In this document: positions 1-64,000 of the stretch, one piece after another
How the letters are laid out: each line of letters begins with the position of its first letter
How positions within the stretch are numbered: the first letter of the stretch is position 1
Source: Sphingobacteriales bacterium
GTDB taxonomy: Bacteria > Bacteroidota > Bacteroidia > Chitinophagales > Chitinophagaceae
Assembly: GCA_003963365.1 (NCBI GenBank)
Contig: RXJG01000004.1
Location: 1,184,554-1,248,553, forward strand
Direction of reading: 5' to 3'
Length of the DNA: 64,000 bases
Notes under the pieces: model-generated
What the model saw: only the letters and a program-made list of their open reading frames with translations
The model's database searches: none
Told to the model about the DNA's origin: nothing
Program-made: the position numbers and the translations under genes

Positions 1-1805
1 ATGAGCAGGGATATAATCAGCCCTATTATTTTGCTCCGGCTGCTGAGCCTTTTCACGAAGTAATTACTAACTGGCAAAGAGAGTTTCAAAATTTAATAGG
101 CAAAAACAATGCAAAATACTTTGATGCCAATGGCTGGTTGTATTTTACCAAAGAACGTTTTGATCTCTTTTATCCCAGCTATGGCGATACTTATCCCATT
201 TACAATGGCGCCATCGGTATGACCTTTGAGCAGGGTGGTATCCGTGCCGGGCTGGGGATTATTAACCAGGCAGGCGATACCTTAACACTGGTTGACCGTG
301 CCACTCATCACTTCACCAATAGTTTAAGCACTATAGAAGTAAGCTCCGCCAATGCAGCGAGACTGGTAAAAGAGTTTAAAAAGTTTTATACAGATGCCCG
401 TACAAACGGGGTGGGAGAATATAAAACCTATGTAATAAAAGCAACCGATAAATCAACAATCGGCGCCCTTTTGAGTTTGTTAAATAAAAACGATATACAG
501 TTTTCGTACGCAAGCAAGGCAACAGCCAGCGGATATAATTATCTGTCAGGCAAAGAAGAAAGTTTCAATGTTACTAATGATGATATTGTAATTTCAGCAT
601 ACCAGCCACGTTCTACTTTGCTGAGAGTGTTATTTGAACCAAAATCAAAAATATCTGATTCGGCTACTTACGATATAACGGCATGGTCTTTACCTTACGC
701 TTATGGTTTGCAAACTTATGGTTGCAAACAAAAATTAGCCACCACGCAGGCTGATGTAAGATTAGACAGCCGCCAGTTAGAGAATAATGCGTATGCCTAT
801 GCCGTAAGATGGAACGGAGTTAGCAGCGCCAAACTATTAGGTGCCTTAATACAGGCAGGAGTTAAAGTACGGTTTGCAGAAAATGCTTTTGCGGTGGATG
901 GAAGAGCCTATGACAGGGGAACACTCATCATCACCCATACCTCCAACAAATCATTTGAAGGCAGGTTAGGCTTACTGGTAAATAACCTGGCAGCCAAATA
1001 CGGTGTACAGGCCGAACCCGTAAGCACCGGTTTTGTAGATAAGGGGAATGATTTTGGAAGTCCTGCTGTGCATATCATTACCAAACCCAATGTGGTGCTG
1101 CTTACCGGTAACGGAGTTTCGTCACTGGCAGCAGGAGAGATATGGCATTTTTTTGAACAGCAGTTAGATTATCCCATCTCATTAGTAAATGCAGAAGAGT
1201 TTGGCAGAATTAATTTAGCTGATGTTAATGTAATCATCATGCCCGATGGCAATTATAAATTCATTAGCGATAAAGGCCAGTCCGATAAATTAAAAGAATG
1301 GGTAAGTAAAGGTGGTAAATTAATTGCACTGGAAAATGCAGCCGTACAATTAGCCAATGCAGACTGGGGAATGAAACTAAAGAAAGATGATGATAAAAAA
1401 GACGATAAGAAAGATGACTATGCCAGCATAAAACTGTTCGAAGAAAGAGAAAGGGATTTTTTAAAAGGCAATATACCCGGCTCTATTTATAAAGTAGAGC
1501 TGGACAATACACATCCGCTGGCATTTGGTTATCCTAAATATTATTACACCTTAAAAATGGATGATAATATGGGTGAGTTTATGAAAGATGGCGGATGGAA
1601 TGTTGGGGTGATAAAGAAAGATGCACAGATAGCAGGCTTTGTAGGGTATAAACTAAAAGAAAAACTGAAAGATGGTTTATTGTTCGGCGTGCAGGATATG
1701 GGCAGCGGTCATGTGGTTTATTTGTTAGATGATATCATCTTCCGCAGTTTTTGGGAGAATGGGAAGTTGATGTTGTGTAATGCGGTGTTCCTGGTAGGGC
1801 AGTAA
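1..1805 (+). CDS. M14-family zinc carboxypeptidase-like protein, C-terminal part (5' end outside window)
   Basis: The reading frame is open from base 3 to a TAA at 1803, so about 600 codons of a longer gene are visible. The motif GAIGMTFEQGG (bases about 207-239) resembles the segment of Bacteroidota M14 peptidases that carries the catalytic Glu (here at 228-230). The zinc-binding HxxE motif would lie upstream of the window. The rest looks like the large C-terminal extension of exported M14 proteins, with a Rossmann-like segment near 1090-1350 (VVLLTGNGVSS, VIIMPDGNY) that fits a glutamine-amidotransferase-like fold. A Lys/Asp-rich stretch at about 1378-1420 (KKDDDKKDDKKDD) is probably a surface loop. 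An internal TTG at 138 is not a credible start because homologous-looking sequence continues upstream. A strong terminator follows. Family is likely; substrate unknown. Confidence 0.8.
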   Translation, partial: EQGYNQPYYFAPAAEPFHEVITNWQREFQNLIGKNNAKYFDANGWLYFTKERFDLFYPSYGDTYPIYNGAIGMTFEQGGIRAGLGIINQAGDTLTLVDRATHHFTNSLSTIEVSSANAARLVKEFKKFYTDARTNGVGEYKTYVIKATDKSTIGALLSLLNKNDIQFSYASKATASGYNYLSGKEESFNVTNDDIVISAYQPRSTLLRVLFEPKSKISDSATYDITAWSLPYAYGLQTYGCKQKLATTQADVRLDSRQLENNAYAYAVRWNGVSSAKLLGALIQAGVKVRFAENAFAVDGRAYDRGTLIITHTSNKSFEGRLGLLVNNLAAKYGVQAEPVSTGFVDKGNDFGSPAVHIITKPNVVLLTGNGVSSLAAGEIWHFFEQQLDYPISLVNAEEFGRINLADVNVIIMPDGNYKFISDKGQSDKLKEWVSKGGKLIALENAAVQLANADWGMKLKKDDDKKDDKKDDYASIKLFEERERDFLKGNIPGSIYKVELDNTHPLAFGYPKYYYTLKMDDNMGEFMKDGGWNVGVIKKDAQIAGFVGYKLKEKLKDGLLFGVQDMGSGHVVYLLDDIIFRSFWENGKLMLCNAVFLVGQ

Positions 1806-1829
1806 AAACTCAAAGAAATACTTTTTCGC

Positions 1830-1866
1830 AAGCGGAACAGCCTGTTCCGCTTTTTTATTTTATTAT
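1830..1866 (+). terminator. Rho-independent terminator after the M14 peptidase gene
   Basis: A perfect 10-bp stem (AAGCGGAACA at 1830-1839 with TGTTCCGCTT at 1843-1852) closes a GCC loop and runs into a T-rich tract (TTTTTTATTTTATT). It lies 25 bases after the stop codon at 1805. Confidence 0.9.
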
Positions 1867-1898
1867 CTTTTGTTAACGTCCGCCTGAAAACCCATCTT

Positions 1899-1906
1899 TA
1901 GTTTTG
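1899..1906 (+). promoter_or_regulatory. Bacteroidota -7 promoter element (TAGTTTTG) of the DUF4260 gene
   Basis: TAGTTTTG matches TAnnTTTG and lies 16 bases before the ATG at 1923, directly after the terminator at 1830-1866. No well-spaced -33 TTG is visible (the nearest, ending at 1872, is 26 bases away), so only the -7 half is supported. Confidence 0.5.
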
Positions 1907-1922
1907 TTTAAAATTATTCAGC

Positions 1923-2288
1923 ATGAAAACAACATTAAAGATCGAAGAAGCAGCCATGACCATTGTAGCCATTTATTTTATCAGCCAGCATAATTTGGGT
2001 TTACCGCTATGGCTTTGGTTCTTTTTATTTTTTACACCTGATATTGGTATGTTAGGCTATTTGATAAATACAAAAATTGGTGCGGTAATGTATAACCTTT
2101 TTCATCATAAAGGGATTGCACTGGGTATTGCCTCCTTAGGATTTTATATGCAAAATGAAATTGTGATAGCCATTGGTTGCTTATTATTTGCCCATGCATC
2201 TTTTGACCGTATATGGGGTTATGGATTAAAATATCCCGATAGTTTTAAAAATACCCACCTTGGCAGTTTGGAAAAAACAAAAGCCTGA
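1923..2288 (+). CDS. DUF4260 family small membrane protein
   Basis: A 121-aa protein that matches the DUF4260 pattern: FTPDIGMLGYLIN, then YNLFHHKG, then a conserved end with SFDRIWGYGLKYPDSF and THLG. About four hydrophobic segments (residues roughly 10-28, 33-50, 66-82, 84-100) indicate an integral inner-membrane protein. The two central His residues and the DR pair are family hallmarks, but no function is established. It has its own promoter-like element, is isolated from the M14 gene by a terminator, and converges with the Crp/Fnr gene with a single base between the stop codons. Confidence 0.85.
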   Translation: MKTTLKIEEAAMTIVAIYFISQHNLGLPLWLWFFLFFTPDIGMLGYLINTKIGAVMYNLFHHKGIALGIASLGFYMQNEIVIAIGCLLFAHASFDRIWGYGLKYPDSFKNTHLGSLEKTKA

Positions 2289-2289
2289 G

Positions 2290-2889
2290 CTATTTCTTTA
2301 TTACCCGGTTACGGATGCGGCTCATACTCACCGGCGTAATGCCCAGGTAATTGGCAATATAATGCTGGGGTATTCTCTCCAGTATTTTTGTTTTATTACT
2401 GTTAAGCAACTCAATATATCTTTCTTCAGGGCTTTGGAGTAACAAGCTAACCATTCTTTCTTCCAGTCCAACGGTGAGGTATTCTGCAATCAGCCGGCCA
2501 AATTTTTGCCAGGTCATACTTTTTTCAAAAAGTTCCTGCAGCACAGTATAGGGAAAAGTAATGCAGACAGCATCACTTAATGCCTCAATGCTCAGCACAG
2601 ATGGTTTGCCCGTAATACAACTGATATACCCGCTGATAAAATGATTTTCAAAAAAGAAGTAGGTGGTTTTTTCTTCCCCGTCTTTGGTGTAGTACTGGCG
2701 AAACATGCCTTCCAGCACCAACCCAATATTGGTTGCTTTTTTACCCTCCTGTACAAACAACTTGTTTTTGTGTATTGTTTTTATACTGAGGTGCGGCTCC
2801 AGTAATTCCCAGTCTTCATCAGTGAGAGGGGTAAATAACTGAATTTGCTTGCGCAGCAGATCAGCAGCTTTTAAGAGATCCATGGTCAT
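2290..2889 (-). CDS. Crp/Fnr family transcriptional regulator
   Basis: A 199-aa protein with an N-terminal cyclic-nucleotide-binding fold (residues about 25-130, including KNKLFVQEGKKATNIGLVLEGMFRQYY) and a C-terminal winged helix whose recognition part is HYIANYLGITPVSMSRIRNR (about 172-191). The cNMP site lacks the RxAxE signature of true cAMP receptors. This is usual for the abundant short Bacteroidota members, which may sense another ligand or none. The ATG at 2889 gives normal length. It is transcribed away from the VOC gene, and the 127-bp gap between them could hold both promoters. The target is unknown; the DUF4260 or VOC gene are natural candidates. Confidence 0.88.
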   Translation of the reverse strand: MTMDLLKAADLLRKQIQLFTPLTDEDWELLEPHLSIKTIHKNKLFVQEGKKATNIGLVLEGMFRQYYTKDGEEKTTYFFFENHFISGYISCITGKPSVLSIEALSDAVCITFPYTVLQELFEKSMTWQKFGRLIAEYLTVGLEERMVSLLLQSPEERYIELLNSNKTKILERIPQHYIANYLGITPVSMSRIRNRVIKK

Positions 2890-2975
2890 AGACTAAAATT
2901 AGCAAAAATAAAAGGGAGTGAGGGTATGCCGGCGGCTGGTGTTCCTTTCCTTTTTTTACCTACCATACTATCTCT

Positions 2976-2983
2976 TAAGTTTG
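2976..2983 (+). promoter_or_regulatory. -7 promoter element (TAAGTTTG) of the VOC gene
   Basis: TAAGTTTG matches TAnnTTTG and lies 33 bases before the ATG at 3017. No -33 TTG at the expected distance was found, so support is partial. Confidence 0.4.
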
Positions 2984-3016
2984 TGTCATTGCTAAGTGTA
3001 AAACAACTAAAAGATC

Positions 3017-3400
3017 ATGCAAACAAAGCTTCAATCAATTATCCTCTTTTGTGCGGATGTAGAAAAACTTACCAACTTCTACATCAGCAATTTTGGATTA
3101 ACCATGGAAGGTGAGGCTGATAAAAACTGGACTGTGCTTAATACCGGTACAATACAATTAGCTTTTCATAAAATTAGAGAGCAATATTTGACAGTACCAC
3201 CTGATCAATTCAGAATAGAAGACTCCAATGTTAAATTAGTATTTGAAACAGATAGCAATCTTGAACAGCTAAGAGAAAATCTACTCAGCAGGAATATTAC
3301 CATAGGAGAGGTAAAGCAGTTTCCCGGTTACCCGTATGCTGTATGTGATGGTAATGATCCCGAAGGGAACGTGTTTCAAATAAAGCAAAAACTGCAATAA
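3017..3400 (+). CDS. VOC (glyoxalase/bleomycin-resistance-like) family protein
   Basis: A 127-aa protein with the paired beta-alpha-beta-beta-beta modules of the vicinal-oxygen-chelate fold. It opens with the typical ILFCADVEKLTNFYISNFGL and ends with CDGNDPEGNVFQIKQK, where the DPEGN motif carries the Glu that is usually the last metal ligand. Single-module VOC proteins act as dimers in lyases, dioxygenases or drug-binding proteins, and sequence alone does not choose between these. The ATG at 3017 gives the usual start just before the first beta strand. Confidence 0.8.
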   Translation: MQTKLQSIILFCADVEKLTNFYISNFGLTMEGEADKNWTVLNTGTIQLAFHKIREQYLTVPPDQFRIEDSNVKLVFETDSNLEQLRENLLSRNITIGEVKQFPGYPYAVCDGNDPEGNVFQIKQKLQ

Positions 3401-3463
3401 CTTATTCTTGCCAGTTTCAGGGGGCTGGCAAATAAGAAAAGAATCATATAATCTAAAATTGAT

Positions 3464-3715
3464 TTATTCCCTCAGTAACTCATCCAGCGGAATACCCTCC
3501 AGGTAAGGCGTTAATTTATTTACATCATGAAATAACCTGTACTCAACAACGGCTTTGCTTTGTTTGTCGCAATACGTTTCTACATAAAAACCGGGCAATT
3601 GAAAAAGAAATACCATCGTATTCATCAATTCTCTTTTGGCGATGGCTACTCCTTCTTTTAAAACAGTCGCTCTTTTTTCTTCCTGTGTTAACTCAATAAA
3701 TGCGGATAGTTTCAT
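3464..3715 (-). CDS. Small conserved-type protein of unknown function (83 aa)
   Basis: An 83-aa soluble protein that starts MKLSAFIELTQEEK. It has a helical first third, then a segment FYVETYCDKQSKAVVEYRLF that looks like a beta hairpin, and an acidic end. It has one cysteine and no signal peptide. I do not recognise a family. Its length, ATG start and codon use look genuine, and the opposite strand carries no better reading frame. It could be an accessory or antitoxin-like protein, but nothing shows this. Confidence 0.55.
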   Translation of the reverse strand: MKLSAFIELTQEEKRATVLKEGVAIAKRELMNTMVFLFQLPGFYVETYCDKQSKAVVEYRLFHDVNKLTPYLEGIPLDELLRE

Positions 3716-4270
3716 AAATGCTGGTTTTAATACGGTTAATTAAAAGAGGCAATTACTCAACTGAGGCATACAGAAACGGGTTCCTGCTGCTATCGAATTA
3801 ATTCAATGAACTTACGAGGCGAAAACAATAAAAACGAGGCTGAACGATTGTGGCCGTTAACCGGCCTGATGAGACTATAAAATTATAAACGATTTTGGAA
3901 TTGTCAAATATATTTTTGAGAACCCGGTTACAGGCTATATTTCATAGTTACCTGTTGCAGTTACCCGAACAGTTGGGTAAGAAAGTAAGTGATAAAGATG
4001 CTGGTATTGATAAGAACTAATTAAATCAATCAAGATACAAGCGGGGCCAAATACCCGGCTTTTTTGAAGTTTTTTACTCCTCATTTAATATTTTTACTTA
4101 AGGGTACCTTTATTATATTTTAAATGACTGGGTTGAATGACCGTATATTGCCTTCATAAATCACTTGAAAGCACAGTTTTTTTACGATTATTGGTATGTT
4201 TTTTTACTAAGTATTTTTTTTATCTGGCTGATTCTCAACAACGCTATATATGCGGGTTAACTGATGTTAA
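3716..4270. other. Gene-free stretch upstream of the repeat protein
   Basis: No convincing gene, RNA or terminator was found. An open stretch without a start codon ends at a TAA near 4020 (reading YLLQLPEQLGKKVSDKD before it) and is bounded upstream by a stop near 3890; it may be chance or a gene relic. The AT content is very high from 4070 to 4260. The promoter and palindrome that follow are listed separately. Confidence 0.5.
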
Positions 4271-4309
4271 ATGTATCATTGATACATAGTTTTAACCATA
4301 TTAGCTTCG
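4271..4309 (+). promoter_or_regulatory. Promoter overlapped by a perfect 17-nt palindrome, upstream of the T9SS repeat protein
   Basis: ATGTATCA-T-TGATACAT (4271-4287) is a perfect inverted repeat around a single central base. Its centre holds a TTG (4279-4281) that sits exactly 20 bases before TAGCTTCG (4302-4309), a one-mismatch match to TAnnTTTG. The start codon is at 4338. A palindrome lying on the -33 box is the classic place for a repressor operator, although a dimeric activator is equally possible. Confidence 0.6.
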
Positions 4310-4337
4310 TTATGCTAACTGCGAAATCCAATCGCCT

Positions 4338-7300
4338 ATGAGAATGAAATTATACATTTCATTATTGTTGTTTAATATCCTGCTATTTGAAAACAGCGTG
4401 TTAGCACAGGTATGTGCAGGCGTGGATGTGACTTATATTACATATGAATCCAGGTGTTCTGCTACCGGAGCTATAAAAATTACCACAAGCGGCGGTTCAG
4501 GAAATTTCAGCTATAAAGTTACAGGCCCTGTTACCACACCCTTTACATCATCCGATTCAATAACGGGTTTACCTGCGGGTAACTATTCAATTTCTGTAAA
4601 AGATAATATTACAGCCTGTACTTCCATTATCACCAATGCTGTGGTAAAAGGTGATTATGCAGACCCAAGATTTTTATTAAGCGGAACGGATGTAACCTGT
4701 ATTCATGGATCGAATGGTACCATCAATGCGATTGACCTGCAATTTGGCCGTGGGCCTTACCTGTATACAATTATTACTCCTTCTGCCAGCCATGTGGGAG
4801 ATACCAGTTCAACAGGTACATTTAATAATCTTTCAGCCGGCGATTATTTAATTCAATTAAGTGATTCCTGCGGAGGTTTGCAGACAAGGTCCATTACGTT
4901 GCTGGATTATAACTGGTGGATTAGTTCTTATACTGCCGATAAACCCGGCTGTAGTTTATTAAATGTAAACATTAATCTCTCAGATAATAAAGGTAATACC
5001 AATGCCTCCGGTATAACTTTCAATGGTTTCTTATATGGCGTAACCACCAGAGCAGGAGATACAACATGGTACAATACAAAATCTTTTACTGATTCTACCG
5101 GTAATGCTAAACAGGCAGATATTGTGGTGAAAGATAAGTGTGGTAATGTGCAAAAAGTAAGTTGGCGTAATACCAATAAACCAACTGTGGATAATGTGGT
5201 GTTGCAGGTTATTACGGGCTGTAACAAGGTAACGGCATCCATTACAGGACAAACAAATTTATCCAATCCATCTTATTGTTTATACGATAAAACAGGTTCA
5301 TTAGTCGTTTGTAATACAACCGGGTCTTTTACAGGTCTTACCTATGGTTCTTATTGCATCAAAATTCAAAGCAGCTGTTATGATACACTGATAGAACGTT
5401 GTTTTACTGTCAGCCCGGTAATTCCTGGTGGTGGTATAGTTACTTACAGCAATATTGTTTGTAATAGTTTTACTGCCTCTGTAACCGGTGGACAAAATTT
5501 AACGAATGCACAGTATTGTTTGTTTGACTCGCAATCAAACCTGCTGGGTTGTAATAATACTGGTATATTTAATAACCTTGCTTTCGGCAGCTATTGTATT
5601 AATATAACAGATGGATGTTATGATACTACTATTGTCAGGTGTTTTAGTTTTAAACATCCTGCACCGGTAATGGGTACTATTACTACTACGAACTTAGGCT
5701 GTGCAGGTTTTTCACTGAAAATTATGGGTTCTGCTAATACGCAATACCCTCAATATTGTTTATACAACGGTACAGGAACTTTAATTAGCTGTAATAATAC
5801 CGGCCTTTTTGATGCATTACCTTATGGTGATTATTGCATTCATTTAAAAGATAGTTGTGCAGACACAACCATTATTCAATGTATTACTGTAGCCAGGCCA
5901 GTTCCTGTTGTGGGCAATATAAATACAATAGCTGTGGGATGTAATAATTTTTCTGCCAGGGTTCAGGGAATCCAGAACTTTTTTAATCCCCGGTTTTGTT
6001 TGTATGATTCATTGGGAACATTAATTACCTGTAATAACACCGGGGTATTTGATTCACTCACTGCCGGTTCTTATTGTATTCGTGTTAAAGACAGTTGTAC
6101 CGATACGACCATTATTAAATGTTTTTCACTAATTCAACCCAAACCAACTATTGGTGATATTCAAACGTTGTCGATAGGCTGTGCCGGTTTTAATGCCACC
6201 GTACAGGATATTCAAAATTTCTTTAATCCTCAATTTTGTTTATTCGATTCATCAGGAGTATTAATTATTTGTAATAAAACCGGCGTGTTTGATTCTGTGG
6301 CATACGGAAATTATTGTTTACATGTAACGGATAGTTGTACCGGGTCAGTAGTAGTAAAATGTTTTACTGTAACCCGTCCTCAACCATCAGTTGGTTCTGT
6401 TCAAACTGTAGCAAAAGGCTGTGCTGGTTTTTCCGCCACTCTAACGGGGGTACAGAATATTTTCAAACCGCAATTCTGCCTGTACGATACTACAGGAGCA
6501 TTAATTAGTTGCAATAATAGAGGTGTATTTGATTCTTTAACCTATGGTTCATATTGTATACAGGTAAAAGACAGTTGCAGTGATACCACGATTATTAAAT
6601 GCTTTAGCTTTAACCGCCCCGCCCCATCAGTAGGAACCGTAAGTACAATAGCACATGGCTGTTCAGGATTTTCAGCAACAGTGCAGGATATTAAAAACCT
6701 GTATAACCCGCAGTTTTGTTTATACAACGATTCCGGTATATTACTCAGGTGCAACAATACGGGTGTTTTTGATTCGCTTGCTTATGGATCATATTGTATC
6801 CACATCAGTGATAGTTGTTTTTCTTCAACGCTAACCCGTTGTTTTTCGATGACACAAACAGCACCTTCTATAAATGGGTCCGTTAAAATCAGTAATAAAA
6901 CATGCTCAACTTTTACTGCATCATTACAGGGCCAGGGGCAAAATCTTAATACTCCGCTTTATTGTTTATATGCAGATACAGTTATGCTCCGTTGTAACAG
7001 TACAGGTGTGTTTGATTCGTTAGCTTTTGGTTCGTATTGTATTTACGTAAAGGATGGTTGTTACGATACTACTATCATTAAATGTTTTACTGCCAGTCCA
7101 TCGGTGGTAAATATTTCTGTAAATGCCGAAGCTTCCTGTACAACCGGTAAAACAAATTTATTAGTCAGTTTTACATCCGGCGCTATTTCCTCTCCTTACA
7201 AAGTTTATGTGTATGACCCTGCAGGAAACCTGGTGGCATCCAGCAGCAGCAGCAGAACTTCTATTACAATCTATGACCTGCCAGCTTTAGATAGCGGTAA

Positions 7301-8723
7301 TAAATATATGGTAATAGGCGAGAATTTCTGTGGAGGAAGAGATACCGTTTTGGTCAAACCAACTGTAAGTTATTTTACCAGAGCGGTTTCTATTAAGGGA
7401 AGATGCCCGGGTTCAACTTTCCCGGATGGTTCATCTGACATCATCATTACAGTAACCAGTAATTTAAACAGACCCGTTCCGAAAATTATAAACAAAGATG
7501 GTATAAGCACCAGTATTTTATACACCACTCATACCAGAGGAACTGTCTCTGATACATTTAATTTCCTGCAACTGGCCCCGGCTACTTATATATTTGCTAC
7601 CAGTAACAATGATTGCGGACTGATAGGATATGATACGGTAGTTGTTAGTCGGTATGCTTATCCCACATTACAAAAATCAGCCGCTTACCAGTGTGATAAT
7701 AATGCGTTTAGTGTAGGCACCTCCGTTACAGGAGGGGTATCACCCATGATGTATGAAATTATACAAAGTACACCGGCCACACCTTCTATCGTATCTGCCA
7801 AACAAAACAGTCCTGTCTTTACCATCAATAATGGAACAATTTATTCGCTGGTGCGTTTAAGGGTAACTGATGCCTGTGGTAATGCATCGTTAAATGATGC
7901 CAGTGTTTTGCCCTTAGCGGTAATGACGGTGGATGTATCATTAGATTGTATGTATAGTACAAGTATACTGTCGGTGGATTCATCAATAGCAAATGCTACT
8001 TACAGTTGGTATAGAAAAACAAGTGCAACAGATAGTGTGCTTATTGGTACCGCACCTTCTTATGTTTTAGATAGTGTAATGCCATCTGATACCGGGCAAT
8101 ATGTTTGCCGGGTATCTGTAAACCAGGGTTGTTTAACCAGACTTGCCTATTACAATCTCACAGGGGCATGCCTTGTTGTTTTACCGGGTATGCCGGAAAT
8201 TAAATTATCCGGGGCAATTCAGGATAAATATACCGGCCTCAGCTGGAAAGTAAAAAACGGGCAGGAGGTGGTAAAATTTATAGTTGAGAGAAGCGAAACT
8301 ATAAATGGAAACTTCCAGTTGATTGGAGAAATAAAAGCAGGTGCTGTTTTGCAGCAGCAATATCAATTTAATACTTCATTATTTAATAGCGACAGTTATT
8401 ACCGTGTAAAAGCCATTATGAATAATGGAAGGATATTTTACAGTAATGTAATAAAGCTTCGTGGGACTGATATACCCGTTCAGGTGTATCCTAACCCTGT
8501 TACCAGTGAATTTGTGATACGGATTAATGATAACAAAACACAGTTATACAGTGTGGATATTTACGATATGTTTGGAAAGTTGATCAGCCATTCGATGCAT
8601 TCTGTAACCGGTGGAATAATTAGATTCAGGAGATTGCCGGCAATGGAGCCAGGCGCATATATGCTCAATTTAACAAATCAGGAAACACATCAAAGAATCA
8701 ATACCGTACTTATATTTAAATAA
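4338..8723 (+). CDS. Secreted cysteine-rich repeat protein with type IX secretion sorting domain
   Basis: A 1461-aa exported protein. A signal peptide (residues about 1-24, ending VLAQ) is followed by SprB-like repeat segments (GGSGNFSYKVTGP..LPAGNYSISVKD, and a second copy to about residue 200). Eight tandem repeats of 80 aa follow (about 290-925), each with six cysteines. Next come three or four less regular beta-sandwich stretches, an Ig-like segment (YSWYRKT..SDTGQYVCRV, about 1215-1270) and a C-terminal sorting domain (last 80 aa: VYPNPVTSEFVIRI, VDIYDMFGKLI, GAYMLNL). The domain order predicts outer-membrane passage by the type IX system and surface attachment or release, with adhesion or gliding as likely roles. 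Forty-eight regularly spaced cysteines suggest a disulfide-braced rod. It is monocistronic, with its own promoter. Confidence 0.9.
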   Translation: MRMKLYISLLLFNILLFENSVLAQVCAGVDVTYITYESRCSATGAIKITTSGGSGNFSYKVTGPVTTPFTSSDSITGLPAGNYSISVKDNITACTSIITNAVVKGDYADPRFLLSGTDVTCIHGSNGTINAIDLQFGRGPYLYTIITPSASHVGDTSSTGTFNNLSAGDYLIQLSDSCGGLQTRSITLLDYNWWISSYTADKPGCSLLNVNINLSDNKGNTNASGITFNGFLYGVTTRAGDTTWYNTKSFTDSTGNAKQADIVVKDKCGNVQKVSWRNTNKPTVDNVVLQVITGCNKVTASITGQTNLSNPSYCLYDKTGSLVVCNTTGSFTGLTYGSYCIKIQSSCYDTLIERCFTVSPVIPGGGIVTYSNIVCNSFTASVTGGQNLTNAQYCLFDSQSNLLGCNNTGIFNNLAFGSYCINITDGCYDTTIVRCFSFKHPAPVMGTITTTNLGCAGFSLKIMGSANTQYPQYCLYNGTGTLISCNNTGLFDALPYGDYCIHLKDSCADTTIIQCITVARPVPVVGNINTIAVGCNNFSARVQGIQNFFNPRFCLYDSLGTLITCNNTGVFDSLTAGSYCIRVKDSCTDTTIIKCFSLIQPKPTIGDIQTLSIGCAGFNATVQDIQNFFNPQFCLFDSSGVLIICNKTGVFDSVAYGNYCLHVTDSCTGSVVVKCFTVTRPQPSVGSVQTVAKGCAGFSATLTGVQNIFKPQFCLYDTTGALISCNNRGVFDSLTYGSYCIQVKDSCSDTTIIKCFSFNRPAPSVGTVSTIAHGCSGFSATVQDIKNLYNPQFCLYNDSGILLRCNNTGVFDSLAYGSYCIHISDSCFSSTLTRCFSMTQTAPSINGSVKISNKTCSTFTASLQGQGQNLNTPLYCLYADTVMLRCNSTGVFDSLAFGSYCIYVKDGCYDTTIIKCFTASPSVVNISVNAEASCTTGKTNLLVSFTSGAISSPYKVYVYDPAGNLVASSSSSRTSITIYDLPALDSGNKYMVIGENFCGGRDTVLVKPTVSYFTRAVSIKGRCPGSTFPDGSSDIIITVTSNLNRPVPKIINKDGISTSILYTTHTRGTVSDTFNFLQLAPATYIFATSNNDCGLIGYDTVVVSRYAYPTLQKSAAYQCDNNAFSVGTSVTGGVSPMMYEIIQSTPATPSIVSAKQNSPVFTINNGTIYSLVRLRVTDACGNASLNDASVLPLAVMTVDVSLDCMYSTSILSVDSSIANATYSWYRKTSATDSVLIGTAPSYVLDSVMPSDTGQYVCRVSVNQGCLTRLAYYNLTGACLVVLPGMPEIKLSGAIQDKYTGLSWKVKNGQEVVKFIVERSETINGNFQLIGEIKAGAVLQQQYQFNTSLFNSDSYYRVKAIMNNGRIFYSNVIKLRGTDIPVQVYPNPVTSEFVIRINDNKTQLYSVDIYDMFGKLISHSMHSVTGGIIRFRRLPAMEPGAYMLNLTNQETHQRINTVLIFK
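5220..7140 (+). repeat. Eight in-frame 240-bp repeats inside the T9SS repeat protein
   Basis: The first cysteine codon of each unit falls at 5220, 5460, 5700, 5940, 6180, 6420, 6660 and 6903, so the spacing is exactly 240 bp six times and then 243. Each unit follows the pattern GC.GFSA..Q...NPQFCLYD, LI.CNNTGVFDSL.YGSYCI, VKDSC.DTTIIKCF. Units 4-7 are most alike. Each contains six cysteines (C, FCL, CNN, YCI, SC, KCF). Synonymous differences show that the units are not very recent copies. Confidence 0.95.
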
Positions 8724-8821
8724 ATACACGGTATTGACATTATTTTATATGCTAAGTGTACCTGTTAATGAAAGTAAATAAGGTGTCTGGCAACGCTTAG
8801 TTATCAGACAACTTCATGCAG

Positions 8822-9171
8822 TTAACCTCTGTTTGGTTCAAACTCTTTGTAATAACTTTTATAACCCCGCAGGCTTGCCAGTGGCGTACTAAATAGCCCG
8901 TAATTTTTTGTACCATTATTGGTGGTCCTTCTGCCAGATAAGCATCAAAACCTTCGCTTTGAAACAATGCCATTTACAATATGGCTTTTGGCGATTTAAA
9001 CAGCTACGGATCTTTATTAACCCCTCCATACAACTGGCAATGTATCAGCAAATTTTTCAGGACACAACAACCGGTATAAAAATGATTTTCACGGGTAATT
9101 TCAGGAAATTTCATGTTAGTCAGGAATGTTACCACAATAGTGCTGCTCAAATACTGATCAGTCGCAATTGA
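8822..9171 (-). pseudogene. Decayed gene of unknown family
   Basis: Read on the minus strand from 9171, one frame gives protein-like text (including NMKFPEITRENHFYTG, LIHCQLYGGVNKDP, then LFKSPKAIL and FQSEGFDAYLAEG) interrupted by TAG (9006-9004) and TAA (8976-8974). A frame change near 8920 then continues as NNGTKNYGLFSTPLASLRGY..EFEPNRG, ending at a TAA (8824-8822). The two frames join smoothly with normal residue composition, which suggests one ancestral gene with two nonsense mutations, a frameshift and a lost 5' end. I cannot name the family. It could still be a coincidence of open frames. Confidence 0.45.
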
Positions 9172-9223
9172 TTATCCGGTCTTAACAATACGTCACACAA
9201 TAATTTTTCTTCATACCGAACTC

Positions 9224-9256
9224 TTTGCATTATCAGTTGTTTTGCTTTTACCTTTG
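9224..9256 (+). promoter_or_regulatory. Promoter of the UbiD-family gene
   Basis: TTTG (9224-9227), 21 bases, then TACCTTTG (9249-9256) matches the Bacteroidota -33/-7 consensus. Transcription should start near 9262, so the 5' leader consists largely of the heptad tract at 9271-9305. Confidence 0.6.
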
Positions 9257-9270
9257 TCTTCCCAAAGGAT

Positions 9271-9305
9271 TTTTGAATTTTGACTTTTTACTTTTGAATT
9301 TCATT
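9271..9305 (+). repeat. 7-bp-periodic tract ending at the ubiD-like start codon
   Basis: Five consecutive heptads: TTTTGAA, TTTTGAC, TTTTTAC, TTTTGAA, TTTCATT. The tract ends one base before the ATG at 9307 and makes up most of the predicted leader. It is one of at least sixteen such tracts in the window. Confidence 0.85.
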
Positions 9306-9306
9306 T

Positions 9307-11235
9307 ATGGCATATAAAAATCAGCAGGAGTTTATTAACGCATTGGAAAAAGCGGGGGAGTTGCTCCGTATAAAAACTTATGTTAACCCGGAACTGGAAA
9401 TTGCAGAGATAACCGACCGCATCAGCAAAACACCCGGTGGTGGTAAAGCTTTATTATTTGAGAATACCGGTTACGATTTCCCAGTATTGATGAATGCCTA
9501 TGGAAGTGATAAGCGTATGTGCATGGCACTTGGCGTAAATCACCTGGATGATGTGGCACATGAAATTGAAAGTTTGTTTAAGCTGCTTACCAAACCTAAG
9601 GAGAGCATCCTCGACAAACTGAATCTATTACCTAAACTGGGCCAGTTTGCCAGCTGGATGCCCAAAGTAAAAAGCGGACGTGGTGAATGCCAGGAAGTAA
9701 TAATGACAGAACCAGATATAACCAAACTGCCGGTGATTAAATGCTGGCCTAAAGATGGTGGTCCTTTTGTTACCTTACCGGTTATCCATACCAAAGAGCC
9801 TAATACAGGTACCCGTAATGTGGGCATGTACCGTATGCAGGTGTTTGGCCCGGCACTTACCGGTATGCACTGGCATAAACATAAAGTTAGCGCCAAACAT
9901 TTTAATGAGTATAAAAAATTAAACAAACGCATGCCCGTGGCCGTTGCGCTGGGGGGAGACCCGGTATATGCTTACAGTGCTACTGCACCCTTGCCCGAAA
10001 ATGTGGATGAATACATGCTTGCTGGTTTCCTGCGTAAGAAAAAAGTGGAACTGGTTAAATGTATTACACAACCCGATATTGAAGTTCCGGCTGATGCCGA
10101 TTTTATTATAGAGGGGTATGTTGACCCCAATGAAGAAATGATTTGGGAAGGCCCTTTTGGTGACCATACGGGTTACTATTCATTACCCGACTGGTATCCT
10201 AAATTCCATATCACCGCCATTACACATAAAAAAAATGCCGTGTACCCCGCAACGATTGTAGGTATTCCGCCGCAGGAAGATGCGTGGCTGGGTAAAGCCA
10301 CAGAAAGAATTTTCTTAGCACCGATTAAAATGACTTTGATTCCGGAAATTATTGATATGGATATGCCTGTGGAAGGAGTTTTTCATAACCTGGTGATTGC
10401 ACAAATTAATAAGGAATACGCCGGGCAGGGGCAGAAGGTGATGAATGCGATGTGGGGAGCCGGGCAAATGATGTTTAATAAAATACTGGTAATAGCTGAT
10501 GAAGCAGTGCGAATCCAGGATTATGAATCGCTGGCAAAATATGTGTTTAAGCATTTAAATGTGGTAACCGATGTTACTTACAGCAGCGGCCCGATGGATG
10601 TACTGGATCATAGCTGCAGTAAGCTGGGCTTTGGAGGTAAGATGTGTATTGATGGAACAAGCAAATTTGATGAAGAAAAAGATGACACCTATGAGTTAAC
10701 AGTTGATAATGAACAGTGGGCTGTAGGAAATATTATTCAGAAACAATTTGCCGAGGTAAAAGCAGTAAATACTTTTTTACTGGAAAAAGATATTCCCTGT
10801 ATTATTATTTCTGTAGAGAAAAACCGTAAAGGTCATGTGCGGGAACTCCATCACCAGATTTGCCAGGATATTGATGCTATGGAAGGTATTAAGATGGTGC
10901 TGTATGTTGAACATACTGTTGATGCGAATGATTTACCCGTTGCATTATGGCGTTTCTGTAACAACTTAGATCCGAAAAGAGATCATATTTTATTCCAGGA
11001 TGAATCACATACTGATCCGGATAAAACATTTGCCTGTTTGGGTTTGGATGGAACGATGAAGACAAAAGCTTTTGATAATTTCCATCGTGACTGGCCCAAC
11101 ATTATTGTGGCGGATGATGCTACTATTGCGTCAGTAGATAAAAAATGGGATGAGTTGGGAATAGGCTCATTCATACCTTCTCCGTCATTAAAATTTAAGA
11201 ATCAGCTGTATGGTGAGGAAGCTGCCGTAATGTAA
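9307..11235 (+). CDS. UbiD-family prenylated-FMN-dependent decarboxylase
   Basis: A 642-aa protein with full-length UbiD architecture: an N-terminal substrate and flavin domain, the prFMN-binding middle (HWHKHK, VALGGDPVYAYSATAPLP), and a C-terminal oligomerisation domain. VDEYMLAGFLRKKKVELV, EGPFGDHTGYY and YPATIVGIPPQEDAW are characteristic of the family, and the E..D pair in the EGPFGDHTG segment belongs to the active site. UbiD enzymes decarboxylate aromatic or polyprenylated aromatic acids. Because a MqnP-like prenyltransferase is encoded at 51156-52082, a role in menaquinone synthesis by the futalosine route is a reasonable guess. The flavin prenyltransferase UbiX is not in the window. 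It stands alone and is read from its own promoter. Confidence 0.9.
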   Translation: MAYKNQQEFINALEKAGELLRIKTYVNPELEIAEITDRISKTPGGGKALLFENTGYDFPVLMNAYGSDKRMCMALGVNHLDDVAHEIESLFKLLTKPKESILDKLNLLPKLGQFASWMPKVKSGRGECQEVIMTEPDITKLPVIKCWPKDGGPFVTLPVIHTKEPNTGTRNVGMYRMQVFGPALTGMHWHKHKVSAKHFNEYKKLNKRMPVAVALGGDPVYAYSATAPLPENVDEYMLAGFLRKKKVELVKCITQPDIEVPADADFIIEGYVDPNEEMIWEGPFGDHTGYYSLPDWYPKFHITAITHKKNAVYPATIVGIPPQEDAWLGKATERIFLAPIKMTLIPEIIDMDMPVEGVFHNLVIAQINKEYAGQGQKVMNAMWGAGQMMFNKILVIADEAVRIQDYESLAKYVFKHLNVVTDVTYSSGPMDVLDHSCSKLGFGGKMCIDGTSKFDEEKDDTYELTVDNEQWAVGNIIQKQFAEVKAVNTFLLEKDIPCIIISVEKNRKGHVRELHHQICQDIDAMEGIKMVLYVEHTVDANDLPVALWRFCNNLDPKRDHILFQDESHTDPDKTFACLGLDGTMKTKAFDNFHRDWPNIIVADDATIASVDKKWDELGIGSFIPSPSLKFKNQLYGEEAAVM

Positions 11236-11362
11236 CCAATAATAATACCGGGCATGTGATTATTATTGCTTATTCAACTTAAACGAGGGAGTAAATTAAA
11301 GCTCGTATAACAGATATAGTGAATCAGGTAATACAATTACTCTAATTATAAATATTAATGTA

Positions 11363-13267
11363 TTAATTCGCCGGCACTTTTATCAGCAACGGTTCATTCA
11401 ATATAGTGGTTACATCTTTGTAAAAATCTTTCAGGTCGTTATAATCTTCGGATTTCACCATTGATACCGTTCTTACAAACTCTATTCGAATGTTTACAAC
11501 CTGGTCTTTAATTGAGTAAATACGGGAACATCGCATGGTTAGTGCCTGGTCTGTGATGGATATATTATTTGGGGGGTTATCAATACCTGCATTTGGTGGT
11601 AATTTTAAATTTAGTTCCAGTATAATATGATCTGGATAACCAAAATTTATATTAGATACTCTTTTTGGCTTGATAAACGGGTTTGATTCAAGATTAGTGA
11701 AGAGGTTGTAATTAAAAAGGTAAAACCCGCCATTAAGTTCATATTTATTTTTTAGCCGGGCACTTATTTTCAGCGGTAACGTATCATCATCCAGGTTCTC
11801 GGTTTTAAATGAATCTATTTCAAAAGTATATGTGTCAGCATTGAAAAATTTCTTTTTAAAATCGTCTATATTTTTCCTGATGCGGTAACTGCGTCTTTGT
11901 TTGGCGTATTCAGTACTTGTTATGTTTGCCGTTCCTTCAAAATTTCCTTCATTGTTAATGCTCCCGTTAATTACAATGTTACTGTTATAAGATTTAGCTG
12001 TACTTGCTATTGTGATAAACTGATATTTTTTAAGATCGAGTAAGAAAGCTTTGGTGTTTAAATATTCATAGGGAACGAGGTCAACACTACCGTATTCTTC
12101 GGTAGCATCCAGTATAAACTGGCGATTATCTGTAATAGCAAAAGCAATCAATTTATTAAACTGATCAAGGTAAGGAAAAGTAGTATCCAGCTTGCCATAC
12201 GTCCGCTCAGCTAATAACAGGGGATAAACTTCTATGTTTTCATCTTTAAGCAGGTTAATGAGTATTAAATTCAATTCGGCAGTATTCCCTTTTTTATCTT
12301 CCCAGGCATCTGAAAGTTCTTGTGCCGGGAGGATTCCGTCTCTGCCATTCCACACCATATTTTGTTTAATGTATTTATAAATGATTCTTATCTTTTGTTC
12401 TTTATCATCTACATGATTAAGTAAACTCCTCAGTTCACGCATATGGTGCAGGTTTTTTTTCATTTGTCTTTTTAGCTCGAGGTCACGAAGAAAAAGTTTA
12501 GTCAGTTCACCCCATGATGTAAAACTTTTCTTTCCGTTTTTAGCAACCTGGAAAACTACCCTTTGGAGATAATCTTTGGGCGAATCCATGTAAGGTTCTA
12601 TTTTGAGCGATGGGATATTCTTCATTTCAAAATAGGAGCCTGTGTCGGGTATAAACTTTGAAGTAACTTTATAATCAGCATCTTTATAAATACTGTATGA
12701 TATCTCCATTCCTATAGGTGGACTGAGGATAAAGCTGCTGAAGAGAGTGGGCACGGAAGTTTGAAAAGACCAGTCTTCAAGGTAATACATGCTTCTTAAT
12801 TCTTCAATGTATTCAATCTCAATAATGCTGCCCACTTTTACCTGTGGCATGGCAAATTTTACAGTTGTTGTTCCACCCGTTCTTTGTTGAAAGATGAGAG
12901 AATCTTCAAGTGGAATAATAGCTTTTGATGAATCCGGGTCGTTGTTAAATGTAATGGCATGTATCGTATCAATCCCGTAAAACCCGGATTTGGAATGAAA
13001 GTCAAGTGAAATATCTCCGTATTTGATACCAGGTTTAGTTAGAATTTTTATTCTGGTCCGGTGTGTAACATAGTCATTATATCTGTAATGAAAGGCCCAG
13101 GCGTTGTCACGTAAAACAACTGCATCTGCATCTGGTTCAAATGGGCAGGATTTTAATTCAATTTCTTCCTTACTGAATTTGCCAAAGTCATTAGGTAATG
13201 TAAAAATTTGGGCTGATGACAAAATGACTATTGCCAGACTTATTAAGGTTAAAATTACTTTTTTCAT
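11363..13267 (-). CDS. DUF3857/transglutaminase-fold protein lacking catalytic Cys and His
   Basis: A 634-aa exported protein (signal peptide MKKVILTLISLAIVILSSAQ). An N-terminal DUF3857 domain (about 30-250) precedes a transglutaminase-like core (about 280-400) and a DUF3858-like C-terminal beta domain. Aligned with the neighbouring paralogue (Cys326, His369), the equivalent residues here are Thr329 (in KKGNTAELN) and Lys372 (in DQFNKLIAF); the 43-residue spacing is preserved. The third-residue motif LDAT remains. It is therefore a pseudoenzyme by sequence. It is the last gene of a four-member run read from 17707 towards 11363, with short gaps. Such proteins are common in Bacteroidota and mostly uncharacterised; a binding or envelope role is inferred. 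Confidence 0.85.
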   Translation of the reverse strand: MKKVILTLISLAIVILSSAQIFTLPNDFGKFSKEEIELKSCPFEPDADAVVLRDNAWAFHYRYNDYVTHRTRIKILTKPGIKYGDISLDFHSKSGFYGIDTIHAITFNNDPDSSKAIIPLEDSLIFQQRTGGTTTVKFAMPQVKVGSIIEIEYIEELRSMYYLEDWSFQTSVPTLFSSFILSPPIGMEISYSIYKDADYKVTSKFIPDTGSYFEMKNIPSLKIEPYMDSPKDYLQRVVFQVAKNGKKSFTSWGELTKLFLRDLELKRQMKKNLHHMRELRSLLNHVDDKEQKIRIIYKYIKQNMVWNGRDGILPAQELSDAWEDKKGNTAELNLILINLLKDENIEVYPLLLAERTYGKLDTTFPYLDQFNKLIAFAITDNRQFILDATEEYGSVDLVPYEYLNTKAFLLDLKKYQFITIASTAKSYNSNIVINGSINNEGNFEGTANITSTEYAKQRRSYRIRKNIDDFKKKFFNADTYTFEIDSFKTENLDDDTLPLKISARLKNKYELNGGFYLFNYNLFTNLESNPFIKPKRVSNINFGYPDHIILELNLKLPPNAGIDNPPNNISITDQALTMRCSRIYSIKDQVVNIRIEFVRTVSMVKSEDYNDLKDFYKDVTTILNEPLLIKVPAN

Positions 13268-13290
13268 ATATCAATCAAGTCTCAGGTTTA

Positions 13291-13767
13291 TCATTTTTTT
13301 ATAACTATCCGTTGCGCCTCGTCTTTCATTACTTCATCAAAAAATTTTTTTAAAGAGGTGTATTTTGCAGCAGGTATTTTTAATTGCGTCAGTTCAAGTT
13401 TTGCAGCACAGTAAACAGCATTTTGTGCAGTGTTGTACCAGAAATTCCCGGAATAACTGCCATACTCAAAAGACAGATTTTTGTTTTTCGGCAAAGCTTC
13501 AATAGTATATCCTTCTGGTAGTTGGTAAACAGTAGTGTCTGTTTTAATAAACGGGTAACGAAAATAATAGTCCAGCCGGCGCATTTCAGCTTTTGGCAAT
13601 TTATTAGTCCATAGCTTGTAAAGGCGTGGGGCTAAAAACATTTTATTTCCGGCAATAAATTCAGGTACTCTTGTGAACGACATCTTCATATTGCTAATTA
13701 CCTTTTGGCTGTTATCTTCCTTTTCTATGGAAAAATCATCAGGCTGTTTAAATGCATAGACCTCCAT
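13291..13767 (-). CDS. C-terminal (DUF3858-like) part of a split DUF3857 protein
   Basis: A 158-aa frame starting MEVYAFKQPDD. It corresponds to the last quarter of the neighbouring 634- and 635-aa proteins (PRLYKLWTNKLPKAEMRRLDYYFRYPF, PEGYTIEALPKNK, LKKFFDEVMKDEAQRIVIKK at the end). Its ATG overlaps the stop codon of the preceding gene (TAATG). In its own frame, coding-like sequence (NNQKDYL) continues upstream of the ATG into the preceding gene, which indicates that both halves were once one frame. Either the protein is now made as two chains by coupled translation, a -1 slip joins them, or the split is a recent mutation or assembly error. Confidence 0.75.
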   Translation of the reverse strand: MEVYAFKQPDDFSIEKEDNSQKVISNMKMSFTRVPEFIAGNKMFLAPRLYKLWTNKLPKAEMRRLDYYFRYPFIKTDTTVYQLPEGYTIEALPKNKNLSFEYGSYSGNFWYNTAQNAVYCAAKLELTQLKIPAAKYTSLKKFFDEVMKDEAQRIVIKK

Positions 13768-15185
13768 TAAATAATCTTTCTGATTATTTTCTTTTCATCA
13801 AAAAGATTATTAACGGCAGCCTGTTTATAACTCCCGGATAATTTAAATGATATTTCAGCGGCACCTGTTCCGTCTGTCTCTATTTTTATAATTGACAATG
13901 CGTTTAACTGGTTAGCAGATGACTTGCTCACGGGAGTCGGTACCAGTTTTCCTCCATCTTCGGTAATTAATAAAGCATTTTTGTTTTCGGTGAACGAACC
14001 TAATACATTAAAATCAGCAGTGTTGCTTGTACATTCAAGCCAGATAGAGTCTTTTGTCTGCGGAATGCATAATATTACATGGTCAAATTCATTACAGGGG
14101 AAATCGGCATCTACAGGTTCACTGTCATATTCGGCGTTAATAAGGGCTACATAACTCTTTACACCAACAGCTTTAAGAGCAGCTTTCATATAATTACTCA
14201 GTCCTTTACAATCACCATATTTTTTTTGATCAGTAAAGCTGGCAGCAAACGGTTTTAACCCGCCAATTCCTAATTGAATACTTACATATCTGAAATTTTT
14301 CTGCAAGTAATTATAAATTATTTTAGCCTTGTCTGTGTCTGTTTTTACATCTTTAACCAGGTCCATAAAAAAAGCTTTTCTGTCTGCAGGTAATTCATCC
14401 AGGTCTTTATAAAGGTTGGCAATCCATTCTCCAAATTTTTTCCAGCTAGTTAGTTCTCCGGGATTACCGTAATAGCTGAATTTATTTGGCGCAAGATGAA
14501 TAGATGGATAACGGCTTCTGATTTGAACAGAACCTTCTTCATACTCCAGCGGTTTTAAGTTACTTGCACTCCATTGATATATTTTATAAGCACCATCTTC
14601 CGTTACCAAAGGTGTCAGTTTAATGTTTTTTTCTTTATACCTTATGTCAAGACTTTTTAAAACTTTTACAGTAAAACTGGATTTTACTACGGCTTCGTGT
14701 GAGAACATGATATCGTAGGCTGGCAAAAAGTCTGTTCTTTTAAATTTTATTTCATAATTCAACTCAACAGTAACGGGATACTTTGATGCGGCTATCCTGT
14801 AATAAATAATATATCCATCTTCAATAAGCCCATCACCCGTTGCCCGGGTAATCATATCCTTTTTTTTGAATTTGTCCTTTTGTTTTCCATTTGCATCGTA
14901 CACTTTTATCTCGGCATCTTCAAGATTTACCTGTTTACTGGTGTATTGAACAAAATCAAGAGCATCTTTTCCCTGTTCATTTAAAACAGTAAAAATCTGA
15001 TGAACCTTATAGCTGGAACGGTCAATTTCACTAATCTCCAGCTGTATGGTTTCTTCCTGCATTAAAATGTTTGCATTTTTTATTAATGCTGTATCATTCA
15101 GGTTTTGCAGTAAACCGGGTATGTCTTGTGCTGCCAAACTATGTACAACCGCTGCAAAAAATATGATAAAGAAGTTTTTTTTCAT
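13767..15185 (-). CDS. DUF3857/transglutaminase-like protein, N-terminal 472 aa of a split gene
   Basis: A signal peptide (MKKNFFIIFFAAVVHSLAAQ), a DUF3857 domain (about 45-240) and a transglutaminase core with an apparently intact triad: Cys326 in KKYGDCKGLS, His369 in EFDHVILC, and an acidic residue in WLECTSNT. It ends abruptly at DEKKIIRKII. Adding one A to the A-run at about 13795-13805 would restore a continuous frame into the following 158-aa frame, giving a 631-aa protein, the same size as its neighbours (634 and 635). It is the only paralogue in the cluster that keeps the catalytic residues. The upstream gene ends 4 bases before its ATG, so it sits in an operon. Confidence 0.8.
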   Translation of the reverse strand: MKKNFFIIFFAAVVHSLAAQDIPGLLQNLNDTALIKNANILMQEETIQLEISEIDRSSYKVHQIFTVLNEQGKDALDFVQYTSKQVNLEDAEIKVYDANGKQKDKFKKKDMITRATGDGLIEDGYIIYYRIAASKYPVTVELNYEIKFKRTDFLPAYDIMFSHEAVVKSSFTVKVLKSLDIRYKEKNIKLTPLVTEDGAYKIYQWSASNLKPLEYEEGSVQIRSRYPSIHLAPNKFSYYGNPGELTSWKKFGEWIANLYKDLDELPADRKAFFMDLVKDVKTDTDKAKIIYNYLQKNFRYVSIQLGIGGLKPFAASFTDQKKYGDCKGLSNYMKAALKAVGVKSYVALINAEYDSEPVDADFPCNEFDHVILCIPQTKDSIWLECTSNTADFNVLGSFTENKNALLITEDGGKLVPTPVSKSSANQLNALSIIKIETDGTGAAEISFKLSGSYKQAAVNNLFDEKKIIRKII

Positions 15186-15189
15186 GTTA

Positions 15190-17097
15190 TTATTTTTTCT
15201 TCAGTACAATTTGTTCAGTAAGCAGGTTAAACAGGCGATGGTAATATTCTTTAAGGGTGGCATACTCGCTTACCGGATAAAAACCCTGCGTTATTTCAAA
15301 GCTGCCCTTAATCATTATTTGATTATTTTCTTTGTCTGCAAATACTTCTCTTATAAAATTAATGTTGCTCCCTTCGTTACTGAGTTTAATGGATTGGGGA
15401 AGTTCATTAATGGCGAAGTTTTCGTCAATTGTCAGGTGTATATGAAAATTGATGAGCTGACGGTAACCGAAATTTACATTGCTGAATCGATTATCATTGG
15501 TAAAAGGATTTTCAGTTAGTCCAGTAAAAATATTGTAAGGCAGAAAATAGTAATCGCCACTGTTTGAGGCAGCAAGATTAAAGTTACCTGTTACTTTAAA
15601 TGCTTTTCTTTCATCCGAGTCAGATTTTGCTTTAAGGTTTTCTGTTGTAAGACCCGGTACATTACCGGTAATTTCTTTTTCATAAGATGATGCGGAGGAG
15701 TTTACGAATTTGGCTTCTTCATATGCCCGGGCATAATCAAAGTTATCAATGATAAATTCTCCTTTTACGAGTCCACCGGCGTCCATAATGGCATTTAAAG
15801 TCATTTGCTGTTTGTATGAAGTATTAGTATCAGCAATACTTACCAGTTCACCTTTTTTCTTTCTAACAATAAAACCGGTTGTATTTAAAATAGAGTAGGG
15901 AATAAGATAGGGCGGGGTATATTTATCTGTAGCATCAAGATAGTACCTTTTGTTATTAATGGTAACTACTGCATAGCAGGTGTTGAACTGATCGATAAAA
16001 GGGTTATTGGGATTTACATTTCCATGTTGTCTTTCACTTACTAATATGGGTTCAGCATCCAGGTCTGCTGCTTTAAGCAGGTTAACAAGTAAGAGATTGA
16101 TATCTGCATCACTTCCGGTTTTTTTATCCCATGCATGCTTAATACCATCAGGTGAATATTTTGAGGTAAAATGATTCCAACTCATTTGTTTTCGTACAAA
16201 ATTGTAAACAGCTTCCATTTTTTCAAATTCATTACCCAATCCCTTTACCTGTGTAATAAATTCACTGGTTCCCGGAATATCCTTTTTCAGCTGAAGATAA
16301 AAGTCCTGTGCTGTTGCCATTACATTATTAAGCTGGTCCCATGTGTTCATATAACTGATAGTATTCCTGTACTTGGATAATTGAAATACTACTTTTTGAA
16401 CATAGTCTTCTCTTGAATCCATAAAGGGTTCTTCTGACAATCCGGGTATATTTACCATTTCAAAGCTTATTTTTCCATTACTATTATCTGGCTTTACATT
16501 AATGTGCATACCCGGAGTTTTTTGCACTACCCATGAAAATTCTGTGTTTGGTACTATTGTAAGATCATAATGGCTTTTTTCTACAGGAATCTTTTCCTGG
16601 AATACCCATTCTTTTAAACCACCATAATTTTTCATTAAACTTTTATAACTGTATTCCAAAACAGATCCAATTTTTATCTCAGGGAATGTGAAACTGTATT
16701 CGCCCCAATATTTATTTGTGTTTTTCTGAAATACAGATTTCTTGTCAAGATCAGTGTAACCAAAGCCATTATAAATGCGGCCTTTTATATCAGAAATATT
16801 TTCAAAATCATCTTCCCGGTAATATGGTATCGTAATTTCTCCGGCACCTTTTCCTTTTTCCCTGAGTATTTTAATCCGGACATAATGATAGGTTATCATA
16901 TTGTAATCATCATCATAATAAGTCATAGCTTCATGGTCTAATACTATAGCCGTAGCCTCCTTGTCATAAGCACATTCTTTCAAATTTATTTCGTACGTGG
17001 ATGGGGAATGAAAATTTCCAAAATCTTCTGGTTGGGAAAAGCTATTAAAATTGTTACAAAGTAGAATTGTGCAGATAATTGATAATGGTCTTAACAT
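15190..17097 (-). CDS. DUF3857/transglutaminase-fold protein lacking catalytic Cys and His
   Basis: A 635-aa exported paralogue (signal peptide ending FNSFSQ) with the same domain order as the 11363-13267 product. At the catalytic positions it has Asp330 (KKTGSDADIN) and Thr373 (DQFNTCYAVV) instead of Cys and His, while LDATDKY is retained. N-terminal landmarks are FHSPSTYEINLKECAYDKEATAIVL and HYVRIKILREKGKG. The C-terminus (YATLKEYYHRLFNLLTEQIVLKK) matches that of the short paralogue upstream. Its start lies 10 bases from the end of that gene. The sequence predicts a periplasmic or membrane-associated, non-catalytic protein. Confidence 0.85.
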   Translation of the reverse strand: MLRPLSIICTILLCNNFNSFSQPEDFGNFHSPSTYEINLKECAYDKEATAIVLDHEAMTYYDDDYNMITYHYVRIKILREKGKGAGEITIPYYREDDFENISDIKGRIYNGFGYTDLDKKSVFQKNTNKYWGEYSFTFPEIKIGSVLEYSYKSLMKNYGGLKEWVFQEKIPVEKSHYDLTIVPNTEFSWVVQKTPGMHINVKPDNSNGKISFEMVNIPGLSEEPFMDSREDYVQKVVFQLSKYRNTISYMNTWDQLNNVMATAQDFYLQLKKDIPGTSEFITQVKGLGNEFEKMEAVYNFVRKQMSWNHFTSKYSPDGIKHAWDKKTGSDADINLLLVNLLKAADLDAEPILVSERQHGNVNPNNPFIDQFNTCYAVVTINNKRYYLDATDKYTPPYLIPYSILNTTGFIVRKKKGELVSIADTNTSYKQQMTLNAIMDAGGLVKGEFIIDNFDYARAYEEAKFVNSSASSYEKEITGNVPGLTTENLKAKSDSDERKAFKVTGNFNLAASNSGDYYFLPYNIFTGLTENPFTNDNRFSNVNFGYRQLINFHIHLTIDENFAINELPQSIKLSNEGSNINFIREVFADKENNQIMIKGSFEITQGFYPVSEYATLKEYYHRLFNLLTEQIVLKKK

Positions 17098-17107
17098 GAT
17101 TTTCGCT

Positions 17108-17707
17108 TTAATCAGAGTTTAGATTCTTTTTAATTACTATTTGCTCATTTAAAAAAGTAAAAAGCTGTTTATAAAATTCGTGAAATTCAGGATAGTTGCT
17201 TACGGAATATACAGGCTTTTTAAATTCCAGTACCATCTTAATATTAACAGTGTTTATGTCCCCGGCAATTCCGGCAACACATGAAAAAACAAGTTCAGCC
17301 TTTCGTTTGTTCAGCCTTTTACTGTATACAAATTTTTTGTCTACTTTACTGGTAATAATTTTTCCTGAAAGATCTATATTATAAGTTTGGGCAGTAAAGT
17401 TTTTAATATTTTCATTAGGTAACCAATAAGGAATGTGTATGTCAGCGTATTTAAGCCCCGACTGGTTTAATATTTTTATCCTGGCATGGCGTTCAGTTTG
17501 CGCAAAAAACGATGAAGATGATATTGAACAAAACGTTTCCTCCAGGTCAAATAATACCAGTGCATCGGCATTTTTATCGAATGCACATTCTGTCAGTTGA
17601 AGTTCGCTTTTATCAACATTTCCAAAAGAGGGAATATCTTTGCTTTTTTGTGCGGATGCAGTAAGGCATAACAGTATACCACTGATAAGATACACGAAAG
17701 GTCTCAT
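17108..17707 (-). CDS. Miniature DUF3857 paralogue with the transglutaminase core deleted
   Basis: A 199-aa exported protein. Residues 1 to about 130 match the N-terminus of the 635-aa neighbour (signal peptide; FGNVDKSELQLTECAFDKNADALVL; RHARIKILNQSGLKYADIHIPY; KKFVYSKRLNK). Residues from about 145 match its extreme C-terminus (VNIKMVLEFKKPVYSV, then EFHEFYKQLFTFLNEQIVIKK). The roughly 430 residues in between, which hold the rest of DUF3857, the whole transglutaminase core and most of DUF3858, are missing without a frame break. It is probably a fixed internal deletion that is still expressed, as the first gene of the cluster. It might act as a decoy or dimer partner of the full-length forms (inference). 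Confidence 0.8.
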   Translation of the reverse strand: MRPFVYLISGILLCLTASAQKSKDIPSFGNVDKSELQLTECAFDKNADALVLFDLEETFCSISSSSFFAQTERHARIKILNQSGLKYADIHIPYWLPNENIKNFTAQTYNIDLSGKIITSKVDKKFVYSKRLNKRKAELVFSCVAGIAGDINTVNIKMVLEFKKPVYSVSNYPEFHEFYKQLFTFLNEQIVIKKNLNSD

Positions 17708-17767
17708 GATGTGAGTGATTTAGGTTATTCAAATATTAAGAAAAAATCGCTAAATAACAATATTTTT

Positions 17768-18685
17768 ATGCGTGTACTTTTAATAACGGTGTTCTTCTTT
17801 CTTAACATTATTGCCCTGCCTGCTCAAAATGGAAAAGAAATTAAGAAGCAGGCTCCGGTTAAATCTTTATTATGGGAAATTTCCGGTAACGGTATTAAAC
17901 AACCTTCATATCTTTTTGGCACCATTCATATCATGTGTAAAAACGACGCATTGCTGAGTAAGAAAATGGAAAAAATTATTGCTGGTTCTTCAGCAGTTTA
18001 CCTGGAACTGGATATGGATAATATGACCGAATTACTGGGTATTTTTCAATATATGAATATGAAGGAAGGAAAGAAACTGAGTGATTACCTCACTGAAGAG
18101 GAGGTAAAGCGGGTTAAAGACTGGTTTGTAAAAAACCAGCCATTAATTCCGGTTGCGATGATAGAAAAGATGAAACCCATTTTTTTAAGCAGTATGATTG
18201 GAGAGAAAGGATTTAATTGCGAACAACCTGATGGTATGGAAATGCGGATAATGGAAGAAGCCCATAAATACAATAAAGAGATAAAAGGCCTGGAAACGAT
18301 GGCCTACCAGGCAGGAGTTATGGATAGCATTCCATATGATGTACAGGCAAAGGAACTGATGAAAAGTATTGATAGCAGTAACCTGCAGGATAGCTCCGTA
18401 AAAATGCTGATTAATTTATATAAGCAACAGGATATTGACAAACTGGATACCCTGATGAACAAAACAGAAGGTGAAGTGGGCAAATACAATGAATTTCTTT
18501 TATACCGCCGCAACCGTAACTGGGCCGATAAAATAAACACCCTCATAAAATCAAATGCTTATCTTTTTGCAGTAGGTGCCGGCCATTTACCGGGAAATAA
18601 AGGATTGATTGCGTTATTAAGAAAAATGGGCTATACCGTTAAACCATTGGAAAACAAATGGGCACTGCCAACTAAAGAACTATGA
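17768..18685 (+). CDS. TraB/GumN family protein (predicted exported)
   Basis: 305 aa from the ATG at 17768. A GTG 57 bases upstream is in frame but would bury the signal peptide, so it is rejected. A signal peptide (MRVLLITVFFFLNIIALPAQ) precedes a TraB domain with the two hallmarks: LFGTIHIM near the N-terminus and the C-terminal AVGAGHLPGNKGLIALL. The conserved GTIH and GxHLPG His residues resemble the Tiki/TraB metalloprotease superfamily, so a peptidase-like activity is possible but unproven for bacterial GumN-like proteins. It is divergent from the DUF3857 cluster across a 60-base gap and convergent with ydcF. Confidence 0.88.
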   Translation: MRVLLITVFFFLNIIALPAQNGKEIKKQAPVKSLLWEISGNGIKQPSYLFGTIHIMCKNDALLSKKMEKIIAGSSAVYLELDMDNMTELLGIFQYMNMKEGKKLSDYLTEEEVKRVKDWFVKNQPLIPVAMIEKMKPIFLSSMIGEKGFNCEQPDGMEMRIMEEAHKYNKEIKGLETMAYQAGVMDSIPYDVQAKELMKSIDSSNLQDSSVKMLINLYKQQDIDKLDTLMNKTEGEVGKYNEFLLYRRNRNWADKINTLIKSNAYLFAVGAGHLPGNKGLIALLRKMGYTVKPLENKWALPTKEL

Positions 18686-18724
18686 TTTATAAAATTGATT
18701 TTTGAGTTTATAGTTCACAATTTA
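18683..18724 (+). repeat. Degenerate 7-bp-periodic tract between two convergent genes
   Basis: Six heptads: TGATTTA, TAAAATT, GATTTTT, GAGTTTA, TAGTTCA, CAATTTA. They start on the TGA of the TraB gene and end three bases before the stop codon of the ydcF-like gene. The pattern is clearest in the last three units. Confidence 0.55.
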
Positions 18725-18727
18725 TTA

Positions 18728-19495
18728 TCAGGCTTTCCCGGTTATCCGGTAAATTAATAGTCCTGCCACTTCTTTTACATATTTATCCCACATATCAAAA
18801 GCTACATAAGTTGGAAGGATAGATTCGCCAAAATGCTGAGGATTGTCAAGCGCATTATAATTGCATGGATATGCTACCACGTTTATCCCTGTCTTTTCAA
18901 AAACTTTTACTGATCTTTTCATATGCATGGCAGATGTGATAAGCAGAACAGGCCCGGTTAGGTGTAGCGAGTCAAATAACTTCTTTGTTTCGGTAGCATT
19001 TTCATAGGTGTTCCTGCTTTTGTTCTCTGCAATAATATCTTCTCCGGGTATTCCTATGGCAATCATTTCCTGTTTTGCAAAATCTGCTTCTTTAAAACGT
19101 TGCTGGTCTTTATCAAGACTTCCGCTACCTCCCGAAATAATTATTTTCTTTATTCTTTTTTGCTGGTAGAGTTTTACAGTTTGAATAAAACGATCGCTGG
19201 CGGAAGAGAAATAGCCTTTATGGGTATTATAATCAAAACCTGCAAAACCGGTTAATACTACTCCTGCCGGGTATTGTTCATTGAATACAAATTCCTTTGG
19301 CGGAGCCTGCCAGTTTATTATTAACTTATGAATGATATAGTGATTGGAAAAGAACAGGAACCAACAAACTGATATTATTACGAAACGTTTTTTCCATTTA
19401 GTGTTCCTGATTATTACTGCCATCAGTATAAAAATCAATAACCAGTTAAATGGCGATAAAAAAATACTGAGGACTTTAGATAAAACAAAAAACAT
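18728..19495 (-). CDS. YdcF/ElyC-like (DUF218) membrane protein
   Basis: A 255-aa protein with two N-terminal membrane helices (about 2-26 and 33-52) followed by a DUF218 domain. The domain shows AGVVLTGFAGFD, KKIIISGGSGSLDKDQQRFKEADF, IIAENKSRNTYENA and VLLITSAMHMKRSVKVFEKTG, a full set of family motifs. ElyC and SanA in enterobacteria affect envelope polymer assembly and vancomycin resistance; YdcF binds S-adenosylmethionine. The two-helix anchor resembles ElyC more than YdcF. Envelope biogenesis is the likely role. Confidence 0.85.
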   Translation of the reverse strand: MFFVLSKVLSIFLSPFNWLLIFILMAVIIRNTKWKKRFVIISVCWFLFFSNHYIIHKLIINWQAPPKEFVFNEQYPAGVVLTGFAGFDYNTHKGYFSSASDRFIQTVKLYQQKRIKKIIISGGSGSLDKDQQRFKEADFAKQEMIAIGIPGEDIIAENKSRNTYENATETKKLFDSLHLTGPVLLITSAMHMKRSVKVFEKTGINVVAYPCNYNALDNPQHFGESILPTYVAFDMWDKYVKEVAGLLIYRITGKA

Positions 19496-19610
19496 GGGGT
19501 GAAGATATTAAGCAAATGCGATAATGTAAAAATTAGCAAATTTGAAAATGGGGATTAATGATGTTAGATGTTAGTTGGCGTTTGTGCCTCTTGTACTTTT
19601 TCAACACACA

Positions 19611-19645
19611 ATAAACCAAAAACCATAAACTATAAACCAGTCATT
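19611..19645 (-). repeat. 7-bp-periodic tract upstream of the ydcF-like gene
   Basis: On the + strand: ATAAACC, AAAAACC, ATAAACT, ATAAACC, AGTCATT. It abuts the stop codon of the 19647-20648 gene and lies 115 bases upstream of the ydcF-like start. A second short repeat (ATGTTAG twice, 19561-19574) lies between. Confidence 0.85.
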
Positions 19646-19646
19646 G

Positions 19647-20648
19647 TCATACTTTCCCTTTTGGCTTTGGCTTTACATTTTTTGGTTTTGCTGCAGGGGT
19701 TGTTTTTTCTTCTCTTTGCCTTGTTCCGTTGAGTATATTCTCTATTTGCTGCCGCTTATCCATATCCAGTGGTTCAGGTACCGGTGCCTGGCCGTCTTCC
19801 AGTTTAAAAGTAAAAACTTTATTTACATGCACCCATTGACCATTATTCCATTTAAAACCTTCATAATCGCCATCCGGAATTAATGTATATTTTTTTTGGG
19901 GTTCGTTTGTTTCAGAAATCAGGTGATCAAATAAAATCATATCCATTTCATCGTCGTACTGCACTCTTGCTCTGCCATCTTTTTTAAAATCCAGTACAAA
20001 TCTTGTTTGGGCAGGTTTTGGAATGGAATCTTCTTTAAATGAAAATATTGGTGTACCAAAGACAGGTTCACCGTTATTATCAAAACTCAGCACATCAATC
20101 CATTTGCGGGTTACTTTCATGGTATATTCATCATAGCCAAGTAAGGTGTAATATTTTTTACCGTTTGATTCTTTTTGTATGATGCGATAATAAATATTTC
20201 CGATCCACCATTTGTTGTTCATAATTGTATCCAGTGGTGAAGCAACTACTTCAGATCGATCGATTAATGGAAAAAGTTTTAATGATCCATCCGGTGTGTT
20301 CATTTGGATGGCTCCATGCTGCCGGTTAAAGGTTTCATCTTTTTCCACCTGCCAGGTAAAAATGCGGAAACTGTTATCAGGTGCATAAATCCTGGAAATA
20401 GTTTGTAAAGAATCAAAAGGGTAGTAGAAGGAGTTTTTAAGTTTTAAAGTCCTGACCAGCATTTTGGTAAAGATGCTGTCGGCCCTGAACCGCTGACCCG
20501 CTTCCCGTGCATTGACAATATCGAAACTGAATTTTTTTAATGAATCTTCTCGGTTAGCAAATTCTTTTACCTCAGTTAAAGTGAGATTTTGTGCATTGAC
20601 GGTGCCAATGAGCAACATTAATTGAAAGAGGATTAAATTTTTTTTCAT
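19647..20648 (-). CDS. Exported protein of unknown function, Pro/Lys-rich C-terminus
   Basis: 333 aa from the ATG at 20648 (an in-frame TTG 33 bases upstream would bury the signal peptide). The signal peptide is MKKNLILFQLMLLIGTVNAQ. The mature part looks mainly beta-stranded, with repeated aromatic short motifs (NNKWWIGNIYYRII, KKYYTLLGYDEYTMKVTRKWIDVLSF, YEGFKWNNGQWVHVNKVFTF). It ends in a flexible basic tail (EEKTTPAAKPKNVKPKPKGK). I do not recognise a named domain. It follows the heptose gene hddC-gmhB by 57 bases on the same strand and may be the last gene of that transcript, although its content does not suggest a sugar role. Confidence 0.7.
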   Translation of the reverse strand: MKKNLILFQLMLLIGTVNAQNLTLTEVKEFANREDSLKKFSFDIVNAREAGQRFRADSIFTKMLVRTLKLKNSFYYPFDSLQTISRIYAPDNSFRIFTWQVEKDETFNRQHGAIQMNTPDGSLKLFPLIDRSEVVASPLDTIMNNKWWIGNIYYRIIQKESNGKKYYTLLGYDEYTMKVTRKWIDVLSFDNNGEPVFGTPIFSFKEDSIPKPAQTRFVLDFKKDGRARVQYDDEMDMILFDHLISETNEPQKKYTLIPDGDYEGFKWNNGQWVHVNKVFTFKLEDGQAPVPEPLDMDKRQQIENILNGTRQREEKTTPAAKPKNVKPKPKGKV

Positions 20649-20705
20649 CAGTATCCGGATGCTAAAACATTGTTTCTGCAAATTTATTGCCTAATAAACC
20701 AATTT

Positions 20706-21962
20706 TTACAATGCTTTGGCAACACTTAACAAATCATTGTATGCCCGGTCAATAAAAGGGTGGGGAATGGGTGTATCCGGGCGGGTTGTTTTTAAAAAAA
20801 CGGTAAACATACCCAGCCTTCTGCCAAATTCCATATCGCTTAGCGTATTGCCAATCATTATTGATTTAGAAAAATTGATGGCAGGAAAATCCTTTTGTGC
20901 CCGTAAGCCCATACCTGTGTTTGGCTTTCTGTCGGCACTGGTCTCTTCAAGGTCGGTACAAAAGTAAACGGAATCAATACGACCACCCTCGGCTTCAATG
21001 GCTGCTGTCATTTGGTGATTGATGTTTAACAATGCTTCCAGTGTCATCCATCCTTTTCCCACACCTTTTTGATTGGTAACAATTACTATGTGCTTAAACT
21101 TCGAATTGAATAGTTTCAAAGCTTCCGGCACTCCGTCATAAAATTTAAACTCATCCCAGCTGCGGATATAATCCATATGTTTTTCATGATTAATTACGCC
21201 ATCACGATCAAGAAACAAAGTCCAGCTTTGATCTATGGGAGGGAATGGTTTTGGAAAGTTCATAATATGCGGTAACTCTGTTTGGGCCCTTTCATAATCT
21301 TCGGGAATGCCGATGTCAATGAAATACTGGCTTTGTATTACGCCGTAAAATTTTTGCTCACTGAAATATGTTTCGAGATAATCTTTTTCAAAAGAAAATT
21401 TAACCGGTAATGGTTTGTTCAGAAAACTTTCAACATTCAATACATAAACTCCTCCGTTAATCAACCCTGATTCATAGAATTGTTTTTCTTTAAAATTACC
21501 AATGCTGTTGTTCTCATTTAACTCAACCACTCCATAACGGTCAAAGTTTTTCATGGGCTTTAATACCAGGGTACAATCTGCATGAGTTGCCGTATGCGCA
21601 GCTGATAATTCTTCAACATTTATATTGAAGAGGGTATCACCATTCACAATCAGTACATTTTTTTCTGTAGCTTTTTCACAAGCCTGCTTAATGGCGCCAC
21701 CGGTACCTAAAGGTTCCGTTTCTATGGATAATTGATAAGGGAGAGTGGATAATTCTTTTTTCAGCCATTCTTCAATGATTTCGCTTTTATAACCTGTGGC
21801 GAAGATGAATTTATTGATACCCTGTTTAGTTAACTGTTCAATTACATAATGAAGAAATGGTTTGCCGGCTACCGGTGCCATGCATTTGGGTAAATCAGAA
21901 ACAACCGAACGCAATCTTGTACCTAATCCTCCGGCCAGTATAATTGCTTCTTTCACTGTCAT
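20706..21962 (-). CDS. Fused heptose-1-phosphate guanylyltransferase / heptose-1,7-bisphosphate 7-phosphatase (HddC-GmhB)
   Basis: 418 aa from the ATG at 21962 (an upstream in-frame start inside gmhA is less likely). Residues 1-235 are a sugar nucleotidyltransferase (EAIILAGGLGTRLRSVVSDLPKCMAPVAGKPF; EPLGTGGAIKQA; VNGDTLF). Residues about 245-418 are a HAD phosphatase of GmhB type (FLDRDGVINHE with nucleophile Asp252 and Asp254; VTNQKGVGKG; DRKPNTGM; IGNTLSDMEFG). The pair would remove the 7-phosphate and then add GMP to the 1-phosphate, the last two steps to GDP-D-glycero-D-manno-heptose. The zinc-loop cysteines of classic GmhB are absent (CTDLEETSADRKP keeps one Cys). Neighbours gmhA and hddA encode the other steps. 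Confidence 0.88.
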   Translation of the reverse strand: MTVKEAIILAGGLGTRLRSVVSDLPKCMAPVAGKPFLHYVIEQLTKQGINKFIFATGYKSEIIEEWLKKELSTLPYQLSIETEPLGTGGAIKQACEKATEKNVLIVNGDTLFNINVEELSAAHTATHADCTLVLKPMKNFDRYGVVELNENNSIGNFKEKQFYESGLINGGVYVLNVESFLNKPLPVKFSFEKDYLETYFSEQKFYGVIQSQYFIDIGIPEDYERAQTELPHIMNFPKPFPPIDQSWTLFLDRDGVINHEKHMDYIRSWDEFKFYDGVPEALKLFNSKFKHIVIVTNQKGVGKGWMTLEALLNINHQMTAAIEAEGGRIDSVYFCTDLEETSADRKPNTGMGLRAQKDFPAINFSKSIMIGNTLSDMEFGRRLGMFTVFLKTTRPDTPIPHPFIDRAYNDLLSVAKAL

Positions 21963-21977
21963 AAATAAATAAGAAAG

Positions 21978-21989
21978 CCCCTTTAGGGG
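21978..21989 (-). repeat. GC-rich hairpin (CCCCTTTAGGGG) overlapping the gmhA stop codon
   Basis: The inverted repeat CCCC-TTTA-GGGG, followed by TTTGGGGT on the + strand, lies over the 3' end of gmhA; the stop codon (21985-21983) is in the loop. The last residues of GmhA (TPNP) are therefore encoded by the element. Similar hairpins recur between genes in some Bacteroidota (recollection, not checked). It may be a dispersed repeat or an attenuating structure before hddC-gmhB. Confidence 0.55.
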
Positions 21990-22567
21990 TTTGGGGTAAA
22001 ATATTTTTCTTCCACTAACTGGCAAATAATATGTCCCAGCAGGATATGCGATTCCTGTATTCTTGGTGTATCGTTAGATGGAACATTGATTAAATAATCG
22101 CTTATGGTTTTCATTTTGCCGCCACTTTCGCCAGTAAAGCCGATAGTAGTTATACCTTTTTCTCTGGCCACTTCAAAAGCTGCAGTTATATTTTTTGAAT
22201 TACCTGAAGTGGATAGGCCAATCAATACATCACCTTTATTACCGATACCTTTTACAAGACGGGAATAAATTACATCATAACTATAATCATTCGCTACTGC
22301 TGTGAGGTATGAAGTATTGCAATGCAAAGCTTCAGCAGGTAACGCATCCCTGTCAGTATAAAAACGTCCGCTGAATTCTGCTGCTAAATGTTGGGCATCT
22401 GCTGCACTGCCGCCGTTGCCGCAAAACAAAACTTTATTACCGTTTTTAAAAGCAGTAACAATTAAGTCAACGCAATCGCCAACCGTTTTTATAATTTTTT
22501 CATCAGCTAATACTTTTTGCTTGGTATCGATAGAAGCGCTGATGATGGATTTTATTTTGTCGTTCAT
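21983..22567 (-). CDS. gmhA: Sedoheptulose-7-phosphate isomerase (GmhA)
   Basis: A 194-aa SIS-domain protein of normal GmhA length. Landmarks are the phosphosugar-binding FCGNGGSAADAQHLAAEFSGRF (CGNGGSAADAQH is nearly invariant in GmhA), LSTSGNSKNI, IGFTGESGG and the C-terminal PRIQESHILLGHIICQLVE containing the catalytic-site Glu/His. It makes D-glycero-D-manno-heptose 7-phosphate from sedoheptulose 7-phosphate in the cytoplasm. A heptad tract separates it from hddA upstream. It is followed on the same strand by the fused HddC-GmhB gene, only 20 bases away. Confidence 0.93.
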   Translation of the reverse strand: MNDKIKSIISASIDTKQKVLADEKIIKTVGDCVDLIVTAFKNGNKVLFCGNGGSAADAQHLAAEFSGRFYTDRDALPAEALHCNTSYLTAVANDYSYDVIYSRLVKGIGNKGDVLIGLSTSGNSKNITAAFEVAREKGITTIGFTGESGGKMKTISDYLINVPSNDTPRIQESHILLGHIICQLVEEKYFTPNP

Positions 22568-22573
22568 GTTATC

Positions 22574-22608
22574 GAATTAAAAAGTCAAAATTAAAAAGTA
22601 AAAATTTA
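22574..22608 (-). repeat. 7-bp-periodic tract between hddA and gmhA
   Basis: On the + strand: GAATTAA, AAAGTCA, AAATTAA, AAAGTAA, AAATTTA. On the minus strand it runs from the hddA stop codon (22608-22606) to within seven bases of the gmhA ATG, so the whole intergenic gap is heptad repeat. Confidence 0.85.
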
Positions 22609-23628
22609 AACTGTCCAGGTAGTTAAACCATGTTTGGTAAACTGGTAGTTCCTGCAATAGCCGCCAAAACTTTCCAATGTTTCTATTACTTTATAACGGG
22701 TGTTGGCCGGACAATAAAATGTCATAAAACCGCCTCCGCCTGCTCCGCTGATTTTTCCACCCGTTGCTCCTGCTTTCTTTGCGCCGGTATAAATTTCTTC
22801 AATGCGATTATTAGAAATATTTGCTGCCATTAAACGCTTTTGCTGAAAACCATAATCTAAAATTTCACCAATTTCATGCAGCCTTCCTTTCAGCAATGCT
22901 TCTTTCATCATCCTGGCCTGTTCTTTTAAATGATGCATAGCTTCAATGGATTTCTCATTCTTCTCAGTTACATTTTTCTGCTGCTCTTTGATAATAGTAG
23001 CTGATTCACGGCTGGTAGAAGTAAAATATAAAACGAGATTATTTTCTAATTCATGTAAATATTCCGGACGAATTCTTAATGGATTTACAATTACTTTATC
23101 ATCACCATAAAACTCCATAAAGTTTACGCCGCCAAATGTGGCTGCATACTGATCCTGTTTGCCACCGGCTAATTGTAAATCTCTTCTTTCAATTTCATAC
23201 GCATAATGAGCTATATCATAATCACCCAATGGAAGTTTAAGCATTTCTGCAAAGGCCCCGATAATTGCCACCACCAATGTGGATGATGTTCCCAATCCTG
23301 ACCCGGCAGGCGCATCAACAAATGTTGATAATTTAAAACCGGTTAATGGTAATCCATAATCTTTTTGAATGCGATTGTAAACTCCCTTCAGCAAATCAAG
23401 TTTACCATCAATGGGCAATTGATGGTTCCATTCAAAACGCTGTTCCTGTTTTTGATCAATGGATTCAATGATGATGGAGTTGTCATTCAATGGTTCAATA
23501 TTGGCATTCGCAAATAAGGAAATGGTAGCATTTAAAATAGCGCCACCATGTAAATCACTATACGGACTTACATCAGTGCCGCCACCGGCCAGTCCTAATC
23601 GGAGAGGAGCTTTACTTCTGTATATCAT
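22606..23628 (-). CDS. hddA: D-glycero-D-manno-heptose 7-phosphate kinase (HddA-type GHMP kinase)
   Basis: A 340-aa GHMP kinase with the HddA-style start (KAPLRLGLAGGGTDVSPYSDLHGGAILNATI), the ATP loop PAGSGLGTSSTLVVAI (about 108-124), a substrate-binding segment with LAGGKQDQYAATFGG, and the C-terminal GATGGKISGAGGGGFMTFYCP. It phosphorylates heptose 7-phosphate at C1 with the alpha anomeric configuration, leading to GDP-heptose rather than ADP-heptose. The overlap of 17 bases with the upstream glycosyltransferase gene supports co-transcription and translational coupling. Confidence 0.92.
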   Translation of the reverse strand: MIYRSKAPLRLGLAGGGTDVSPYSDLHGGAILNATISLFANANIEPLNDNSIIIESIDQKQEQRFEWNHQLPIDGKLDLLKGVYNRIQKDYGLPLTGFKLSTFVDAPAGSGLGTSSTLVVAIIGAFAEMLKLPLGDYDIAHYAYEIERRDLQLAGGKQDQYAATFGGVNFMEFYGDDKVIVNPLRIRPEYLHELENNLVLYFTSTSRESATIIKEQQKNVTEKNEKSIEAMHHLKEQARMMKEALLKGRLHEIGEILDYGFQQKRLMAANISNNRIEEIYTGAKKAGATGGKISGAGGGGFMTFYCPANTRYKVIETLESFGGYCRNYQFTKHGLTTWTV

Positions 23629-24763
23629 TCGCTAATTTAAAAATGGCTTCCGTAAGACGGCTCCATTTATATTTTTCTTTTTCGCTGCGAAGATGCGGCA
23701 AAAAATAGTTTTCGCCTAATTGAAAGTATTGGGCGATTTTTTCTGCAATGGAAGCTGCATTGGGTTCTGCTACTAATCCAACTTTACCATCAGGAACCAA
23801 AGAAGGTAATCCGCCAACATTGGTAACAATCATTGGTTTTTCAAAATGATAGGCAAGCGGCGTTACGCCACTTTGAGTAGCATTCCGGTATGGCTGTACC
23901 ACACAATCAGCAGCACATAAATAATATTTTACTTCGCTGTCGGGAATGAAATTTGTTTTTAATATTACAGCGTCTTCTATGCCATTATCTTTTATCTGCT
24001 GCAGGTATGGTTTGGCATCTTCATAAAATTCACCGGCAATAAGTAGTTTGTAGTTTGTAGTTTTTTGTTTTTGGTTAAGAAGTTTAATCGCATCCAATAA
24101 AATGTCGAGACCTTTATACTTTCTGATAAATCCGAAGAAAAGAATTATTAATTCGTCATTATTAATTTTTAATTCCTTCCTCGCTTCCTCTTTTGAAATG
24201 ATAGCGCCGAAATTATCATACAATGGATGGGGAACAAACTGTGCAGGTTTTGACTGGTCAAATAATCTTAAATCATTCAGTACTTTCTCACTCATGATTA
24301 TGCAAGCATCCACGGGTTTTAAAAAATACCTGGTAAATGGTTTATCACCTGCTCTTTTTTCATGCGGAATAATATTATCGGCAATACAAACCACTTTGGT
24401 ATGCCTGTTCTTTTTCACTCTTCTTAATATCGTTCCCAGGCATGGCCCCATAAAGGGAAGCCAGTAACGAACCATTATTATATCGGGTTTCAATCTTTTT
24501 AGTTCATTACCCGCCGTGAGCCAGTTAAACGGATTAACAGAATTAATGGTTACTTTAATATTCAAATCAGCTGGTGCCGGTTCAGATGAAAATTGTGTGG
24601 TGCCCGGAAAAAGAAAACCGGGATATTGCAATGAAAAAGTATAAATGATCACTTCATGACCCTGTTGCTGAAACTCTCTTGCCAGGCGTTCGTTGTAAGA
24701 TGCAAGTCCGCCACGTAAGGGATGAGCAGGGCCGATGATGACAATTTTTTTATGGTCATTCAT
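23612..24763 (-). CDS. GT4-type glycosyltransferase
   Basis: 383 aa from the ATG at 24763 (a TTG nine bases upstream is the only longer start). The N-terminal Rossmann domain begins IVIIGPAHPLRGGLASYNERLAREF. The C-terminal domain has LIILFFGFIRKYKGLDILLDAI, the linker LLIAGEFYED and the nucleotide-sugar-binding ATQSGVTPLAYHFEKPMIVTNVGGLPSLV, in which the expected E-x7-E is altered. It belongs to the glycogen phosphorylase-like GT-B fold and adds a sugar to a surface polysaccharide or lipid-linked intermediate; its place in the operon suggests heptose as donor. A heptad tract inside the gene (24043-24077) encodes TTNYKLLI in the middle of the protein. Confidence 0.85.
   Translation of the reverse strand: MNDHKKIVIIGPAHPLRGGLASYNERLAREFQQQGHEVIIYTFSLQYPGFLFPGTTQFSSEPAPADLNIKVTINSVNPFNWLTAGNELKRLKPDIIMVRYWLPFMGPCLGTILRRVKKNRHTKVVCIADNIIPHEKRAGDKPFTRYFLKPVDACIIMSEKVLNDLRLFDQSKPAQFVPHPLYDNFGAIISKEEARKELKINNDELIILFFGFIRKYKGLDILLDAIKLLNQKQKTTNYKLLIAGEFYEDAKPYLQQIKDNGIEDAVILKTNFIPDSEVKYYLCAADCVVQPYRNATQSGVTPLAYHFEKPMIVTNVGGLPSLVPDGKVGLVAEPNAASIAEKIAQYFQLGENYFLPHLRSEKEKYKWSRLTEAIFKLANDIQK
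24043..24077. repeat. 7-bp-periodic tract inside the GT4 gene
   Basis: On the + strand: GTAGTTT three times, TTTGTTT, TTGGTTA. Three exact copies of a 7-mer lie within coding sequence, encoding (minus strand) NQKQKTTNYKLL. The position is the surface segment before the LLIAGEF strand, where length variation is tolerable. Confidence 0.85.
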
Positions 24764-24798
24764 ATCCTGCAAATATCATGGTTAATGCTGAAAGATAA

Positions 24799-25740
24799 TT
24801 AGAGGCCAATCTTTTCTTCAATCAGGTAATTATTGCGGTCGGTTGAATTGCGGGAAATTAATTCGCCCAGGAAGCCGGCGAGGAATAATTGTGTTCCCAT
24901 AATCATTGCCACCAATGCAATATAAAAACTGGGGCGATTGGTTAAGGCAAATTCATGTTCAATCAATTTGGCAATAATGAGGTAGATGCTAACGCCAAAC
25001 CCTATAAGAAAAAAGATAGTGCCCCATAAACCGAAGAAATGCATGGGACGTTTGCCAAATTTTCCAATAAAAGTAATGGAGGCCAGGTCGAGAAAACCAT
25101 TGATAAAACGGTCCCATCCAAACTTGGTGATGCCATATTTCCGTTTCCGGTGCTCCACTACTTTCTCGCCAATTTTTTTAAAGCCAACAGTTTTTGCCAG
25201 CACCGGAATATAACGGTGCATTTCGCCGTATACTTCAATACTCTTCACCACTTTTTTATTGTAGGCTTTTAACCCACAGTTAAAATCATGAAGTTGAATA
25301 CCCGACATACTGCGGGTGGCTGCATTAAAAAACTTGGAAGGGATGTTTTTTGTAAGCGTATTATCATACCGTTTCTTTTTCCAGCCGCTTACCAAATCAA
25401 ATTTATCTTCCACAATCATTTTTCTCAAATCAGGAATTTCATCGGGGCTGTCCTGCAAATCGGCATCCATTGTAATTACTACATCACCCTGTGCAGCTTT
25501 AAATGCTTCGTTTAAGGCAGCCGATTTACCATAGTTACGCTGAAACTTAATTCCTTTAATACAACTGTTCTTAGATCGCAGTGATTCTATCACCTGCCAG
25601 GAATTATCCGTGCTGCCGTCATCCACAAAAATCACTTCATAGGAAAAATTATTTTCCTGCATAACTTTTTCAATCCATGCACTTAGTTCAGGTAACGATT
25701 CTTCTTCGTTTAATAATGGTATGACTACGGAAATATCCAT
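24799..25740 (-). CDS. Polyprenyl-phosphate glycosyltransferase, GT2 (DPM1/GtrB-like)
   Basis: A 313-aa protein. The GT2 domain (1 to about 225) has VVIPLLNEEESLPEL, VDDGSTDNSW, RNYGKSAALNEAF, MDADLQDSPDEIP (the metal-binding DxD region) and DFNCGLKAYNKKV. Two C-terminal membrane helices follow (about 232-257 and 268-292), as in GtrB-type enzymes that transfer a sugar from a nucleotide donor to undecaprenyl phosphate. Together with the GT4 enzyme and the GDP-heptose genes it suggests assembly of a surface glycan. It begins the sugar part of the run; the DUF4199 gene lies 4 bases upstream. Confidence 0.9.
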   Translation of the reverse strand: MDISVVIPLLNEEESLPELSAWIEKVMQENNFSYEVIFVDDGSTDNSWQVIESLRSKNSCIKGIKFQRNYGKSAALNEAFKAAQGDVVITMDADLQDSPDEIPDLRKMIVEDKFDLVSGWKKKRYDNTLTKNIPSKFFNAATRSMSGIQLHDFNCGLKAYNKKVVKSIEVYGEMHRYIPVLAKTVGFKKIGEKVVEHRKRKYGITKFGWDRFINGFLDLASITFIGKFGKRPMHFFGLWGTIFFLIGFGVSIYLIIAKLIEHEFALTNRPSFYIALVAMIMGTQLFLAGFLGELISRNSTDRNNYLIEEKIGL

Positions 25741-25744
25741 TCAG

Positions 25745-26293
25745 TTATTGTTGTTCAGCTGATAAAGGTTCCTGGAACATTGGTTTTTCTTTCTTCAAGA
25801 TTGAAGCAAATATTAACCCGAATATACTGTCGACTACTATCCAGATACCAATACCTATTAATGTATTTTTAAGATTAGGCTCACCAGTTCTTGAATTCAT
25901 TTTTTCCATTTGCTGATCTATTTGTTCTTGTGTTAAACCTTTATTTGAAAGGTAGTCAAGAGTTGCTTGTTTAAACTTATCCATAAACTGGGGCTCAACA
26001 TAATTCAAATAAACGTAATTATAAACAGCGTAAATTAACTCTGTAACAACAATACAAACTAGTATTGTTTGAAAAATTGTTTTAAAATCGCCATAACCCC
26101 CTATCTGTTTTTTTCTTTCATAACCTGCCCAGAAAAAAATACCTAGGATAATTAGGTAAATAATCAGTTTATACAAAGCAAACATCAACGGGCTGTGGTA
26201 GCCAAAAATATAAAGTAAAGTAAGCAAGAGTACATATATCAAGCCTGCAATCACTCCATTTTTAATGGCTATTGAAAATTTATTCTTTTCCAT
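25745..26293 (-). CDS. DUF4199 family membrane protein
   Basis: A 182-aa protein with four hydrophobic helices (about 12-30, 35-53, 72-95 and 145-168) and the DUF4199 layout: an N-terminal KNGVIAGLIYVLLLTLLYIFG, then YGDFKTIFQTILVCIVVTELIYAVYNYVYLNYV, a long polar loop (FMDKFKQATLDYLSNKGLTQEQIDQQME) and a last helix. The family is Bacteroidota-specific and of unknown function. It commonly sits next to a GT2 glycosyltransferase and dihydroorotase, as it does here. Confidence 0.85.
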   Translation of the reverse strand: MEKNKFSIAIKNGVIAGLIYVLLLTLLYIFGYHSPLMFALYKLIIYLIILGIFFWAGYERKKQIGGYGDFKTIFQTILVCIVVTELIYAVYNYVYLNYVEPQFMDKFKQATLDYLSNKGLTQEQIDQQMEKMNSRTGEPNLKNTLIGIGIWIVVDSIFGLIFASILKKEKPMFQEPLSAEQQ

Positions 26294-26303
26294 ATAGCAG
26301 TTT

Positions 26304-27566
26304 TTAAGCGTTCAAAAATAAATGCTCTTTATTAATTATACCAATAACTTTTCCTTTTAAAGTTTTGCCAATAAAAGGCGAGTTTTTGGATTTTGATTTA
26401 ATGTGGCTGGCAGTAAATTCAAATTCAGTATTGGGATTAAACAAGGTGATATTTGCTTTTTCGCCTTCTTTAATTACCGGCGCCGGTTCATTGATGATCT
26501 TTCTTGAATTTACCGCCATCATCTCCACCCACTTTTCAATTGGTATCAAATTAAGTGAATTTGTTACAGCAAAAGCTGTTTCTAATCCAATCATTCCATA
26601 TTGAGCATATTCAAATTCACAGGTCTTGTCGTCCCAGTGCTGGGGCTGATGATGGGTAGCGATACAATCCATTACACCTGATTTTAAGGCATCTCTTAAA
26701 GCCATCATTTCCTCTTTTGTTCTTAAAGGAGGATTTACTTTAAGATTGGTATCGTACGATTGCAAATCCTCATCACAAAAGAATAAATGATACGGAGTAA
26801 CCGAGCAGGTAACATTGATGCCGGCTTCTTTTGCCCTTTTTACATATTCCAGTGATTTCTTTGTAGTAACTCCGGTGAAATGCAGTTTAGATGCTGCATA
26901 TCTCGCCAGTTTAATATCACGGGCAATCATTATTTCTTCGGCAATGGCAGGTTTGCCCGGCAAACCTAATCTTGTTGATACAATTCCTTCATTCATCAAT
27001 CCGCCGCTGCCAATGGTTTTATCATCGGGTACCTGTATCACCACTGCATCAACTGTTTTTACATATTGCAGTGCCTTAATCAATAAGCCGGAGGATTGAA
27101 TAGTGTTTGTTCCATCACCAAAAGCTTTGGCTCCGCTGTTATACATATCGTACATCTCAGCCAGGTCTTTCCCTTCAATATTTTTGGTAACCGCTCCAAT
27201 TGGATGGATAGTTACCGCCAACGCTTTAGCCTTTTGAACAATATATTCAACCTGTGCTTTTGTATGAATAGCTGGATTTGTATTTGGGATCACTAACACT
27301 TCTGTAAAACCTCCAGCGGCGGCCGCTGCTGCACCCGTTTCCAATGATTCTTTATGTTCTTTACCCGGGTCGCAAAAGTTAGCAAACAAATCCACCCATC
27401 CCGGTGAGGCATGGCAATCTTTTTCGTTGATAGTTGTATCCGCTTTTACGGAAAGATTATAACCTATTTGCCGGATGATACCATTTTCAATAAAAATATC
27501 TTTTTTGTTTCCGTTGTGAGGAGAGTTGGGGTCAGTAATAAGAGCACCTTTAATTAAAATCGTCAT
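26304..27566 (-). CDS. Dihydroorotase-family protein lacking the zinc ligands
   Basis: A 420-aa amidohydrolase-fold protein that aligns along its length with class I dihydroorotase (VLVIPNTNPAIHTKAQVEYI, TPYHLFFCDEDLQSYDTNLKVNPPLR, YGMIGLETAF). The metal-binding residues are replaced: the DLHVHFREPG consensus reads DLFANFCDPG (Phe61 and Asn63 instead of His); HxSTxxS reads FTGVTTKKS; and TDHAPH reads THHQPQ. It therefore resembles the non-catalytic PyrC'-type homologue that supports aspartate transcarbamoylase in some bacteria, or a variant enzyme. Bacteroidota often annotate this protein as PyrC. Another dihydroorotase elsewhere in the genome is expected. Confidence 0.85.
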   Translation of the reverse strand: MTILIKGALITDPNSPHNGNKKDIFIENGIIRQIGYNLSVKADTTINEKDCHASPGWVDLFANFCDPGKEHKESLETGAAAAAAGGFTEVLVIPNTNPAIHTKAQVEYIVQKAKALAVTIHPIGAVTKNIEGKDLAEMYDMYNSGAKAFGDGTNTIQSSGLLIKALQYVKTVDAVVIQVPDDKTIGSGGLMNEGIVSTRLGLPGKPAIAEEIMIARDIKLARYAASKLHFTGVTTKKSLEYVKRAKEAGINVTCSVTPYHLFFCDEDLQSYDTNLKVNPPLRTKEEMMALRDALKSGVMDCIATHHQPQHWDDKTCEFEYAQYGMIGLETAFAVTNSLNLIPIEKWVEMMAVNSRKIINEPAPVIKEGEKANITLFNPNTEFEFTASHIKSKSKNSPFIGKTLKGKVIGIINKEHLFLNA

Positions 27567-27636
27567 GAGTTGTAATGGAAGGCGATTTAGTTGCGCTAAG
27601 ATAGAATTTACCCTGCAAATAAAAGCTTTTTAATTT

Positions 27637-27665
27637 TTTGCGGGAGCAATTTCAGCTTACATTTG
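27637..27665 (+). promoter_or_regulatory. Promoter of tRNA-Pro
   Basis: TTTG (27637-27640), 17 bases, TACATTTG (27658-27665): a full match to the -33/-7 consensus. The predicted start near 27672 is about four bases before the mature 5' end of the tRNA. Confidence 0.7.
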
Positions 27666-27675
27666 CGGCCGGTTT

Positions 27676-27749
27676 CGGGTGGTGGCGCAGCCCGGTAGCG
27701 CACTTGTATGGGGTGCAAGGGGTCGACAGTTCGAATCTGTTCCACCCGA
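27676..27749 (+). tRNA. tRNA-Pro (anticodon GGG)
   Basis: All arms form: acceptor CGGGTGG (27676-27682) with CCACCCG (27742-27748) and discriminator A; D stem GCGC/GCGC; anticodon stem CTTGT/GCAAG around the loop ATGGGGT, giving anticodon GGG at 27710-27712; T arm GACAG-TTCGAAT-CTGTT. Length is 74 nt and CCA is not encoded. It reads CCC and CCT proline codons. It has its own promoter and terminator. Confidence 0.96.
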
Positions 27750-27752
27750 CTG

Positions 27753-27783
27753 ATAGGTCTGTTTTTAACAGGCCTATTTTTTT
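27753..27783 (+). terminator. Terminator of tRNA-Pro
   Basis: Stem ATAGGTCTGT (27753-27762) with ACAGGCCTAT (27768-27777), ten pairs with one G-T, loop TTTTA, then a run of seven T. It begins four bases after the tRNA. Confidence 0.92.
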
Positions 27784-27948
27784 AGACGATCGCATTGGTC
27801 TTTTATCCAATTGTATTATTTGATTTAAGTCTTACCTCAAATTCCACGAAAAAAATTCTAACTTTTCTTAGCTGATTAAAGAACAGTCCATGTTTTTAAT
27901 ACAAATCTTATATTATCATTTTTTGCTAACTTTAGAAAAACCAACGTT

Positions 27949-28707
27949 ATGCGAGTCTATAAGCTAATCCTGGTTCTTTTTGTTTTTATCTTTCTTGATT
28001 CTCCTCTGTTTGCACAAATAGTGAGTGGTGATGGTCCCGGAAACCCTAATGCAGGCCCTACAATAAATTTTGGCGGAGACAGAACAACTACAATTGGAAT
28101 ACTTTTGGGAAACAGAATTTTTCCACTGGAGACTTACAGCGAGGTAATGGGTACTCCTTATTTTCTTGACTCGTTTATGAATTGTGTTCTAACTACAAAA
28201 AAAGGACAAAAGTTTGCTTATGATAAAATGCGGTTGAATCTGTATACAAATCAGATACATTACCTGGATAAAAATAATACTGAACTCGTAGTGGACGAAG
28301 GTGTAATAACTAGGGTAGTTTTTTTGAAAAAAGGAGTAGATACGATTGCCGGTTTTGCTTTTTCTAATGATTATCCTTCAATAAATAAAAATAGTAATTC
28401 AACTTATTACCTTGAAATGAATTCCGGTAAAGCAAGGATACTCGAGCAAATTTCAAAAGAGGTTGGCTATTCAAGTATGGTTACCGGGCAAGTTCCTAAA
28501 AAAGAGTTTAAAGAACACAAAGAATATTTTGTGTTTAACGAGAACCATTCTAAGATGGAGCGTTGGAGGAAAGGAAAAGATTTTGTAATAGGTTTTTTAA
28601 ATGATAAGAAGGAACAGGTAGAAAAATTTATCAATGATAATAATCTCAATTGTAAATCAACAGATGATGTGGTAAAAGTATTTGATTATTATAATTCGTT
28701 AAAATGA
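27949..28707 (+). CDS. Exported protein of unknown function, tandem paralogue 1
   Basis: A 252-aa protein with a signal peptide (MRVYKLILVLFVFIFLDSPLFAQ). The mature part is shared with the next gene: LGNRIFPLETYSEVMGTPYFLDS, then KFAYDKMRLNLYTNQIHYLDKNN-ELVVDEGVI, GVDTIAGFAFSNDYPSI, TYYLEMNSGKARILEQISKEV and DDVVKVFDYYNSLK at the end. It carries an extra Gly/Asn-rich insert (SGDGPGNPNAGPTINFGGD) just after the signal peptide. No known domain was recognised. The strong similarity and the 47-base gap indicate a recent tandem duplication within an operon. Confidence 0.8.
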   Translation: MRVYKLILVLFVFIFLDSPLFAQIVSGDGPGNPNAGPTINFGGDRTTTIGILLGNRIFPLETYSEVMGTPYFLDSFMNCVLTTKKGQKFAYDKMRLNLYTNQIHYLDKNNTELVVDEGVITRVVFLKKGVDTIAGFAFSNDYPSINKNSNSTYYLEMNSGKARILEQISKEVGYSSMVTGQVPKKEFKEHKEYFVFNENHSKMERWRKGKDFVIGFLNDKKEQVEKFINDNNLNCKSTDDVVKVFDYYNSLK

Positions 28708-28754
28708 ATCTGCCGGGCAAATAATAGTTTTCGGCCAGGTTTAAATTTTCTGTT

Positions 28755-29468
28755 ATGAAAAAGCTATTGTCAATCTTATTATTGTGTGCCGGGGTATTTA
28801 CAAATTTAAACTCAGCAAAAGCTCAAATTGCCGACCCCACTAATATGACCCTGGGTACTTTGATACGAAATTTTATTTTCCCTATTGAAACCTATACCGA
28901 AATAAAAGGTACTCCGTATTTCCTTGACTCATCATTTAATCCTTCCGTTATTTATTTAAAGGATGGAAGACGCTTCGCCTGTGATAACATGCGGATAGAT
29001 CTCTTCGCTAATAAAATACATTTTTTAGATAATAATAAAGTGGAGCTGGTTGTTGATGATAATGTTGTTGAAAGAGTGGTATTCATTCGCCAGGGAGTTG
29101 ATACCATTGCCGGGTTTGGTTTCTCCTGTAATTACCCCGCAATTGGTAAAAATACAAATCAAACATACTATTTGGAAGAAAACTATGGAAAAGCAAGAGT
29201 ATTGGCTTACTTATATAAAGAAGTTACTTATTCAAAAATGGTTACAGGGCTTTTCCCTGAAAAATACTTCCAGGAAAAAAAAGAATATTTTATTTATAAT
29301 GAAAACCGAATGAGGATGGAGCGTTTGAGGAAAAATAAAGAATTTGTGCTGGATATTCTTCGTGACAAACAAACAGAGGTATCCCAATTCATATCTGATA
29401 ATAATTTAAAATGTAAATCTGTTGCTGATATAGTTAAGGTTTTTAATTATTATAATACGCTAAAATAA
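28755..29468 (+). CDS. Exported protein of unknown function, tandem paralogue 2
   Basis: A 237-aa protein with a signal peptide (MKKLLSILLLCAGVFTNLNSAKAQ), alignable with the preceding gene over the whole mature part (LIRNFIFPIETYTEIKGTPYFLDSS, RRFACDNMRIDLFANKIHFLDNN, GVDTIAGFGFSCNYPAIGKN, DIVKVFNYYNTLK). It lacks the Gly/Asn-rich insert of its partner. The alternation of charged and hydrophobic residues suggests a beta-rich fold. The function is unknown. Nucleotide identity looks clearly lower than amino-acid similarity, so the duplication is not brand new. Confidence 0.8.
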   Translation: MKKLLSILLLCAGVFTNLNSAKAQIADPTNMTLGTLIRNFIFPIETYTEIKGTPYFLDSSFNPSVIYLKDGRRFACDNMRIDLFANKIHFLDNNKVELVVDDNVVERVVFIRQGVDTIAGFGFSCNYPAIGKNTNQTYYLEENYGKARVLAYLYKEVTYSKMVTGLFPEKYFQEKKEYFIYNENRMRMERLRKNKEFVLDILRDKQTEVSQFISDNNLKCKSVADIVKVFNYYNTLK

Positions 29469-29520
29469 TCAGTAATACAGGCATTAACACATTCTTCCAA
29501 CCAAATTTTTCATCTTTTAG

Positions 29521-29541
29521 TTATGCACAAGTCGTGTATAA
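29521..29541. promoter_or_regulatory. Inverted pair of DnaA-box-like 9-mers upstream of smc
   Basis: TTATGCACA (29521-29529) matches the DnaA box TTATnCACA exactly. CGTGTATAA (29533-29541) is, on the minus strand, TTATACACG, one mismatch from the box. They lie three bases apart in inverted orientation, 81 bases before the smc start. A chance pair is possible in AT-rich DNA. Confidence 0.3.
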
Positions 29542-29591
29542 CTATGGGCCAAACTGTGGAATATTCAAATTTTTTTTGCAGTTGAATCCGA

Positions 29592-29599
29592 TATATTTG
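29592..29599 (+). promoter_or_regulatory. -7 promoter element (TATATTTG) of smc
   Basis: TATATTTG matches TAnnTTTG and lies 22 bases before the GTG start codon at 29622. A TTTG at 29575-29578 is only 13 bases upstream, closer than usual for a -33 box. Confidence 0.45.
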
Positions 29600-29621
29600 C
29601 CACTTACTAAAATTGTGAACA

Positions 29622-32600
29622 GTGCGTTTAAAGAGTTTAGAAATCAAAGGCTTTAAAAGTTTTGCCGATAAAACTGTTATCAACTTCGACGAAGGCGTTA
29701 CCGGCATCATTGGCCCTAATGGTTGCGGTAAAAGTAATATTATTGATTCCATCCGCTGGGTGATTGGTGAACATAAAATCAGTAACCTGCGCAGTGAAAA
29801 CTTAGAAAGCCTGGTGTTTAACGGTTCTAAAACACGCAGTGCTTCAGGGCTGGCGGAAGTTAGTTTGACTTTTGAAAACACCAAGAATTTGTTGCCCACC
29901 GAATTTAATACGGTAACCATCAGCCGTAAATATTATAAAAGCGGGGAAAGTGAATACCGGTTAAATGATGTTACCTGCCGCCTGAAAGATATTCATAATC
30001 TTTTTTTGGATACGGGTGTAAGCAATGATAGTTATGCCATTATTGAATTGGGAATGGTGGATGACATCATTAAGGATAAAGATAACAGTCGTCGTAAAAT
30101 GCTGGAGCAGGCTGCCGGAATTTCTATTTATAAAACAAGAAAGAAAGAAGCAAAGCTAAAGCTGGATGCAACTGAACAAGACCTTGCCCGTATAGAAGAT
30201 TTATTGTTTGAACTGAACAACCAGTTAAAAACTTTAGAGAGCCAGGCCAGGAAGGCGGAGAAATATTATGAAATAAAGAAAGAGTATAAAGAAGTTTCTG
30301 TTGAATTGGCGAAAGCTGCACTGGAAGGTTTCAACATAACATATAAATCGCTGAATGAACAAACGGAAACAGAAACTGATAAACGCATTCAGTTAGAAGC
30401 ATCCATTGCACAAATGGAAGCGGGACTGGAAGGCGATAAGGTTGGTTTTATTGAGAAGGAAAGAGAACTGCAATCGCTGCAACATACGTTTAATGATTTG
30501 CTCAATAATTTACGTGGTAAGGAAAGTGAAAAAAGTTTAGCTGCTCAGCGTTTGCAATATTTAAAAGAAAAAGAAACGGGTATAAAAGATTTTTTAGAAA
30601 AAAGTGAAGGACAATTAAAAGGTATTGAAGAAGGCATTGCATTTACCACACAGCAGATAAGCGATGAAGAAAATGTATTGAATGAGTTGCAGGGTAAACT
30701 GGATGAACTAAAAAACAATGTAGATGAGAAACGCCGGGTATTTGATGAAAAGCGTAGTCATGTTGACGGGCTGAGAAAAGAAAACCAGGCGATACAACGT
30801 AACCAGTTTGAGGCGGAAAAGAAAGTAGCGGTGGCAGATACTTCAATCGCCAACTTACAACGCAGCATTTACCAGTTGAAAGATGAACAACAGCAGCGTA
30901 ATGAATTACTTCGTCAGCTGGAAGCAGAGAAGCAGCAGAAAGAACATGAGTTGGGTAATAAGAGAGAAGAGTTAGCAAACCTGCAGCAACAACACGAGTT
31001 TACCAAAGAACAAATACTGCAAACGCAGCAGATAATGGAAACGCTGCGTAATCAACTGGCCGAAGAAAACCGTAAGCTCGACAGTAAAAAGAACGAGCAT
31101 GGGTTATTAAAGAGCCTGATTGATTCCATGGAAGGCTATCCCGAAAGTGTGAAGTTTTTACACAACAACACTAACTGGAATCATACCGCTCCAATCTTAT
31201 CTGACATTATTTATTGTAAAGAAGAATACAGGACAGCGATTGAGAATTTACTGGAGCAATATCTTAACTACTACGTGGTAGAAAATTTAAAAGAAGGTTT
31301 GCAGGCTGTTCAGTTGTTGCACGAAAGTCAGAAGGGTAAAGCCAATTTCTTTTTGTTAGATAAGTTTGATGGGTATAATGGAGATAATAGTTTGGCTTCA
31401 CTTCAAATTCCTAATGCTATTCCAGCATTGGAAGTAGTGGAGATTGACCCGAAGTACCGCAATCTCGCCAAGTATCTTTTAGGCAATGTATTTATTGCTA
31501 ACAATGAAGAAGCATTGAATACAGATGCTGATACTATCATTGTAGAAAAGAGTGGTAAATTTTATAAAGGCAAATATTCACTTACTGGTGGAAGCATTGG
31601 TTTGTTTGAAGGAAAGAAGCTGGGTCGTGTAAAAAACCTGGAAAAATTAGAAGAAGAAATATTAGAGCAGGAGAGAGTGGTGCTGGATTTAAAATCGACG
31701 ATTCAAATCCGCCATAATGAAGTGATTGGGTATAACGAGCAGTTGAAAGAAAATGCCATCAGGCAAACTGAACAGGAAATAAATCAACTCACTAACCAGG
31801 TGTATGCATTGCAAAATAAGATGGAGAACCTGCACCTGATGGAAAACAATGCGGTGAACCGTTTACAGGAGTTGGAAGGACAATTGGAACAAAATCATGA
31901 TGCTATTTCATCGCAACGGGAAGAGTTGGATAAACTGAATACACAGTTATATGAATTAAGTGAACGTATTGGATTAGTGGAGCAGGATTACAGCAATGCA
32001 GAGCAGGAATACAACTATGCCAATGCTGCGTTTAACGAAAATAATTTGAATTATACCCGCCAGCAAAGTAAACTGTTGGCGTTGAAACAGGAGTTGGATT
32101 TTAAAACCAACCAGTTGACTGATTTGCGGACGCAGATTGAAAATAATTCTTCGCAATTAACAGAAGCCGCAGCCAATATTGTGGAATCACAGGGATTGCT
32201 GGAAGGATTGGAAACAATATTAGTAAGCTTACTGCAAAATAAAGAAGCTGAAGAAAAAAGATTAAATGAAGCAGACCAGGCTTATTACAATATGCGTAAT
32301 GCATTGGGTGAAAAAGAAAGTGAGCTTCGTCATTTAGTGAAAGAGAAAGAAATGGTGGAACATCTCCTTGCAGAGATAAAAGATAAACTCAACGAACTGA
32401 AGCTCCAATTGGCAGGGATGAAAGAAAGATTAAGCGTAGAGTTTAAAGTGGATTTGGAACAAGTGCTGGATGAACCACGCAAAACTGATACGCCACAGGA
32501 AGAATTGCAGGCATTGGTTGACCGTATGAAGAAGCGGCTGGAAAATATGGGTGAAGTAAACCCGACAGCGATTGAAGCGTTCACAGAAATGAAGAAACGG

Positions 32601-33152
32601 TATGAATTCATCCTGGAGCAAAAGAATGATTTAGTAAGTGCTAAAGAAAGTTTGATGCAAACCATACAGGAAGTGGAAGCAACAGCCAATCAACAGTTCT
32701 TAGATACGTTTAACCAGGTGCGTGAAAATTTCCAGAAAGTATTTAAGGCCTTGTTTACGGAAGAAGATACTGCTGATATGATATTGGAAAATCCTGAGAA
32801 TTTAGCTGAAACAGGAATTGATATTGTAGCAAAACCAAAAGGTAAACGTCCGTCTTCTATCACACAGTTAAGTGGTGGTGAGAAAACATTGACTGCAACT
32901 GCTTTGTTGTTTGCTATCTACTTAATTAAACCAGCTCCGTTCTGTATCCTTGATGAGGTGGATGCACCGCTGGATGATGCCAATGTAGGTAAGTTCACCA
33001 ACATGATCCGTAAGTTCAGTGAGAATTCACAGTTCATTATTGTTACACACAATAAACAAACTATGGGTAGTGTGGATGTTATTTATGGTGTAACGATGCA
33101 GGAAGCGGGTGTGAGTAAATTGGTGCCGGTGGATTTCAGGAGTTTGAATTAG
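29622..33152 (+). CDS. smc: Chromosome segregation protein SMC
   Basis: A 1176-aa protein, the usual bacterial SMC length, starting with GTG. The N-terminal ATPase half has [18 protein letters not shown] and Walker [10 protein letters not shown] (31-39). A coiled coil of about 165-505 leads to the hinge (about 515-670, with GYPESVKFL and [12 protein letters not shown]). A second coiled coil (about 685-1020) returns to the C-terminal half with signature LSGGEKTL (about 1083) and Walker [13 protein letters not shown] (about 1107-1118). It forms the condensin ring with ScpA and ScpB, which are not in this window. A terminator at 33244 follows it. Confidence 0.97.
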
Positions 33153-33243
33153 CAGGTCGGGATACCGGAGTAGCCTGAACCGTTGTTGAGAATAATGAAT
33201 TTGAAAATATTATTGTCAGACCGGGACGGTGAGACAAGTGTGG

Positions 33244-33268
33244 AGTCCTGCATTGAAGGACTTTTTTA
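33244..33268 (+). terminator. Terminator after smc
   Basis: Stem AGTCCT (33244-33249) with AGGACT (33257-33262), loop GCATTGA, then TTTTTATT. It separates smc from coaD, 57 bases before the coaD ATG. Confidence 0.7.
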
Positions 33269-33324
33269 TTGCATCTATTTTGTTTATCCTTATTTTGTGT
33301 AAACAAATCAAACGACGCTCTTGT

Positions 33325-33795
33325 ATGGAACGTATCTGTCTCTTCCCCGGAACATTTGATCCGATAACGATTGGTCATCTTGATATTATTCACCGCTCAA
33401 TAGATTTGTTTGATAAACTCATTATAGGTATTGGCCGTAATGCCAATAAAGTGGCCATGTTCAGCGAAGAGCAGCGACTGGAATGGATTAAAGAAATTTT
33501 TAAGAATGAACCTAAAGTGAGTTCTGTAGTGTACGAAGGATTAACGGTTGACTGCTGTAAAAAAGTTGGTGCCAAATATATTCTCCGCGGCATCCGTTAT
33601 GTAAACGATTTTGAATATGAGAAAGCAATAGCTGATATGAACCGCAGCCTGGATGGTGATATAGAAACCATTTTTTTAACCTGCCTGCCGCAATATACTT
33701 CTGTTGCTTCCACCTTAGTGAGAGATGTGATAAGAAATGGCGGTGACGCTACACAGTTTTTACCGGAAGCTGTAAGAAAGTCACTAAAGAAATAA
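33325..33795 (+). CDS. coaD: Phosphopantetheine adenylyltransferase
   Basis: 156 aa from the ATG at 33325. A longer open frame starting at 33229 passes through the terminator and adds a non-homologous hydrophobic segment, so it is rejected. The protein begins ERICLFPGTFDPITIGHLDII with the nucleotidyl-transfer motif GTFDPxTxGH. It contains LRGIRYVNDFEYEKAIADMNR and ends with the ISSTLVR-like YTSVASTLVRDVI. It makes dephospho-CoA from 4'-phosphopantetheine and ATP in the cytoplasm. The length matches the family (about 160 aa). Confidence 0.96.
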   Translation: MERICLFPGTFDPITIGHLDIIHRSIDLFDKLIIGIGRNANKVAMFSEEQRLEWIKEIFKNEPKVSSVVYEGLTVDCCKKVGAKYILRGIRYVNDFEYEKAIADMNRSLDGDIETIFLTCLPQYTSVASTLVRDVIRNGGDATQFLPEAVRKSLKK

Positions 33796-33803
33796 CTTCC
33801 CTA

Positions 33804-33838
33804 TTCCTTATTATTCATTTCTAATTTCTCATTTCTAT
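33804..33838 (+). repeat. 7-bp-periodic tract ending at the thioesterase start codon
   Basis: TTCCTTA, TTATTCA, TTTCTAA, TTTCTCA, TTTCTAT. The last unit runs into the ATG at 33837-33839. The tract fills nearly all of the 41-base gap after coaD. Confidence 0.8.
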
Positions 33839-34271
33839 GTCTTCTATCTGGTTTGATAAATCAATAACTGTTGAAAAAATAAAATCATTGAGCGGTAATT
33901 CAATGATTGAGCACCTGGGGTTGGAATGGACTGAAATAGGTGACAATTATATAAAAGCAAAATTACCTGTTGATCACCGTACTAAGCAACCTTTTGGTTT
34001 ATTGCATGGCGGAGCTTCCTGCATGCTGGCAGAAACATTAGGCAGCTATGCTTCGCACCTAGTGGTTGACACAGCAATGTTTTTTTGTGTAGGATTAGAA
34101 ATTAATGCCAATCACATTCGCAGTGTAAAAGATGGATTTGTGGAAGGTATGTGTACTCCCATACATTTAGGCTCCAATACACACGTATGGGATATTAAAA
34201 TTTATGATGACAAAGCGAAACTGGTTTGTATTAGCCGGTTAACCGTTTCTGTTTTAAAGAACCCTTTATGA
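33837..34271 (+). CDS. Hotdog-fold thioesterase (PaaI/YdiI-like)
   Basis: A 144-aa single hotdog domain. The family motif is PFGLLHGGASCMLAETLGSYAS, where HGG and the Glu are part of the acyl-CoA active site. VGLEINANHIRSVKDGFVEG and SRLTVSVLKN complete the fold. Close relatives are E. coli YdiI/MenI (1,4-dihydroxy-2-naphthoyl-CoA thioesterase) and EntH. Because the MqnP-like gene suggests the futalosine menaquinone route, a general housekeeping acyl-CoA thioesterase role is at least as likely as MenI. It converges with the 88-aa membrane protein gene, overlapping it by six bases. Confidence 0.88.
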   Translation: MSSIWFDKSITVEKIKSLSGNSMIEHLGLEWTEIGDNYIKAKLPVDHRTKQPFGLLHGGASCMLAETLGSYASHLVVDTAMFFCVGLEINANHIRSVKDGFVEGMCTPIHLGSNTHVWDIKIYDDKAKLVCISRLTVSVLKNPL

Positions 34272-34532
34272 TTTCCTTTTTGATATATCAATAACTGAAA
34301 ATAAAAATATTGATAAAACAATGGAGATTGCGTAATCGTAAATGAAGTCCTTTGCATCTGTGCCATGATTGACTCCTATATTACCTGATATCTGAAACTG
34401 TTCATAGAATACCCATGGCCAACCCAGTTTAAAATCAGTTGAAGATTCTTTTGTTTGAACATAGCTAATAAAAGTAATGATCACAAAGATTAAGATCCCT
34501 GTAAAAAATATTTTAATTAGGCTTGATTTCAT
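34266..34532 (-). CDS. Small two-helix membrane protein of unknown function
   Basis: An 88-aa protein with hydrophobic helices at about residues 5-23 and 66-82, and a polar loop of about 40 residues (KLGWPWVFYEQFQISGNIGV) between them. No family was recognised. Its ATG overlaps the stop codon of the upstream Nudix gene in an ATGA arrangement, which supports a real, translationally coupled gene. Its 3' end overlaps the thioesterase gene on the opposite strand. Confidence 0.6.
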   Translation of the reverse strand: MKSSLIKIFFTGILIFVIITFISYVQTKESSTDFKLGWPWVFYEQFQISGNIGVNHGTDAKDFIYDYAISIVLSIFLFSVIDISKRKS

Positions 34533-35152
34533 TTAGAAATAGTTTTCAATACTTCTGCAATAGAAGGATAAGTGTTGTGTAAATATTTCTCCAGCTGATC
34601 TTTTTTTGCCCAATTAATTTCTAAAATATCTTCTGTTGTCTGCGGAACAATTTTTTCTTTGGAAGAAGCTTTCATTTTATACCAGTGACTTTCTTTTAAA
34701 ATATGCTTGCCATACTCATCGTATGTGTGATATGTAACGGTGATTTTATTTTTCAGTTTCACTTTTTGTAAACCTGTTTCTTCCTGTACTTCTCTCACCG
34801 CACATTGTTCAATAGTTTCACCATCATCTAATTTCCCTTTCGGTAAATCCCATTTCCCTCGTCTGAATATCAGTAGCCACTCATGTTTTTCATTTTCTAC
34901 TAATCCCCCGCCGGCTTGTATAATGCTGAAATGTTTCCAGAATGCTTTCTTAAGTTTATCCAAATCCTCATGATAGAAAATACCAGCATGAATCTTTGCA
35001 GTCTTCATCTCATGAATCATTGATTTTACTGCCGGTCCGGAAAACTCATCAATAAATACAGCATCATCGTGATGAATGAGTTGTTCCAGTTCACCTTCAA
35101 TAGTATTGCAGAGATAAAGCGGTTTGTTATTAAAGTAAATTTTGATATACAT
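34529..35152 (-). CDS. Nudix hydrolase
   Basis: A 207-aa protein. The Nudix box GKLDDGETIEQCAVREVQEETGLQ (about 115-138) matches the GX5EX7REUXEEXGU signature fully. The preceding AGGGLVENEKHEWLLIFRRGKWDLPKG is typical of diadenosine-polyphosphate or nucleotide-sugar members. About 65 N-terminal residues (YIKIYFNNKPLYLCN, FIDEFSGPAV) form an additional small domain seen in Bacteroidota relatives. It probably hydrolyses a nucleoside diphosphate linked to another group; the substrate cannot be named. It is divergent from pyrE. Confidence 0.88.
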   Translation of the reverse strand: MYIKIYFNNKPLYLCNTIEGELEQLIHHDDAVFIDEFSGPAVKSMIHEMKTAKIHAGIFYHEDLDKLKKAFWKHFSIIQAGGGLVENEKHEWLLIFRRGKWDLPKGKLDDGETIEQCAVREVQEETGLQKVKLKNKITVTYHTYDEYGKHILKESHWYKMKASSKEKIVPQTTEDILEINWAKKDQLEKYLHNTYPSIAEVLKTISK

Positions 35153-35165
35153 GTTGCTTATTTCT

Positions 35166-35221
35166 GGTTGTTAGTTACCGGTTAATTACAATGTTGCTTA
35201 CTGCCCATTGCCAACTGCAAA
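35166..35221 (+). repeat. 7-bp-periodic tracts upstream of pyrE
   Basis: GGTTGTT, AGTTACC, GGTTAAT, TACAATG, then the clearer TTGCTTA, CTGCCCA, TTGCCAA, CTGCAAA (35194-35221). In the second block five of seven columns are nearly constant. It lies in the divergent gap between the Nudix gene and pyrE and covers the probable -33 region. Confidence 0.75.
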
Positions 35222-35235
35222 CTTTCTTACCTTCG
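35208..35235 (+). promoter_or_regulatory. Probable pyrE promoter giving a leaderless or near-leaderless transcript
   Basis: TTG (35208-35210), 17 bases, TACCTTCG (35228-35235; one mismatch to TAnnTTTG). The ATG follows at 35240, four bases later, so transcription would begin at or inside the start codon. The TTG lies inside the heptad tract. Confidence 0.45.
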
Positions 35236-35239
35236 CCGC

Positions 35240-35872
35240 ATGACAAACGAAAAAGCTGTGGCTGAAAAGCTGTTACAAATTAATGCGATTAAATTAAATC
35301 CCCAACAACCTTTTACCTGGGCCAGCGGATGGAAAAGTCCAATTTATTGCGATAACCGTAAAGTACTTTCTTTTCCCTTCATCCGTGATTTTATAAAAAG
35401 TGAAATGTGTAATGTGATTTTTGAAAGATATCCGGATGCCGAATTGCTGGCGGGTGTGGCAACTGCCGGTATTGCCTGGGGTGCGATGGCAGCCGACCAG
35501 TTAAAACTGCCATATATATATGTACGTTCCAAACCAAAGGAGCATGGTATGGGTAACCAAATAGAAGGTTATTATGAAGCGGGTCAAAAAACGGTGGTGA
35601 TTGAAGATTTAATTTCGACAGGTAAATCAAGTTTGGAAATATGTGAAGTGTTGCGCAAACAGGGATTGGAAGTAATTGGTGTGGTGTCTATTTTTAATTA
35701 TGGTTTTGATGTGGCAAAAGAAGCATTTGAAAAAGCAGGCTTCACTTTTACATCGCTTACGAATTATGAAACGCTTATCAGCCTGGCGTTAGAGAAAAAT
35801 ATAGTATCGGCCGACCAGGAGAATATTTTGTTAAAGTGGCGTGTGGATCCGGCTAACTGGAATGTGAATTAA
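35240..35872 (+). CDS. pyrE: Orotate phosphoribosyltransferase
   Basis: A 210-aa protein of normal length. It begins with the PyrE-typical AEKLLQINAIKLNPQQPFTWASGWKSPIYCDNRK. The PRPP-binding motif VVIEDLISTGKSSLEIC is at about 117-133, and the flexible-loop segment YVRSKPKEHGMGNQIEG at about 93-109 supplies the catalytic lysines. It joins orotate to PRPP to give orotidine 5'-phosphate. The heavy-metal-associated-like gene follows 23 bases downstream on the same strand. Confidence 0.96.
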   Translation: MTNEKAVAEKLLQINAIKLNPQQPFTWASGWKSPIYCDNRKVLSFPFIRDFIKSEMCNVIFERYPDAELLAGVATAGIAWGAMAADQLKLPYIYVRSKPKEHGMGNQIEGYYEAGQKTVVIEDLISTGKSSLEICEVLRKQGLEVIGVVSIFNYGFDVAKEAFEKAGFTFTSLTNYETLISLALEKNIVSADQENILLKWRVDPANWNVN

Positions 35873-35895
35873 TAAATTTGAAAAAATATACTTCT

Positions 35896-36273
35896 ATGAA
35901 AAATATTATTGCTGTCTTTATTTTTTTACTGACAGCACACGGAGCTAATGCCCAGCAAAAATTAGTGGTTACTGCAAAAATCAGCATCCCCACTATGCAG
36001 GGGCAACCTTGTAAAGAACGGTTAGAACAATTTCTGAAATACGAAGAGGGAGTAACGAAAGCAGTGGTGGATATCCGAAAGAAAATTGTAACGGTTACTT
36101 TTTATACTGATCATACTAATATTGAAAATATAAAAACAGCTATCGCCAATTGCGGTTTTGATGCGGATGATGTTAAAGCTAATGAAGAAGTTTATAAGAA
36201 GCTTCCCACTGATTGTAAGAAACCCGAAGACCGGCCGGGCTATGATCCAAAGAAACCTAAAAAGAAGAATTGA
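35896..36273 (+). CDS. Exported heavy-metal-associated (HMA)-like protein with incomplete metal site
   Basis: 125 aa from the ATG at 35896 (an in-frame TTG 18 bases upstream is less likely). A signal peptide (MKNIIAVFIFLLTAHGANAQ) precedes a ferredoxin-like HMA fold: VTAKISIPTMQGQPCKERLEQFLKYEEGVTKAVVDIRKKIVTVTF, ending IKTAIANCGFDADDVKAN. Classic HMA domains bind Cu+ or Zn2+ with CxxC. Here the first Cys position is Gly or Gln (GQPC) and only one Cys remains, so binding would be altered. The C-terminal tail is Lys/Pro-rich (KKPEDRPGYDPKKPKKK). It could be a periplasmic metallochaperone or a regulator. Confidence 0.75.
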   Translation: MKNIIAVFIFLLTAHGANAQQKLVVTAKISIPTMQGQPCKERLEQFLKYEEGVTKAVVDIRKKIVTVTFYTDHTNIENIKTAIANCGFDADDVKANEEVYKKLPTDCKKPEDRPGYDPKKPKKKN

Positions 36274-36297
36274 ACAATGATGGCTTACTTCACAATA

Positions 36298-36330
36298 AGG
36301 CAACTGAAGATATAGTTGCTTTTTTTATTT
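36298..36330 (+). terminator. Terminator after the HMA-like gene
   Basis: Stem GGCAACT (36299-36305) with AGTTGCT (36314-36320), loop GAAGATAT, then seven T and TATTTTAT. It precedes lgt by about 50 bases. Confidence 0.8.
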
Positions 36331-36379
36331 TATGGCTGCCATCAAATTTTAATTTATCATTGCAACTTAAAATTTCGAA

Positions 36380-37675
36380 ATGTATCCCAACCTGTATAGT
36401 TTTTTAAAAGATATGTTTGGTATTGAGTGGGGGTGGACAAGAATCATCAATTCATTTGGTTTTTTTGTGGCATTATCTTTCATTGCTGCGGCGTATACAT
36501 TAATACTGGAATTTAAGCGCAAGGAAAAACAAGGACTGTTAGGTTATAAAGAGGTAGAGGTAGAAGTGGGTAAACCAGCCTCTCCCGGTGAATTGCTGGT
36601 GAATTTCCTGGTAGGATTTATTTTTGGATATAAAATTATAGGAGCCATTACAGCAGGGGAGGCTTTAAGAGATCCGCAGAGTTATATTTTCTCCAGCCAG
36701 GGCAATGTTTTTTGGGGTTTAATACTGGGTATATTAATGGCAGGAGTAAGATGGTATGAAAAGAATAAACAAAAAACAGACAAGCCTGAAAAAAGAACTA
36801 TACGCATTTGGCCGCATGACAGGGTGGGTGATATTACTATTGTAGCAGCCTTATACGGTTTTCTTGGTGCCAAAATTTTTCATAACCTGGAAAACTGGGG
36901 CGATTTTGTAAAAGACCCATTGGGATCACTAATGTCATTTAGCGGATTAACTTTTTACGGGGGATTGATTATTGCGGGGGTTGGTGTTTCCTATTACTGC
37001 ATAAAAAGAGGAATTGGCTTTCGTTATTTAATTGATGCTGCAGCACCGGGTTTAATGCTGGCTTATGCAGTTGGCCGTATTGGCTGCCAGGTAGCTGGTG
37101 ATGGCGATTGGGGAATTTTGAACAGTGCTTACGTGGCAGATTCAACAGCTAAAGTAAGACTGGCGCAACCAGGAGAAGTTAACCAGGCATTATATTATAA
37201 CAAGCTTTTTTACAACAGTAGAGACTTTCAGCAATTAGGTATTGTGCCAATGAAATCATTTAAAGCACCCTCATTTTTGCCGGATTGGGCGGTGGCTTAC
37301 AGTTACCCGCATAATGTAAACAGCCAGGGTGTTCCTTTAGCCGGTTGTAAAGAAGAAGAACATTGCAATTATTTGCCCATACCGGTTTTTCCCACCCCAT
37401 TATATGAAACAGTAATGGGTACTATCCTTTTCTTTTTACTGTGGGGTTTGCGAAAGAAACTAAAAGCACCGGGTACTTTGTTTGCCGTCTATCTTATTGT
37501 AAATGGAATTGAACGGTTTTTGATTGAACAAATAAGGGTGAATACAAAATATCATAGTCTGCCATTTGAACCAACACAGGCTGAATTGATAGCGATCGGT
37601 CTTATTATTACTGGTATCATTATGTGGGTTATTTATAGTCGCAAAAAAGCTGATTCGGTAATCGCTGCAGATTAA
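36380..37675 (+). CDS. lgt: Prolipoprotein diacylglyceryl transferase, enlarged
   Basis: A 431-aa integral membrane protein with seven or eight helices. The Lgt signature is AVGRIGCQVAGDGDWG (about 231-246), followed by the conserved FPTPLYETV and the end NGIERFLIEQIRVN. It transfers diacylglycerol from phosphatidylglycerol to the lipobox Cys of lipoproteins. E. coli Lgt is 291 aa; the extra length here comes from an N-terminal extension (about 70 aa with one helix) and a periplasmic insert (about 260-325, LGIVPMKSFKAPSFLPDW, CKEEEHCNYL), a common Bacteroidota arrangement. The insert has two cysteines. A LytTR relic follows the stop codon directly. Confidence 0.93.
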   Translation: MYPNLYSFLKDMFGIEWGWTRIINSFGFFVALSFIAAAYTLILEFKRKEKQGLLGYKEVEVEVGKPASPGELLVNFLVGFIFGYKIIGAITAGEALRDPQSYIFSSQGNVFWGLILGILMAGVRWYEKNKQKTDKPEKRTIRIWPHDRVGDITIVAALYGFLGAKIFHNLENWGDFVKDPLGSLMSFSGLTFYGGLIIAGVGVSYYCIKRGIGFRYLIDAAAPGLMLAYAVGRIGCQVAGDGDWGILNSAYVADSTAKVRLAQPGEVNQALYYNKLFYNSRDFQQLGIVPMKSFKAPSFLPDWAVAYSYPHNVNSQGVPLAGCKEEEHCNYLPIPVFPTPLYETVMGTILFFLLWGLRKKLKAPGTLFAVYLIVNGIERFLIEQIRVNTKYHSLPFEPTQAELIAIGLIITGIIMWVIYSRKKADSVIAAD

Positions 37676-37937
37676 GTACACAGTTTACTCCGGTTTGAAA
37701 AAATAGCTTATCTCCAGGCAAATGATAAATATGTGAATGTATTTATGGAGGATGGTCAAAAGTATCTGACTGACCAAACGCTTACGGCATTGCAGGAAAA
37801 ATTACCTGAACCCTTTCTGAGATTTCAAAAGTCATTCATCATAAACAAGCATAAAATAAAAGAAGTGCATAAGCACTTTAACGGTCTTTGTGTTAACCCT
37901 TGATGATAAGGGTCGTAACAGGATCACCACTTGTTAA
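37676..37937 (+). pseudogene. Remnant of a LytTR-type DNA-binding response regulator domain
   Basis: Directly after the lgt stop codon, in the same frame, the sequence reads RFEKIAYLQANDKYVNVFMEDG, then KYLTDQTLTALQEKLPEPFLRFQKSFIINKHKIKEVHKHFNG. This is a recognisable LytTR domain (the I-Y-x-x-A-x-x-x-Y-V and F-x-R-x-H/Q-K-S-F-I-I-N patterns). At about 37883 the frame shifts by one base and continues as FVLTLDDKGRNRITTC before TAA (37935-37937). There is no start codon and no receiver domain, so it is a 5'-truncated, frameshifted relic. Translational read-through from lgt is conceivable but unlikely. Confidence 0.8.
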
Positions 37938-37994
37938 CATATAATGAGGTAATTAAATCTGCCCCTGGTCTTATTTAATTCACCCCCTGATCCC

Positions 37995-38029
37995 GTCATT
38001 TCACACTGCCTACTGCTCATTTCCCCATA
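37995..38029 (+). repeat. 7-bp-periodic tract in the gap before the TonB receptor gene
   Basis: GTCATTT, CACACTG, CCTACTG, CTCATTT, CCCCATA. It lies 230 bases upstream of the receptor start and about 60 bases after the LytTR remnant. Otherwise the gap from 37938 to 38260 shows only the promoter-like element near 38206. Confidence 0.6.
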
Positions 38030-38205
38030 AACTACTTGACTATGGGGTTAACCGGGAATATTTTTACCAGAAAATGTCTAAGTTTTTGGCCAAAAAGCAA
38101 CGGATAATTCAATCACCAAGATTACAGCCAGCTACCTTGCATAACCAAATATCACTGATTTTTACCGTTTAATGTAAAACTATGATCCTTGTATCACATA
38201 GTACT

Positions 38206-38213
38206 TATCTTTG
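38206..38213 (+). promoter_or_regulatory. -7 promoter element (TATCTTTG) of the TonB receptor gene
   Basis: TATCTTTG is a perfect TAnnTTTG, 47 bases before the ATG. A TTG at 38189-38191 is 14 bases upstream, shorter than the usual 17-21. Confidence 0.5.
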
Positions 38214-38260
38214 GCATGTAATAAACAAAAAAAGGTACTAAATATTGTAAATCAATTAAG

Positions 38261-40714
38261 ATGAAAAGACTAACAGGACTGCTGATTGCTCTTTTAGGAC
38301 TCACAACAATGTCCTTCGCACAGCAAAAGAAAGGAAAAGTTACAGGACAGGTAATCGACGGAAACTCTAAAATTATTGAAGCGGCTACCATTTCACTTGT
38401 AAGGGCTAAAGATTCAAGTGTGGCTAAGATCAGTGTGGCAGATAAACTGGGAAAATTTGTTTTTGAAAACATAGATGAAGGAAAATACATGGTTTCAATT
38501 TCGGCAGTGGGGCATAACAAGGCGTTTTCTCCTCAGTTTGAAATTAATGAAGCCCACACATTAGTAGAACTTAAGACGATAGAACTGGTTCAGGCAACAA
38601 AAACATTAGGCGCAGTTACAGTATCAAGCAAAAAACCATTGATTGAACAAAAGATTGACAGAACAATTGTAAACGTAGAAGCTGCGGCCACCAATGTAGG
38701 ATCTTCTGCACTGGAAGTATTGGAAAAATCACCGGGAGTATCAGTTGACAAGGATGGAAATATCAGTTTGAAAGGAAAACAGGGAGTGCAGGTTTACATT
38801 GATGGTCGCCCTTCTTATTTGTCGGGCACTGATTTGGCTAACCTGTTACGCAGCATGAATAGTAACCAGCTGGAAACAATTGAGATCATGACAAATCCTC
38901 CTGCCCGTTATGATGCGGCAGGTAACAGCGGTATCATCAACATCAGAACAAAAAAGAACAAGCAGTTTGGGTACAATGGAAGTTTAACTGTTGGCTATGG
39001 CCAGGGTGTTTATCCTAAAACAAATGAATCATTCAATTTTAACTACAGAAAAAATAAGATCAACTTATTTACTAACCTTTCTTATAACTACCGCAAAAAC
39101 TTTAATGATCTCTACATTAACCGTAAGTTTATTAATGCTTCAGATAAACAGGTAAAATCGCTTTTTTCACAAGGATCATACATCAGGGAGCATGGCAGTT
39201 CAATGAGTGCAAAGTTTGGTATGGATTATTATGCCAGTAAGAAAACAACATTGGGTTTTGTAGTGAGCGGATTTAATAATCCCGGTAAATTCAGCAATCA
39301 TAGTGATGTAAATATTTCTACTGCAGCAAACGTATTAGAAGGTATTACAAGAGCAAATACCAATAACGACAGGAAATGGAAAAACTTCAGCACCAATATC
39401 AACCTGCGTCAGTTACTGGATACAAGCGGAACTGAATTAACAGCTGATTTAGATTATTTGAATTATAACAGTAAGAATTTACAGGATCTGGTAAATGCCT
39501 ATTACGATCCAAATGGGCAAGCCAACAGAACAGCTGATACATTGCTGGGTAATCTTCCACAGAACATAAACATTTATTCAGCGAAAATTGATTTTTCCAA
39601 ACCATTAAAGAAAAATGCAAAGATTGAGGCTGGTTTTAAAACAAGTTATGTAAAAACAGATGCCAATGCGATATATGATAGCCTGATCAATAACAGTAAA
39701 GTAAGCGATTTAGGCAGGAGCAATCATTTTATATATAATGAGAATGTAAATGCTGCCTATGTGAATGTGAGCAAAGAATTCAATAAAAAATGGAGCGGAC
39801 AATTTGGTGTAAGAGTTGAAAATACCATTGCAAAAGGAAACCAGGTAACAACCGGTCAAACTTTTAAAAGAGATTATACACAGGTATTCCCTACTTTGTT
39901 TTTACAATATACTGCCAATGCAAAACATACATTTGGTGTAAACTACGGTCGTCGTATTGAGCGTCCTGATTATGAAGATATGAATCCATTTGTGCTCTTC
40001 CTTGATAAATATACCTTTCAGCAGGGTAATCCAAATCTTCAGCCACAATTTGCACATAACATAGAACTGACACATACTTTCAAAGGGTTCTTAACAACGA
40101 CCTTGAACTATACAAAAACAACTGATATTATACAGGAAGTACTGGAACAAAATACCGATAAAAATGAAACGTATATTAAGAAATCAAATATTGCCAATCA
40201 GCGTCAATATGGGATTTCAGTAGCAGCCGGATTCCCCGTGGCAAAGTGGTGGAATGCGAATTTGTATGGCAATGTGTTTAACAATAAATACGATGGTATT
40301 ATTAACGGCGGCCCGGTAGTGGTGGAAGCAACAACCGGCCAGTTTAATGTAAGCAACCAGTTTAAATTTAATAATGGTTGGTCAGCAGAGGTAAGCGGCT
40401 TTTATACAACCCCTATGCTGTGGGGTGTATTTAAAATAAAATCATTAGGCTCCATGAATATTGGAGTAAGCAAACAGGTTATGAAAGGTAAGGGGTCATT
40501 GAGATTTAATGTGAGGGATGTGTTGCTGACCAATAAAGCTAATGGATCCAGCCGTTATAGTAATATCGACGCATCTTTCCATAATGTACGTGAATCAAGA
40601 GTGGCTAATCTTAGTTTTACTTACCGGTTTAATAAAGGCAAAGTTGCACAAAGAAGAAGAACTGGTGGAGCAGGAGATGAGCAAAGCCGTGTAAAAGCAG
40701 GTAACGAAAATTAA
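38261..40714 (+). CDS. TonB-dependent receptor-like outer-membrane protein
   Basis: An 817-aa protein with a signal peptide (MKRLTGLLIALLGLTTMSFAQ). A carboxypeptidase-regulatory-like beta-sandwich follows (about 25-105: VTGQVIDGNSKIIEAATISLV, FENIDEGKYMVSISAVGH). A plug domain comes next (about 120-225: ALEVLEKSPGVSVDKDGNISLKGKQGVQVYIDGRPSYLSG, MTNPPARYDAAGNSGIINI). The outer-membrane beta-barrel of the OMP_b-brl_3 kind (about 230-800) contains YGRRIERPDYEDMNPF and ends with alternating strands (ANLSFTYRFN). No TonB box is obvious near the plug. The family takes up iron complexes or oligomers; no SusD-like partner is adjacent. It is monocistronic and ends at a strong terminator. Confidence 0.9.
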   Translation: MKRLTGLLIALLGLTTMSFAQQKKGKVTGQVIDGNSKIIEAATISLVRAKDSSVAKISVADKLGKFVFENIDEGKYMVSISAVGHNKAFSPQFEINEAHTLVELKTIELVQATKTLGAVTVSSKKPLIEQKIDRTIVNVEAAATNVGSSALEVLEKSPGVSVDKDGNISLKGKQGVQVYIDGRPSYLSGTDLANLLRSMNSNQLETIEIMTNPPARYDAAGNSGIINIRTKKNKQFGYNGSLTVGYGQGVYPKTNESFNFNYRKNKINLFTNLSYNYRKNFNDLYINRKFINASDKQVKSLFSQGSYIREHGSSMSAKFGMDYYASKKTTLGFVVSGFNNPGKFSNHSDVNISTAANVLEGITRANTNNDRKWKNFSTNINLRQLLDTSGTELTADLDYLNYNSKNLQDLVNAYYDPNGQANRTADTLLGNLPQNINIYSAKIDFSKPLKKNAKIEAGFKTSYVKTDANAIYDSLINNSKVSDLGRSNHFIYNENVNAAYVNVSKEFNKKWSGQFGVRVENTIAKGNQVTTGQTFKRDYTQVFPTLFLQYTANAKHTFGVNYGRRIERPDYEDMNPFVLFLDKYTFQQGNPNLQPQFAHNIELTHTFKGFLTTTLNYTKTTDIIQEVLEQNTDKNETYIKKSNIANQRQYGISVAAGFPVAKWWNANLYGNVFNNKYDGIINGGPVVVEATTGQFNVSNQFKFNNGWSAEVSGFYTTPMLWGVFKIKSLGSMNIGVSKQVMKGKGSLRFNVRDVLLTNKANGSSRYSNIDASFHNVRESRVANLSFTYRFNKGKVAQRRRTGGAGDEQSRVKAGNEN

Positions 40715-40778
40715 AACTAAAAAAATAAACCATTAACCAGAGTTCTCAAAAACAATCATAGCAGTTTTCTCATGTTAC

Positions 40779-40808
40779 ATCCCCTGTTTTAACAGGGGAT
40801 TTTTGTTA
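40779..40808 (+). terminator. Terminator after the TonB receptor gene
   Basis: ATCCCCTGTT (40779-40788) and AACAGGGGAT (40791-40800) form a perfect inverted repeat, which folds as a nine-pair stem with a four-base loop, followed by TTTTGTTAT. It lies just before the stop codon of the convergent hydrolase gene and may end both transcripts. Confidence 0.9.
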
Positions 40809-41657
40809 TAAGAATTCAACTATTTGTTTACTTACGTCAGGATCACGGTATATCCGGCGATGACCCAAACCTTTTGTAATAACAAACTTAATATTTGGAT
40901 GATGGTCATCTTTCACTTTAATCGCATCACTTAATGGAGTAATATCATCCTCTTCATCATGAAACCAAAGTATGCTGGCTTTAATGTGTTTTGCTGCTCT
41001 GCGAATGGAAATATTCTCAGGCTTGATTCCGGCTTTTTCTTCAATCAGCTTATTGAATTCAGGTTTGATGCCTTCATTCAGTTGCAAAAAACTAAAGAAG
41101 TAATTCACTGCAGTAGTGGTTTCTGTTGCAGGTGCAATTAACGCTATTCTGTAATCGCTGTTATGCTTATGCTTTTCCAGATAATGAGTGATAGCCATAC
41201 CTCCGAAAGAATGTGCCATAAAAGATTGAACAGGTCCGTATTTCTTGATTACTGTTTCAATTGTTTTTATATAAAGCGGCAGGTTTAAATATTTGCCACT
41301 ACTGTCGCCATGCGCAGGTGCATCAAAAGCAAGTATTTCATAGTTCTTTTTAAGAAGGGGATTAATGTAACAATCAAAGTTTTTTACGGTAGATTCAAAA
41401 CCATGTAGTATCAATACTTTTCGTCTTTGTATTGCAGTATCATGATTCCAGCGAAAGCCACGAATGATGTAACCATCCATTTTGAAAGAAAGCTTTTCAG
41501 CTTTATCAAACACTGGTGGATTTTTCTTTTTTATTTTACGGTAAGGAGTGGAAAATATTTCCAGCGCCTTTTCAGCTGCTTTTCTTTTTGATACCACGGC
41601 CAGTAAATTCAATTTCGTCCGTATATACCTAATTGCAATCTTTTGTACTAATTTCAT
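40806..41657 (-). CDS. Alpha/beta hydrolase
   Basis: 283 aa from the ATG at 41657 (an in-frame TTG nine bases upstream lies inside the promoter and is rejected). The fold shows KVLILHGFESTVKNFDCYINPLL (oxyanion region), AFDAPAHGDS, the nucleophile elbow FMAHSFGGMAI with Ser in AHSFGG, an acidic residue in ILWFHDEEDDITPLSDA and the catalytic His in TKGLGHRRIYRD. The N-terminal 50 residues are basic and poorly structured. Such proteins are esterases or lipase-like enzymes of unknown substrate. Its promoter gives an almost leaderless transcript. Confidence 0.85.
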   Translation of the reverse strand: MKLVQKIAIRYIRTKLNLLAVVSKRKAAEKALEIFSTPYRKIKKKNPPVFDKAEKLSFKMDGYIIRGFRWNHDTAIQRRKVLILHGFESTVKNFDCYINPLLKKNYEILAFDAPAHGDSSGKYLNLPLYIKTIETVIKKYGPVQSFMAHSFGGMAITHYLEKHKHNSDYRIALIAPATETTTAVNYFFSFLQLNEGIKPEFNKLIEEKAGIKPENISIRRAAKHIKASILWFHDEEDDITPLSDAIKVKDDHHPNIKFVITKGLGHRRIYRDPDVSKQIVEFL

Positions 41658-41663
41658 AGTTTT

Positions 41664-41671
41664 CAAAGATA
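41664..41671 (-). promoter_or_regulatory. -7 promoter element of the hydrolase gene, in a 17-base divergent gap
   Basis: On the minus strand TATCTTTG runs from 41671 to 41664, six bases before the hydrolase ATG (41657-41655). The opposite gene starts at 41675, three bases behind the box. The -33 region of this promoter therefore overlaps the 5' end of the DUF2520 coding sequence. Confidence 0.55.
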
Positions 41672-41674
41672 GTT

Positions 41675-42451
41675 ATGAATATTGTTTTAATAGGTTCAGG
41701 TAATGTGGCAACTGTGCTGGGAAAAAAAATTCAAATAGCCGGTCATGATATATTGCAGGTAGCCGGAAGAAATGAAGCTGCTTGTGCTGCGTTGTCAACG
41801 GTATTGAAATGCTCTTTTACGATTAACTGGAATTTTATTAATCAGCAGGCTGATTTATATATCATAGCTGTTGCCGATACTGCGTTGGAACATATTCATG
41901 CGCAAATAAACCTGGGTAAGAAAATTGTTGTGCATACTGCCGGTTCAGTTTCTAAAGAAGTATTGCACAAGGTTTCCAAAAACTATGGAGTATTATACCC
42001 GGTGCAGAGTTTGCATAAAGAGAAAGAAGTATTACCGGAGATACCTTTTTTAGTAGATGGTAATTCAAATGATACCATTGCTTTGTTAAAGGATTTTGCT
42101 GAAACGATATCGGATAAAGTACGGGTTGCTGCTGATGAACCCAGGAAGAAGATTCACCTGGCAGCTGTATTGGTTAATAACTTTACCAATCATTTATATG
42201 CGTTGACAGAAGATTTTTGTAAAAATGAACAGTTGGATTTTAAAATATTATTACCATTAATTGAGGAAACAGCGGAACGTATAAAGTTATATTCCCCGGC
42301 AGATGTGCAGACGGGCCCGGCTGTTCGTGGTGATGAAACAACCATAAATATGCAACTGGGGTTGCTTCAACAGTATCCGCCTCTTATAAAATTATATGAA
42401 TTGTTTTCTGAAAGCATTAGAAGTATGCATAAAAATAAAAACCCCGGGTAA
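41675..42451 (+). CDS. Rossmann-fold/DUF2520 domain protein
   Basis: A 258-aa protein. The N-terminal NAD(P)-binding part (1 to about 125) has MNIVLIGSGNVATVLGKKIQIAGHDI and DLYIIAVADTALEHI, like F420/NADP oxidoreductases and pyrroline-5-carboxylate reductases. The C-terminal DUF2520 part (about 130-250) contains GNSNDTIALLKDFAETI, KIHLAAVLVNNFTNHLYALTEDF and the conserved ADVQTGPAVRGDETTINMQ. The redox substrate is unknown. It is divergent from the hydrolase, with start codons only 17 bases apart. Confidence 0.88.
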   Translation: MNIVLIGSGNVATVLGKKIQIAGHDILQVAGRNEAACAALSTVLKCSFTINWNFINQQADLYIIAVADTALEHIHAQINLGKKIVVHTAGSVSKEVLHKVSKNYGVLYPVQSLHKEKEVLPEIPFLVDGNSNDTIALLKDFAETISDKVRVAADEPRKKIHLAAVLVNNFTNHLYALTEDFCKNEQLDFKILLPLIEETAERIKLYSPADVQTGPAVRGDETTINMQLGLLQQYPPLIKLYELFSESIRSMHKNKNPG

Positions 42452-42466
42452 TCGGGGTTAGCAATT
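42440..42466 (+). terminator. Terminator-like hairpin containing the DUF2520 stop codon
   Basis: AACCCCG (42440-42446) pairs with CGGGGTT (42453-42459). The loop GGTAAT holds the TAA stop (42449-42451). The following AGCAATTTT is only weakly T-rich, so termination may be partial. Confidence 0.55.
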
Positions 42467-42543
42467 TTAACTGTGGTTCCAATAATTTTCTTCTCAGGTA
42501 TAGGATTTTAGTCCTGATTTATTTGTCAGTCGGTTGGGTCTTA

Positions 42544-42595
42544 CTTTGGATTGGATAAGTGTGGGTTTTCTTTGGATTGGATAAGTGTGGGTTTT
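42544..42595. repeat. Perfect two-copy 26-bp tandem repeat
   Basis: The 26-mer beginning CTTTGGATTGGATAAG and ending GTGTGGGTTTT occurs at 42544-42569 and 42570-42595 without mismatch. A partial third copy (GTGTGGGTTTTGG) lies at 42800-42812. The 365-base gap 42452-42816 otherwise shows no gene. Confidence 0.9.
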
Positions 42596-42760
42596 TTTGG
42601 ATGCCGGATTTTATGTTCTCTCTGGTATGATGATATAAAAATAACAGGTGTTTTTTGTAATTTCAGGTGATTTCGATGAATGGTCAAAAAATTTCGACGA
42701 AGCAGGGGATTTTTTCGATTAATCATTATTTACTGTAAACTACCACTATACCCTCCTTAA

Positions 42761-42789
42761 CAAAAATCCCCGCCATAACAGCAGGGATT
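42761..42789 (-). terminator. Terminator of the SRPBCC gene (minus strand)
   Basis: Read on the minus strand, AATCCCTGC (42789-42781) pairs with GCGGGGATT (42773-42765), nine pairs with one wobble, and is followed by TTTTGTT. It lies 28 bases beyond the stop codon of the gene ending at 42817. Confidence 0.8.
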
Positions 42790-42816
42790 TAACCGATTCG
42801 TGTGGGTTTTGGTTTA

Positions 42817-43845
42817 CTACTTTATCGGCTGGTAAATATCTGTTTGTACTTTGTATGGATCTTTTTCTGCACCAGGGTCGCCAATATAAACTTCATATGA
42901 AGCGCCGTTGGATTCTTTATTATTAGCCTTCATCCATTCTTTTATTTTGTCATAGGCTTTTGGTAATAATTCGTATGGCCCCCAAAAATGAATAACAACA
43001 GCTTTGCTTTCCAGTAATTGTTTGGTGTTGATGCTGCCTTGTGTAGCAGGTGGCAGTTTGTCTACTGGTACAGCAGCTTCAATTTGCATGGGGTAATCTG
43101 GTCCTGAATAAAATGCCATCGGGGCTCCCATCATTTTTAAATTGAGTGTTTTGGCAAAACTGCCAATTTCACTGTAAGCTGCCCCTAATTTTTTGCCAAT
43201 GTCATTGAAATTATCAGCAGATGTTTTTATGTACAACAAATTCCTGGATGGTGTAGTTATTTCTGCTAATTCCATTTTCGGATCAGGCATGTTAGGCAAT
43301 GCAGGGTTTGCTGCTGCTGCTTTTTGTAAAGAAGCAAGCCCATCTTCAAAATCTTTTCCTAACATTTTATCCATATATAAAAATAAATATTTAGAGATTG
43401 CTTTGCTAAAAAATCCACCACCTGCTTCACTATCCATAAACCATCTAACATTAGTGCCGCCATCTTTTTCTTCCAGGTCCCAACCAGCTTTGGCAGTATC
43501 ATTTTTCGTAAAGTTCAGGTCAGCTTTTACTGATTTATTTTCCAATACATCGGTAATGGTAAGACTCCCGTTACCCATTTTTTTACTTTCCCAACTGTAC
43601 GAAGCACCTTTGCCAGATGTTTTATCCCCCATGGTTTGTTTAATATTTGGGTCCTGCTTGTTCCAGGGCATCCAGTTATTATAAGTTTTTAAATTAATCA
43701 GTTGGGCATAAACAGACGCAGGTTTTACACCGTTCATCTGCAAACTTCTTTCCAAATGAACTTTGGAAGGCAAAAAGAAGGAGATAACGAGCAGTAATAC
43801 TAATAAGAGGACAATAAAATACAGCAATCGTTTCAGGAACTTCAT
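42817..43845 (-). CDS. SRPBCC polyketide-cyclase-like protein with C-terminal GyrI-like domain
   Basis: A 342-aa protein. An N-terminal membrane helix (about 3-24, LKRLLYFIVLLLVLLLVISFF) anchors it. Residues about 30-175 match the SRPBCC fold (VHLERSLQMNGVKPASVYAQLINLKTYNNWMPW, GDKTSGKGASYSWESKKMGNGSLTI, GGTNVRWFMDSEAGG). Residues about 190-342 look like a GyrI/AraC-effector-binding domain (GAPMAFYSGPDYPMQIEAAVPVD, YEVYIGDPGAEKDPYKVQTDIYQPI). The combination binds hydrophobic small molecules in other systems; its role here is unknown. It faces the ferredoxin gene divergently. Confidence 0.85.
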   Translation of the reverse strand: MKFLKRLLYFIVLLLVLLLVISFFLPSKVHLERSLQMNGVKPASVYAQLINLKTYNNWMPWNKQDPNIKQTMGDKTSGKGASYSWESKKMGNGSLTITDVLENKSVKADLNFTKNDTAKAGWDLEEKDGGTNVRWFMDSEAGGGFFSKAISKYLFLYMDKMLGKDFEDGLASLQKAAAANPALPNMPDPKMELAEITTPSRNLLYIKTSADNFNDIGKKLGAAYSEIGSFAKTLNLKMMGAPMAFYSGPDYPMQIEAAVPVDKLPPATQGSINTKQLLESKAVVIHFWGPYELLPKAYDKIKEWMKANNKESNGASYEVYIGDPGAEKDPYKVQTDIYQPIK

Positions 43846-43999
43846 AAAATGAAAGTTTAGGTTAAAGAGATTGGAAGCTAATGAGGTAGTGGTTACAAGT
43901 TAAACTTTCTCTGAAGAAATTACAAGGAGAGGTTGAACAATTTTTTAAGGGTGATGGTTATTATTCCCGTTTAAGGAAACCGGATAAATCATTTTCCAA

Positions 44000-44007
44000 T
44001 ACATTTG
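44000..44007 (+). promoter_or_regulatory. -7 promoter element (TACATTTG) of the fdx operon
   Basis: TACATTTG matches TAnnTTTG exactly, 18 bases before the ATG at 44026. No clear -33 TTG is present. Confidence 0.5.
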
Positions 44008-44025
44008 CGCAAATTTTAACGGGAG

Positions 44026-44364
44026 ATGTACAAGATAAATTTCAAGTTTGAAGAGAAAGGTTTAGAACCGGTAACCCTTACCAATATACCGGCTGATCAG
44101 TCAATACTGGAGGTAGCCCTGCTGAATAATATTGAACTCCATCATAACTGCGGCGGAGTGTGTGCCTGCAGTACCTGTCATGTATATGTTGAACAGGGAG
44201 AGGATTATTTACCTGAAATTACAGACAGGGAAGAGGATTTTATTGACAGAGCAGTTAATCCTAAACTTAATTCCCGCCTTGGCTGCCAATGTATATTAGA
44301 AAAAGGCAGCAGCGGGGAAATTACTATTTTAGTTCCTGATCAAAGCCAGTTTTTAGGAGAATAA
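44026..44364 (+). CDS. fdx: ISC-type [2Fe-2S] ferredoxin
   Basis: A 112-aa adrenodoxin-type ferredoxin. The cluster cysteines are in NCGGVCACSTCHVYV (C-x5-C-x2-C) and a fourth in LGCQCILEK. The acidic EQGEDYLPEITDREEDFID is typical of Isc ferredoxins that pass electrons during Fe-S cluster assembly. It is followed 57 bases later by iscX, the same pairing as at the end of the proteobacterial isc operon, although iscU and iscS are not in this window. Confidence 0.92.
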   Translation: MYKINFKFEEKGLEPVTLTNIPADQSILEVALLNNIELHHNCGGVCACSTCHVYVEQGEDYLPEITDREEDFIDRAVNPKLNSRLGCQCILEKGSSGEITILVPDQSQFLGE

Positions 44365-44421
44365 AAAAGCTGCAGGCATTAAAAAAAAATAATCACCAAC
44401 CAGAAATAAGTAAACAGAAAT

Positions 44422-44661
44422 ATGAGTCAATTTGAGCCACCCATTCATTGGAACGATTACGAGGACATAGCAATGAAATTGTACGAACGATTCGGGGATG
44501 ATTTTACGGAAGCAAAGATCTATCGTATCCGTTTTACCGATTTGTTAGAATGGGTATTACAGATTCCCAATTTTGCCGGGAAAAGAGAAGAGAGTAACGA
44601 AGGACACCTGGAAATGATCCAGAGCAGTTGGGTATATGAGTGGAGAGATAACCAGAAATAA
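44422..44661 (+). CDS. iscX: Fe-S cluster assembly protein IscX
   Basis: A 79-aa acidic protein that matches the IscX (YfhJ) family: IHWNDYEDIAMKLYERFGDDFTEAKIYRIRFTDLLEWVLQIPNFAG, ending LEMIQSSWVYEWRDN. E. coli IscX is 66 aa. It binds IscS and iron and tunes cluster-assembly rate. The neighbouring ferredoxin supports the assignment. IscX is less often noted outside Proteobacteria, so its presence here is worth recording. Confidence 0.92.
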   Translation: MSQFEPPIHWNDYEDIAMKLYERFGDDFTEAKIYRIRFTDLLEWVLQIPNFAGKREESNEGHLEMIQSSWVYEWRDNQK

Positions 44662-44689
44662 TTAGTCAATTTGAAAATTTGATGAAGGC

Positions 44690-45211
44690 ATGAATGTATT
44701 AGAACTCTTTAAACCAATTAAAGCTTTTGTGCTGGATGTTGACGGTGTGTTAACCGATGGTTCTTTACTTATAATGCCGGATGGAGAATGGGTTCGCAGA
44801 ATGAATATTAAAGATGGTTATGTACTGCAGTTGGCGGTTAAAAAAGGATATCATGTGTTTGTGATCTCAGGAGCTGTCTCCAAACCCGTGATGCAAAGAC
44901 TGCAGCGGCTTGGGGTTAAAGAAGTGTATAATGGCATCTCCAATAAAAAAGAATTATTACTGAAACTGATGCAGCAGTATAACCTTATCAAAGAACAGGT
45001 ATTATACATGGGTGATGATATTCCGGACTATGAAGCGATGCAGGCAGCTGGCTTACTAACATGTCCTGCTGACGCTGTTGCTGAGATAAAACAAATTTGC
45101 CAGTATATTTCACCGGTTAAAGGCGGTGAAGGTTGTGTGAGAGATGTAATGGAAAAAGTGATGAAACTAAATAATCATTGGGAAGCGGATACTTCAGTTG
45201 CCAGCCAATGA
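44690..45211 (+). CDS. kdsC: 3-deoxy-D-manno-octulosonate 8-phosphate phosphatase
   Basis: A 173-aa HAD phosphatase without cap domain, the usual KdsC size. Motif I is AFVLDVDGVLTDGSLLI with nucleophile Asp, motif II is VFVISGAVSKPV, and motif III/IV is VLYMGDDIPDYEAMQAAGLLTCPADAV. The C-terminal GGEGCVRDVMEKVM is the KdsC tail that contributes to the neighbouring active site in the tetramer. It releases Kdo from Kdo 8-phosphate for lipid A-core synthesis. It sits between iscX and a prenyltransferase, with gaps of about 26-28 bases. Confidence 0.93.
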   Translation: MNVLELFKPIKAFVLDVDGVLTDGSLLIMPDGEWVRRMNIKDGYVLQLAVKKGYHVFVISGAVSKPVMQRLQRLGVKEVYNGISNKKELLLKLMQQYNLIKEQVLYMGDDIPDYEAMQAAGLLTCPADAVAEIKQICQYISPVKGGEGCVRDVMEKVMKLNNHWEADTSVASQ

Positions 45212-45237
45212 TTATCTTCGGGCAGTAATAAGCCTTC

Positions 45238-46179
45238 ATGAAATTACTTGCCGCATTTTTCAAACTCATTCGGTGGCCCAACCTGGTGTTTATAGCACTT
45301 ACACAATTGCTTTTTTATTACTGCATCATTATTCCTGTTTTCAAAGGAGCGACTCCTTTTGTTTTTGCAGATAAAAAAATCTTATTACTGCTGATTCTTT
45401 CTTCTGTTTTAATTGCAGCGGCCGGATACATTATCAACGATTATTTTGATATCAACATTGACCTCATTAATAAACCACAGCAAAATGTGGTAGACAGCAT
45501 TATGAGCCGGCGCTGGGCCATGTTCTGGCATATGTTCTTATCTATGACTGGTATTGTAATGGGATTTTATGTTGATTTTATCAGCCAACATTTTTTGCTG
45601 GGCATCTCCAATGTAATTTGTGTGGTGCTGCTCTTTGTGTATTCGCTTACGTTTAAAAAAAGGATGCTCGTTGGCAATATTATTATCTCCGCTTTAACGG
45701 CATGGGTGGTAATGGTAATGGGTTTGTATGTAATGATTGATTTTATTTTAAAGACGGGAGAATCATCCTCACCCGTTACCCGTATTATGCGGCTGACTGT
45801 TTTGTATACCGCATTTGCCTTTATTATTTCACTGGTACGGGAAGTGGTAAAAGATATGGAAGATATTGAAGGAGACCGGAGGTATGGATGCCGCACCATG
45901 CCCATTGTTTGGGGTATTAATTCATCTAAAGTTTTTACAGCCGTTTGGTTGATAGTACTAACATCAGCTTTAATAGTGGTACAGGTGTATGTAATGTTTT
46001 TCGGCTGGTGGTGGAGTGCCATTTATGTTTTATTGCTGATTGTATTACCCTTATTACGGATACTCCGGAAACTAAGAATAGCTAAATCGCAGGCTGATTT
46101 TCATTCTCTCAGCACCCTTATTAAACTGGTTATGTTGACGGGTATTTGCTCAATGGTATTTTTTAAATTGTACTTGTAA
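45238..46179 (+). CDS. Geranylgeranylglycerol-phosphate geranylgeranyltransferase-like protein (UbiA family)
   Basis: A 313-aa integral membrane prenyltransferase with about eight helices. The two Asp-rich motifs are NDYFDINIDLINKPQQNV (about 78-95) and DMEDIEGDRRYGCRTMP (about 205-221). This pairing matches bacterial relatives of archaeal digeranylgeranylglyceryl-phosphate synthase rather than UbiA proper. The substrate is inferred; ether-lipid-type activities of the partner enzyme are reported in Bacteroidota. A TATCTTCG at 45213-45220 might be a secondary promoter. Its stop codon overlaps the start of maf (TAATG). Confidence 0.85.
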   Translation: MKLLAAFFKLIRWPNLVFIALTQLLFYYCIIIPVFKGATPFVFADKKILLLLILSSVLIAAAGYIINDYFDINIDLINKPQQNVVDSIMSRRWAMFWHMFLSMTGIVMGFYVDFISQHFLLGISNVICVVLLFVYSLTFKKRMLVGNIIISALTAWVVMVMGLYVMIDFILKTGESSSPVTRIMRLTVLYTAFAFIISLVREVVKDMEDIEGDRRYGCRTMPIVWGINSSKVFTAVWLIVLTSALIVVQVYVMFFGWWWSAIYVLLLIVLPLLRILRKLRIAKSQADFHSLSTLIKLVMLTGICSMVFFKLYL

Positions 46180-46739
46180 TGGAACGAATCATACTGGCAT
46201 CACAATCGCCAAGGAGAAAACAGTTGCTCGAATGGGCAGAGGTTCCTTTTGACATTATGGTGAAGGAAACAGAAGAGTTATATCCTTCCGATCTCCCGGT
46301 GGAGGAAGTGCCGGTATATATTGCACGTAATAAAGCACTGGCTGTAAAAGAGGAACTGAGTCATGACCGGGTAATACTGGCGGCAGATACCATTGTGGTG
46401 CTGGACAATGAAATTATCGGCAAGCCAAAAAACAGAACAGACGCTGTAAAAATTTTAAACAACTTATCTGGTAAAAAACATTTGGTCATAACAGGCGTTG
46501 TAATTCTTGATGGAGAAGAAGAAATTTCATTTGCTGATATAACTGAGGTATATTTTAATGAACTGACAAATGATCAAATTGCTTTTTATGTAGATAAATA
46601 CAAACCATACGACAAAGCAGGTGCTTATGCTATACAGGAGTGGATAGGTGTGGTGGGTATAAAATCGGTAAACGGCGATTTTTATAATGTGATGGGATTG
46701 CCGGTGAGCAGGGTGGTGCAGGAGTTGAAAAAGGTTTAA
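46179..46739 (+). CDS. maf: Maf-type nucleotide pyrophosphatase
   Basis: A 186-aa protein of normal Maf length. It begins ERIILASQSPRRKQLLEWAEVPFDI (the S-x-S-P-R-R motif binds the nucleotide), with EELYPSDLPVEEVPVYIARNKALAV, the catalytic AADTIVVLDNEIIGKP and AGAYAIQEWIGVVGIKSVNGDFYNVMGLPV. It hydrolyses non-canonical or dTTP/UTP-type nucleotides to monophosphates. Its start is translationally coupled to the preceding prenyltransferase gene. Confidence 0.94.
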   Translation: MERIILASQSPRRKQLLEWAEVPFDIMVKETEELYPSDLPVEEVPVYIARNKALAVKEELSHDRVILAADTIVVLDNEIIGKPKNRTDAVKILNNLSGKKHLVITGVVILDGEEEISFADITEVYFNELTNDQIAFYVDKYKPYDKAGAYAIQEWIGVVGIKSVNGDFYNVMGLPVSRVVQELKKV

Positions 46740-46813
46740 AAGTTTAAAGGGTTAATAGTGGTAAGGTTGTTTTAAAGAATTAAATAAACTGTCATAACTT
46801 AATAACAATATTC

Positions 46814-46848
46814 TTTAAACCATTCAATGTATAAACTATTAAACCATC
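46814..46848 (+). repeat. Degenerate 7-bp-periodic tract ending at the DUF2851 start codon
   Basis: TTTAAAC, CATTCAA, TGTATAA, ACTATTA, AACCATC, followed immediately by the ATG at 46849. Column conservation is weak, but the composition and placement match the other tracts. Confidence 0.4.
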
Positions 46849-48111
46849 ATGACCGAACGACTTCTTCAGTATATATGGCAAATGCAGCTGTTTAATAAAA
46901 CTGCATTAGCCACCACGCAAAACGAAATTTTACAAATCTTTTTTCCGGGTCAATACAACACCAACCAGGGGCCTGATTTTTCAGCTGCTAAAATTAAGAT
47001 TGATAATACTATATTGGTGGGAAATGTGGAAGTCCATACACTTTCATCCGACTGGAAAACCCATAAACATAATGATGATATCAATTACAAAAACATTATT
47101 CTGCATGTGGTGTGGGAAGATGATAAACCTCTTCCGGGTATTCCAACACTAGTTTTAAAAAACCGGGTGTCGGGCCTTTTACTGAATAAGTACGAAGAAC
47201 TGATGAACAACCGTGGTTTTATTCCCTGTGAAAGAAGTATTGCTTTGATAAAAAGTTTAACCTGGCAAAGCTGGAAAGAAAGATTATTAGTAGAACGTTT
47301 GCAACGAAAGTCAGCCGAAGTTCTGTCTCTTCTTAAGCAATCCGGTAATCACTGGGAAGAAACTTTTTGGTGGTTACTGGCCGGCAACTTTGGTGTTAAA
47401 GTAAATAAAGAATGCTTTGAATCGATAGCCCAATCGGTTTCAATAAATATACTGGCCAAACATAAAAACAGTATTCAGCAACTGGAAGCAATTTTACTGG
47501 GACAGGCAGGTATGCTTAATGGAGAATTTACGGGTGATTATCCAAAACTTTTACAACGGGAATATAAATTTTGCCAGAATAAATATCAGTTACAGCCGGT
47601 TAAAATACCACCTTTATCATTACGTATGCGGCCAACTTCTTTTCCGGCGGTAAGACTGGCGCAACTGGCCATGCTGGTGCATCAATCATTGCATTTGTTT
47701 TCAAAAATTAAAGAAGCCATCAGCGTAAATGAAATAAGAAAATTGTTAGATATAACGGCGAATGATTACTGGCATTACCATTATTCAATGGATGAGCCAT
47801 CTGCATATAAGCCCAAGCACCTTGGTGGGCAGATGATTGATAATATACTGATCAATACAGTTATTCCGTTGTTGTTTGCTTATGGACAGTTTCATAAAGA
47901 ACATGCATTTAAAGACAAAGCAATAAAATGGTTGGGTGAAATAAAACCTGAACAAAATAATATCACCCGGCCGTTTACACAATTGGGAATAGAAAATAAA
48001 TCCGCTTTTGATTCGCAATCATTGCTGGAACTGAAAAAGCATTATTGTGATAAAAAACGTTGCCTCAATTGTGCAGTTGGTAATTCTTTGTTGAAAAAAT
48101 CTACCAGTTGA
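46849..48111 (+). CDS. DUF2851 family protein
   Basis: A 420-aa soluble protein matching the Bacteroidota DUF2851 family. The N-terminus is TERLLQYIWQMQLFNKTALATTQNEILQIFFPGQYNTNQGPDFSAAKIKI, then VGNVEVHTLSSDW, then ILHVVWEDDKPLPGIPTLVL. The C-terminus has KKHYCDKKRCLNCAVGNSLL, four cysteines (C-x4-C-x2-C type) that could bind a metal. The family is uncharacterised; a nuclease-like fold has been suggested for some members, which I cannot confirm. It is convergent with the OsmC gene, overlapping it by 11 bases. Confidence 0.88.
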   Translation: MTERLLQYIWQMQLFNKTALATTQNEILQIFFPGQYNTNQGPDFSAAKIKIDNTILVGNVEVHTLSSDWKTHKHNDDINYKNIILHVVWEDDKPLPGIPTLVLKNRVSGLLLNKYEELMNNRGFIPCERSIALIKSLTWQSWKERLLVERLQRKSAEVLSLLKQSGNHWEETFWWLLAGNFGVKVNKECFESIAQSVSINILAKHKNSIQQLEAILLGQAGMLNGEFTGDYPKLLQREYKFCQNKYQLQPVKIPPLSLRMRPTSFPAVRLAQLAMLVHQSLHLFSKIKEAISVNEIRKLLDITANDYWHYHYSMDEPSAYKPKHLGGQMIDNILINTVIPLLFAYGQFHKEHAFKDKAIKWLGEIKPEQNNITRPFTQLGIENKSAFDSQSLLELKKHYCDKKRCLNCAVGNSLLKKSTS

Positions 48112-48505
48112 AAACTACCTTTTGCTCAATATCCGGGTGAATGCTTTTTGCTACAGGACAGGTGAGTGCTGCTCTTTCTAAAATGGTTTTGTCTTTATCT
48201 TCCAGGTGTAACCCTTCAGGAAAATGGAAAATAACATCAATACCACTCACCCGGCGGGGGTCGGCCTTCATGTGTTTCTGAATGGCTATTCTCGTTCCCT
48301 TCAAATCAATTTGCATGTCCCTTGCCTTAATACCCATTATGGTCATCATACAATTACCCAGCGAGGTAGCCAGTAAATCGGTAGGGGAGAAACGTTGTGC
48401 CAGGCCCTGGTTGTCAAGCGGGGCATCGGTTTCAATAGAAGTACCTGAATAATGATGAGTGGCACTGGTTCTTAAATTTCCTTCGTAAATAATTTCTGAA
48501 GTCAT
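48101..48505 (-). CDS. OsmC/Ohr-family peroxidase-like protein
   Basis: A 134-aa single-domain OsmC protein. Both reactive cysteines are present: ATSLGNCMMTIMGIKARD (peroxidatic) and ERAALTCPVAKSIHPDIEQ (resolving). The N-terminal NLRTSATHHYSGTSIETDAPLDNQGLAQRFSPTDLLA is typical. Members reduce organic or lipid hydroperoxides with lipoyl or other thiols; the two lipoate genes in this window fit that, but linkage is not evidence. The 3' end overlaps the DUF2851 gene by 11 bases. Confidence 0.9.
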   Translation of the reverse strand: MTSEIIYEGNLRTSATHHYSGTSIETDAPLDNQGLAQRFSPTDLLATSLGNCMMTIMGIKARDMQIDLKGTRIAIQKHMKADPRRVSGIDVIFHFPEGLHLEDKDKTILERAALTCPVAKSIHPDIEQKVVFNW

Positions 48506-48575
48506 ATTATAATCTTATTTGGGCAGCGTTTATAATGTATCGGGTGTCAATCTTTTTTTAACAAAGCAACAATAA

Positions 48576-48605
48576 TTTGCTGTATGGCCGATTCCTTTAA
48601 ATTTG
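48576..48605 (+). promoter_or_regulatory. Promoter of the 48637-49446 gene
   Basis: TTTG (48576-48579), 18 bases, TAAATTTG (48598-48605): a good match to the full Bacteroidota consensus, with 31 bases to the GTG start codon. Confidence 0.7.
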
Positions 48606-48636
48606 TGTAAATTTATTCATTATAACAATTACTACC

Positions 48637-49446
48637 GTGCGGAAAATATCCTGTTTTATTTTATTCGTTTTCATTGCCTCTTCCTCTTTTGCCCAGCAAA
48701 CTAAAACAGAAACGCCAAAAGACGGACGGCAGATAAAAAAAGAAAAACGCAAAGAAAAAATTAATGCCCTTATCAAACAGGAAGAAGAAGGGGCACTGAT
48801 TTTTCATAAGCAAAATACATTTGGAGTTAAGGTTAATACAGATGGATATTCTATTTTTTTTGAAAAGGGATGGATGGAATCGCAAAAAAAAGCCACTTTA
48901 CTCAGTTTTGAACTGGGGGAGAAAAAGCATCCAAAAGAACATAAGGAAACACTTAACGGTACTATTGGAACCACTCCCTATATTTTCGGCAAGCAAAATA
49001 TTTTTTACCAGTTTAAAATAGGCGTAGGGCAGCAGGTAGTCTTAGGTTACCGGGGAAATAAAAACGGGGTGTCTGTGACCGGCATTTACTCTGGCGGACT
49101 TTCTATAGGATTATTAAGACCCTATTATTTAAGAGTGGAAAGATCAAACGGAATGGTTGATGATATTAAATATTCAAAAGCAGACAGTGCCTTGTTTCTA
49201 TCCTCCGCTCTTAAAGAAGGAACAGGTTTGCGCTATGGATGGAATGAATTGAAATTTAATCCGGGTGTGCATGGGAGGGTAGGGCTCCGGTTTGATTATG
49301 GCCGTTTCAATGAGTTGGTTTCAGCCATTGAAGTGGGTGTAAATGCAGAGTATTATTTTAAAAAACCCGAGATAATGTTAATCGCTTCTAATAAACAATT
49401 TCTAATCAGCACTTATGCCGCCATTATTTTTGGTAAGCGAAAATAA
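48637..49446 (+). CDS. Exported, probably outer-membrane beta-barrel protein of unknown function
   Basis: A 269-aa protein starting with GTG. A signal peptide (MRKISCFILFVFIASSSFAQ) is followed by a very basic segment (KDGRQIKKEKRKEKINALIKQEEEGALIF). The rest alternates short amphipathic strands (FGVKVNTDGYSIFFEKGW, QNIFYQFKIGVGQQVVLGYRGNKNGVSVTGIYSGGLSIGLL, VHGRVGLRFDYGRFNELVSAIEVGVNAEYYF), which points to a small beta-barrel. No known family was recognised. It has its own strong promoter. Confidence 0.75.
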   Translation: MRKISCFILFVFIASSSFAQQTKTETPKDGRQIKKEKRKEKINALIKQEEEGALIFHKQNTFGVKVNTDGYSIFFEKGWMESQKKATLLSFELGEKKHPKEHKETLNGTIGTTPYIFGKQNIFYQFKIGVGQQVVLGYRGNKNGVSVTGIYSGGLSIGLLRPYYLRVERSNGMVDDIKYSKADSALFLSSALKEGTGLRYGWNELKFNPGVHGRVGLRFDYGRFNELVSAIEVGVNAEYYFKKPEIMLIASNKQFLISTYAAIIFGKRK

Positions 49447-49518
49447 TCTCTAAAAATTAACGGGAATATTGATTTAAAAGTACTTAAACAGCGAGGCATA
49501 ACTAAGCCCGATATCAAC

Positions 49519-49526
49519 TATCTTTG
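49519..49526 (+). promoter_or_regulatory. -7 promoter element (TATCTTTG) of lipA
   Basis: TATCTTTG is a perfect TAnnTTTG located 14 bases before the ATG at 49541. Transcription would begin near 49532, leaving a leader shorter than ten bases. Confidence 0.55.
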
Positions 49527-49540
49527 CCCCTTAATTGTTG

Positions 49541-50473
49541 ATGAAGGGTATGAAAGAACTCACTATTATCCCCCATGTTACCGATGAACAAAAACCCAAA
49601 AAGCCGGATTGGCTGCGGGTGAAGCTGCCCATTGGGGAAAGTTATAAGAACGTAAGAAACCTGGTAGATACACATAAGCTGCATACCATTTGTGAAAGTG
49701 GTAATTGTCCCAATATGGGCGAATGCTGGGGAGCAGGTACTGCCACCTTTATGATCCTGGGAAATATTTGCACAAGAAGTTGTGGATTTTGTGCGGTTGC
49801 CACCGGCCGGCCAACCGAATTAGACTGGGATGAACCACAACGGGTGGCAGAAGCTATCTATTTAATGAAGGTGAAACATGCGGTAATCACTTCTGTTGAC
49901 AGGGATGAATTAAAAGATGGTGGCAGCATTATTTGGTACAACACCATTAATGCCGTTAAGCAATTAACACCCGCTACTACTTTAGAAACTTTGATTCCTG
50001 ATTTTAAAGGAGAGAAAGAAAATATCCAGCGCATTATTGATGCGGCACCGGAAGTAGTTTCTCATAATATTGAAACAGTGGAACGCCTTACTAAACAGGT
50101 TCGCATACAGGCCAAGTACTGGCGCAGTATGGAAGTGTTGAAAACTTTAAAAGAAGGGGGCATGCGTACCAAGAGTGGTATTATGCTGGGGCTTGGCGAA
50201 ACAAAAGATGAAGTAGTTCAAACACTGAAAGATTTGCATAATGTGGGTATTGATGTAGTGACGATCGGTCAATATCTGCAACCCACTAAAAAACATTTAC
50301 CGGTACAACGTTTTGTTCACCCCGATGAATTTGCTGAATTAAGAGATATCGGTTATGAGTTGGGAATTGATTATGTAGAAAGTGGTCCGCTGGTTCGTTC
50401 TTCTTACCACAGTGAGCGGCATGTGTTCCCCGGTCTGGGCAGACAGGAATGGTTGCTGAAGAAGGGAGCATAA
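49541..50473 (+). CDS. lipA: Lipoyl synthase
   Basis: 310 aa from the ATG at 49541. An in-frame ATG at 49550 and TTG codons just upstream leave the start slightly uncertain. Auxiliary-cluster cysteines are in [12 protein letters not shown] (C-x4-C-x5-C) and the radical-SAM cluster in CTRSCGFC (C-x3-C-x2-C). [31 protein letters not shown] and the C-terminal [15 protein letters not shown] are conserved. It inserts two sulfur atoms into protein-bound octanoyl groups. LipB, which supplies those groups, is encoded at 57202-57945. Confidence 0.97.
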
Positions 50474-50495
50474 GCTTACTGGTGCGGAGCGTTTT

Positions 50496-50530
50496 ATTAA
50501 TTAATAATTAGTAATTAAGAATTAATAATA
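50496..50530 (+). repeat. 7-bp-periodic tract after lipA
   Basis: ATTAATT, AATAATT, AGTAATT, AAGAATT, AATAATA. The units share A-x-x-AATT. The gap between lipA and the methyltransferase gene (50474-50598) is mostly made of this tract and the one at 50543-50577. Confidence 0.85.
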
Positions 50531-50542
50531 GCACTGGGTCCA

Positions 50543-50577
50543 TTTTTAATTTTTCCCTTTTCATTTTTCTCTTTAGT
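50543..50577 (+). repeat. 7-bp-periodic tract upstream of the SpoU methyltransferase gene
   Basis: TTTTTAA, TTTTTCC, CTTTTCA, TTTTTCT, CTTTAGT. It runs directly into the -7 element at 50578. Confidence 0.8.
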
Positions 50578-50585
50578 TATTTTTG
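50578..50585 (+). promoter_or_regulatory. -7 promoter element (TATTTTTG) of the methyltransferase operon
   Basis: TATTTTTG matches TAnnTTTG, 13 bases before the ATG at 50599 and directly after a heptad tract that occupies the -33 region. No TTG is found at -33. Confidence 0.45.
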
Positions 50586-50598
50586 CCAAAATTTTTTA

Positions 50599-51132
50599 AT
50601 GCGGAAGCTGAGCATGGATGAACTGAACCGTAAATCGGTTTCAGAATTTAAACAATCGGAAAAATTTCCGGTGGTGGTGGTACTGGATAATATCCGCAGC
50701 ATGCATAATGTGGGCAGTGTGTTCCGTACAGCAGATGCTTTTTTATTGAGGGGAATTTATTTATGCGGTTATACACCTCAGCCACCACACAGGGATATTA
50801 ATAAAACAGCCTTGGGTGCTACGGAAACAGTTGAATGGAAATATTACCCGCAAACACTGGAAGCAGTGAAGCAATTGAAAGAAGAAGGGTATAAAGTATT
50901 TGCTATTGAACAGGTAGAGAGCAGCATTATGCTGGATAAATTTTTGGTTGATGAAATAGAAAAGATAGCTGTAGTTTTTGGCAATGAAGTAAGTGGTGTG
51001 GAGCAGGAAGTAATTAAATGGTGCGATGGTTGTATTGAAATACCGCAGTTGGGAATGAAACATTCATTAAATATATCCGTGGCGGCAGGGATTGTGTTGT
51101 GGGAAATTGTTAGGACAAGAATGGGTAATTGA
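50599..51132 (+). CDS. SpoU/TrmH-type RNA 2'-O-methyltransferase
   Basis: A 177-aa SPOUT methyltransferase. The three motifs are VVVLDNIRSMHNVGSVFRTADAF, VVFGNEVSGVEQEVIKWCDGCIEIPQLGMKHSLNISVAAGIVLWEIVR (motifs II and III with N-E-x-x-G and L-N-S/I-V-x), and the trefoil knot between them. It transfers a methyl group from S-adenosylmethionine to a ribose 2'-OH of tRNA or rRNA. There is no N-terminal RNA-binding domain, as in TrmL/TrmH-like short forms; the target nucleotide is unknown. It is first in a run with the prenyltransferase, ruvX and def. Confidence 0.9.
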   Translation: MRKLSMDELNRKSVSEFKQSEKFPVVVVLDNIRSMHNVGSVFRTADAFLLRGIYLCGYTPQPPHRDINKTALGATETVEWKYYPQTLEAVKQLKEEGYKVFAIEQVESSIMLDKFLVDEIEKIAVVFGNEVSGVEQEVIKWCDGCIEIPQLGMKHSLNISVAAGIVLWEIVRTRMGN

Positions 51133-51153
51133 AACTTGATAATTGAAAATGAT
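51126..51153 (+). repeat. 7-bp-periodic tract bridging the methyltransferase stop and the mqnP-like start
   Basis: TAATTGA, AACTTGA, TAATTGA, AAATGAT. It contains the TGA stop at 51130-51132 and ends two bases before the ATG at 51156. Confidence 0.75.
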
Positions 51154-51155
51154 TT

Positions 51156-52082
51156 ATGACAAAAATTAAAAACTATCTCAGCCTCATAAAATTTTCTCAT
51201 ACTATTTTTGCAATGCCTTTTGCATTGATTGGTTTTTTTCTGGGAATACTTGCATTAGTTAATGTTCCAAATGTTTATTATAATCACTTGTTTATTGATA
51301 CGGCTGTTAAAAAAATAAATCTTTTTTTTAGTAGTAACTGGTATTTATTTCTACTTGTCCTTCTCAGCATGATCTTTGCCCGCAGTGCAGCCATGGCCTT
51401 TAACCGTTACCTCGACAGAAGTTTTGATGAAAAGAATCCACGTACTGCTATCAGGGAAATTCCCGCAGGTATTATTAAGGCAAACAGTGCATTGGTGTTT
51501 ACGATAGTTTGTGGTTTGTTGTTTGTGGTTTGTTGTTATTTTATCAATCCATTGTGTTTAGCTTTGTCACCGGTGGCCTTGTTTGTGGTGTTGGGTTATA
51601 GCTTTACCAAACGTTTTACTCCGCTTTGTCATTTGATTTTGGGATTGGGTTTATCGTTGGCTCCTATTGGTGCCTATTTAGCAGTAACTGGTCAGTTTGC
51701 TTTATTACCTGTTTTATTTTCATTCACCGTATTGTTTTGGGTAAGTGGTTTTGATATCATCTATGCTCTGCAGGATGAAGAGTTTGATAAATCCCAAAAC
51801 TTATATTCTATCCCCGCCTGGCTGGGAAAGGTGAAAGCATTAAGAGTTTCTGAAATATTACACTTGTTGTGTGCTGCTTGTTTAGTGTATGCAGGTTTTT
51901 ATGGCCATTTTGGAATGTGGTACTGGATTGGTGTAATACTTTTCCAGGCATTATTAATTTACCAGCACACATTGGTTAAACCTACTGATTTAAGTAAAGT
52001 AAACTTAGCCTTTGCAACAACCAACGGAATTGCATCAGTAGTGTTTGCAATTTTTGTAATAACAGATTTATTTATTCATTAA
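51156..52082 (+). CDS. MqnP/UbiA-type prenyltransferase
   Basis: A 308-aa integral membrane protein. It begins KIKNYLSLIKFSHTIFAMPFALIGFFLG, and FSHTIFAMPFAL is typical of UbiA/MqnP. The first Asp motif is MAFNRYLDRSFDEKNPRTAIREIPAG (NxxxD..xD) and the second is DIIYALQDEEFDKSQNLYSIP (DxxxD). About eight helices are present. Bacteroidota members are thought to act in the futalosine menaquinone pathway; alternative 4-hydroxybenzoate-type substrates cannot be excluded. The gene contains a coding heptad repeat (51507-51534). Confidence 0.85.
   Translation: MTKIKNYLSLIKFSHTIFAMPFALIGFFLGILALVNVPNVYYNHLFIDTAVKKINLFFSSNWYLFLLVLLSMIFARSAAMAFNRYLDRSFDEKNPRTAIREIPAGIIKANSALVFTIVCGLLFVVCCYFINPLCLALSPVALFVVLGYSFTKRFTPLCHLILGLGLSLAPIGAYLAVTGQFALLPVLFSFTVLFWVSGFDIIYALQDEEFDKSQNLYSIPAWLGKVKALRVSEILHLLCAACLVYAGFYGHFGMWYWIGVILFQALLIYQHTLVKPTDLSKVNLAFATTNGIASVVFAIFVITDLFIH
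51507..51534 (+). repeat. Two perfect 14-bp units (four heptads) inside the mqnP-like gene
   Basis: GTTTGTGGTTTGTT occurs twice in a row, i.e. heptads GTTTGTG, GTTTGTT, GTTTGTG, GTTTGTT, followed by GTTATTT. It encodes VCGLLFVVCC within a membrane helix. Confidence 0.9.
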
Positions 52083-52083
52083 T

Positions 52084-52494
52084 ATGGCCCGGATAATGGC
52101 AATAGATTATGGAGGTAAACGTACCGGATTAGCCGTTACTGATCCCCTGCAAATTATTGCTAACGGGTTGACTACTGTTGATACCAAAGAACTATTTCCA
52201 TTCTTAAAAAATTACTTCAGCAAAGAACAGGTTGAGCTGGTAATAATTGGCGAACCAAAAAACTGGGATGAAAGTGATACACATGCCACCCCATTAGTAA
52301 AAAAGTTCATCGAAAAGTTTAAAAAAGATTTTCCCGGCATCCCTTTACTAACCGTAGACGAGCGTTACACATCCAAAATGGCCAAACAAGCCATGCTCGA
52401 CATGGGTATGAAAAAGAAACAACGCCAGAACAAAAAGCTGGTAGATGAAATTGCCGCCACCATCATCCTGCAGGAATATATGGAGCGTCTCTAG
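52084..52494 (+). CDS. ruvX: Holliday junction resolvase-like protein RuvX/YqgF
   Basis: A 136-aa RNase H-fold protein. It begins RIMAIDYGGKRTGLAVTDPLQIIANGL (the first catalytic Asp is in DYG), with VIIGEPKNWDESDTHATPLVKKF and TVDERYTSKMAKQAMLDMG (the second acidic pair in DERxTS), ending DEIAATIILQEYM. YqgF proteins act in 16S rRNA maturation and perhaps in recombination. It starts one base after the preceding stop codon, which supports co-transcription. Confidence 0.95.
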   Translation: MARIMAIDYGGKRTGLAVTDPLQIIANGLTTVDTKELFPFLKNYFSKEQVELVIIGEPKNWDESDTHATPLVKKFIEKFKKDFPGIPLLTVDERYTSKMAKQAMLDMGMKKKQRQNKKLVDEIAATIILQEYMERL

Positions 52495-52517
52495 TTGCTG
52501 GTTTATTAGTTTATTCG

Positions 52518-52548
52518 TTGGTCAAAATCCTTTGCTGGCTTATCTTTG
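52518..52548 (+). promoter_or_regulatory. Promoter of def
   Basis: TTG (52518-52520), 20 bases, TATCTTTG (52541-52548): both boxes match the Bacteroidota consensus at normal spacing. It lies after ruvX, so def can be transcribed on its own with a leader rich in heptads. Confidence 0.75.
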
Positions 52549-52586
52549 CATACATTAAAATAGTAGTTGTTGTAACTCAATAACGG

Positions 52587-52614
52587 GTAACCAGCAACCA
52601 GTAACAAGCAACAT
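52587..52614 (+). repeat. 7-bp-periodic tract ending in the def start codon
   Basis: GTAACCA, GCAACCA, GTAACAA, GCAACAT, five columns constant or nearly so. The last unit contains the first two bases of the ATG at 52613. Weaker units (TAACTCA, ATAACGG) precede it from 52573. Confidence 0.9.
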
Positions 52615-53191
52615 GACTTTACCCATTGTAGCATACGGCCACCCGGTATTAAGAACAGTTTGTAAGGATATCACTCCCGATTACCCCAACCTTCAAAAGT
52701 TTATTGAAGATATGTGGGAAACCATGTACGACTCCAACGGGGTTGGACTGGCAGCACCACAGGTTAATAAAGAAATCCGCCTGTTTGTAATTGACAGTAC
52801 ACAGATTTTCGAAAATATGGAAGACGAAGAGAAAGATGAGTATGATGATGCGCCGGGTGTAAAGCAGGTGTTCATCAATGCACATATTGTGGAACTGGAT
52901 GGTGAAGAATGGAGTTATAACGAAGGCTGTTTAAGTATTCCTAAAATTAGAGAAGATATATTCCGGCAGGAAACGGTTACCTTGAATTATGTGGATGAGA
53001 ATTTTCAACCACATACGCAAACGTTCTCTGGTATTACTGCCCGTGTTATTTTGCATGAATATGATCATATAGAAGGTAAATTGTTTATTGACTATATGAA
53101 ACCCTTCAAACGTAAATTGCTGAAGGGTAAACTGGACGATATTTCAAAAGGAAAGATTAGCGTGGATTATAAAATGATGTTTCCTAAATAG
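52613..53191 (+). CDS. def: Peptide deformylase
   Basis: A 192-aa protein of type-1 length. The three motifs are complete: NGVGLAAPQV, EGCLSIP with the Cys metal ligand, and HEYDHIEGKLF with HExxH. An acidic insertion (NMEDEEKDEYDDAPGVKQVF, about 65-85) separates motifs I and II, common in Bacteroidota. It removes the formyl group from new N-termini. It lies downstream of ruvX with its own promoter and a heptad-rich leader. Confidence 0.96.
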   Translation: MTLPIVAYGHPVLRTVCKDITPDYPNLQKFIEDMWETMYDSNGVGLAAPQVNKEIRLFVIDSTQIFENMEDEEKDEYDDAPGVKQVFINAHIVELDGEEWSYNEGCLSIPKIREDIFRQETVTLNYVDENFQPHTQTFSGITARVILHEYDHIEGKLFIDYMKPFKRKLLKGKLDDISKGKISVDYKMMFPK

Positions 53192-53235
53192 CCTGTCTGA
53201 ACCTCTATTTATAGGATTAATAAGATCAAAACGAA

Positions 53236-54192
53236 ATGAAGAAGAACATCTTTGCTTTAAAACACCATCTTCTTCTCGTCCTTTCCCTCTCTCATTCCTT
53301 TAATCTCTTTGCACAAAAAGATACCACAGTTGAAGTACAGGGTAAAATGATTACACTTTCTGATGTGGTGGTTCGTACCAATATTAATGTGCCTGCTTTT
53401 ATAAAACAAGTGCAGGATGATACTACTTTTTATAAAGCATTCCGCAATTTGCATATACTCAGTTTTACTGCCATCAACGATATTAATATGCTCGATAAAA
53501 AACAACACATCATAGCATCGTTGAAAAGTAAAACACATCAAACCGCTGCTAATGGCTGCCGAACCATGCAGGTGCTGGAGGAAAATAAAACCGGTGATAT
53601 CTATAAAGGGAATTATGACTGGAATTATTACACTGCTTCTCTCTATGCCGGTTTGTTTTTTACGAATGGTCGGGTATGCGGTGAAACCAATATTGTAAAA
53701 GGAGTTGATTTTTCTGCAAAAGATAAAAGTGGAATAGAGAAGCATAAAGCTCAATTAAAAATGCTGTTCTTTAATCCCGGTAAAAAAATTCCCGGTATTC
53801 CATTTATAGGAAATAAAATAAACCTCTTTGATGAAGAAGTGGCGCAGCTATATGATTTTAGTATTGATTATGCTGACCATAATCAACACCATTGTTATGT
53901 CTTTACCATTGTGCCAAGAGAAAATTTAACAGCAGATGAAAAAAGCCGTTTAGTAATTGATAATATGACTACCTGGTTTGACACGGAAACAATGGAAGTG
54001 ATTGCCCGTAATTATGAAATGAGCTATGATGCCCGTGTTTATGATTTTAAGGTAAAGATGGAAGTGGAGATGACGCATTTTAATGAATACCTCGTTCCCC
54101 GTGTAATCCGCTACAATGGTAACTGGGATGTGATGTTTAAGAAAAGGGAGAGAGGTATCTTTACCGCTACACTATTTGATTTTGGTAAATAA
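53236..54192 (+). CDS. Exported protein of unknown function
   Basis: A 318-aa protein. A signal peptide (KHHLLLVLSLSHSFNLFAQ, about 9-27) precedes a segment that resembles the carboxypeptidase-regulatory-like motif of TonB receptors but without a barrel (DTTVEVQGKMITLSDVVVRTNINVPAFIKQVQDDTTFYKAF). The remainder contains NYYTASLYAGLFFTNGRVCGETNIVKG and IVPRENLTADEKSRLVIDNMTTWFDTETMEVIARNYEM, a pattern seen in Bacteroidota proteins without assigned function. I cannot name a domain. It follows def by 44 bases. Confidence 0.7.
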   Translation: MKKNIFALKHHLLLVLSLSHSFNLFAQKDTTVEVQGKMITLSDVVVRTNINVPAFIKQVQDDTTFYKAFRNLHILSFTAINDINMLDKKQHIIASLKSKTHQTAANGCRTMQVLEENKTGDIYKGNYDWNYYTASLYAGLFFTNGRVCGETNIVKGVDFSAKDKSGIEKHKAQLKMLFFNPGKKIPGIPFIGNKINLFDEEVAQLYDFSIDYADHNQHHCYVFTIVPRENLTADEKSRLVIDNMTTWFDTETMEVIARNYEMSYDARVYDFKVKMEVEMTHFNEYLVPRVIRYNGNWDVMFKKRERGIFTATLFDFGK

Positions 54193-54198
54193 TACAAA

Positions 54199-54228
54199 TG
54201 TCTGACATCTTTAAGATGTCTGACACCT
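54199..54228 (+). repeat. Hairpin/direct-repeat element with TGTCTGACA core
   Basis: GACATCTT-T-AAGATGTC (54204-54220) is a perfect inverted repeat with a single central base. The direct repeat ATGTCTGACA occurs at 54199-54208 and 54216-54225. It lies just after the 53236-54192 gene. It looks like a dispersed intergenic element but could also serve as a terminator, although no T-tract follows. Confidence 0.6.
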
Positions 54229-54253
54229 ATCTTTACTCCTCAAACAACAAATT

Positions 54254-54739
54254 ATGGAAAACAATAATACTGCTTTATTAGTAAAGATGATCCGGATGTC
54301 ATGGGATGCACAGAACAATGAACTCACCAAACTCATCAATACATTAGATGATGAACAACTGGCAAAAGAAATAGCTCCCGGCAAAAACACCGGTATTTAC
54401 CTGTTAGGACATTTAATTGCTGTGAGCGATGCTTTGTTCCCATTGTTTGGATGGGGCGAAATGTTGTATCCTGAAATGCAGGATGTATTTATTAAAAGTC
54501 CTGATAAATCTGGTCATAGTTTTCCTACGGTGGCAGAGCTGAAGCTGAGATTAAATAAAGTGAACACAAAACTTAACTCACATTTTGATACTGCCACAAT
54601 AGAAGAATGGCTGAGTCGCCACACGGCTGTTAAGCCGGAGGATTTTGCTACACAACCTCACCGCAATAAACTGAATGTGGTATTAAGCCGTACCACACAT
54701 ATGGCCAATCACATAGGGCAAATGTTGTTGTTGAAATAA
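54254..54739 (+). CDS. DinB-like (DfsB) four-helix protein
   Basis: A 161-aa protein of the DinB/DUF664 type. It is all helical, with the metal-ligand His candidates in YLLGHLIAVSDALF (about 50-63) and TTHMANHIGQMLLL (about 148-161). NELTKLINTLDDEQLAKEIAPGKNTGI is the typical first helix pair. Members bind Ni or Zn and include thiol-dependent S-transferases. A TATCTTTA at 54229-54236 may be its promoter. Confidence 0.82.
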   Translation: MENNNTALLVKMIRMSWDAQNNELTKLINTLDDEQLAKEIAPGKNTGIYLLGHLIAVSDALFPLFGWGEMLYPEMQDVFIKSPDKSGHSFPTVAELKLRLNKVNTKLNSHFDTATIEEWLSRHTAVKPEDFATQPHRNKLNVVLSRTTHMANHIGQMLLLK

Positions 54740-54751
54740 TAAACGATGGTG

Positions 54752-55282
54752 TCAGTTATTTGTAAGCAAAGAGCCCACGTCTTGCCAGGCATAGCGGCAA
54801 ACTTTAGCTTTGGTGCCATCCCAGTTATCATGGTCAATTGTTTCAATATGCTGGCCGCCAAGTTTTTCATAAACCGTTCTTGCATTTTGATTGGCTTCAA
54901 AAACCCAGAGATATAGTTTATGATTAGATGCTTTTGCTAAAATAGTTTTGGCACAATCCTGCATCAGCAATTTACCAATACCGCTTTTTTGTACATGAAT
55001 GGAAACATGGAGGTTATCCAGCAGTGTTCCGTATTGTTCATCATCATTTAATAACAGGCAGGAGAAACCAACCATTTGTTCACTCATCATTGCTACAATA
55101 GTGATTTGATTGACTGCCGGATTTTCTAATCGTTCTTTCCAGAATTTTATTCTTTCATCTGTTACTTCATTATCTAAATAATGATCACTTAGTATGCCAC
55201 GGTAAGTGTGCTGCCAGTTGTTGGCGTGAAGTGATGCTATGGATTTATAATCATCAATTGTTGCTGGACGTAAGTGAATCAT
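54752..55282 (-). CDS. GNAT-family N-acetyltransferase
   Basis: 176 aa from the ATG at 55282 (a TTG 21 bases upstream is the only longer start). It begins IHLRPATIDDYKSIASLHANNWQHTYRGILSDHYL. The acetyl-CoA loop is LHVSIHVQKSGIGKLLMQDC (about 105-124) and the final strand-helix reads LYLWVFEANQNARTVYEKLGGQHIE. The substrate is unknown. It is convergent with the DinB gene, 12 bases between stop codons. Confidence 0.88.
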   Translation of the reverse strand: MIHLRPATIDDYKSIASLHANNWQHTYRGILSDHYLDNEVTDERIKFWKERLENPAVNQITIVAMMSEQMVGFSCLLLNDDEQYGTLLDNLHVSIHVQKSGIGKLLMQDCAKTILAKASNHKLYLWVFEANQNARTVYEKLGGQHIETIDHDNWDGTKAKVCRYAWQDVGSLLTNN

Positions 55283-55356
55283 TGTGATAATTGCAGGCTG
55301 CAATTTACCGATGTTATTAAAATGTATAGCTGAATGGCAATCACTAATGCCACGAG

Positions 55357-55986
55357 TTATTTACAATTTTTTATTCGAAGTGAGATTAATGAATCAAGTT
55401 TTTGAGATTTATCAATTGAATTAATATACTTTAATAATTCCACCGAATAGTTGCAAGCATTTACCCCTTTTTCTAACAAGAGTTTTTGTTGGTTAGGATT
55501 AGTGTGATAGTATATGTTGTTTGCATATTTCAATAAATTTACAGATATAGTGTTTGTTATATTTGAATCTTTAGATATTAGCTTATTATAATAATATTTT
55601 GCAGCTTCCGGTTCCCCTAAATTTGAATAACATAACCCAAGCTTTAAATAGCCATCTATCTTTTCATCGTTAGATGTATCAAACTCCATGTATTTGCTAA
55701 TCCAATAAATACACCCCTTAAAATCTTGGCTGCCCATGGTGCATTCTGCTGCAAAAAAAGTTGAACGTGAGTTTGTGGTATCACAATGGTATGCAGAGTC
55801 GAATTTTTCAACAGCCTTTTGCGTTAGTTTTATAGACAGCAAACTGTCAGTATCAAAAACCGCTATTGCTTTATTCATATAACCAATACCGCTCTCAGTT
55901 AACCTATTTGATAATTTCGGATTAGGATGGTAAGACTGTTTATTAGCGCAGGATGCGAATAAAAGTATAATTGTGAACCTTAGCAT
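55357..55986 (-). CDS. Putative lipoprotein with TPR-like repeats
   Basis: A 209-aa protein. The N-terminus MLRFTIILLFASCANKQ has a lipobox-like LFASC with Cys13, so Lgt (encoded at 36380) should modify it. The rest is helical with TPR-type spacing: YMNKAIAVFDTDSLLSIKLTQKAVEKFDSAYHCD, FAAECTMGSQDFKGCIYWISKYMEFD, YLKLGLCYSNLGEPEAAKYYYNKLIS. TPR lipoproteins usually scaffold envelope complexes. The function is unknown. Confidence 0.75.
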   Translation of the reverse strand: MLRFTIILLFASCANKQSYHPNPKLSNRLTESGIGYMNKAIAVFDTDSLLSIKLTQKAVEKFDSAYHCDTTNSRSTFFAAECTMGSQDFKGCIYWISKYMEFDTSNDEKIDGYLKLGLCYSNLGEPEAAKYYYNKLISKDSNITNTISVNLLKYANNIYYHTNPNQQKLLLEKGVNACNYSVELLKYINSIDKSQKLDSLISLRIKNCK

Positions 55987-56040
55987 AGCTATGATTAGTT
56001 TTTATAAGTGATTTTGCAAGTATTATTGCAGTAAAGAAAC

Positions 56041-57111
56041 TTAAGAAATAATATTCTTATTCACCGCATACCGTCTCCACTTATCAATCACTTCTTCCAT
56101 ATCTTCCGGCAGCTTGCTTTCAAAAAACATTTCTTCTCCGGTCTTCGGGTGTACAAAGCCCAGCGTTTGGGCATGCAGGGCGTGGCGACTGCAAACTGCA
56201 AAGCATCCTTCCACAAACATTTTGTATTTGCTGAACACGGTACCTTTTAAAATCCTGTCGCCACCATATGTATCATCATTAAAGAGGGGATGACCTAAAT
56301 ATTTCATATGTACACGTATCTGGTGTGTACGTCCTGTTTCCAGTACACATTCAATCAGCGTAACATAACCGAGACGTTCAATCACTTTATAATGTGTGGT
56401 AGCATCTTTACCATGTTCCCCATCCGGATATGCATCCATTATTTTACGGAAGCGTTGATGACGACCCACATTCACCCTTATTGTTCCGCTGTCTTCTTTT
56501 ACATCGCCCCACACCAATGCTATGTATTTGCGTTTAACGGTATGATCAAAAAATTGTTTGGCAAGATGCACACTGGCTTCAGGTGTTTTTGCCATTACAA
56601 TCAGTCCGCTGGTATTTTTATCAATACGGTGCACCAAACCAAATCTTGGCAAAAACTTTTCGTCTAATTCCGGATTTTGTTGTTGCAGGTGCCAGGCCAC
56701 TCCATTAATTAACGTGCCCTCATAATTGCCACAGCCGGGATGCACCACCATTCCATCCGGTTTATTAATCACCAGCACCTGGTCGTCTTCATACACAATA
56801 TCCAGTTCTAATTCTTCAGGAACAATTTCATTATTGCCCGGGTCATCTTCACTGAATATCAAAATCTCGTCGGCCGGCTTAACTTTATAGTTGGCTTTAA
56901 TGCGTTTGCCATTAACCGTTACAAAACCGGCTTCAATAGCCTGTTGCACTTTATTACGGGTAGCACCTTCCACCTTGCCCATAATGAATTTGTCAAGCCG
57001 TATAGGCTGTTGTCCGGGCGGACAAGTAATGGCACGGCGTTCATACATCTCTTCTGTACCATCACCATTCTCTAACTGGTCATTTGCTATATCAAGAAGT
57101 TGCTCGTCCAT
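56041..57111 (-). CDS. rluD: 23S rRNA pseudouridine synthase, RluD-type
   Basis: 356 aa from the ATG at 57111. A longer frame from 57210 would run through the promoter and is rejected. An N-terminal S4 domain (about 30-95: IRLDKFIMGKVEGATRNKVQQAIEAGFVTVNGKRI) leads to the PSUS domain with catalytic Asp in VHRIDKNTSGLIVMAKT, then GRTHQIRVHMKYLGHPLFNDDTYGG. RluD modifies helix 69 of 23S rRNA. It is divergent from lipB, each with a -7 box. Confidence 0.93.
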   Translation of the reverse strand: MDEQLLDIANDQLENGDGTEEMYERRAITCPPGQQPIRLDKFIMGKVEGATRNKVQQAIEAGFVTVNGKRIKANYKVKPADEILIFSEDDPGNNEIVPEELELDIVYEDDQVLVINKPDGMVVHPGCGNYEGTLINGVAWHLQQQNPELDEKFLPRFGLVHRIDKNTSGLIVMAKTPEASVHLAKQFFDHTVKRKYIALVWGDVKEDSGTIRVNVGRHQRFRKIMDAYPDGEHGKDATTHYKVIERLGYVTLIECVLETGRTHQIRVHMKYLGHPLFNDDTYGGDRILKGTVFSKYKMFVEGCFAVCSRHALHAQTLGFVHPKTGEEMFFESKLPEDMEEVIDKWRRYAVNKNIIS

Positions 57112-57135
57112 AAGATACTTAACAAGTAAAGTGGG

Positions 57136-57143
57136 CAAAGATA
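57136..57143 (-). promoter_or_regulatory. -7 promoter element of rluD (minus strand)
   Basis: On the minus strand TATCTTTG runs 57143 to 57136, 24 bases before the ATG at 57111. A TTG 23 bases upstream of it (minus strand 57169-57167) is a possible -33 box. Confidence 0.55.
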
Positions 57144-57181
57144 CGACTACAAATTGATGTAAATGGCAAGTTTTAGAAGCG

Positions 57182-57189
57182 TAACTTTG
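57182..57189 (+). promoter_or_regulatory. -7 promoter element (TAACTTTG) of lipB
   Basis: TAACTTTG matches TAnnTTTG, 12 bases before the ATG at 57202. It lies 38 bases from the rluD -7 element on the other strand, so the 90-base gap is a compact divergent promoter. Confidence 0.55.
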
Positions 57190-57201
57190 AGGTTTTTTAT
57201 A

Positions 57202-57945
57202 ATGAAGCAAACAGTTTACTATAAAGACTTAGGACAACTATCCTACAAAGCCGCCTGGGATTTACAGGAGGAGCTATTGCAGGAGAATGTGAGGGCCAAG
57301 GCAACAGTTCGCAGTGAGCAGTTGGCAGTGGTGAATGGTGAATGGTCAATGGTCAATGAACCACAAACCAGGCATCATCTTCTTTTCGTAGAACATCCAC
57401 CTGTTTATACTTTAGGCAAAAGCGGACATATAGAAAACGTATTGATAAGCGAAGAAGAACAACAGCAAAAAGGAATTGAATTTTTTAAAACCAACAGGGG
57501 AGGAGATATCACTTTTCATGGTCCGCAGCAGATAGTTGGTTATCCTATTTTAGATTTGGAACGTTTTTATACTGACATTGGTAAATACCTGCGCAACCTG
57601 GAAGAAGTAATCATTCTCACTATGGCAGATTATGGATTAAAAGGAGAACGCAGTGCCGGTGAAACAGGTGTATGGTTAGATGTACATAACAAAGGGCAGG
57701 AAAGAAAGATATGTGCCATGGGTGTACGCTGCAGCAGATGGATAACCATGCATGGTTTTGCTTTTAACATCAATACAGATTTAACGTATTTTGATTACAT
57801 CATTCCCTGCGGAATAAAAGATAAACAAGTAACCTCTCTCGAAAAAGAATTAGGCCACAAAGTAGATTTTGAAGAAGCCAAAGAAAGAGTGAAACGGAAT
57901 TTTGAAAAAGTGTTTGAGGTGGAGCTGGTAGCTAGTGGTGAGTAG
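57202..57945 (+). CDS. lipB: Lipoyl(octanoyl) transferase
   Basis: 247 aa from the ATG at 57202 (a longer frame from 57163 spans the -7 box and is rejected). It begins KQTVYYKDLGQLSYKAAWDLQEELLQ. The conserved LLFVEHPPVYTLGKSG, FKTNRGGDITFHGPQQIVGYPI, the catalytic Lys in ERKICAMGVRCSRWITMHGFAFN and the catalytic Cys in YIIPCGIKDKQVTSLEKELG are all present. It transfers octanoyl from acyl carrier protein to lipoyl domains. Residues about 37-53 (RSEQLAVVNGEWSMVN) are encoded by a heptad tract, and the last residues (VASGE) by another. The fold core seems unaffected. Confidence 0.94.
   Translation: MKQTVYYKDLGQLSYKAAWDLQEELLQENVRAKATVRSEQLAVVNGEWSMVNEPQTRHHLLFVEHPPVYTLGKSGHIENVLISEEEQQQKGIEFFKTNRGGDITFHGPQQIVGYPILDLERFYTDIGKYLRNLEEVIILTMADYGLKGERSAGETGVWLDVHNKGQERKICAMGVRCSRWITMHGFAFNINTDLTYFDYIIPCGIKDKQVTSLEKELGHKVDFEEAKERVKRNFEKVFEVELVASGE
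57311..57359 (+). repeat. Seven heptads inside the lipB coding sequence
   Basis: GCAGTGA, GCAGTTG, GCAGTGG, TGAATGG, TGAATGG, TCAATGG, TCAATGA: 49 bp, with two related unit types joined in register. It lies in the variable loop between the first helix and the VEHPPVYTLGK strand. Confidence 0.92.
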
Positions 57946-57959
57946 CAAGTAGTAAATAA
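57925..57959 (+). repeat. 7-bp-periodic tract across the lipB stop codon
   Basis: CTGGTAG, CTAGTGG, TGAGTAG, CAAGTAG, TAAATAA. The TAG stop (57943-57945) lies within the third unit, so the C-terminal residues of LipB are encoded by repeat units. Confidence 0.8.
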
Positions 57960-57973
57960 CCGGCACCCTGCAA

Positions 57974-58738
57974 CTAGTTATCTCTTGTAATTAAAAACTT
58001 ACTTTTCTCCAGCAGTTTTCCATTCTCGTATAACTCAAACTTAAACCAGCCGCTGTGCAGGAAATTTACTTTATCCAGTAACAGTGGCGATTCTTTTACT
58101 TCATGCAGTTCAAAAATGGGAGTATCGTTTTCTTCAAAGAATTTGATATGATATTTTTTAGTTCTGTATTCCGGTAAAATGATAGATACATTACCATCAT
58201 TTGCAGTAAAAACATAAATGGAAGGAGCCCATTTTTTTACTGGCACGGGAGGTGCATCACCATCTTTTCCTTCTTTATTATTTTTTTCATTTTTCTCACC
58301 GCTGTTACCGGCATGATCAGGAGTAGGTGAATTATCTTTCTTTACATCCGGCTTCTTTTTTCCATCTTTATTATTTACTATCACCACCGGCTTTGTTGTA
58401 TCAATAAATGGTCGTTTTGCCGGTGTAAAGAAATAATTGATGCCGCCAATCAGTACAAATACACGATAATACAAACTGTCATTGGGAGCTTTATCATCTA
58501 TAAATGAAAACTTTTTAAGAGATGGGTCAGGTAATGAATGTATGGTCAGGAAGTTTTTCAAACTATCCTTTGAACGCTGAATACTTATTTGCTGGGCATT
58601 GGGATAACGGTTGATCCAGGCGATAGTTATTTTTTTGTCTTTGGCAACAAGAGAAAATTTAGGCAAAGTATCATTTTGCCCAAAAGCTGATGAAGAGAAA
58701 ATTAACAACAGGATAAAGGATGTAACAATTGGCTTCAT
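57974..58738 (-). CDS. Exported protein with fibronectin-like domain and charged linker
   Basis: A 254-aa protein. A signal peptide (MKPIVTSFILLLIFSSSAFGQ) precedes a beta-sandwich (about 25-115: KFSLVAKDKKITIAWINRYPNAQQISIQRSKDSLKNFLTI, DDKAPNDSLYYRVFVLIGGINYFF) that looks like fibronectin type III. A low-complexity linker (about 130-165, DGKKKPDVKKDN, EKNEKNNKEGKDGD) follows, and then a second small beta domain (YVFTANDGNVSIILPEYRTKKYHIKFF). No catalytic motif is seen. It is probably periplasmic or surface bound. Confidence 0.75.
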   Translation of the reverse strand: MKPIVTSFILLLIFSSSAFGQNDTLPKFSLVAKDKKITIAWINRYPNAQQISIQRSKDSLKNFLTIHSLPDPSLKKFSFIDDKAPNDSLYYRVFVLIGGINYFFTPAKRPFIDTTKPVVIVNNKDGKKKPDVKKDNSPTPDHAGNSGEKNEKNNKEGKDGDAPPVPVKKWAPSIYVFTANDGNVSIILPEYRTKKYHIKFFEENDTPIFELHEVKESPLLLDKVNFLHSGWFKFELYENGKLLEKSKFLITRDN

Positions 58739-58776
58739 GTACTATTAACGGGTTATTGCTTTTTAAGTTATACGGA

Positions 58777-58784
58777 CAAAGATA
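58777..58784 (-). promoter_or_regulatory. -7 promoter element of the fibronectin-like gene (minus strand)
   Basis: On the minus strand TATCTTTG runs 58784 to 58777, 38 bases before the ATG at 58738. No TTG is seen at the -33 position. Confidence 0.45.
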
Positions 58785-58827
58785 AAATTATCCACTTATT
58801 GGTTGGCAGAAGAATGATTAAAAGAAG

Positions 58828-59721
58828 TTAAAAAATTAATGTGCCCTCGGGTAAGGATAAATTTCCCTGTAAGCCACCGGTATGCAGGCAAAGAATTTTA
58901 CTGCCGGGAGGAAAAAAATCCCTGGCGATGAGATCATTTACGGCATAAAATTGTTTGGCGGTATAAACAAAGTCAGTTGTTATTTTATGTTGTTGGTAAA
59001 ATCGGTTCATAAAATGGATCAATTCTTCCGTTTTCTTTGCATAACCGCCAAAATGATAATCATGAATGAACTGAAAGTTTTTGTGTGAGGCTAATTCATC
59101 AGCTAAAGTTTTATTCATGGCTTCAGCGCCTTTTAATACTACAATCCCGATGATTGTTTGTTGTGCTGATGAACTTTTTACTATTCCTTTAAATGTAGTG
59201 CCGGTTCCAATATCACAAACGATGTGAGAATAATGATTGGCATTTTCAATATGATTGAGTATTTCGGCACAGCCTTTTTCTCCCGCCTCATTATCGCCAC
59301 CTTCGGGAACTAAATAATAGCCGGGATATTTGTTTTGATAATGCTGGTATAATTTTTCTTTATCGGTATATTCAGTCCTGCTCACGAACTCCAGTTGCAT
59401 GTCCTGTTCTTTACAATAAATTAATGTGTGGTTAAGTTGTGGTGGTACTTCACCCCTTACTATTGCAACAGATTTTATTCCGGCTTTATTACAGGCAAAT
59501 GCTGTAGCTGCTAAATGATTGCTGTATGCGCCGCCAAAAGTGAGGATGCCTTCTTTATTAGCAGTCAACGAATTTTCAATATTATACTTTAGCTTAAAAT
59601 ATTTATTACCTGAGATGATGGGGTGCAGTTTATCGAGCCGTGCCACAGTTACGGAAACTTTTTTATTAACATATAATTCATCCGTAAGATTCACCGTTTC
59701 TATGGCCGTACTAATTTGCAT
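58828..59721 (-). CDS. PLP-dependent D-cysteine desulfhydrase / ACC deaminase-like protein
   Basis: A 297-aa fold-type II PLP enzyme. The Schiff-base lysine is expected in SGNKYFKLKYNI, followed by LTFGGAYSNHLAATAFACNKAG (the phosphate/substrate segment of this family) and IVCDIGTGTTFKGIVKSS (PLP phosphate-binding glycine loop). The end KILCLHTGGLQGNLSLPEGTLIF is typical. It degrades D-cysteine to pyruvate, sulfide and ammonia, or 1-aminocyclopropane-1-carboxylate. Sequence alone does not choose between these, but D-cysteine desulfhydrase is more common in Bacteroidota. It is divergent from the nucleotidyltransferase. Confidence 0.85.
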   Translation of the reverse strand: MQISTAIETVNLTDELYVNKKVSVTVARLDKLHPIISGNKYFKLKYNIENSLTANKEGILTFGGAYSNHLAATAFACNKAGIKSVAIVRGEVPPQLNHTLIYCKEQDMQLEFVSRTEYTDKEKLYQHYQNKYPGYYLVPEGGDNEAGEKGCAEILNHIENANHYSHIVCDIGTGTTFKGIVKSSSAQQTIIGIVVLKGAEAMNKTLADELASHKNFQFIHDYHFGGYAKKTEELIHFMNRFYQQHKITTDFVYTAKQFYAVNDLIARDFFPPGSKILCLHTGGLQGNLSLPEGTLIF

Positions 59722-59729
59722 CCCCTGAG

Positions 59730-59757
59730 TTGTGAGATTGATTAATGATTATCTTCG
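59730..59757 (+). promoter_or_regulatory. Promoter of the nucleotidyltransferase gene
   Basis: TTG (59730-59732), 17 bases, TATCTTCG (59750-59757; one mismatch to TAnnTTTG), with 28 bases to the ATG at 59786. Confidence 0.5.
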
Positions 59758-59785
59758 CTGCGGTTTACAAAAATAATTCTATTCA

Positions 59786-60682
59786 ATGCAACCTACATTG
59801 TTGATTTTAGCTGCCGGCATGGCATCCCGGTATGGAAGTATGAAGCAGATCCAGTCCTTTGGGCCTTCCGGTGAAACCATTATGGATTACTCTATTTATG
59901 ATGCTGTACGGGCCGGTTTTGGGAAAGTAGTATTTATTATCCGCAAAGATTTTGCTGATCAGTTTAAAGAAATATTTGAACCCAAACTCGCCGGTAAAAT
60001 AAAAACCGATTATGTGTACCAGGATCTGAGTTCTTTTACCAATGATTTTGTTATTCCAACGGAAAGAACAAAACCATGGGGTACAGCACATGCCGTATTG
60101 TGTGCAAAGAATGCCATTAAAGAACCTTTTGCTGTAATTAATGCTGATGATTTTTATGGAAGAGATGGATTTGAAAAAGCATACCAGTTTCTAACTACTG
60201 ACTGCAACTCACAACTATATTCATTGATCGGTTATGAACTGGAGAAAACATTGTCGCCTCATGGAACCGTTAGCCGTGGTGTATGTGATGTAAATGCAAA
60301 TGGTGAACTGCTTGCCATTAATGAAAGAGTAAAAGTATATAAGAAAGATGGTGTAATTATTTATGAAGATGATAATGGTTTTCACCCAATTCCGGATGCG
60401 TGTAAAGCATCTATGAACTTCTGGTGTTTTGATAGTTCTGTATTTGATCTTACTCAAAATATGTTCAGTGATTTCTTAAGACATAATATCAGCAATCCAA
60501 AAGCTGAATTTTTTATTCCGATTGTGGCGGATGAGTTTATTAAATCGGGTAAAGGAAAGATAAAAGTAATTCCTACCTCTTCACAATGGTTTGGAGTTAC
60601 CTATAAAGAAGATGCGCCGGGTGTACAGGAAAGTGTGAGCAAACTGGTGGCAGCGGGAGAATATCCAACTTCATTATGGTAA
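59786..60682 (+). CDS. Sugar-phosphate nucleotidyltransferase-like protein
   Basis: A 298-aa protein. The signature is LLILAAGMASRYGSMKQIQSFGPSGETIMDYSIYDAVRAGF, a variant of the GxGxR-x9-K/P-K sugar nucleotidyltransferase motif. Further landmarks are PWGTAHAVLCAKNAI, FAVINADDFYGRDGFEKAYQFL (metal-binding DD) and IKVIPTSSQWFGVTYKEDAPGVQESVSKLV. The substrate is unknown; Bacteroidota relatives are annotated only as NTP transferases. It is likely cotranscribed with the amidohydrolase gene 34 bases downstream. Confidence 0.85.
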   Translation: MQPTLLILAAGMASRYGSMKQIQSFGPSGETIMDYSIYDAVRAGFGKVVFIIRKDFADQFKEIFEPKLAGKIKTDYVYQDLSSFTNDFVIPTERTKPWGTAHAVLCAKNAIKEPFAVINADDFYGRDGFEKAYQFLTTDCNSQLYSLIGYELEKTLSPHGTVSRGVCDVNANGELLAINERVKVYKKDGVIIYEDDNGFHPIPDACKASMNFWCFDSSVFDLTQNMFSDFLRHNISNPKAEFFIPIVADEFIKSGKGKIKVIPTSSQWFGVTYKEDAPGVQESVSKLVAAGEYPTSLW

Positions 60683-60716
60683 TTATTCTATCACAATAAA
60701 TTTTTAACTTGGACTG

Positions 60717-61982
60717 ATGAAATACCAGTCCTTTTTTTTCTGCTTACTTTTTTCGGTTATTGTTTCAGCACAATCAACAGATTCTGTTTTCTTATTAAAA
60801 CCTGCCAATGTATTTGACGGCGAGCAAATGCATGCCAATTGGTGGGTATTGGTAAAAGGAAATAAAATTATCGAAGCCGGTGATGCAAATTCATTTACTA
60901 TCCCTGCTAATGCAAAAGTGATCGACCTGAAAGGAAAAACATTATTGCCGGGATTGATTGAAGGTCATTCTCATTTATTACTTCATCCATACAATGAAAC
61001 GCCATGGGATGAACAGGTGCTGAATGAATCAAGGGCGGAACGAATTGCCAGAGCTATTAATCATGCAAAAGCAACATTAATGGCCGGATTTACTACGGTG
61101 AGAGATTTAGGAACAGAAGGGGCGATGTATGATGATGCGGGACTAAAACAAAGTATAGAAAAAGGAATTATTCCCGGGCCAAGAATGTTAGTGGCTACAA
61201 GAGCAATCGTTGCAACAGGTAGTTATGGCCCTAAAGCAGGCTCGGCTGATATAGATTATCCAAAAGGTGCAGCTGAGGCAGATGGTGTAGATGCATTGAT
61301 AAAAGAAGTAAGAACACAAATTGGAAAAGGCGCTGATATTATAAAAGTTTATGCAGATTACCGCTGGGGAAAGAATAAAGAAGCAAAGCCATCTTTTAGT
61401 GAAGAGGAGTTGAGATTAGTTGCTCAAACAGCTAACAGCAGCGGCAGACCATTAGTTGTACATTCAGTAACACCGGAAGGAATGAGGCGGTCAATTATGG
61501 CGGGAGTATCTACAATTGAGCATGGTGATTTTGGTACCCCGGAAATATTTCAACTGATGAAGGAAAGGAAAGTAGCGTTGTGCCCTACATTAGCAGCAGG
61601 TTATTTTATTGAACAATATAAAGGATGGAAGCCCGGCACATCACCTGAACCAGATAGAATTATTCAAAAAAGAAAAAGTTTTAAAGCTGCATTAGATGCC
61701 GGAGTAACAATATGCATGGGCGGAGACGTTGGTGTGTTCAGTCATGGTAAAAATTGGATGGAGATGGAACTAATGGTGGAGTACGGAATGAAGCCAATAG
61801 ATGTGTTGCGGTCTGCTACATCCGTAAATGCGGATGTATTTGAACTGAATGATAAAGCAGGGAGAATTAGAAAAGGTTTACTGGCCGACATTATTGCTGT
61901 TGATGTTAACCCTGTTGATGATATTAAAGCGTTCCGCAATGTTTCATTTGTAATGAAAGACGGAGTGATTTATAAAAAATAA
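60717..61982 (+). CDS. Exported metal-dependent amidohydrolase
   Basis: A 421-aa protein. A signal peptide (MKYQSFFFCLLFSVIVSAQ) precedes an imidazolonepropionase/Xaa-Pro dipeptidase-like amidohydrolase: LPGLIEGHSHLLLHPY with HxH, VDALIKEVRTQIGKGADIIKVYADY with the bridging Lys, PLVVHSVTPEGMRRSI, STIEHGDFGTPEIF, CMGGDVGVFSHGKNW with the catalytic Asp, and the C-terminal GRIRKGLLADIIAVDVNPVDD. Metal ligands appear complete, so it should be active in the periplasm. Exported members are often prolidase-like carboxypeptidases; the substrate is not known. It ends at a bidirectional terminator. Confidence 0.88.
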   Translation: MKYQSFFFCLLFSVIVSAQSTDSVFLLKPANVFDGEQMHANWWVLVKGNKIIEAGDANSFTIPANAKVIDLKGKTLLPGLIEGHSHLLLHPYNETPWDEQVLNESRAERIARAINHAKATLMAGFTTVRDLGTEGAMYDDAGLKQSIEKGIIPGPRMLVATRAIVATGSYGPKAGSADIDYPKGAAEADGVDALIKEVRTQIGKGADIIKVYADYRWGKNKEAKPSFSEEELRLVAQTANSSGRPLVVHSVTPEGMRRSIMAGVSTIEHGDFGTPEIFQLMKERKVALCPTLAAGYFIEQYKGWKPGTSPEPDRIIQKRKSFKAALDAGVTICMGGDVGVFSHGKNWMEMELMVEYGMKPIDVLRSATSVNADVFELNDKAGRIRKGLLADIIAVDVNPVDDIKAFRNVSFVMKDGVIYKK

Positions 61983-62012
61983 AAATCCCGCCATTGGCGG
62001 GACTTTATTTAT
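61980..62012. terminator. Bidirectional terminator between the amidohydrolase and the membrane protease gene
   Basis: TCCCGCC (61986-61992), loop ATT, GGCGGGA (61996-62002). A-rich sequence precedes it and CTTTATTTATTT follows, so both strands have T-tracts. It lies between convergent genes. Confidence 0.88.
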
Positions 62013-62028
62013 TTAGCATAGGTTCTTA

Positions 62029-63126
62029 TTAGTTTCCTTTCACCATAAAGATGAAGTCTTTCACTTTGCGGGCCTGCAGTTTTCTTTCCATCTTTTTTAC
62101 ACTGGATACAGACGGCACTTTGATATCAGCATATTCTTCATTCTTTTTCAATTCATCCAAAGCTTTATATATGTATTTGGATTGTATGGCAAATACCGCA
62201 CCTTCTGTTTCTAACTGGCGGGTGCTCAAAATACCAATCACTTCACCATTTTCATTAAATACCGGTCCACCACTATTGCCGGGGTTTGCCGGTACATCTA
62301 TCTGGCAGGTGAGTGTATCACCATTAAAACCGGTTTTAGCACTCAGGTAACCTTCGCCATAAACAATATCATTTCTTGGGTAACCAAAAGTATAGATTGG
62401 CTCTGCAATATCAGTTGTTGATTTGCTGATGGCGTATGGTAAAGGAACAGGTTTGAATTCGCTATCGGCAATTTTTAAAATTGCCAGGTCTTTTGTATTA
62501 TCGATAAAAGCAATCCCGGCCTTGTATTCTTCCCCTTTACTATTTAAAACCACTACAGTACTGGAATTTTTTATAATGTGTGCATTAGTGGCTAAATAAC
62601 CTTTTGCATCAATAAGAAAGGCAGTACCGCTTGATTTAAACTTTACGTTTGGAACCTTCAAATCATCTTTTACTTTATTCAGCTCACTGCCCTGCGCATC
62701 TGTTGTCTTCTTTATATCATCAATCTTTTTGCTTAACTCCTGTACCTGGTTAATATCTGCTTTAGGAGCAACTAAATTGCTGGCAGCATAAGTGAGCAGC
62801 GATGTTATACCTGCAATAGAAGCAGCGATAGCGATCGTTTTCTTATAACGCTTATACAGGGTAATCACTTTAGCTCCGGCACTTAATGCTTTTTCTTTGA
62901 GCACACCTTCCGCTTCCAGTTTGGCCTGTGTTTCATGCAGGTTATTTTTGAAAGATTTAATGCTGCTGTAGCGGTTCATTTCATTTAAAAAGAAATGATG
63001 CTCCACCACCAGTTGATCCAGTTCAGGATTGGTGCGGCGCATTTGTTCGAAAGAGGCTTTTTCCTGTTCGTTCATTTCCCCTTTCAGGTAACGCTCTGCA
63101 GCATCGAGTAATAAAATTTCATCCAT
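62029..63126 (-). CDS. Membrane-anchored trypsin-like protease with anti-sigma-like cytoplasmic segment
   Basis: A 365-aa protein. Residues 1-95 are cytoplasmic and start DEILLLDAAERYLKGEMNEQEKASFEQMRRTNPEL, the helical pattern of anti-sigma factors (YL.GEM...E...FE..L..NPEL). One membrane helix (about 97-119) follows, then a periplasmic coiled stretch (125-158). The protease domain has a complete chymotrypsin-type triad: His183 (TNAHII), Asp213 (TKDLAILKI) and Ser285 (GNSGGPVF). No PDZ domain is present. It starts one base after the stop codon of the ECF sigma gene, so it probably binds that sigma factor and regulates it from the membrane. The function as protease, sensor or both is inferred. 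Confidence 0.85.
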   Translation of the reverse strand: MDEILLLDAAERYLKGEMNEQEKASFEQMRRTNPELDQLVVEHHFFLNEMNRYSSIKSFKNNLHETQAKLEAEGVLKEKALSAGAKVITLYKRYKKTIAIAASIAGITSLLTYAASNLVAPKADINQVQELSKKIDDIKKTTDAQGSELNKVKDDLKVPNVKFKSSGTAFLIDAKGYLATNAHIIKNSSTVVVLNSKGEEYKAGIAFIDNTKDLAILKIADSEFKPVPLPYAISKSTTDIAEPIYTFGYPRNDIVYGEGYLSAKTGFNGDTLTCQIDVPANPGNSGGPVFNENGEVIGILSTRQLETEGAVFAIQSKYIYKALDELKKNEEYADIKVPSVSSVKKMERKLQARKVKDFIFMVKGN

Positions 63127-63127
63127 C

Positions 63128-63694
63128 TCAGTTCCCGTTTTTATATTGAGTAAAGAAAAGTTTTTTTAGTCTCATAAGGCATTTGTATTTCTGGTTTTTG
63201 GCATTATCGGCATTGGTGTAGCCAAAGTTCTCTGCTATTTCCTGCATGTTCTTACCCTGTAAGTAATATGCCTCTAACAAACTTTTACACGGCTCCCCTA
63301 TATGCCCCATTGCTTTTTCCATCATTAAATAGGCCTCATTCTTTTTCTGGTGTTCCTCTAATTCATCTTCCACCGGCACCACCTCATCCAGGCTTTCCAC
63401 CGGCGAGTTATAGCGTTGAGATTGTTGTAACCTTTTAAGCCATAGTCGCCTGCATACGGAATATACATAGGTTTTAATTTGTGCTGTTAACTCAAAGGAC
63501 CCCGACGCTGCTTTTTCATATAGCACAATCATAGCTTCCTGGAAAATATCCTTGGCATCATCCGTAGTACCACTATTATTAAGAATATAGGTCTGTATCA
63601 GTCCGAAATTCTCCTTATAAAGAACTTCAATGGCCTGTTTATCGTTCGATGCCAGTCCTTTAAGCAATAAATCGTCGTTAGGGTATACTTTCAC
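63128..63694 (-). CDS. ECF-type RNA polymerase sigma factor
   Basis: A 188-aa sigma-70 family protein starting with GTG. Region 2 is NFGLIQTYILNNSGTTDDAKDIFQEAMIVLYEKA (DDAKDIFQE matches region 2.2/2.3). Region 4 is MEKAMGHIGEPCKSLLEAYYLQGKNMQEIAENFGYTNADNAKNQKYKCLMRLKKLF with its helix-turn-helix. The linker is acidic (VESLDEVVPVEDELEEH). Its stop codon lies one base before the start of the membrane-protease gene, an operon typical of a sigma and its regulator. A lipoprotein gene reads divergently from its upstream side and may be a target. Confidence 0.92.
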   Translation of the reverse strand: MKVYPNDDLLLKGLASNDKQAIEVLYKENFGLIQTYILNNSGTTDDAKDIFQEAMIVLYEKAASGSFELTAQIKTYVYSVCRRLWLKRLQQSQRYNSPVESLDEVVPVEDELEEHQKKNEAYLMMEKAMGHIGEPCKSLLEAYYLQGKNMQEIAENFGYTNADNAKNQKYKCLMRLKKLFFTQYKNGN

Positions 63695-63832
63695 CTGTTC
63701 GTTTTTAATACAGAAAGAGCAAAATTGTAACCCAAAAAGCGGAAAAAAAAATTTTTTAAAATTAGCGGGTTACCTTTTTGCACCCTGTGGTATTATTGGT
63801 CAAATAATTATTTCAAAAACTTAAAAATCATC

Positions 63833-64000
63833 ATGATGAAAAAAGCATTATTAGCTTTCGCTATCGTAGCGTTCGTAGCTTGTAATTCAGAAGGAACTAA
63901 AACTGAAACTAAAGACACGACTGCTGCTCCTGCAGTAGCTCCTGTTCAAGACACTACTAAGAAAGATACTACTGTAAAAGCTCCTGTTGCTGATACAACT
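63833..64000 (+). CDS. Small lipoprotein, Thr/Lys/Ala-rich (truncated by window end)
   Basis: At least 56 codons, open at the right edge. It starts MMKKALLAFAIVAFVACNS; AFVAC is a clear lipobox with Cys17. The mature part is low complexity, rich in Thr, Lys, Asp, Ala and Pro (ETKDTTAAPAVAPVQDTTKKD). A near-consensus TACCTTTT at 63771-63778 could be its -7 element. Such disordered lipoproteins are frequent in Chitinophagaceae and have no known function. It is divergent from the ECF sigma gene. Confidence 0.75.
   Translation, partial: MMKKALLAFAIVAFVACNSEGTKTETKDTTAAPAVAPVQDTTKKDTTVKAPVADTT

Follow-up and report, generated by a model that had tools for sequence, protein, structure and literature searches.

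The window, by which we mean the whole 64,000-nucleotide stretch of DNA analysed here, carries on its minus strand a cluster of DUF3857 genes, the features of which are, in order of transcription:

17108 to 17707, minus strand: 199-aa pseudoenzyme remnant, in which the signal peptide and the first part of the DUF3857 domain run in frame into the final ~45 residues, with no transglutaminase core between them.
15190 to 17097, minus strand: pseudoenzyme A, 635 aa, secreted; Cys replaced by Asp330 and His by Thr373, with the third triad position retained as Asp388.
13767 to 15185, minus strand: catalytic copy, N-terminal 472 aa, with signal peptide, DUF3857 domain and a transglutaminase core containing GDCK (Cys326), His369 and Glu384 (ECT).
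13780 to 13795, minus strand: site at which, by DNA alignment, a one-base difference disrupts the frame of the catalytic gene; the exact base is not resolvable.
13291 to 13767, minus strand: catalytic copy, C-terminal 158 aa as a separate ORF with a TAATG overlap and without signal peptide.
11363 to 13267, minus strand: pseudoenzyme B, 634 aa, secreted; Cys replaced by Thr329 and His by Lys372; a diverged copy of type Ia.

The initial annotation had described four consecutive genes of shared DUF3857/transglutaminase/DUF3858 architecture. Three such genes are present, but one of them is split (472 + 158 aa) and the 199-aa ORF is what remains of a fourth after a deletion. The DUF3857 domain (PF12969) passes the Pfam cut-off of 24.6 bits in all three large ORFs (31.7, 72.0 and 43.8 bits) and stays below it in the remnant (16.6 bits). 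Transglut_core (PF01841) exceeds its cut-off of 23 bits in the 472-aa Cys-containing copy only, scoring 22.2 bits in the 635-aa copy with no match reported for the 634-aa copy, and DUF3858 (PF12970) is below the Pfam cut-off in every copy; no NCBIfam family was matched. Profile alignment confirmed the residue correspondence that had been proposed, Cys326 and His369 of the 472-aa ORF aligning with Asp330 and Thr373 of the 635-aa copy and with Thr329 and Lys372 of the 634-aa copy, at a spacing of 43 residues in all three. Thus a putative triad of the Cys-His-Asp/Asn type, with Glu in the third place, is present only in the 472-aa ORF and is incomplete in the 635- and 634-aa copies. Pseudoenzyme A is 69% identical to its same-genus orthologue (dN 0.20, dS saturated), and no close orthologue of pseudoenzyme B was found among the same-genus genomes. 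The source genome contains three further tandem DUF3857 loci, as do most of its relatives.

The catalytic gene is a single 636-aa frame in the same-genus genome G001. The 472-aa ORF is 69% identical to the first part of that protein and the 158-aa ORF is 63% identical to its residues 473–630; the two ORFs belong to one protein, of which the shorter is the C-terminal part. When the DNA is aligned with two relatives in which the gene is a single frame, a one-base difference appears at the break; it may be either a real mutation or an assembly error. The start of the 158-aa ORF sits inside the stop of the 472-aa ORF (TAATG), and re-initiation at this point is conceivable. The 158-aa fragment starts MEVYAFKQPDDF and has no signal peptide, so it would remain cytoplasmic while the 472-aa part is exported. 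A programmed frameshift rescuing the split gene was rejected, as the DNA at the break has no long slippery stretch and the relatives have one frame; a conserved two-polypeptide form was rejected because the gene is whole in the relatives and its C-terminal piece here has no signal peptide. The 199-aa remnant matches the 646-aa pseudoenzyme of G001 over residues 1–153 (72% identity) and 582–645 (59%), about 430 residues having been deleted in frame. With its catalytic gene frame-disrupted and its fourth gene a deletion remnant, the window cluster may be impaired, and the unit may be inactive in this genome, barring an assembly error at the break.

A rival account of the locus would be that the cluster is decaying, with a frameshifted enzyme, a deletion remnant, two leftover pseudoenzymes and no working unit. 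The frame break and the internal deletion both speak for this, as does the inability of the 158-aa fragment to join an exported 472-aa part. A second same-genus genome (G002) adds to it: at L049:8729-10069 the frame of a type-Ib enzyme stops after the transglutaminase core and a piece of the C-terminal domain remains in another frame, making it the second enzyme of the genus to be damaged in this domain. On the other side stand dN/dS values of 0.07–0.17 for pseudoenzyme A, the remnant and the 158-aa piece (dS being mostly saturated), which imply that the decay, if any, is recent, and the chance that the break is an assembly error. We regard decay as a serious possibility for this one cluster, if a somewhat doubtful one.

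To place the cluster among its relatives, DUF3857 loci were collected in three samplings: 41 relatives' genomes (27 with DUF3857), 80 GTDB loci found by a search with a type-I enzyme, and 60 genomes taken phylum-wide (21 with DUF3857), a few loci occurring in two samplings (for example L113 = L046 and L159 = L055). A cluster was counted where at least two full-length DUF3857 genes lay on one strand; the types Ia, Ib, II and III are the subgroups of the tree described below. Exactly one Cys-type copy, together with one to four Cys-less copies, was found in 128 of the 130 tandem clusters, so that linked active and inactive paralogues are kept over species. The two exceptions are L108, in which enzyme and partner occur twice in a row, and L173, where a Cys-less pair lies beside a complete unit; nowhere in the 130 clusters do two catalytic copies directly adjoin. 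Between neighbouring genes the median gap is 7 nt, with overlap in 23% of cases. When labels were shuffled 100,000 times over runs laid out approximately as in the relatives' set, no draw was as regular as the observed arrangement. Gene order depends on the type, the pseudoenzyme coming first in type-I units and the enzyme first in types II and III. Additional Cys-less copies occur at 21 loci besides that of pseudoenzyme B, and two enzyme copies in one locus only. Two of the type-I units, L108 (CAJCIQ010000215.1, titled Beijerinckiaceae) and L157 (titled Thalassobius), are on contigs named as alphaproteobacterial MAGs; both group with Chitinophagaceae-type sequences, which makes misbinned contigs likely.

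Units that depart from the rule were also followed up. Among the GTDB type-I loci, the enzyme is preceded on its own strand by a Cys-less copy in 79 of 80, mostly directly upstream (six of them partial; in L133 the copy lies 2.6 kb upstream of the enzyme), and at the one orphan type-I enzyme, L141, tblastn found no hidden pseudoenzyme remnant nearby. Orphan pseudoenzymes have to be sought in the relatives' set, which is informative about them where the GTDB set, gathered by enzyme, is not: about 6 of 53 there are orphans for reasons other than contig ends (L074, L081, L082, L089, L092 and L095), and the lone Cys-less copy of G003:C30 (L092) is the only DUF3857 match of its genome.

The active sites of the two kinds of protein differ consistently. 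The Cys, His and Glu of the site are invariant in 53 related type-I enzymes; the third triad member is Glu in type I and Asp in types II and III. Across 62 aligned partners, Ser, Val, Ala, Ile, Asn, Thr, Asp or Leu stands where the enzymes have the nucleophile Cys, and Lys, Arg, Tyr or Thr where they have the catalytic His. The surroundings are conserved: Gly328 and Asn334 in 62/62, Glu/Asp332 in 60/62 and the triad Asp (Asp388) in 57/62, giving a degenerate-site motif G..[ED][IV]N, or in full G-[NST]-x-x-[ED]-[IV]-N. A site with conserved residues of its own is under selection for something else and is not drifting. The possibility that other Cys or His residues fill the active site, which the initial annotation had named as its refuting outcome, was checked in the transglutaminase core of the 62 aligned pseudoenzymes and rejected, no conserved Cys or His column being found (the best is position 358, His in 28/62). 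In some pseudoenzymes of other families in the phylum (L185, L190 and L191) the His and Asp are kept, so the universal loss is that of the Cys.

These data bear on the idea that the Cys-less copies retain another chemistry in a rearranged active site. The conserved Asn334, Glu/Asp332 and Asp388 lie in or beside the former site and some copies keep the His, but the nucleophile position has no preference for a reactive residue and no new Cys or His is conserved, making this very improbable. Other cysteines are present in both lineages: type-I enzymes have a second Cys, invariant and directly following the triad Glu (ECT), and a further one in 46/53 (positions 374 and 386 in L098), and the partners have a conserved Cys at position 42 of the N-terminal domain, near the mature N-terminus (49/62). 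These cysteines may serve in disulfide formation or redox control. A TPR-fused DUF3857 protein (L089:6184-9741) has Ser for Cys with His and Asp retained, an independent nucleophile loss in a solo lineage.

The age of the Cys loss was examined in trees. Of the 53 Cys-less sequences among the 103 proteins of one tree, 51 fall together and divide into subgroups Ia, Ib, II and III that mirror the enzyme subgroups partner by partner. A second tree, sampled over the whole phylum, contains a fourth pair type, with [AG]DCKDY in the enzymes and GDxxD, with Ala or Val for Cys, in the partners; most solo enzymes fall outside the paired enzymes. A separate, recent Cys loss in each pair type would place enzyme and partner in one clade, and AU tests reject this for type II (p = 2e-11) and type III (p = 4e-4); the loss is therefore older than the divergence between types II and III. 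Tested in this way, the type-I pair gave p = 0.15 on 26 rows and p = 0.036 on 67; a single-origin tree is only weakly favoured there. The Cys loss is perhaps older than all of the pair types, the long branches making the deepest part of the tree uncertain. Repeated duplication has given type Ia as many as four pseudoenzymes for one enzyme, the enzyme itself remaining single, and the position adjoining the enzyme is taken by different pseudoenzyme lineages. The initial annotation had read two copies of the cluster as having lost the catalytic pair while keeping fold and length; by the trees, those losses did not arise in the window cluster and belong to a Cys-less lineage that is old and phylum-wide.

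The retention of the fold was addressed with AlphaFold models of a relative's enzyme (L098, pLDDT 91) and of pseudoenzyme A from the window (pLDDT 93). The two models have closely matching secondary structure and a common predicted fold, in keeping with what had been proposed for the cluster. In Foldseek, both have 3kd4, with which they share a three-domain fold, as top match (E = 9.5e-31 for the enzyme, 7.4e-30 for pseudoenzyme A), with weaker matches to M1 aminopeptidases and to the Ost1/ribophorin I subunit of oligosaccharyltransferase; a direct PDB sequence search with the 472-aa protein alone gave no match. The entry 3kd4 is BDI_1141 of Parabacteroides distasonis, a 'putative protease', and is the closest solved structure to enzyme and pseudoenzyme models alike. 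It differs in being about 130 residues shorter and in reading YGTP where the enzymes read YGDC (HMMER alignment), so the only solved member of the family itself seems to be a pseudoenzyme lacking the nucleophile, and its label needs caution. A search of 148 genomes with the 3kd4 core piece returned three weak matches only. The solo DUF3857-transglutaminase proteins (with DUF2569, or TPR-fused and about 1250 aa) have the same core with GDCK, His and Asp/Glu; unlike the paired enzymes, they are nearly always single catalytic genes and fall outside the paired-enzyme clade. Nearly all pseudoenzymes have signal peptides ending A|Q, with A21 and Q22 each in at least 90% of aligned partners, in agreement with the Q-rule for proteins exported by Bacteroidota (PMC10653852).

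The gene neighbours outside the units have no telling function. The flanks of types Ia and Ib resemble housekeeping synteny, and a constant extra neighbour is found in type II only: a secreted TPR/MORN_2-repeat protein of ~1100 aa, which precedes the pair in all five visible loci (L041:11009-14305, C3 of the window's own genome, and L063, L064, L066 and L067), its gene overlapping or nearly touching that of the enzyme. It is possibly a third component of type II pairs. Elsewhere in the window, the plus strand at 4338–8723 encodes a 1461-aa secreted protein with a sorting tail for type IX secretion (Por_Secre_tail) and many ~75-residue repeats in which a CLY/CLF motif occurs. On the minus strand, 20706–22567 encodes a fusion of a nucleotidyltransferase with a HAD-type phosphatase, overlapping a sugar-phosphate-isomerase-like ORF; the region resembles an activated-heptose pathway in which two steps have become fused.

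It is probable, in our judgement, that the cluster belongs to a class of exported Bacteroidota enzyme/pseudoenzyme units whose products form a periplasmic, two-component transglutaminase-like enzyme with a non-catalytic partner. The arrangement is conserved across the phylum, the two lineages have a common fold, the triad is intact in one and absent from the other, the trees of the two lineages mirror each other and signal peptides are present; the retention of one active copy with a dead partner argues that the dead copies are probably working partners and not decaying duplicates. An exported enzyme of two subunits is the simplest account, and gene order, the single enzyme copy, the matched lineages and the conserved non-catalytic groove all fit it. 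Each unit would supply one enzyme of the DUF3857-transglutaminase fold, its triad being Cys-His-Glu or Cys-His-Asp, together with at least one presumably co-transcribed paralogue of the same fold without the nucleophile. The two products would meet in the periplasm and assemble as a heteromer; the Cys-less subunit would be required for activity, or would hold the substrate in its degenerate groove, and the Cys subunit would cleave or transamidate a protein or peptidoglycan amide. The initial proposal of a catalytic subunit with non-catalytic partners is thereby borne out as a genomic rule (128/130 clusters, 7-nt median gap and mirrored lineages), but at this locus the enzyme gene is frame-disrupted. 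Counting against the two-component reading are the orphan pseudoenzymes, the orphan enzyme L141, the weak type-I tree, the uninformative neighbours and the damaged window cluster.

The orphans speak for a rival reading, in which the Cys-less copies bind a peptide, glycan or peptidoglycan on their own and stay next to the enzyme merely through tandem duplication. One orphan indeed belongs to a genome without any enzyme copy, and there are known cases of transglutaminase-fold proteins that lack activity and act as binders or scaffolds (PMC10318531). The strict one-enzyme rule despite an old divergence, the near-zero gaps and the matched subclades over four pair types would all be unexpected for independent binders, however, and we consider this explanation unlikely. 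Quite unlikely, too, is a partner that restrains the enzyme, as an inhibitor, chaperone or zymogen-like cap, instead of activating it or setting its specificity. Same-fold partners can inhibit, and the leading position of the pseudoenzyme gene in the type-I operon would suit a restraint made ahead of its target; in types II and III, however, the enzyme gene leads, and inhibition alone poorly explains the extra pseudoenzyme copies per enzyme. Under the two-component reading, several pseudoenzyme copies for a single enzyme suggest interchangeable specificity subunits. A broader proposal, which we put forward tentatively, is that these are modular enzymes exported throughout the phylum, each with one catalytic subunit and interchangeable Cys-less subunits that set the substrate, the old split between the two having been inherited through at least four pair types.

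There are precedents for both the arrangement and the proposed roles. In the M16B metallopeptidases, comprising the alpha/beta subunits of the mitochondrial processing peptidase and bacterial two-gene operons, the inactive subunit is essential and binds the substrate (PMC11266112). As in the DUF3857 units, tandem paralogous genes encode one catalytic protein and one without the catalytic residues; M16B enzymes differ in being zinc metallopeptidases of unrelated fold and chemistry, and their heteromer is proven whereas for DUF3857 we infer it. The trypanosomatid prozymes of AdoMetDC (PMC5201418) and deoxyhypusine synthase (PMC3663545) likewise pair a catalytically dead paralogue with an active one, which the dead paralogue has been shown experimentally to activate; such activation, proven for the prozymes, is here a postulate, and unlike the DUF3857 units the prozymes are eukaryotic, unlinked single cases in unrelated enzymes. 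In the full-text collection searched, a single paper names DUF3857, as a lolA neighbour in Xanthomonas, and no paper names DUF3858; no two-component role for the family was found there. Enzyme–pseudoenzyme pairing is thus known in principle and is met here in a family of no known function. DUF3857 proteins are common in Bacteroidota, and their Cys-less copies, read singly, look like broken duplicates; seen under the one-enzyme rule, they become a two-component system that can be put to the test. The rule also provides a first functional lead for the family and offers many natural pairs in which to study the co-evolution of pseudoenzyme and enzyme.
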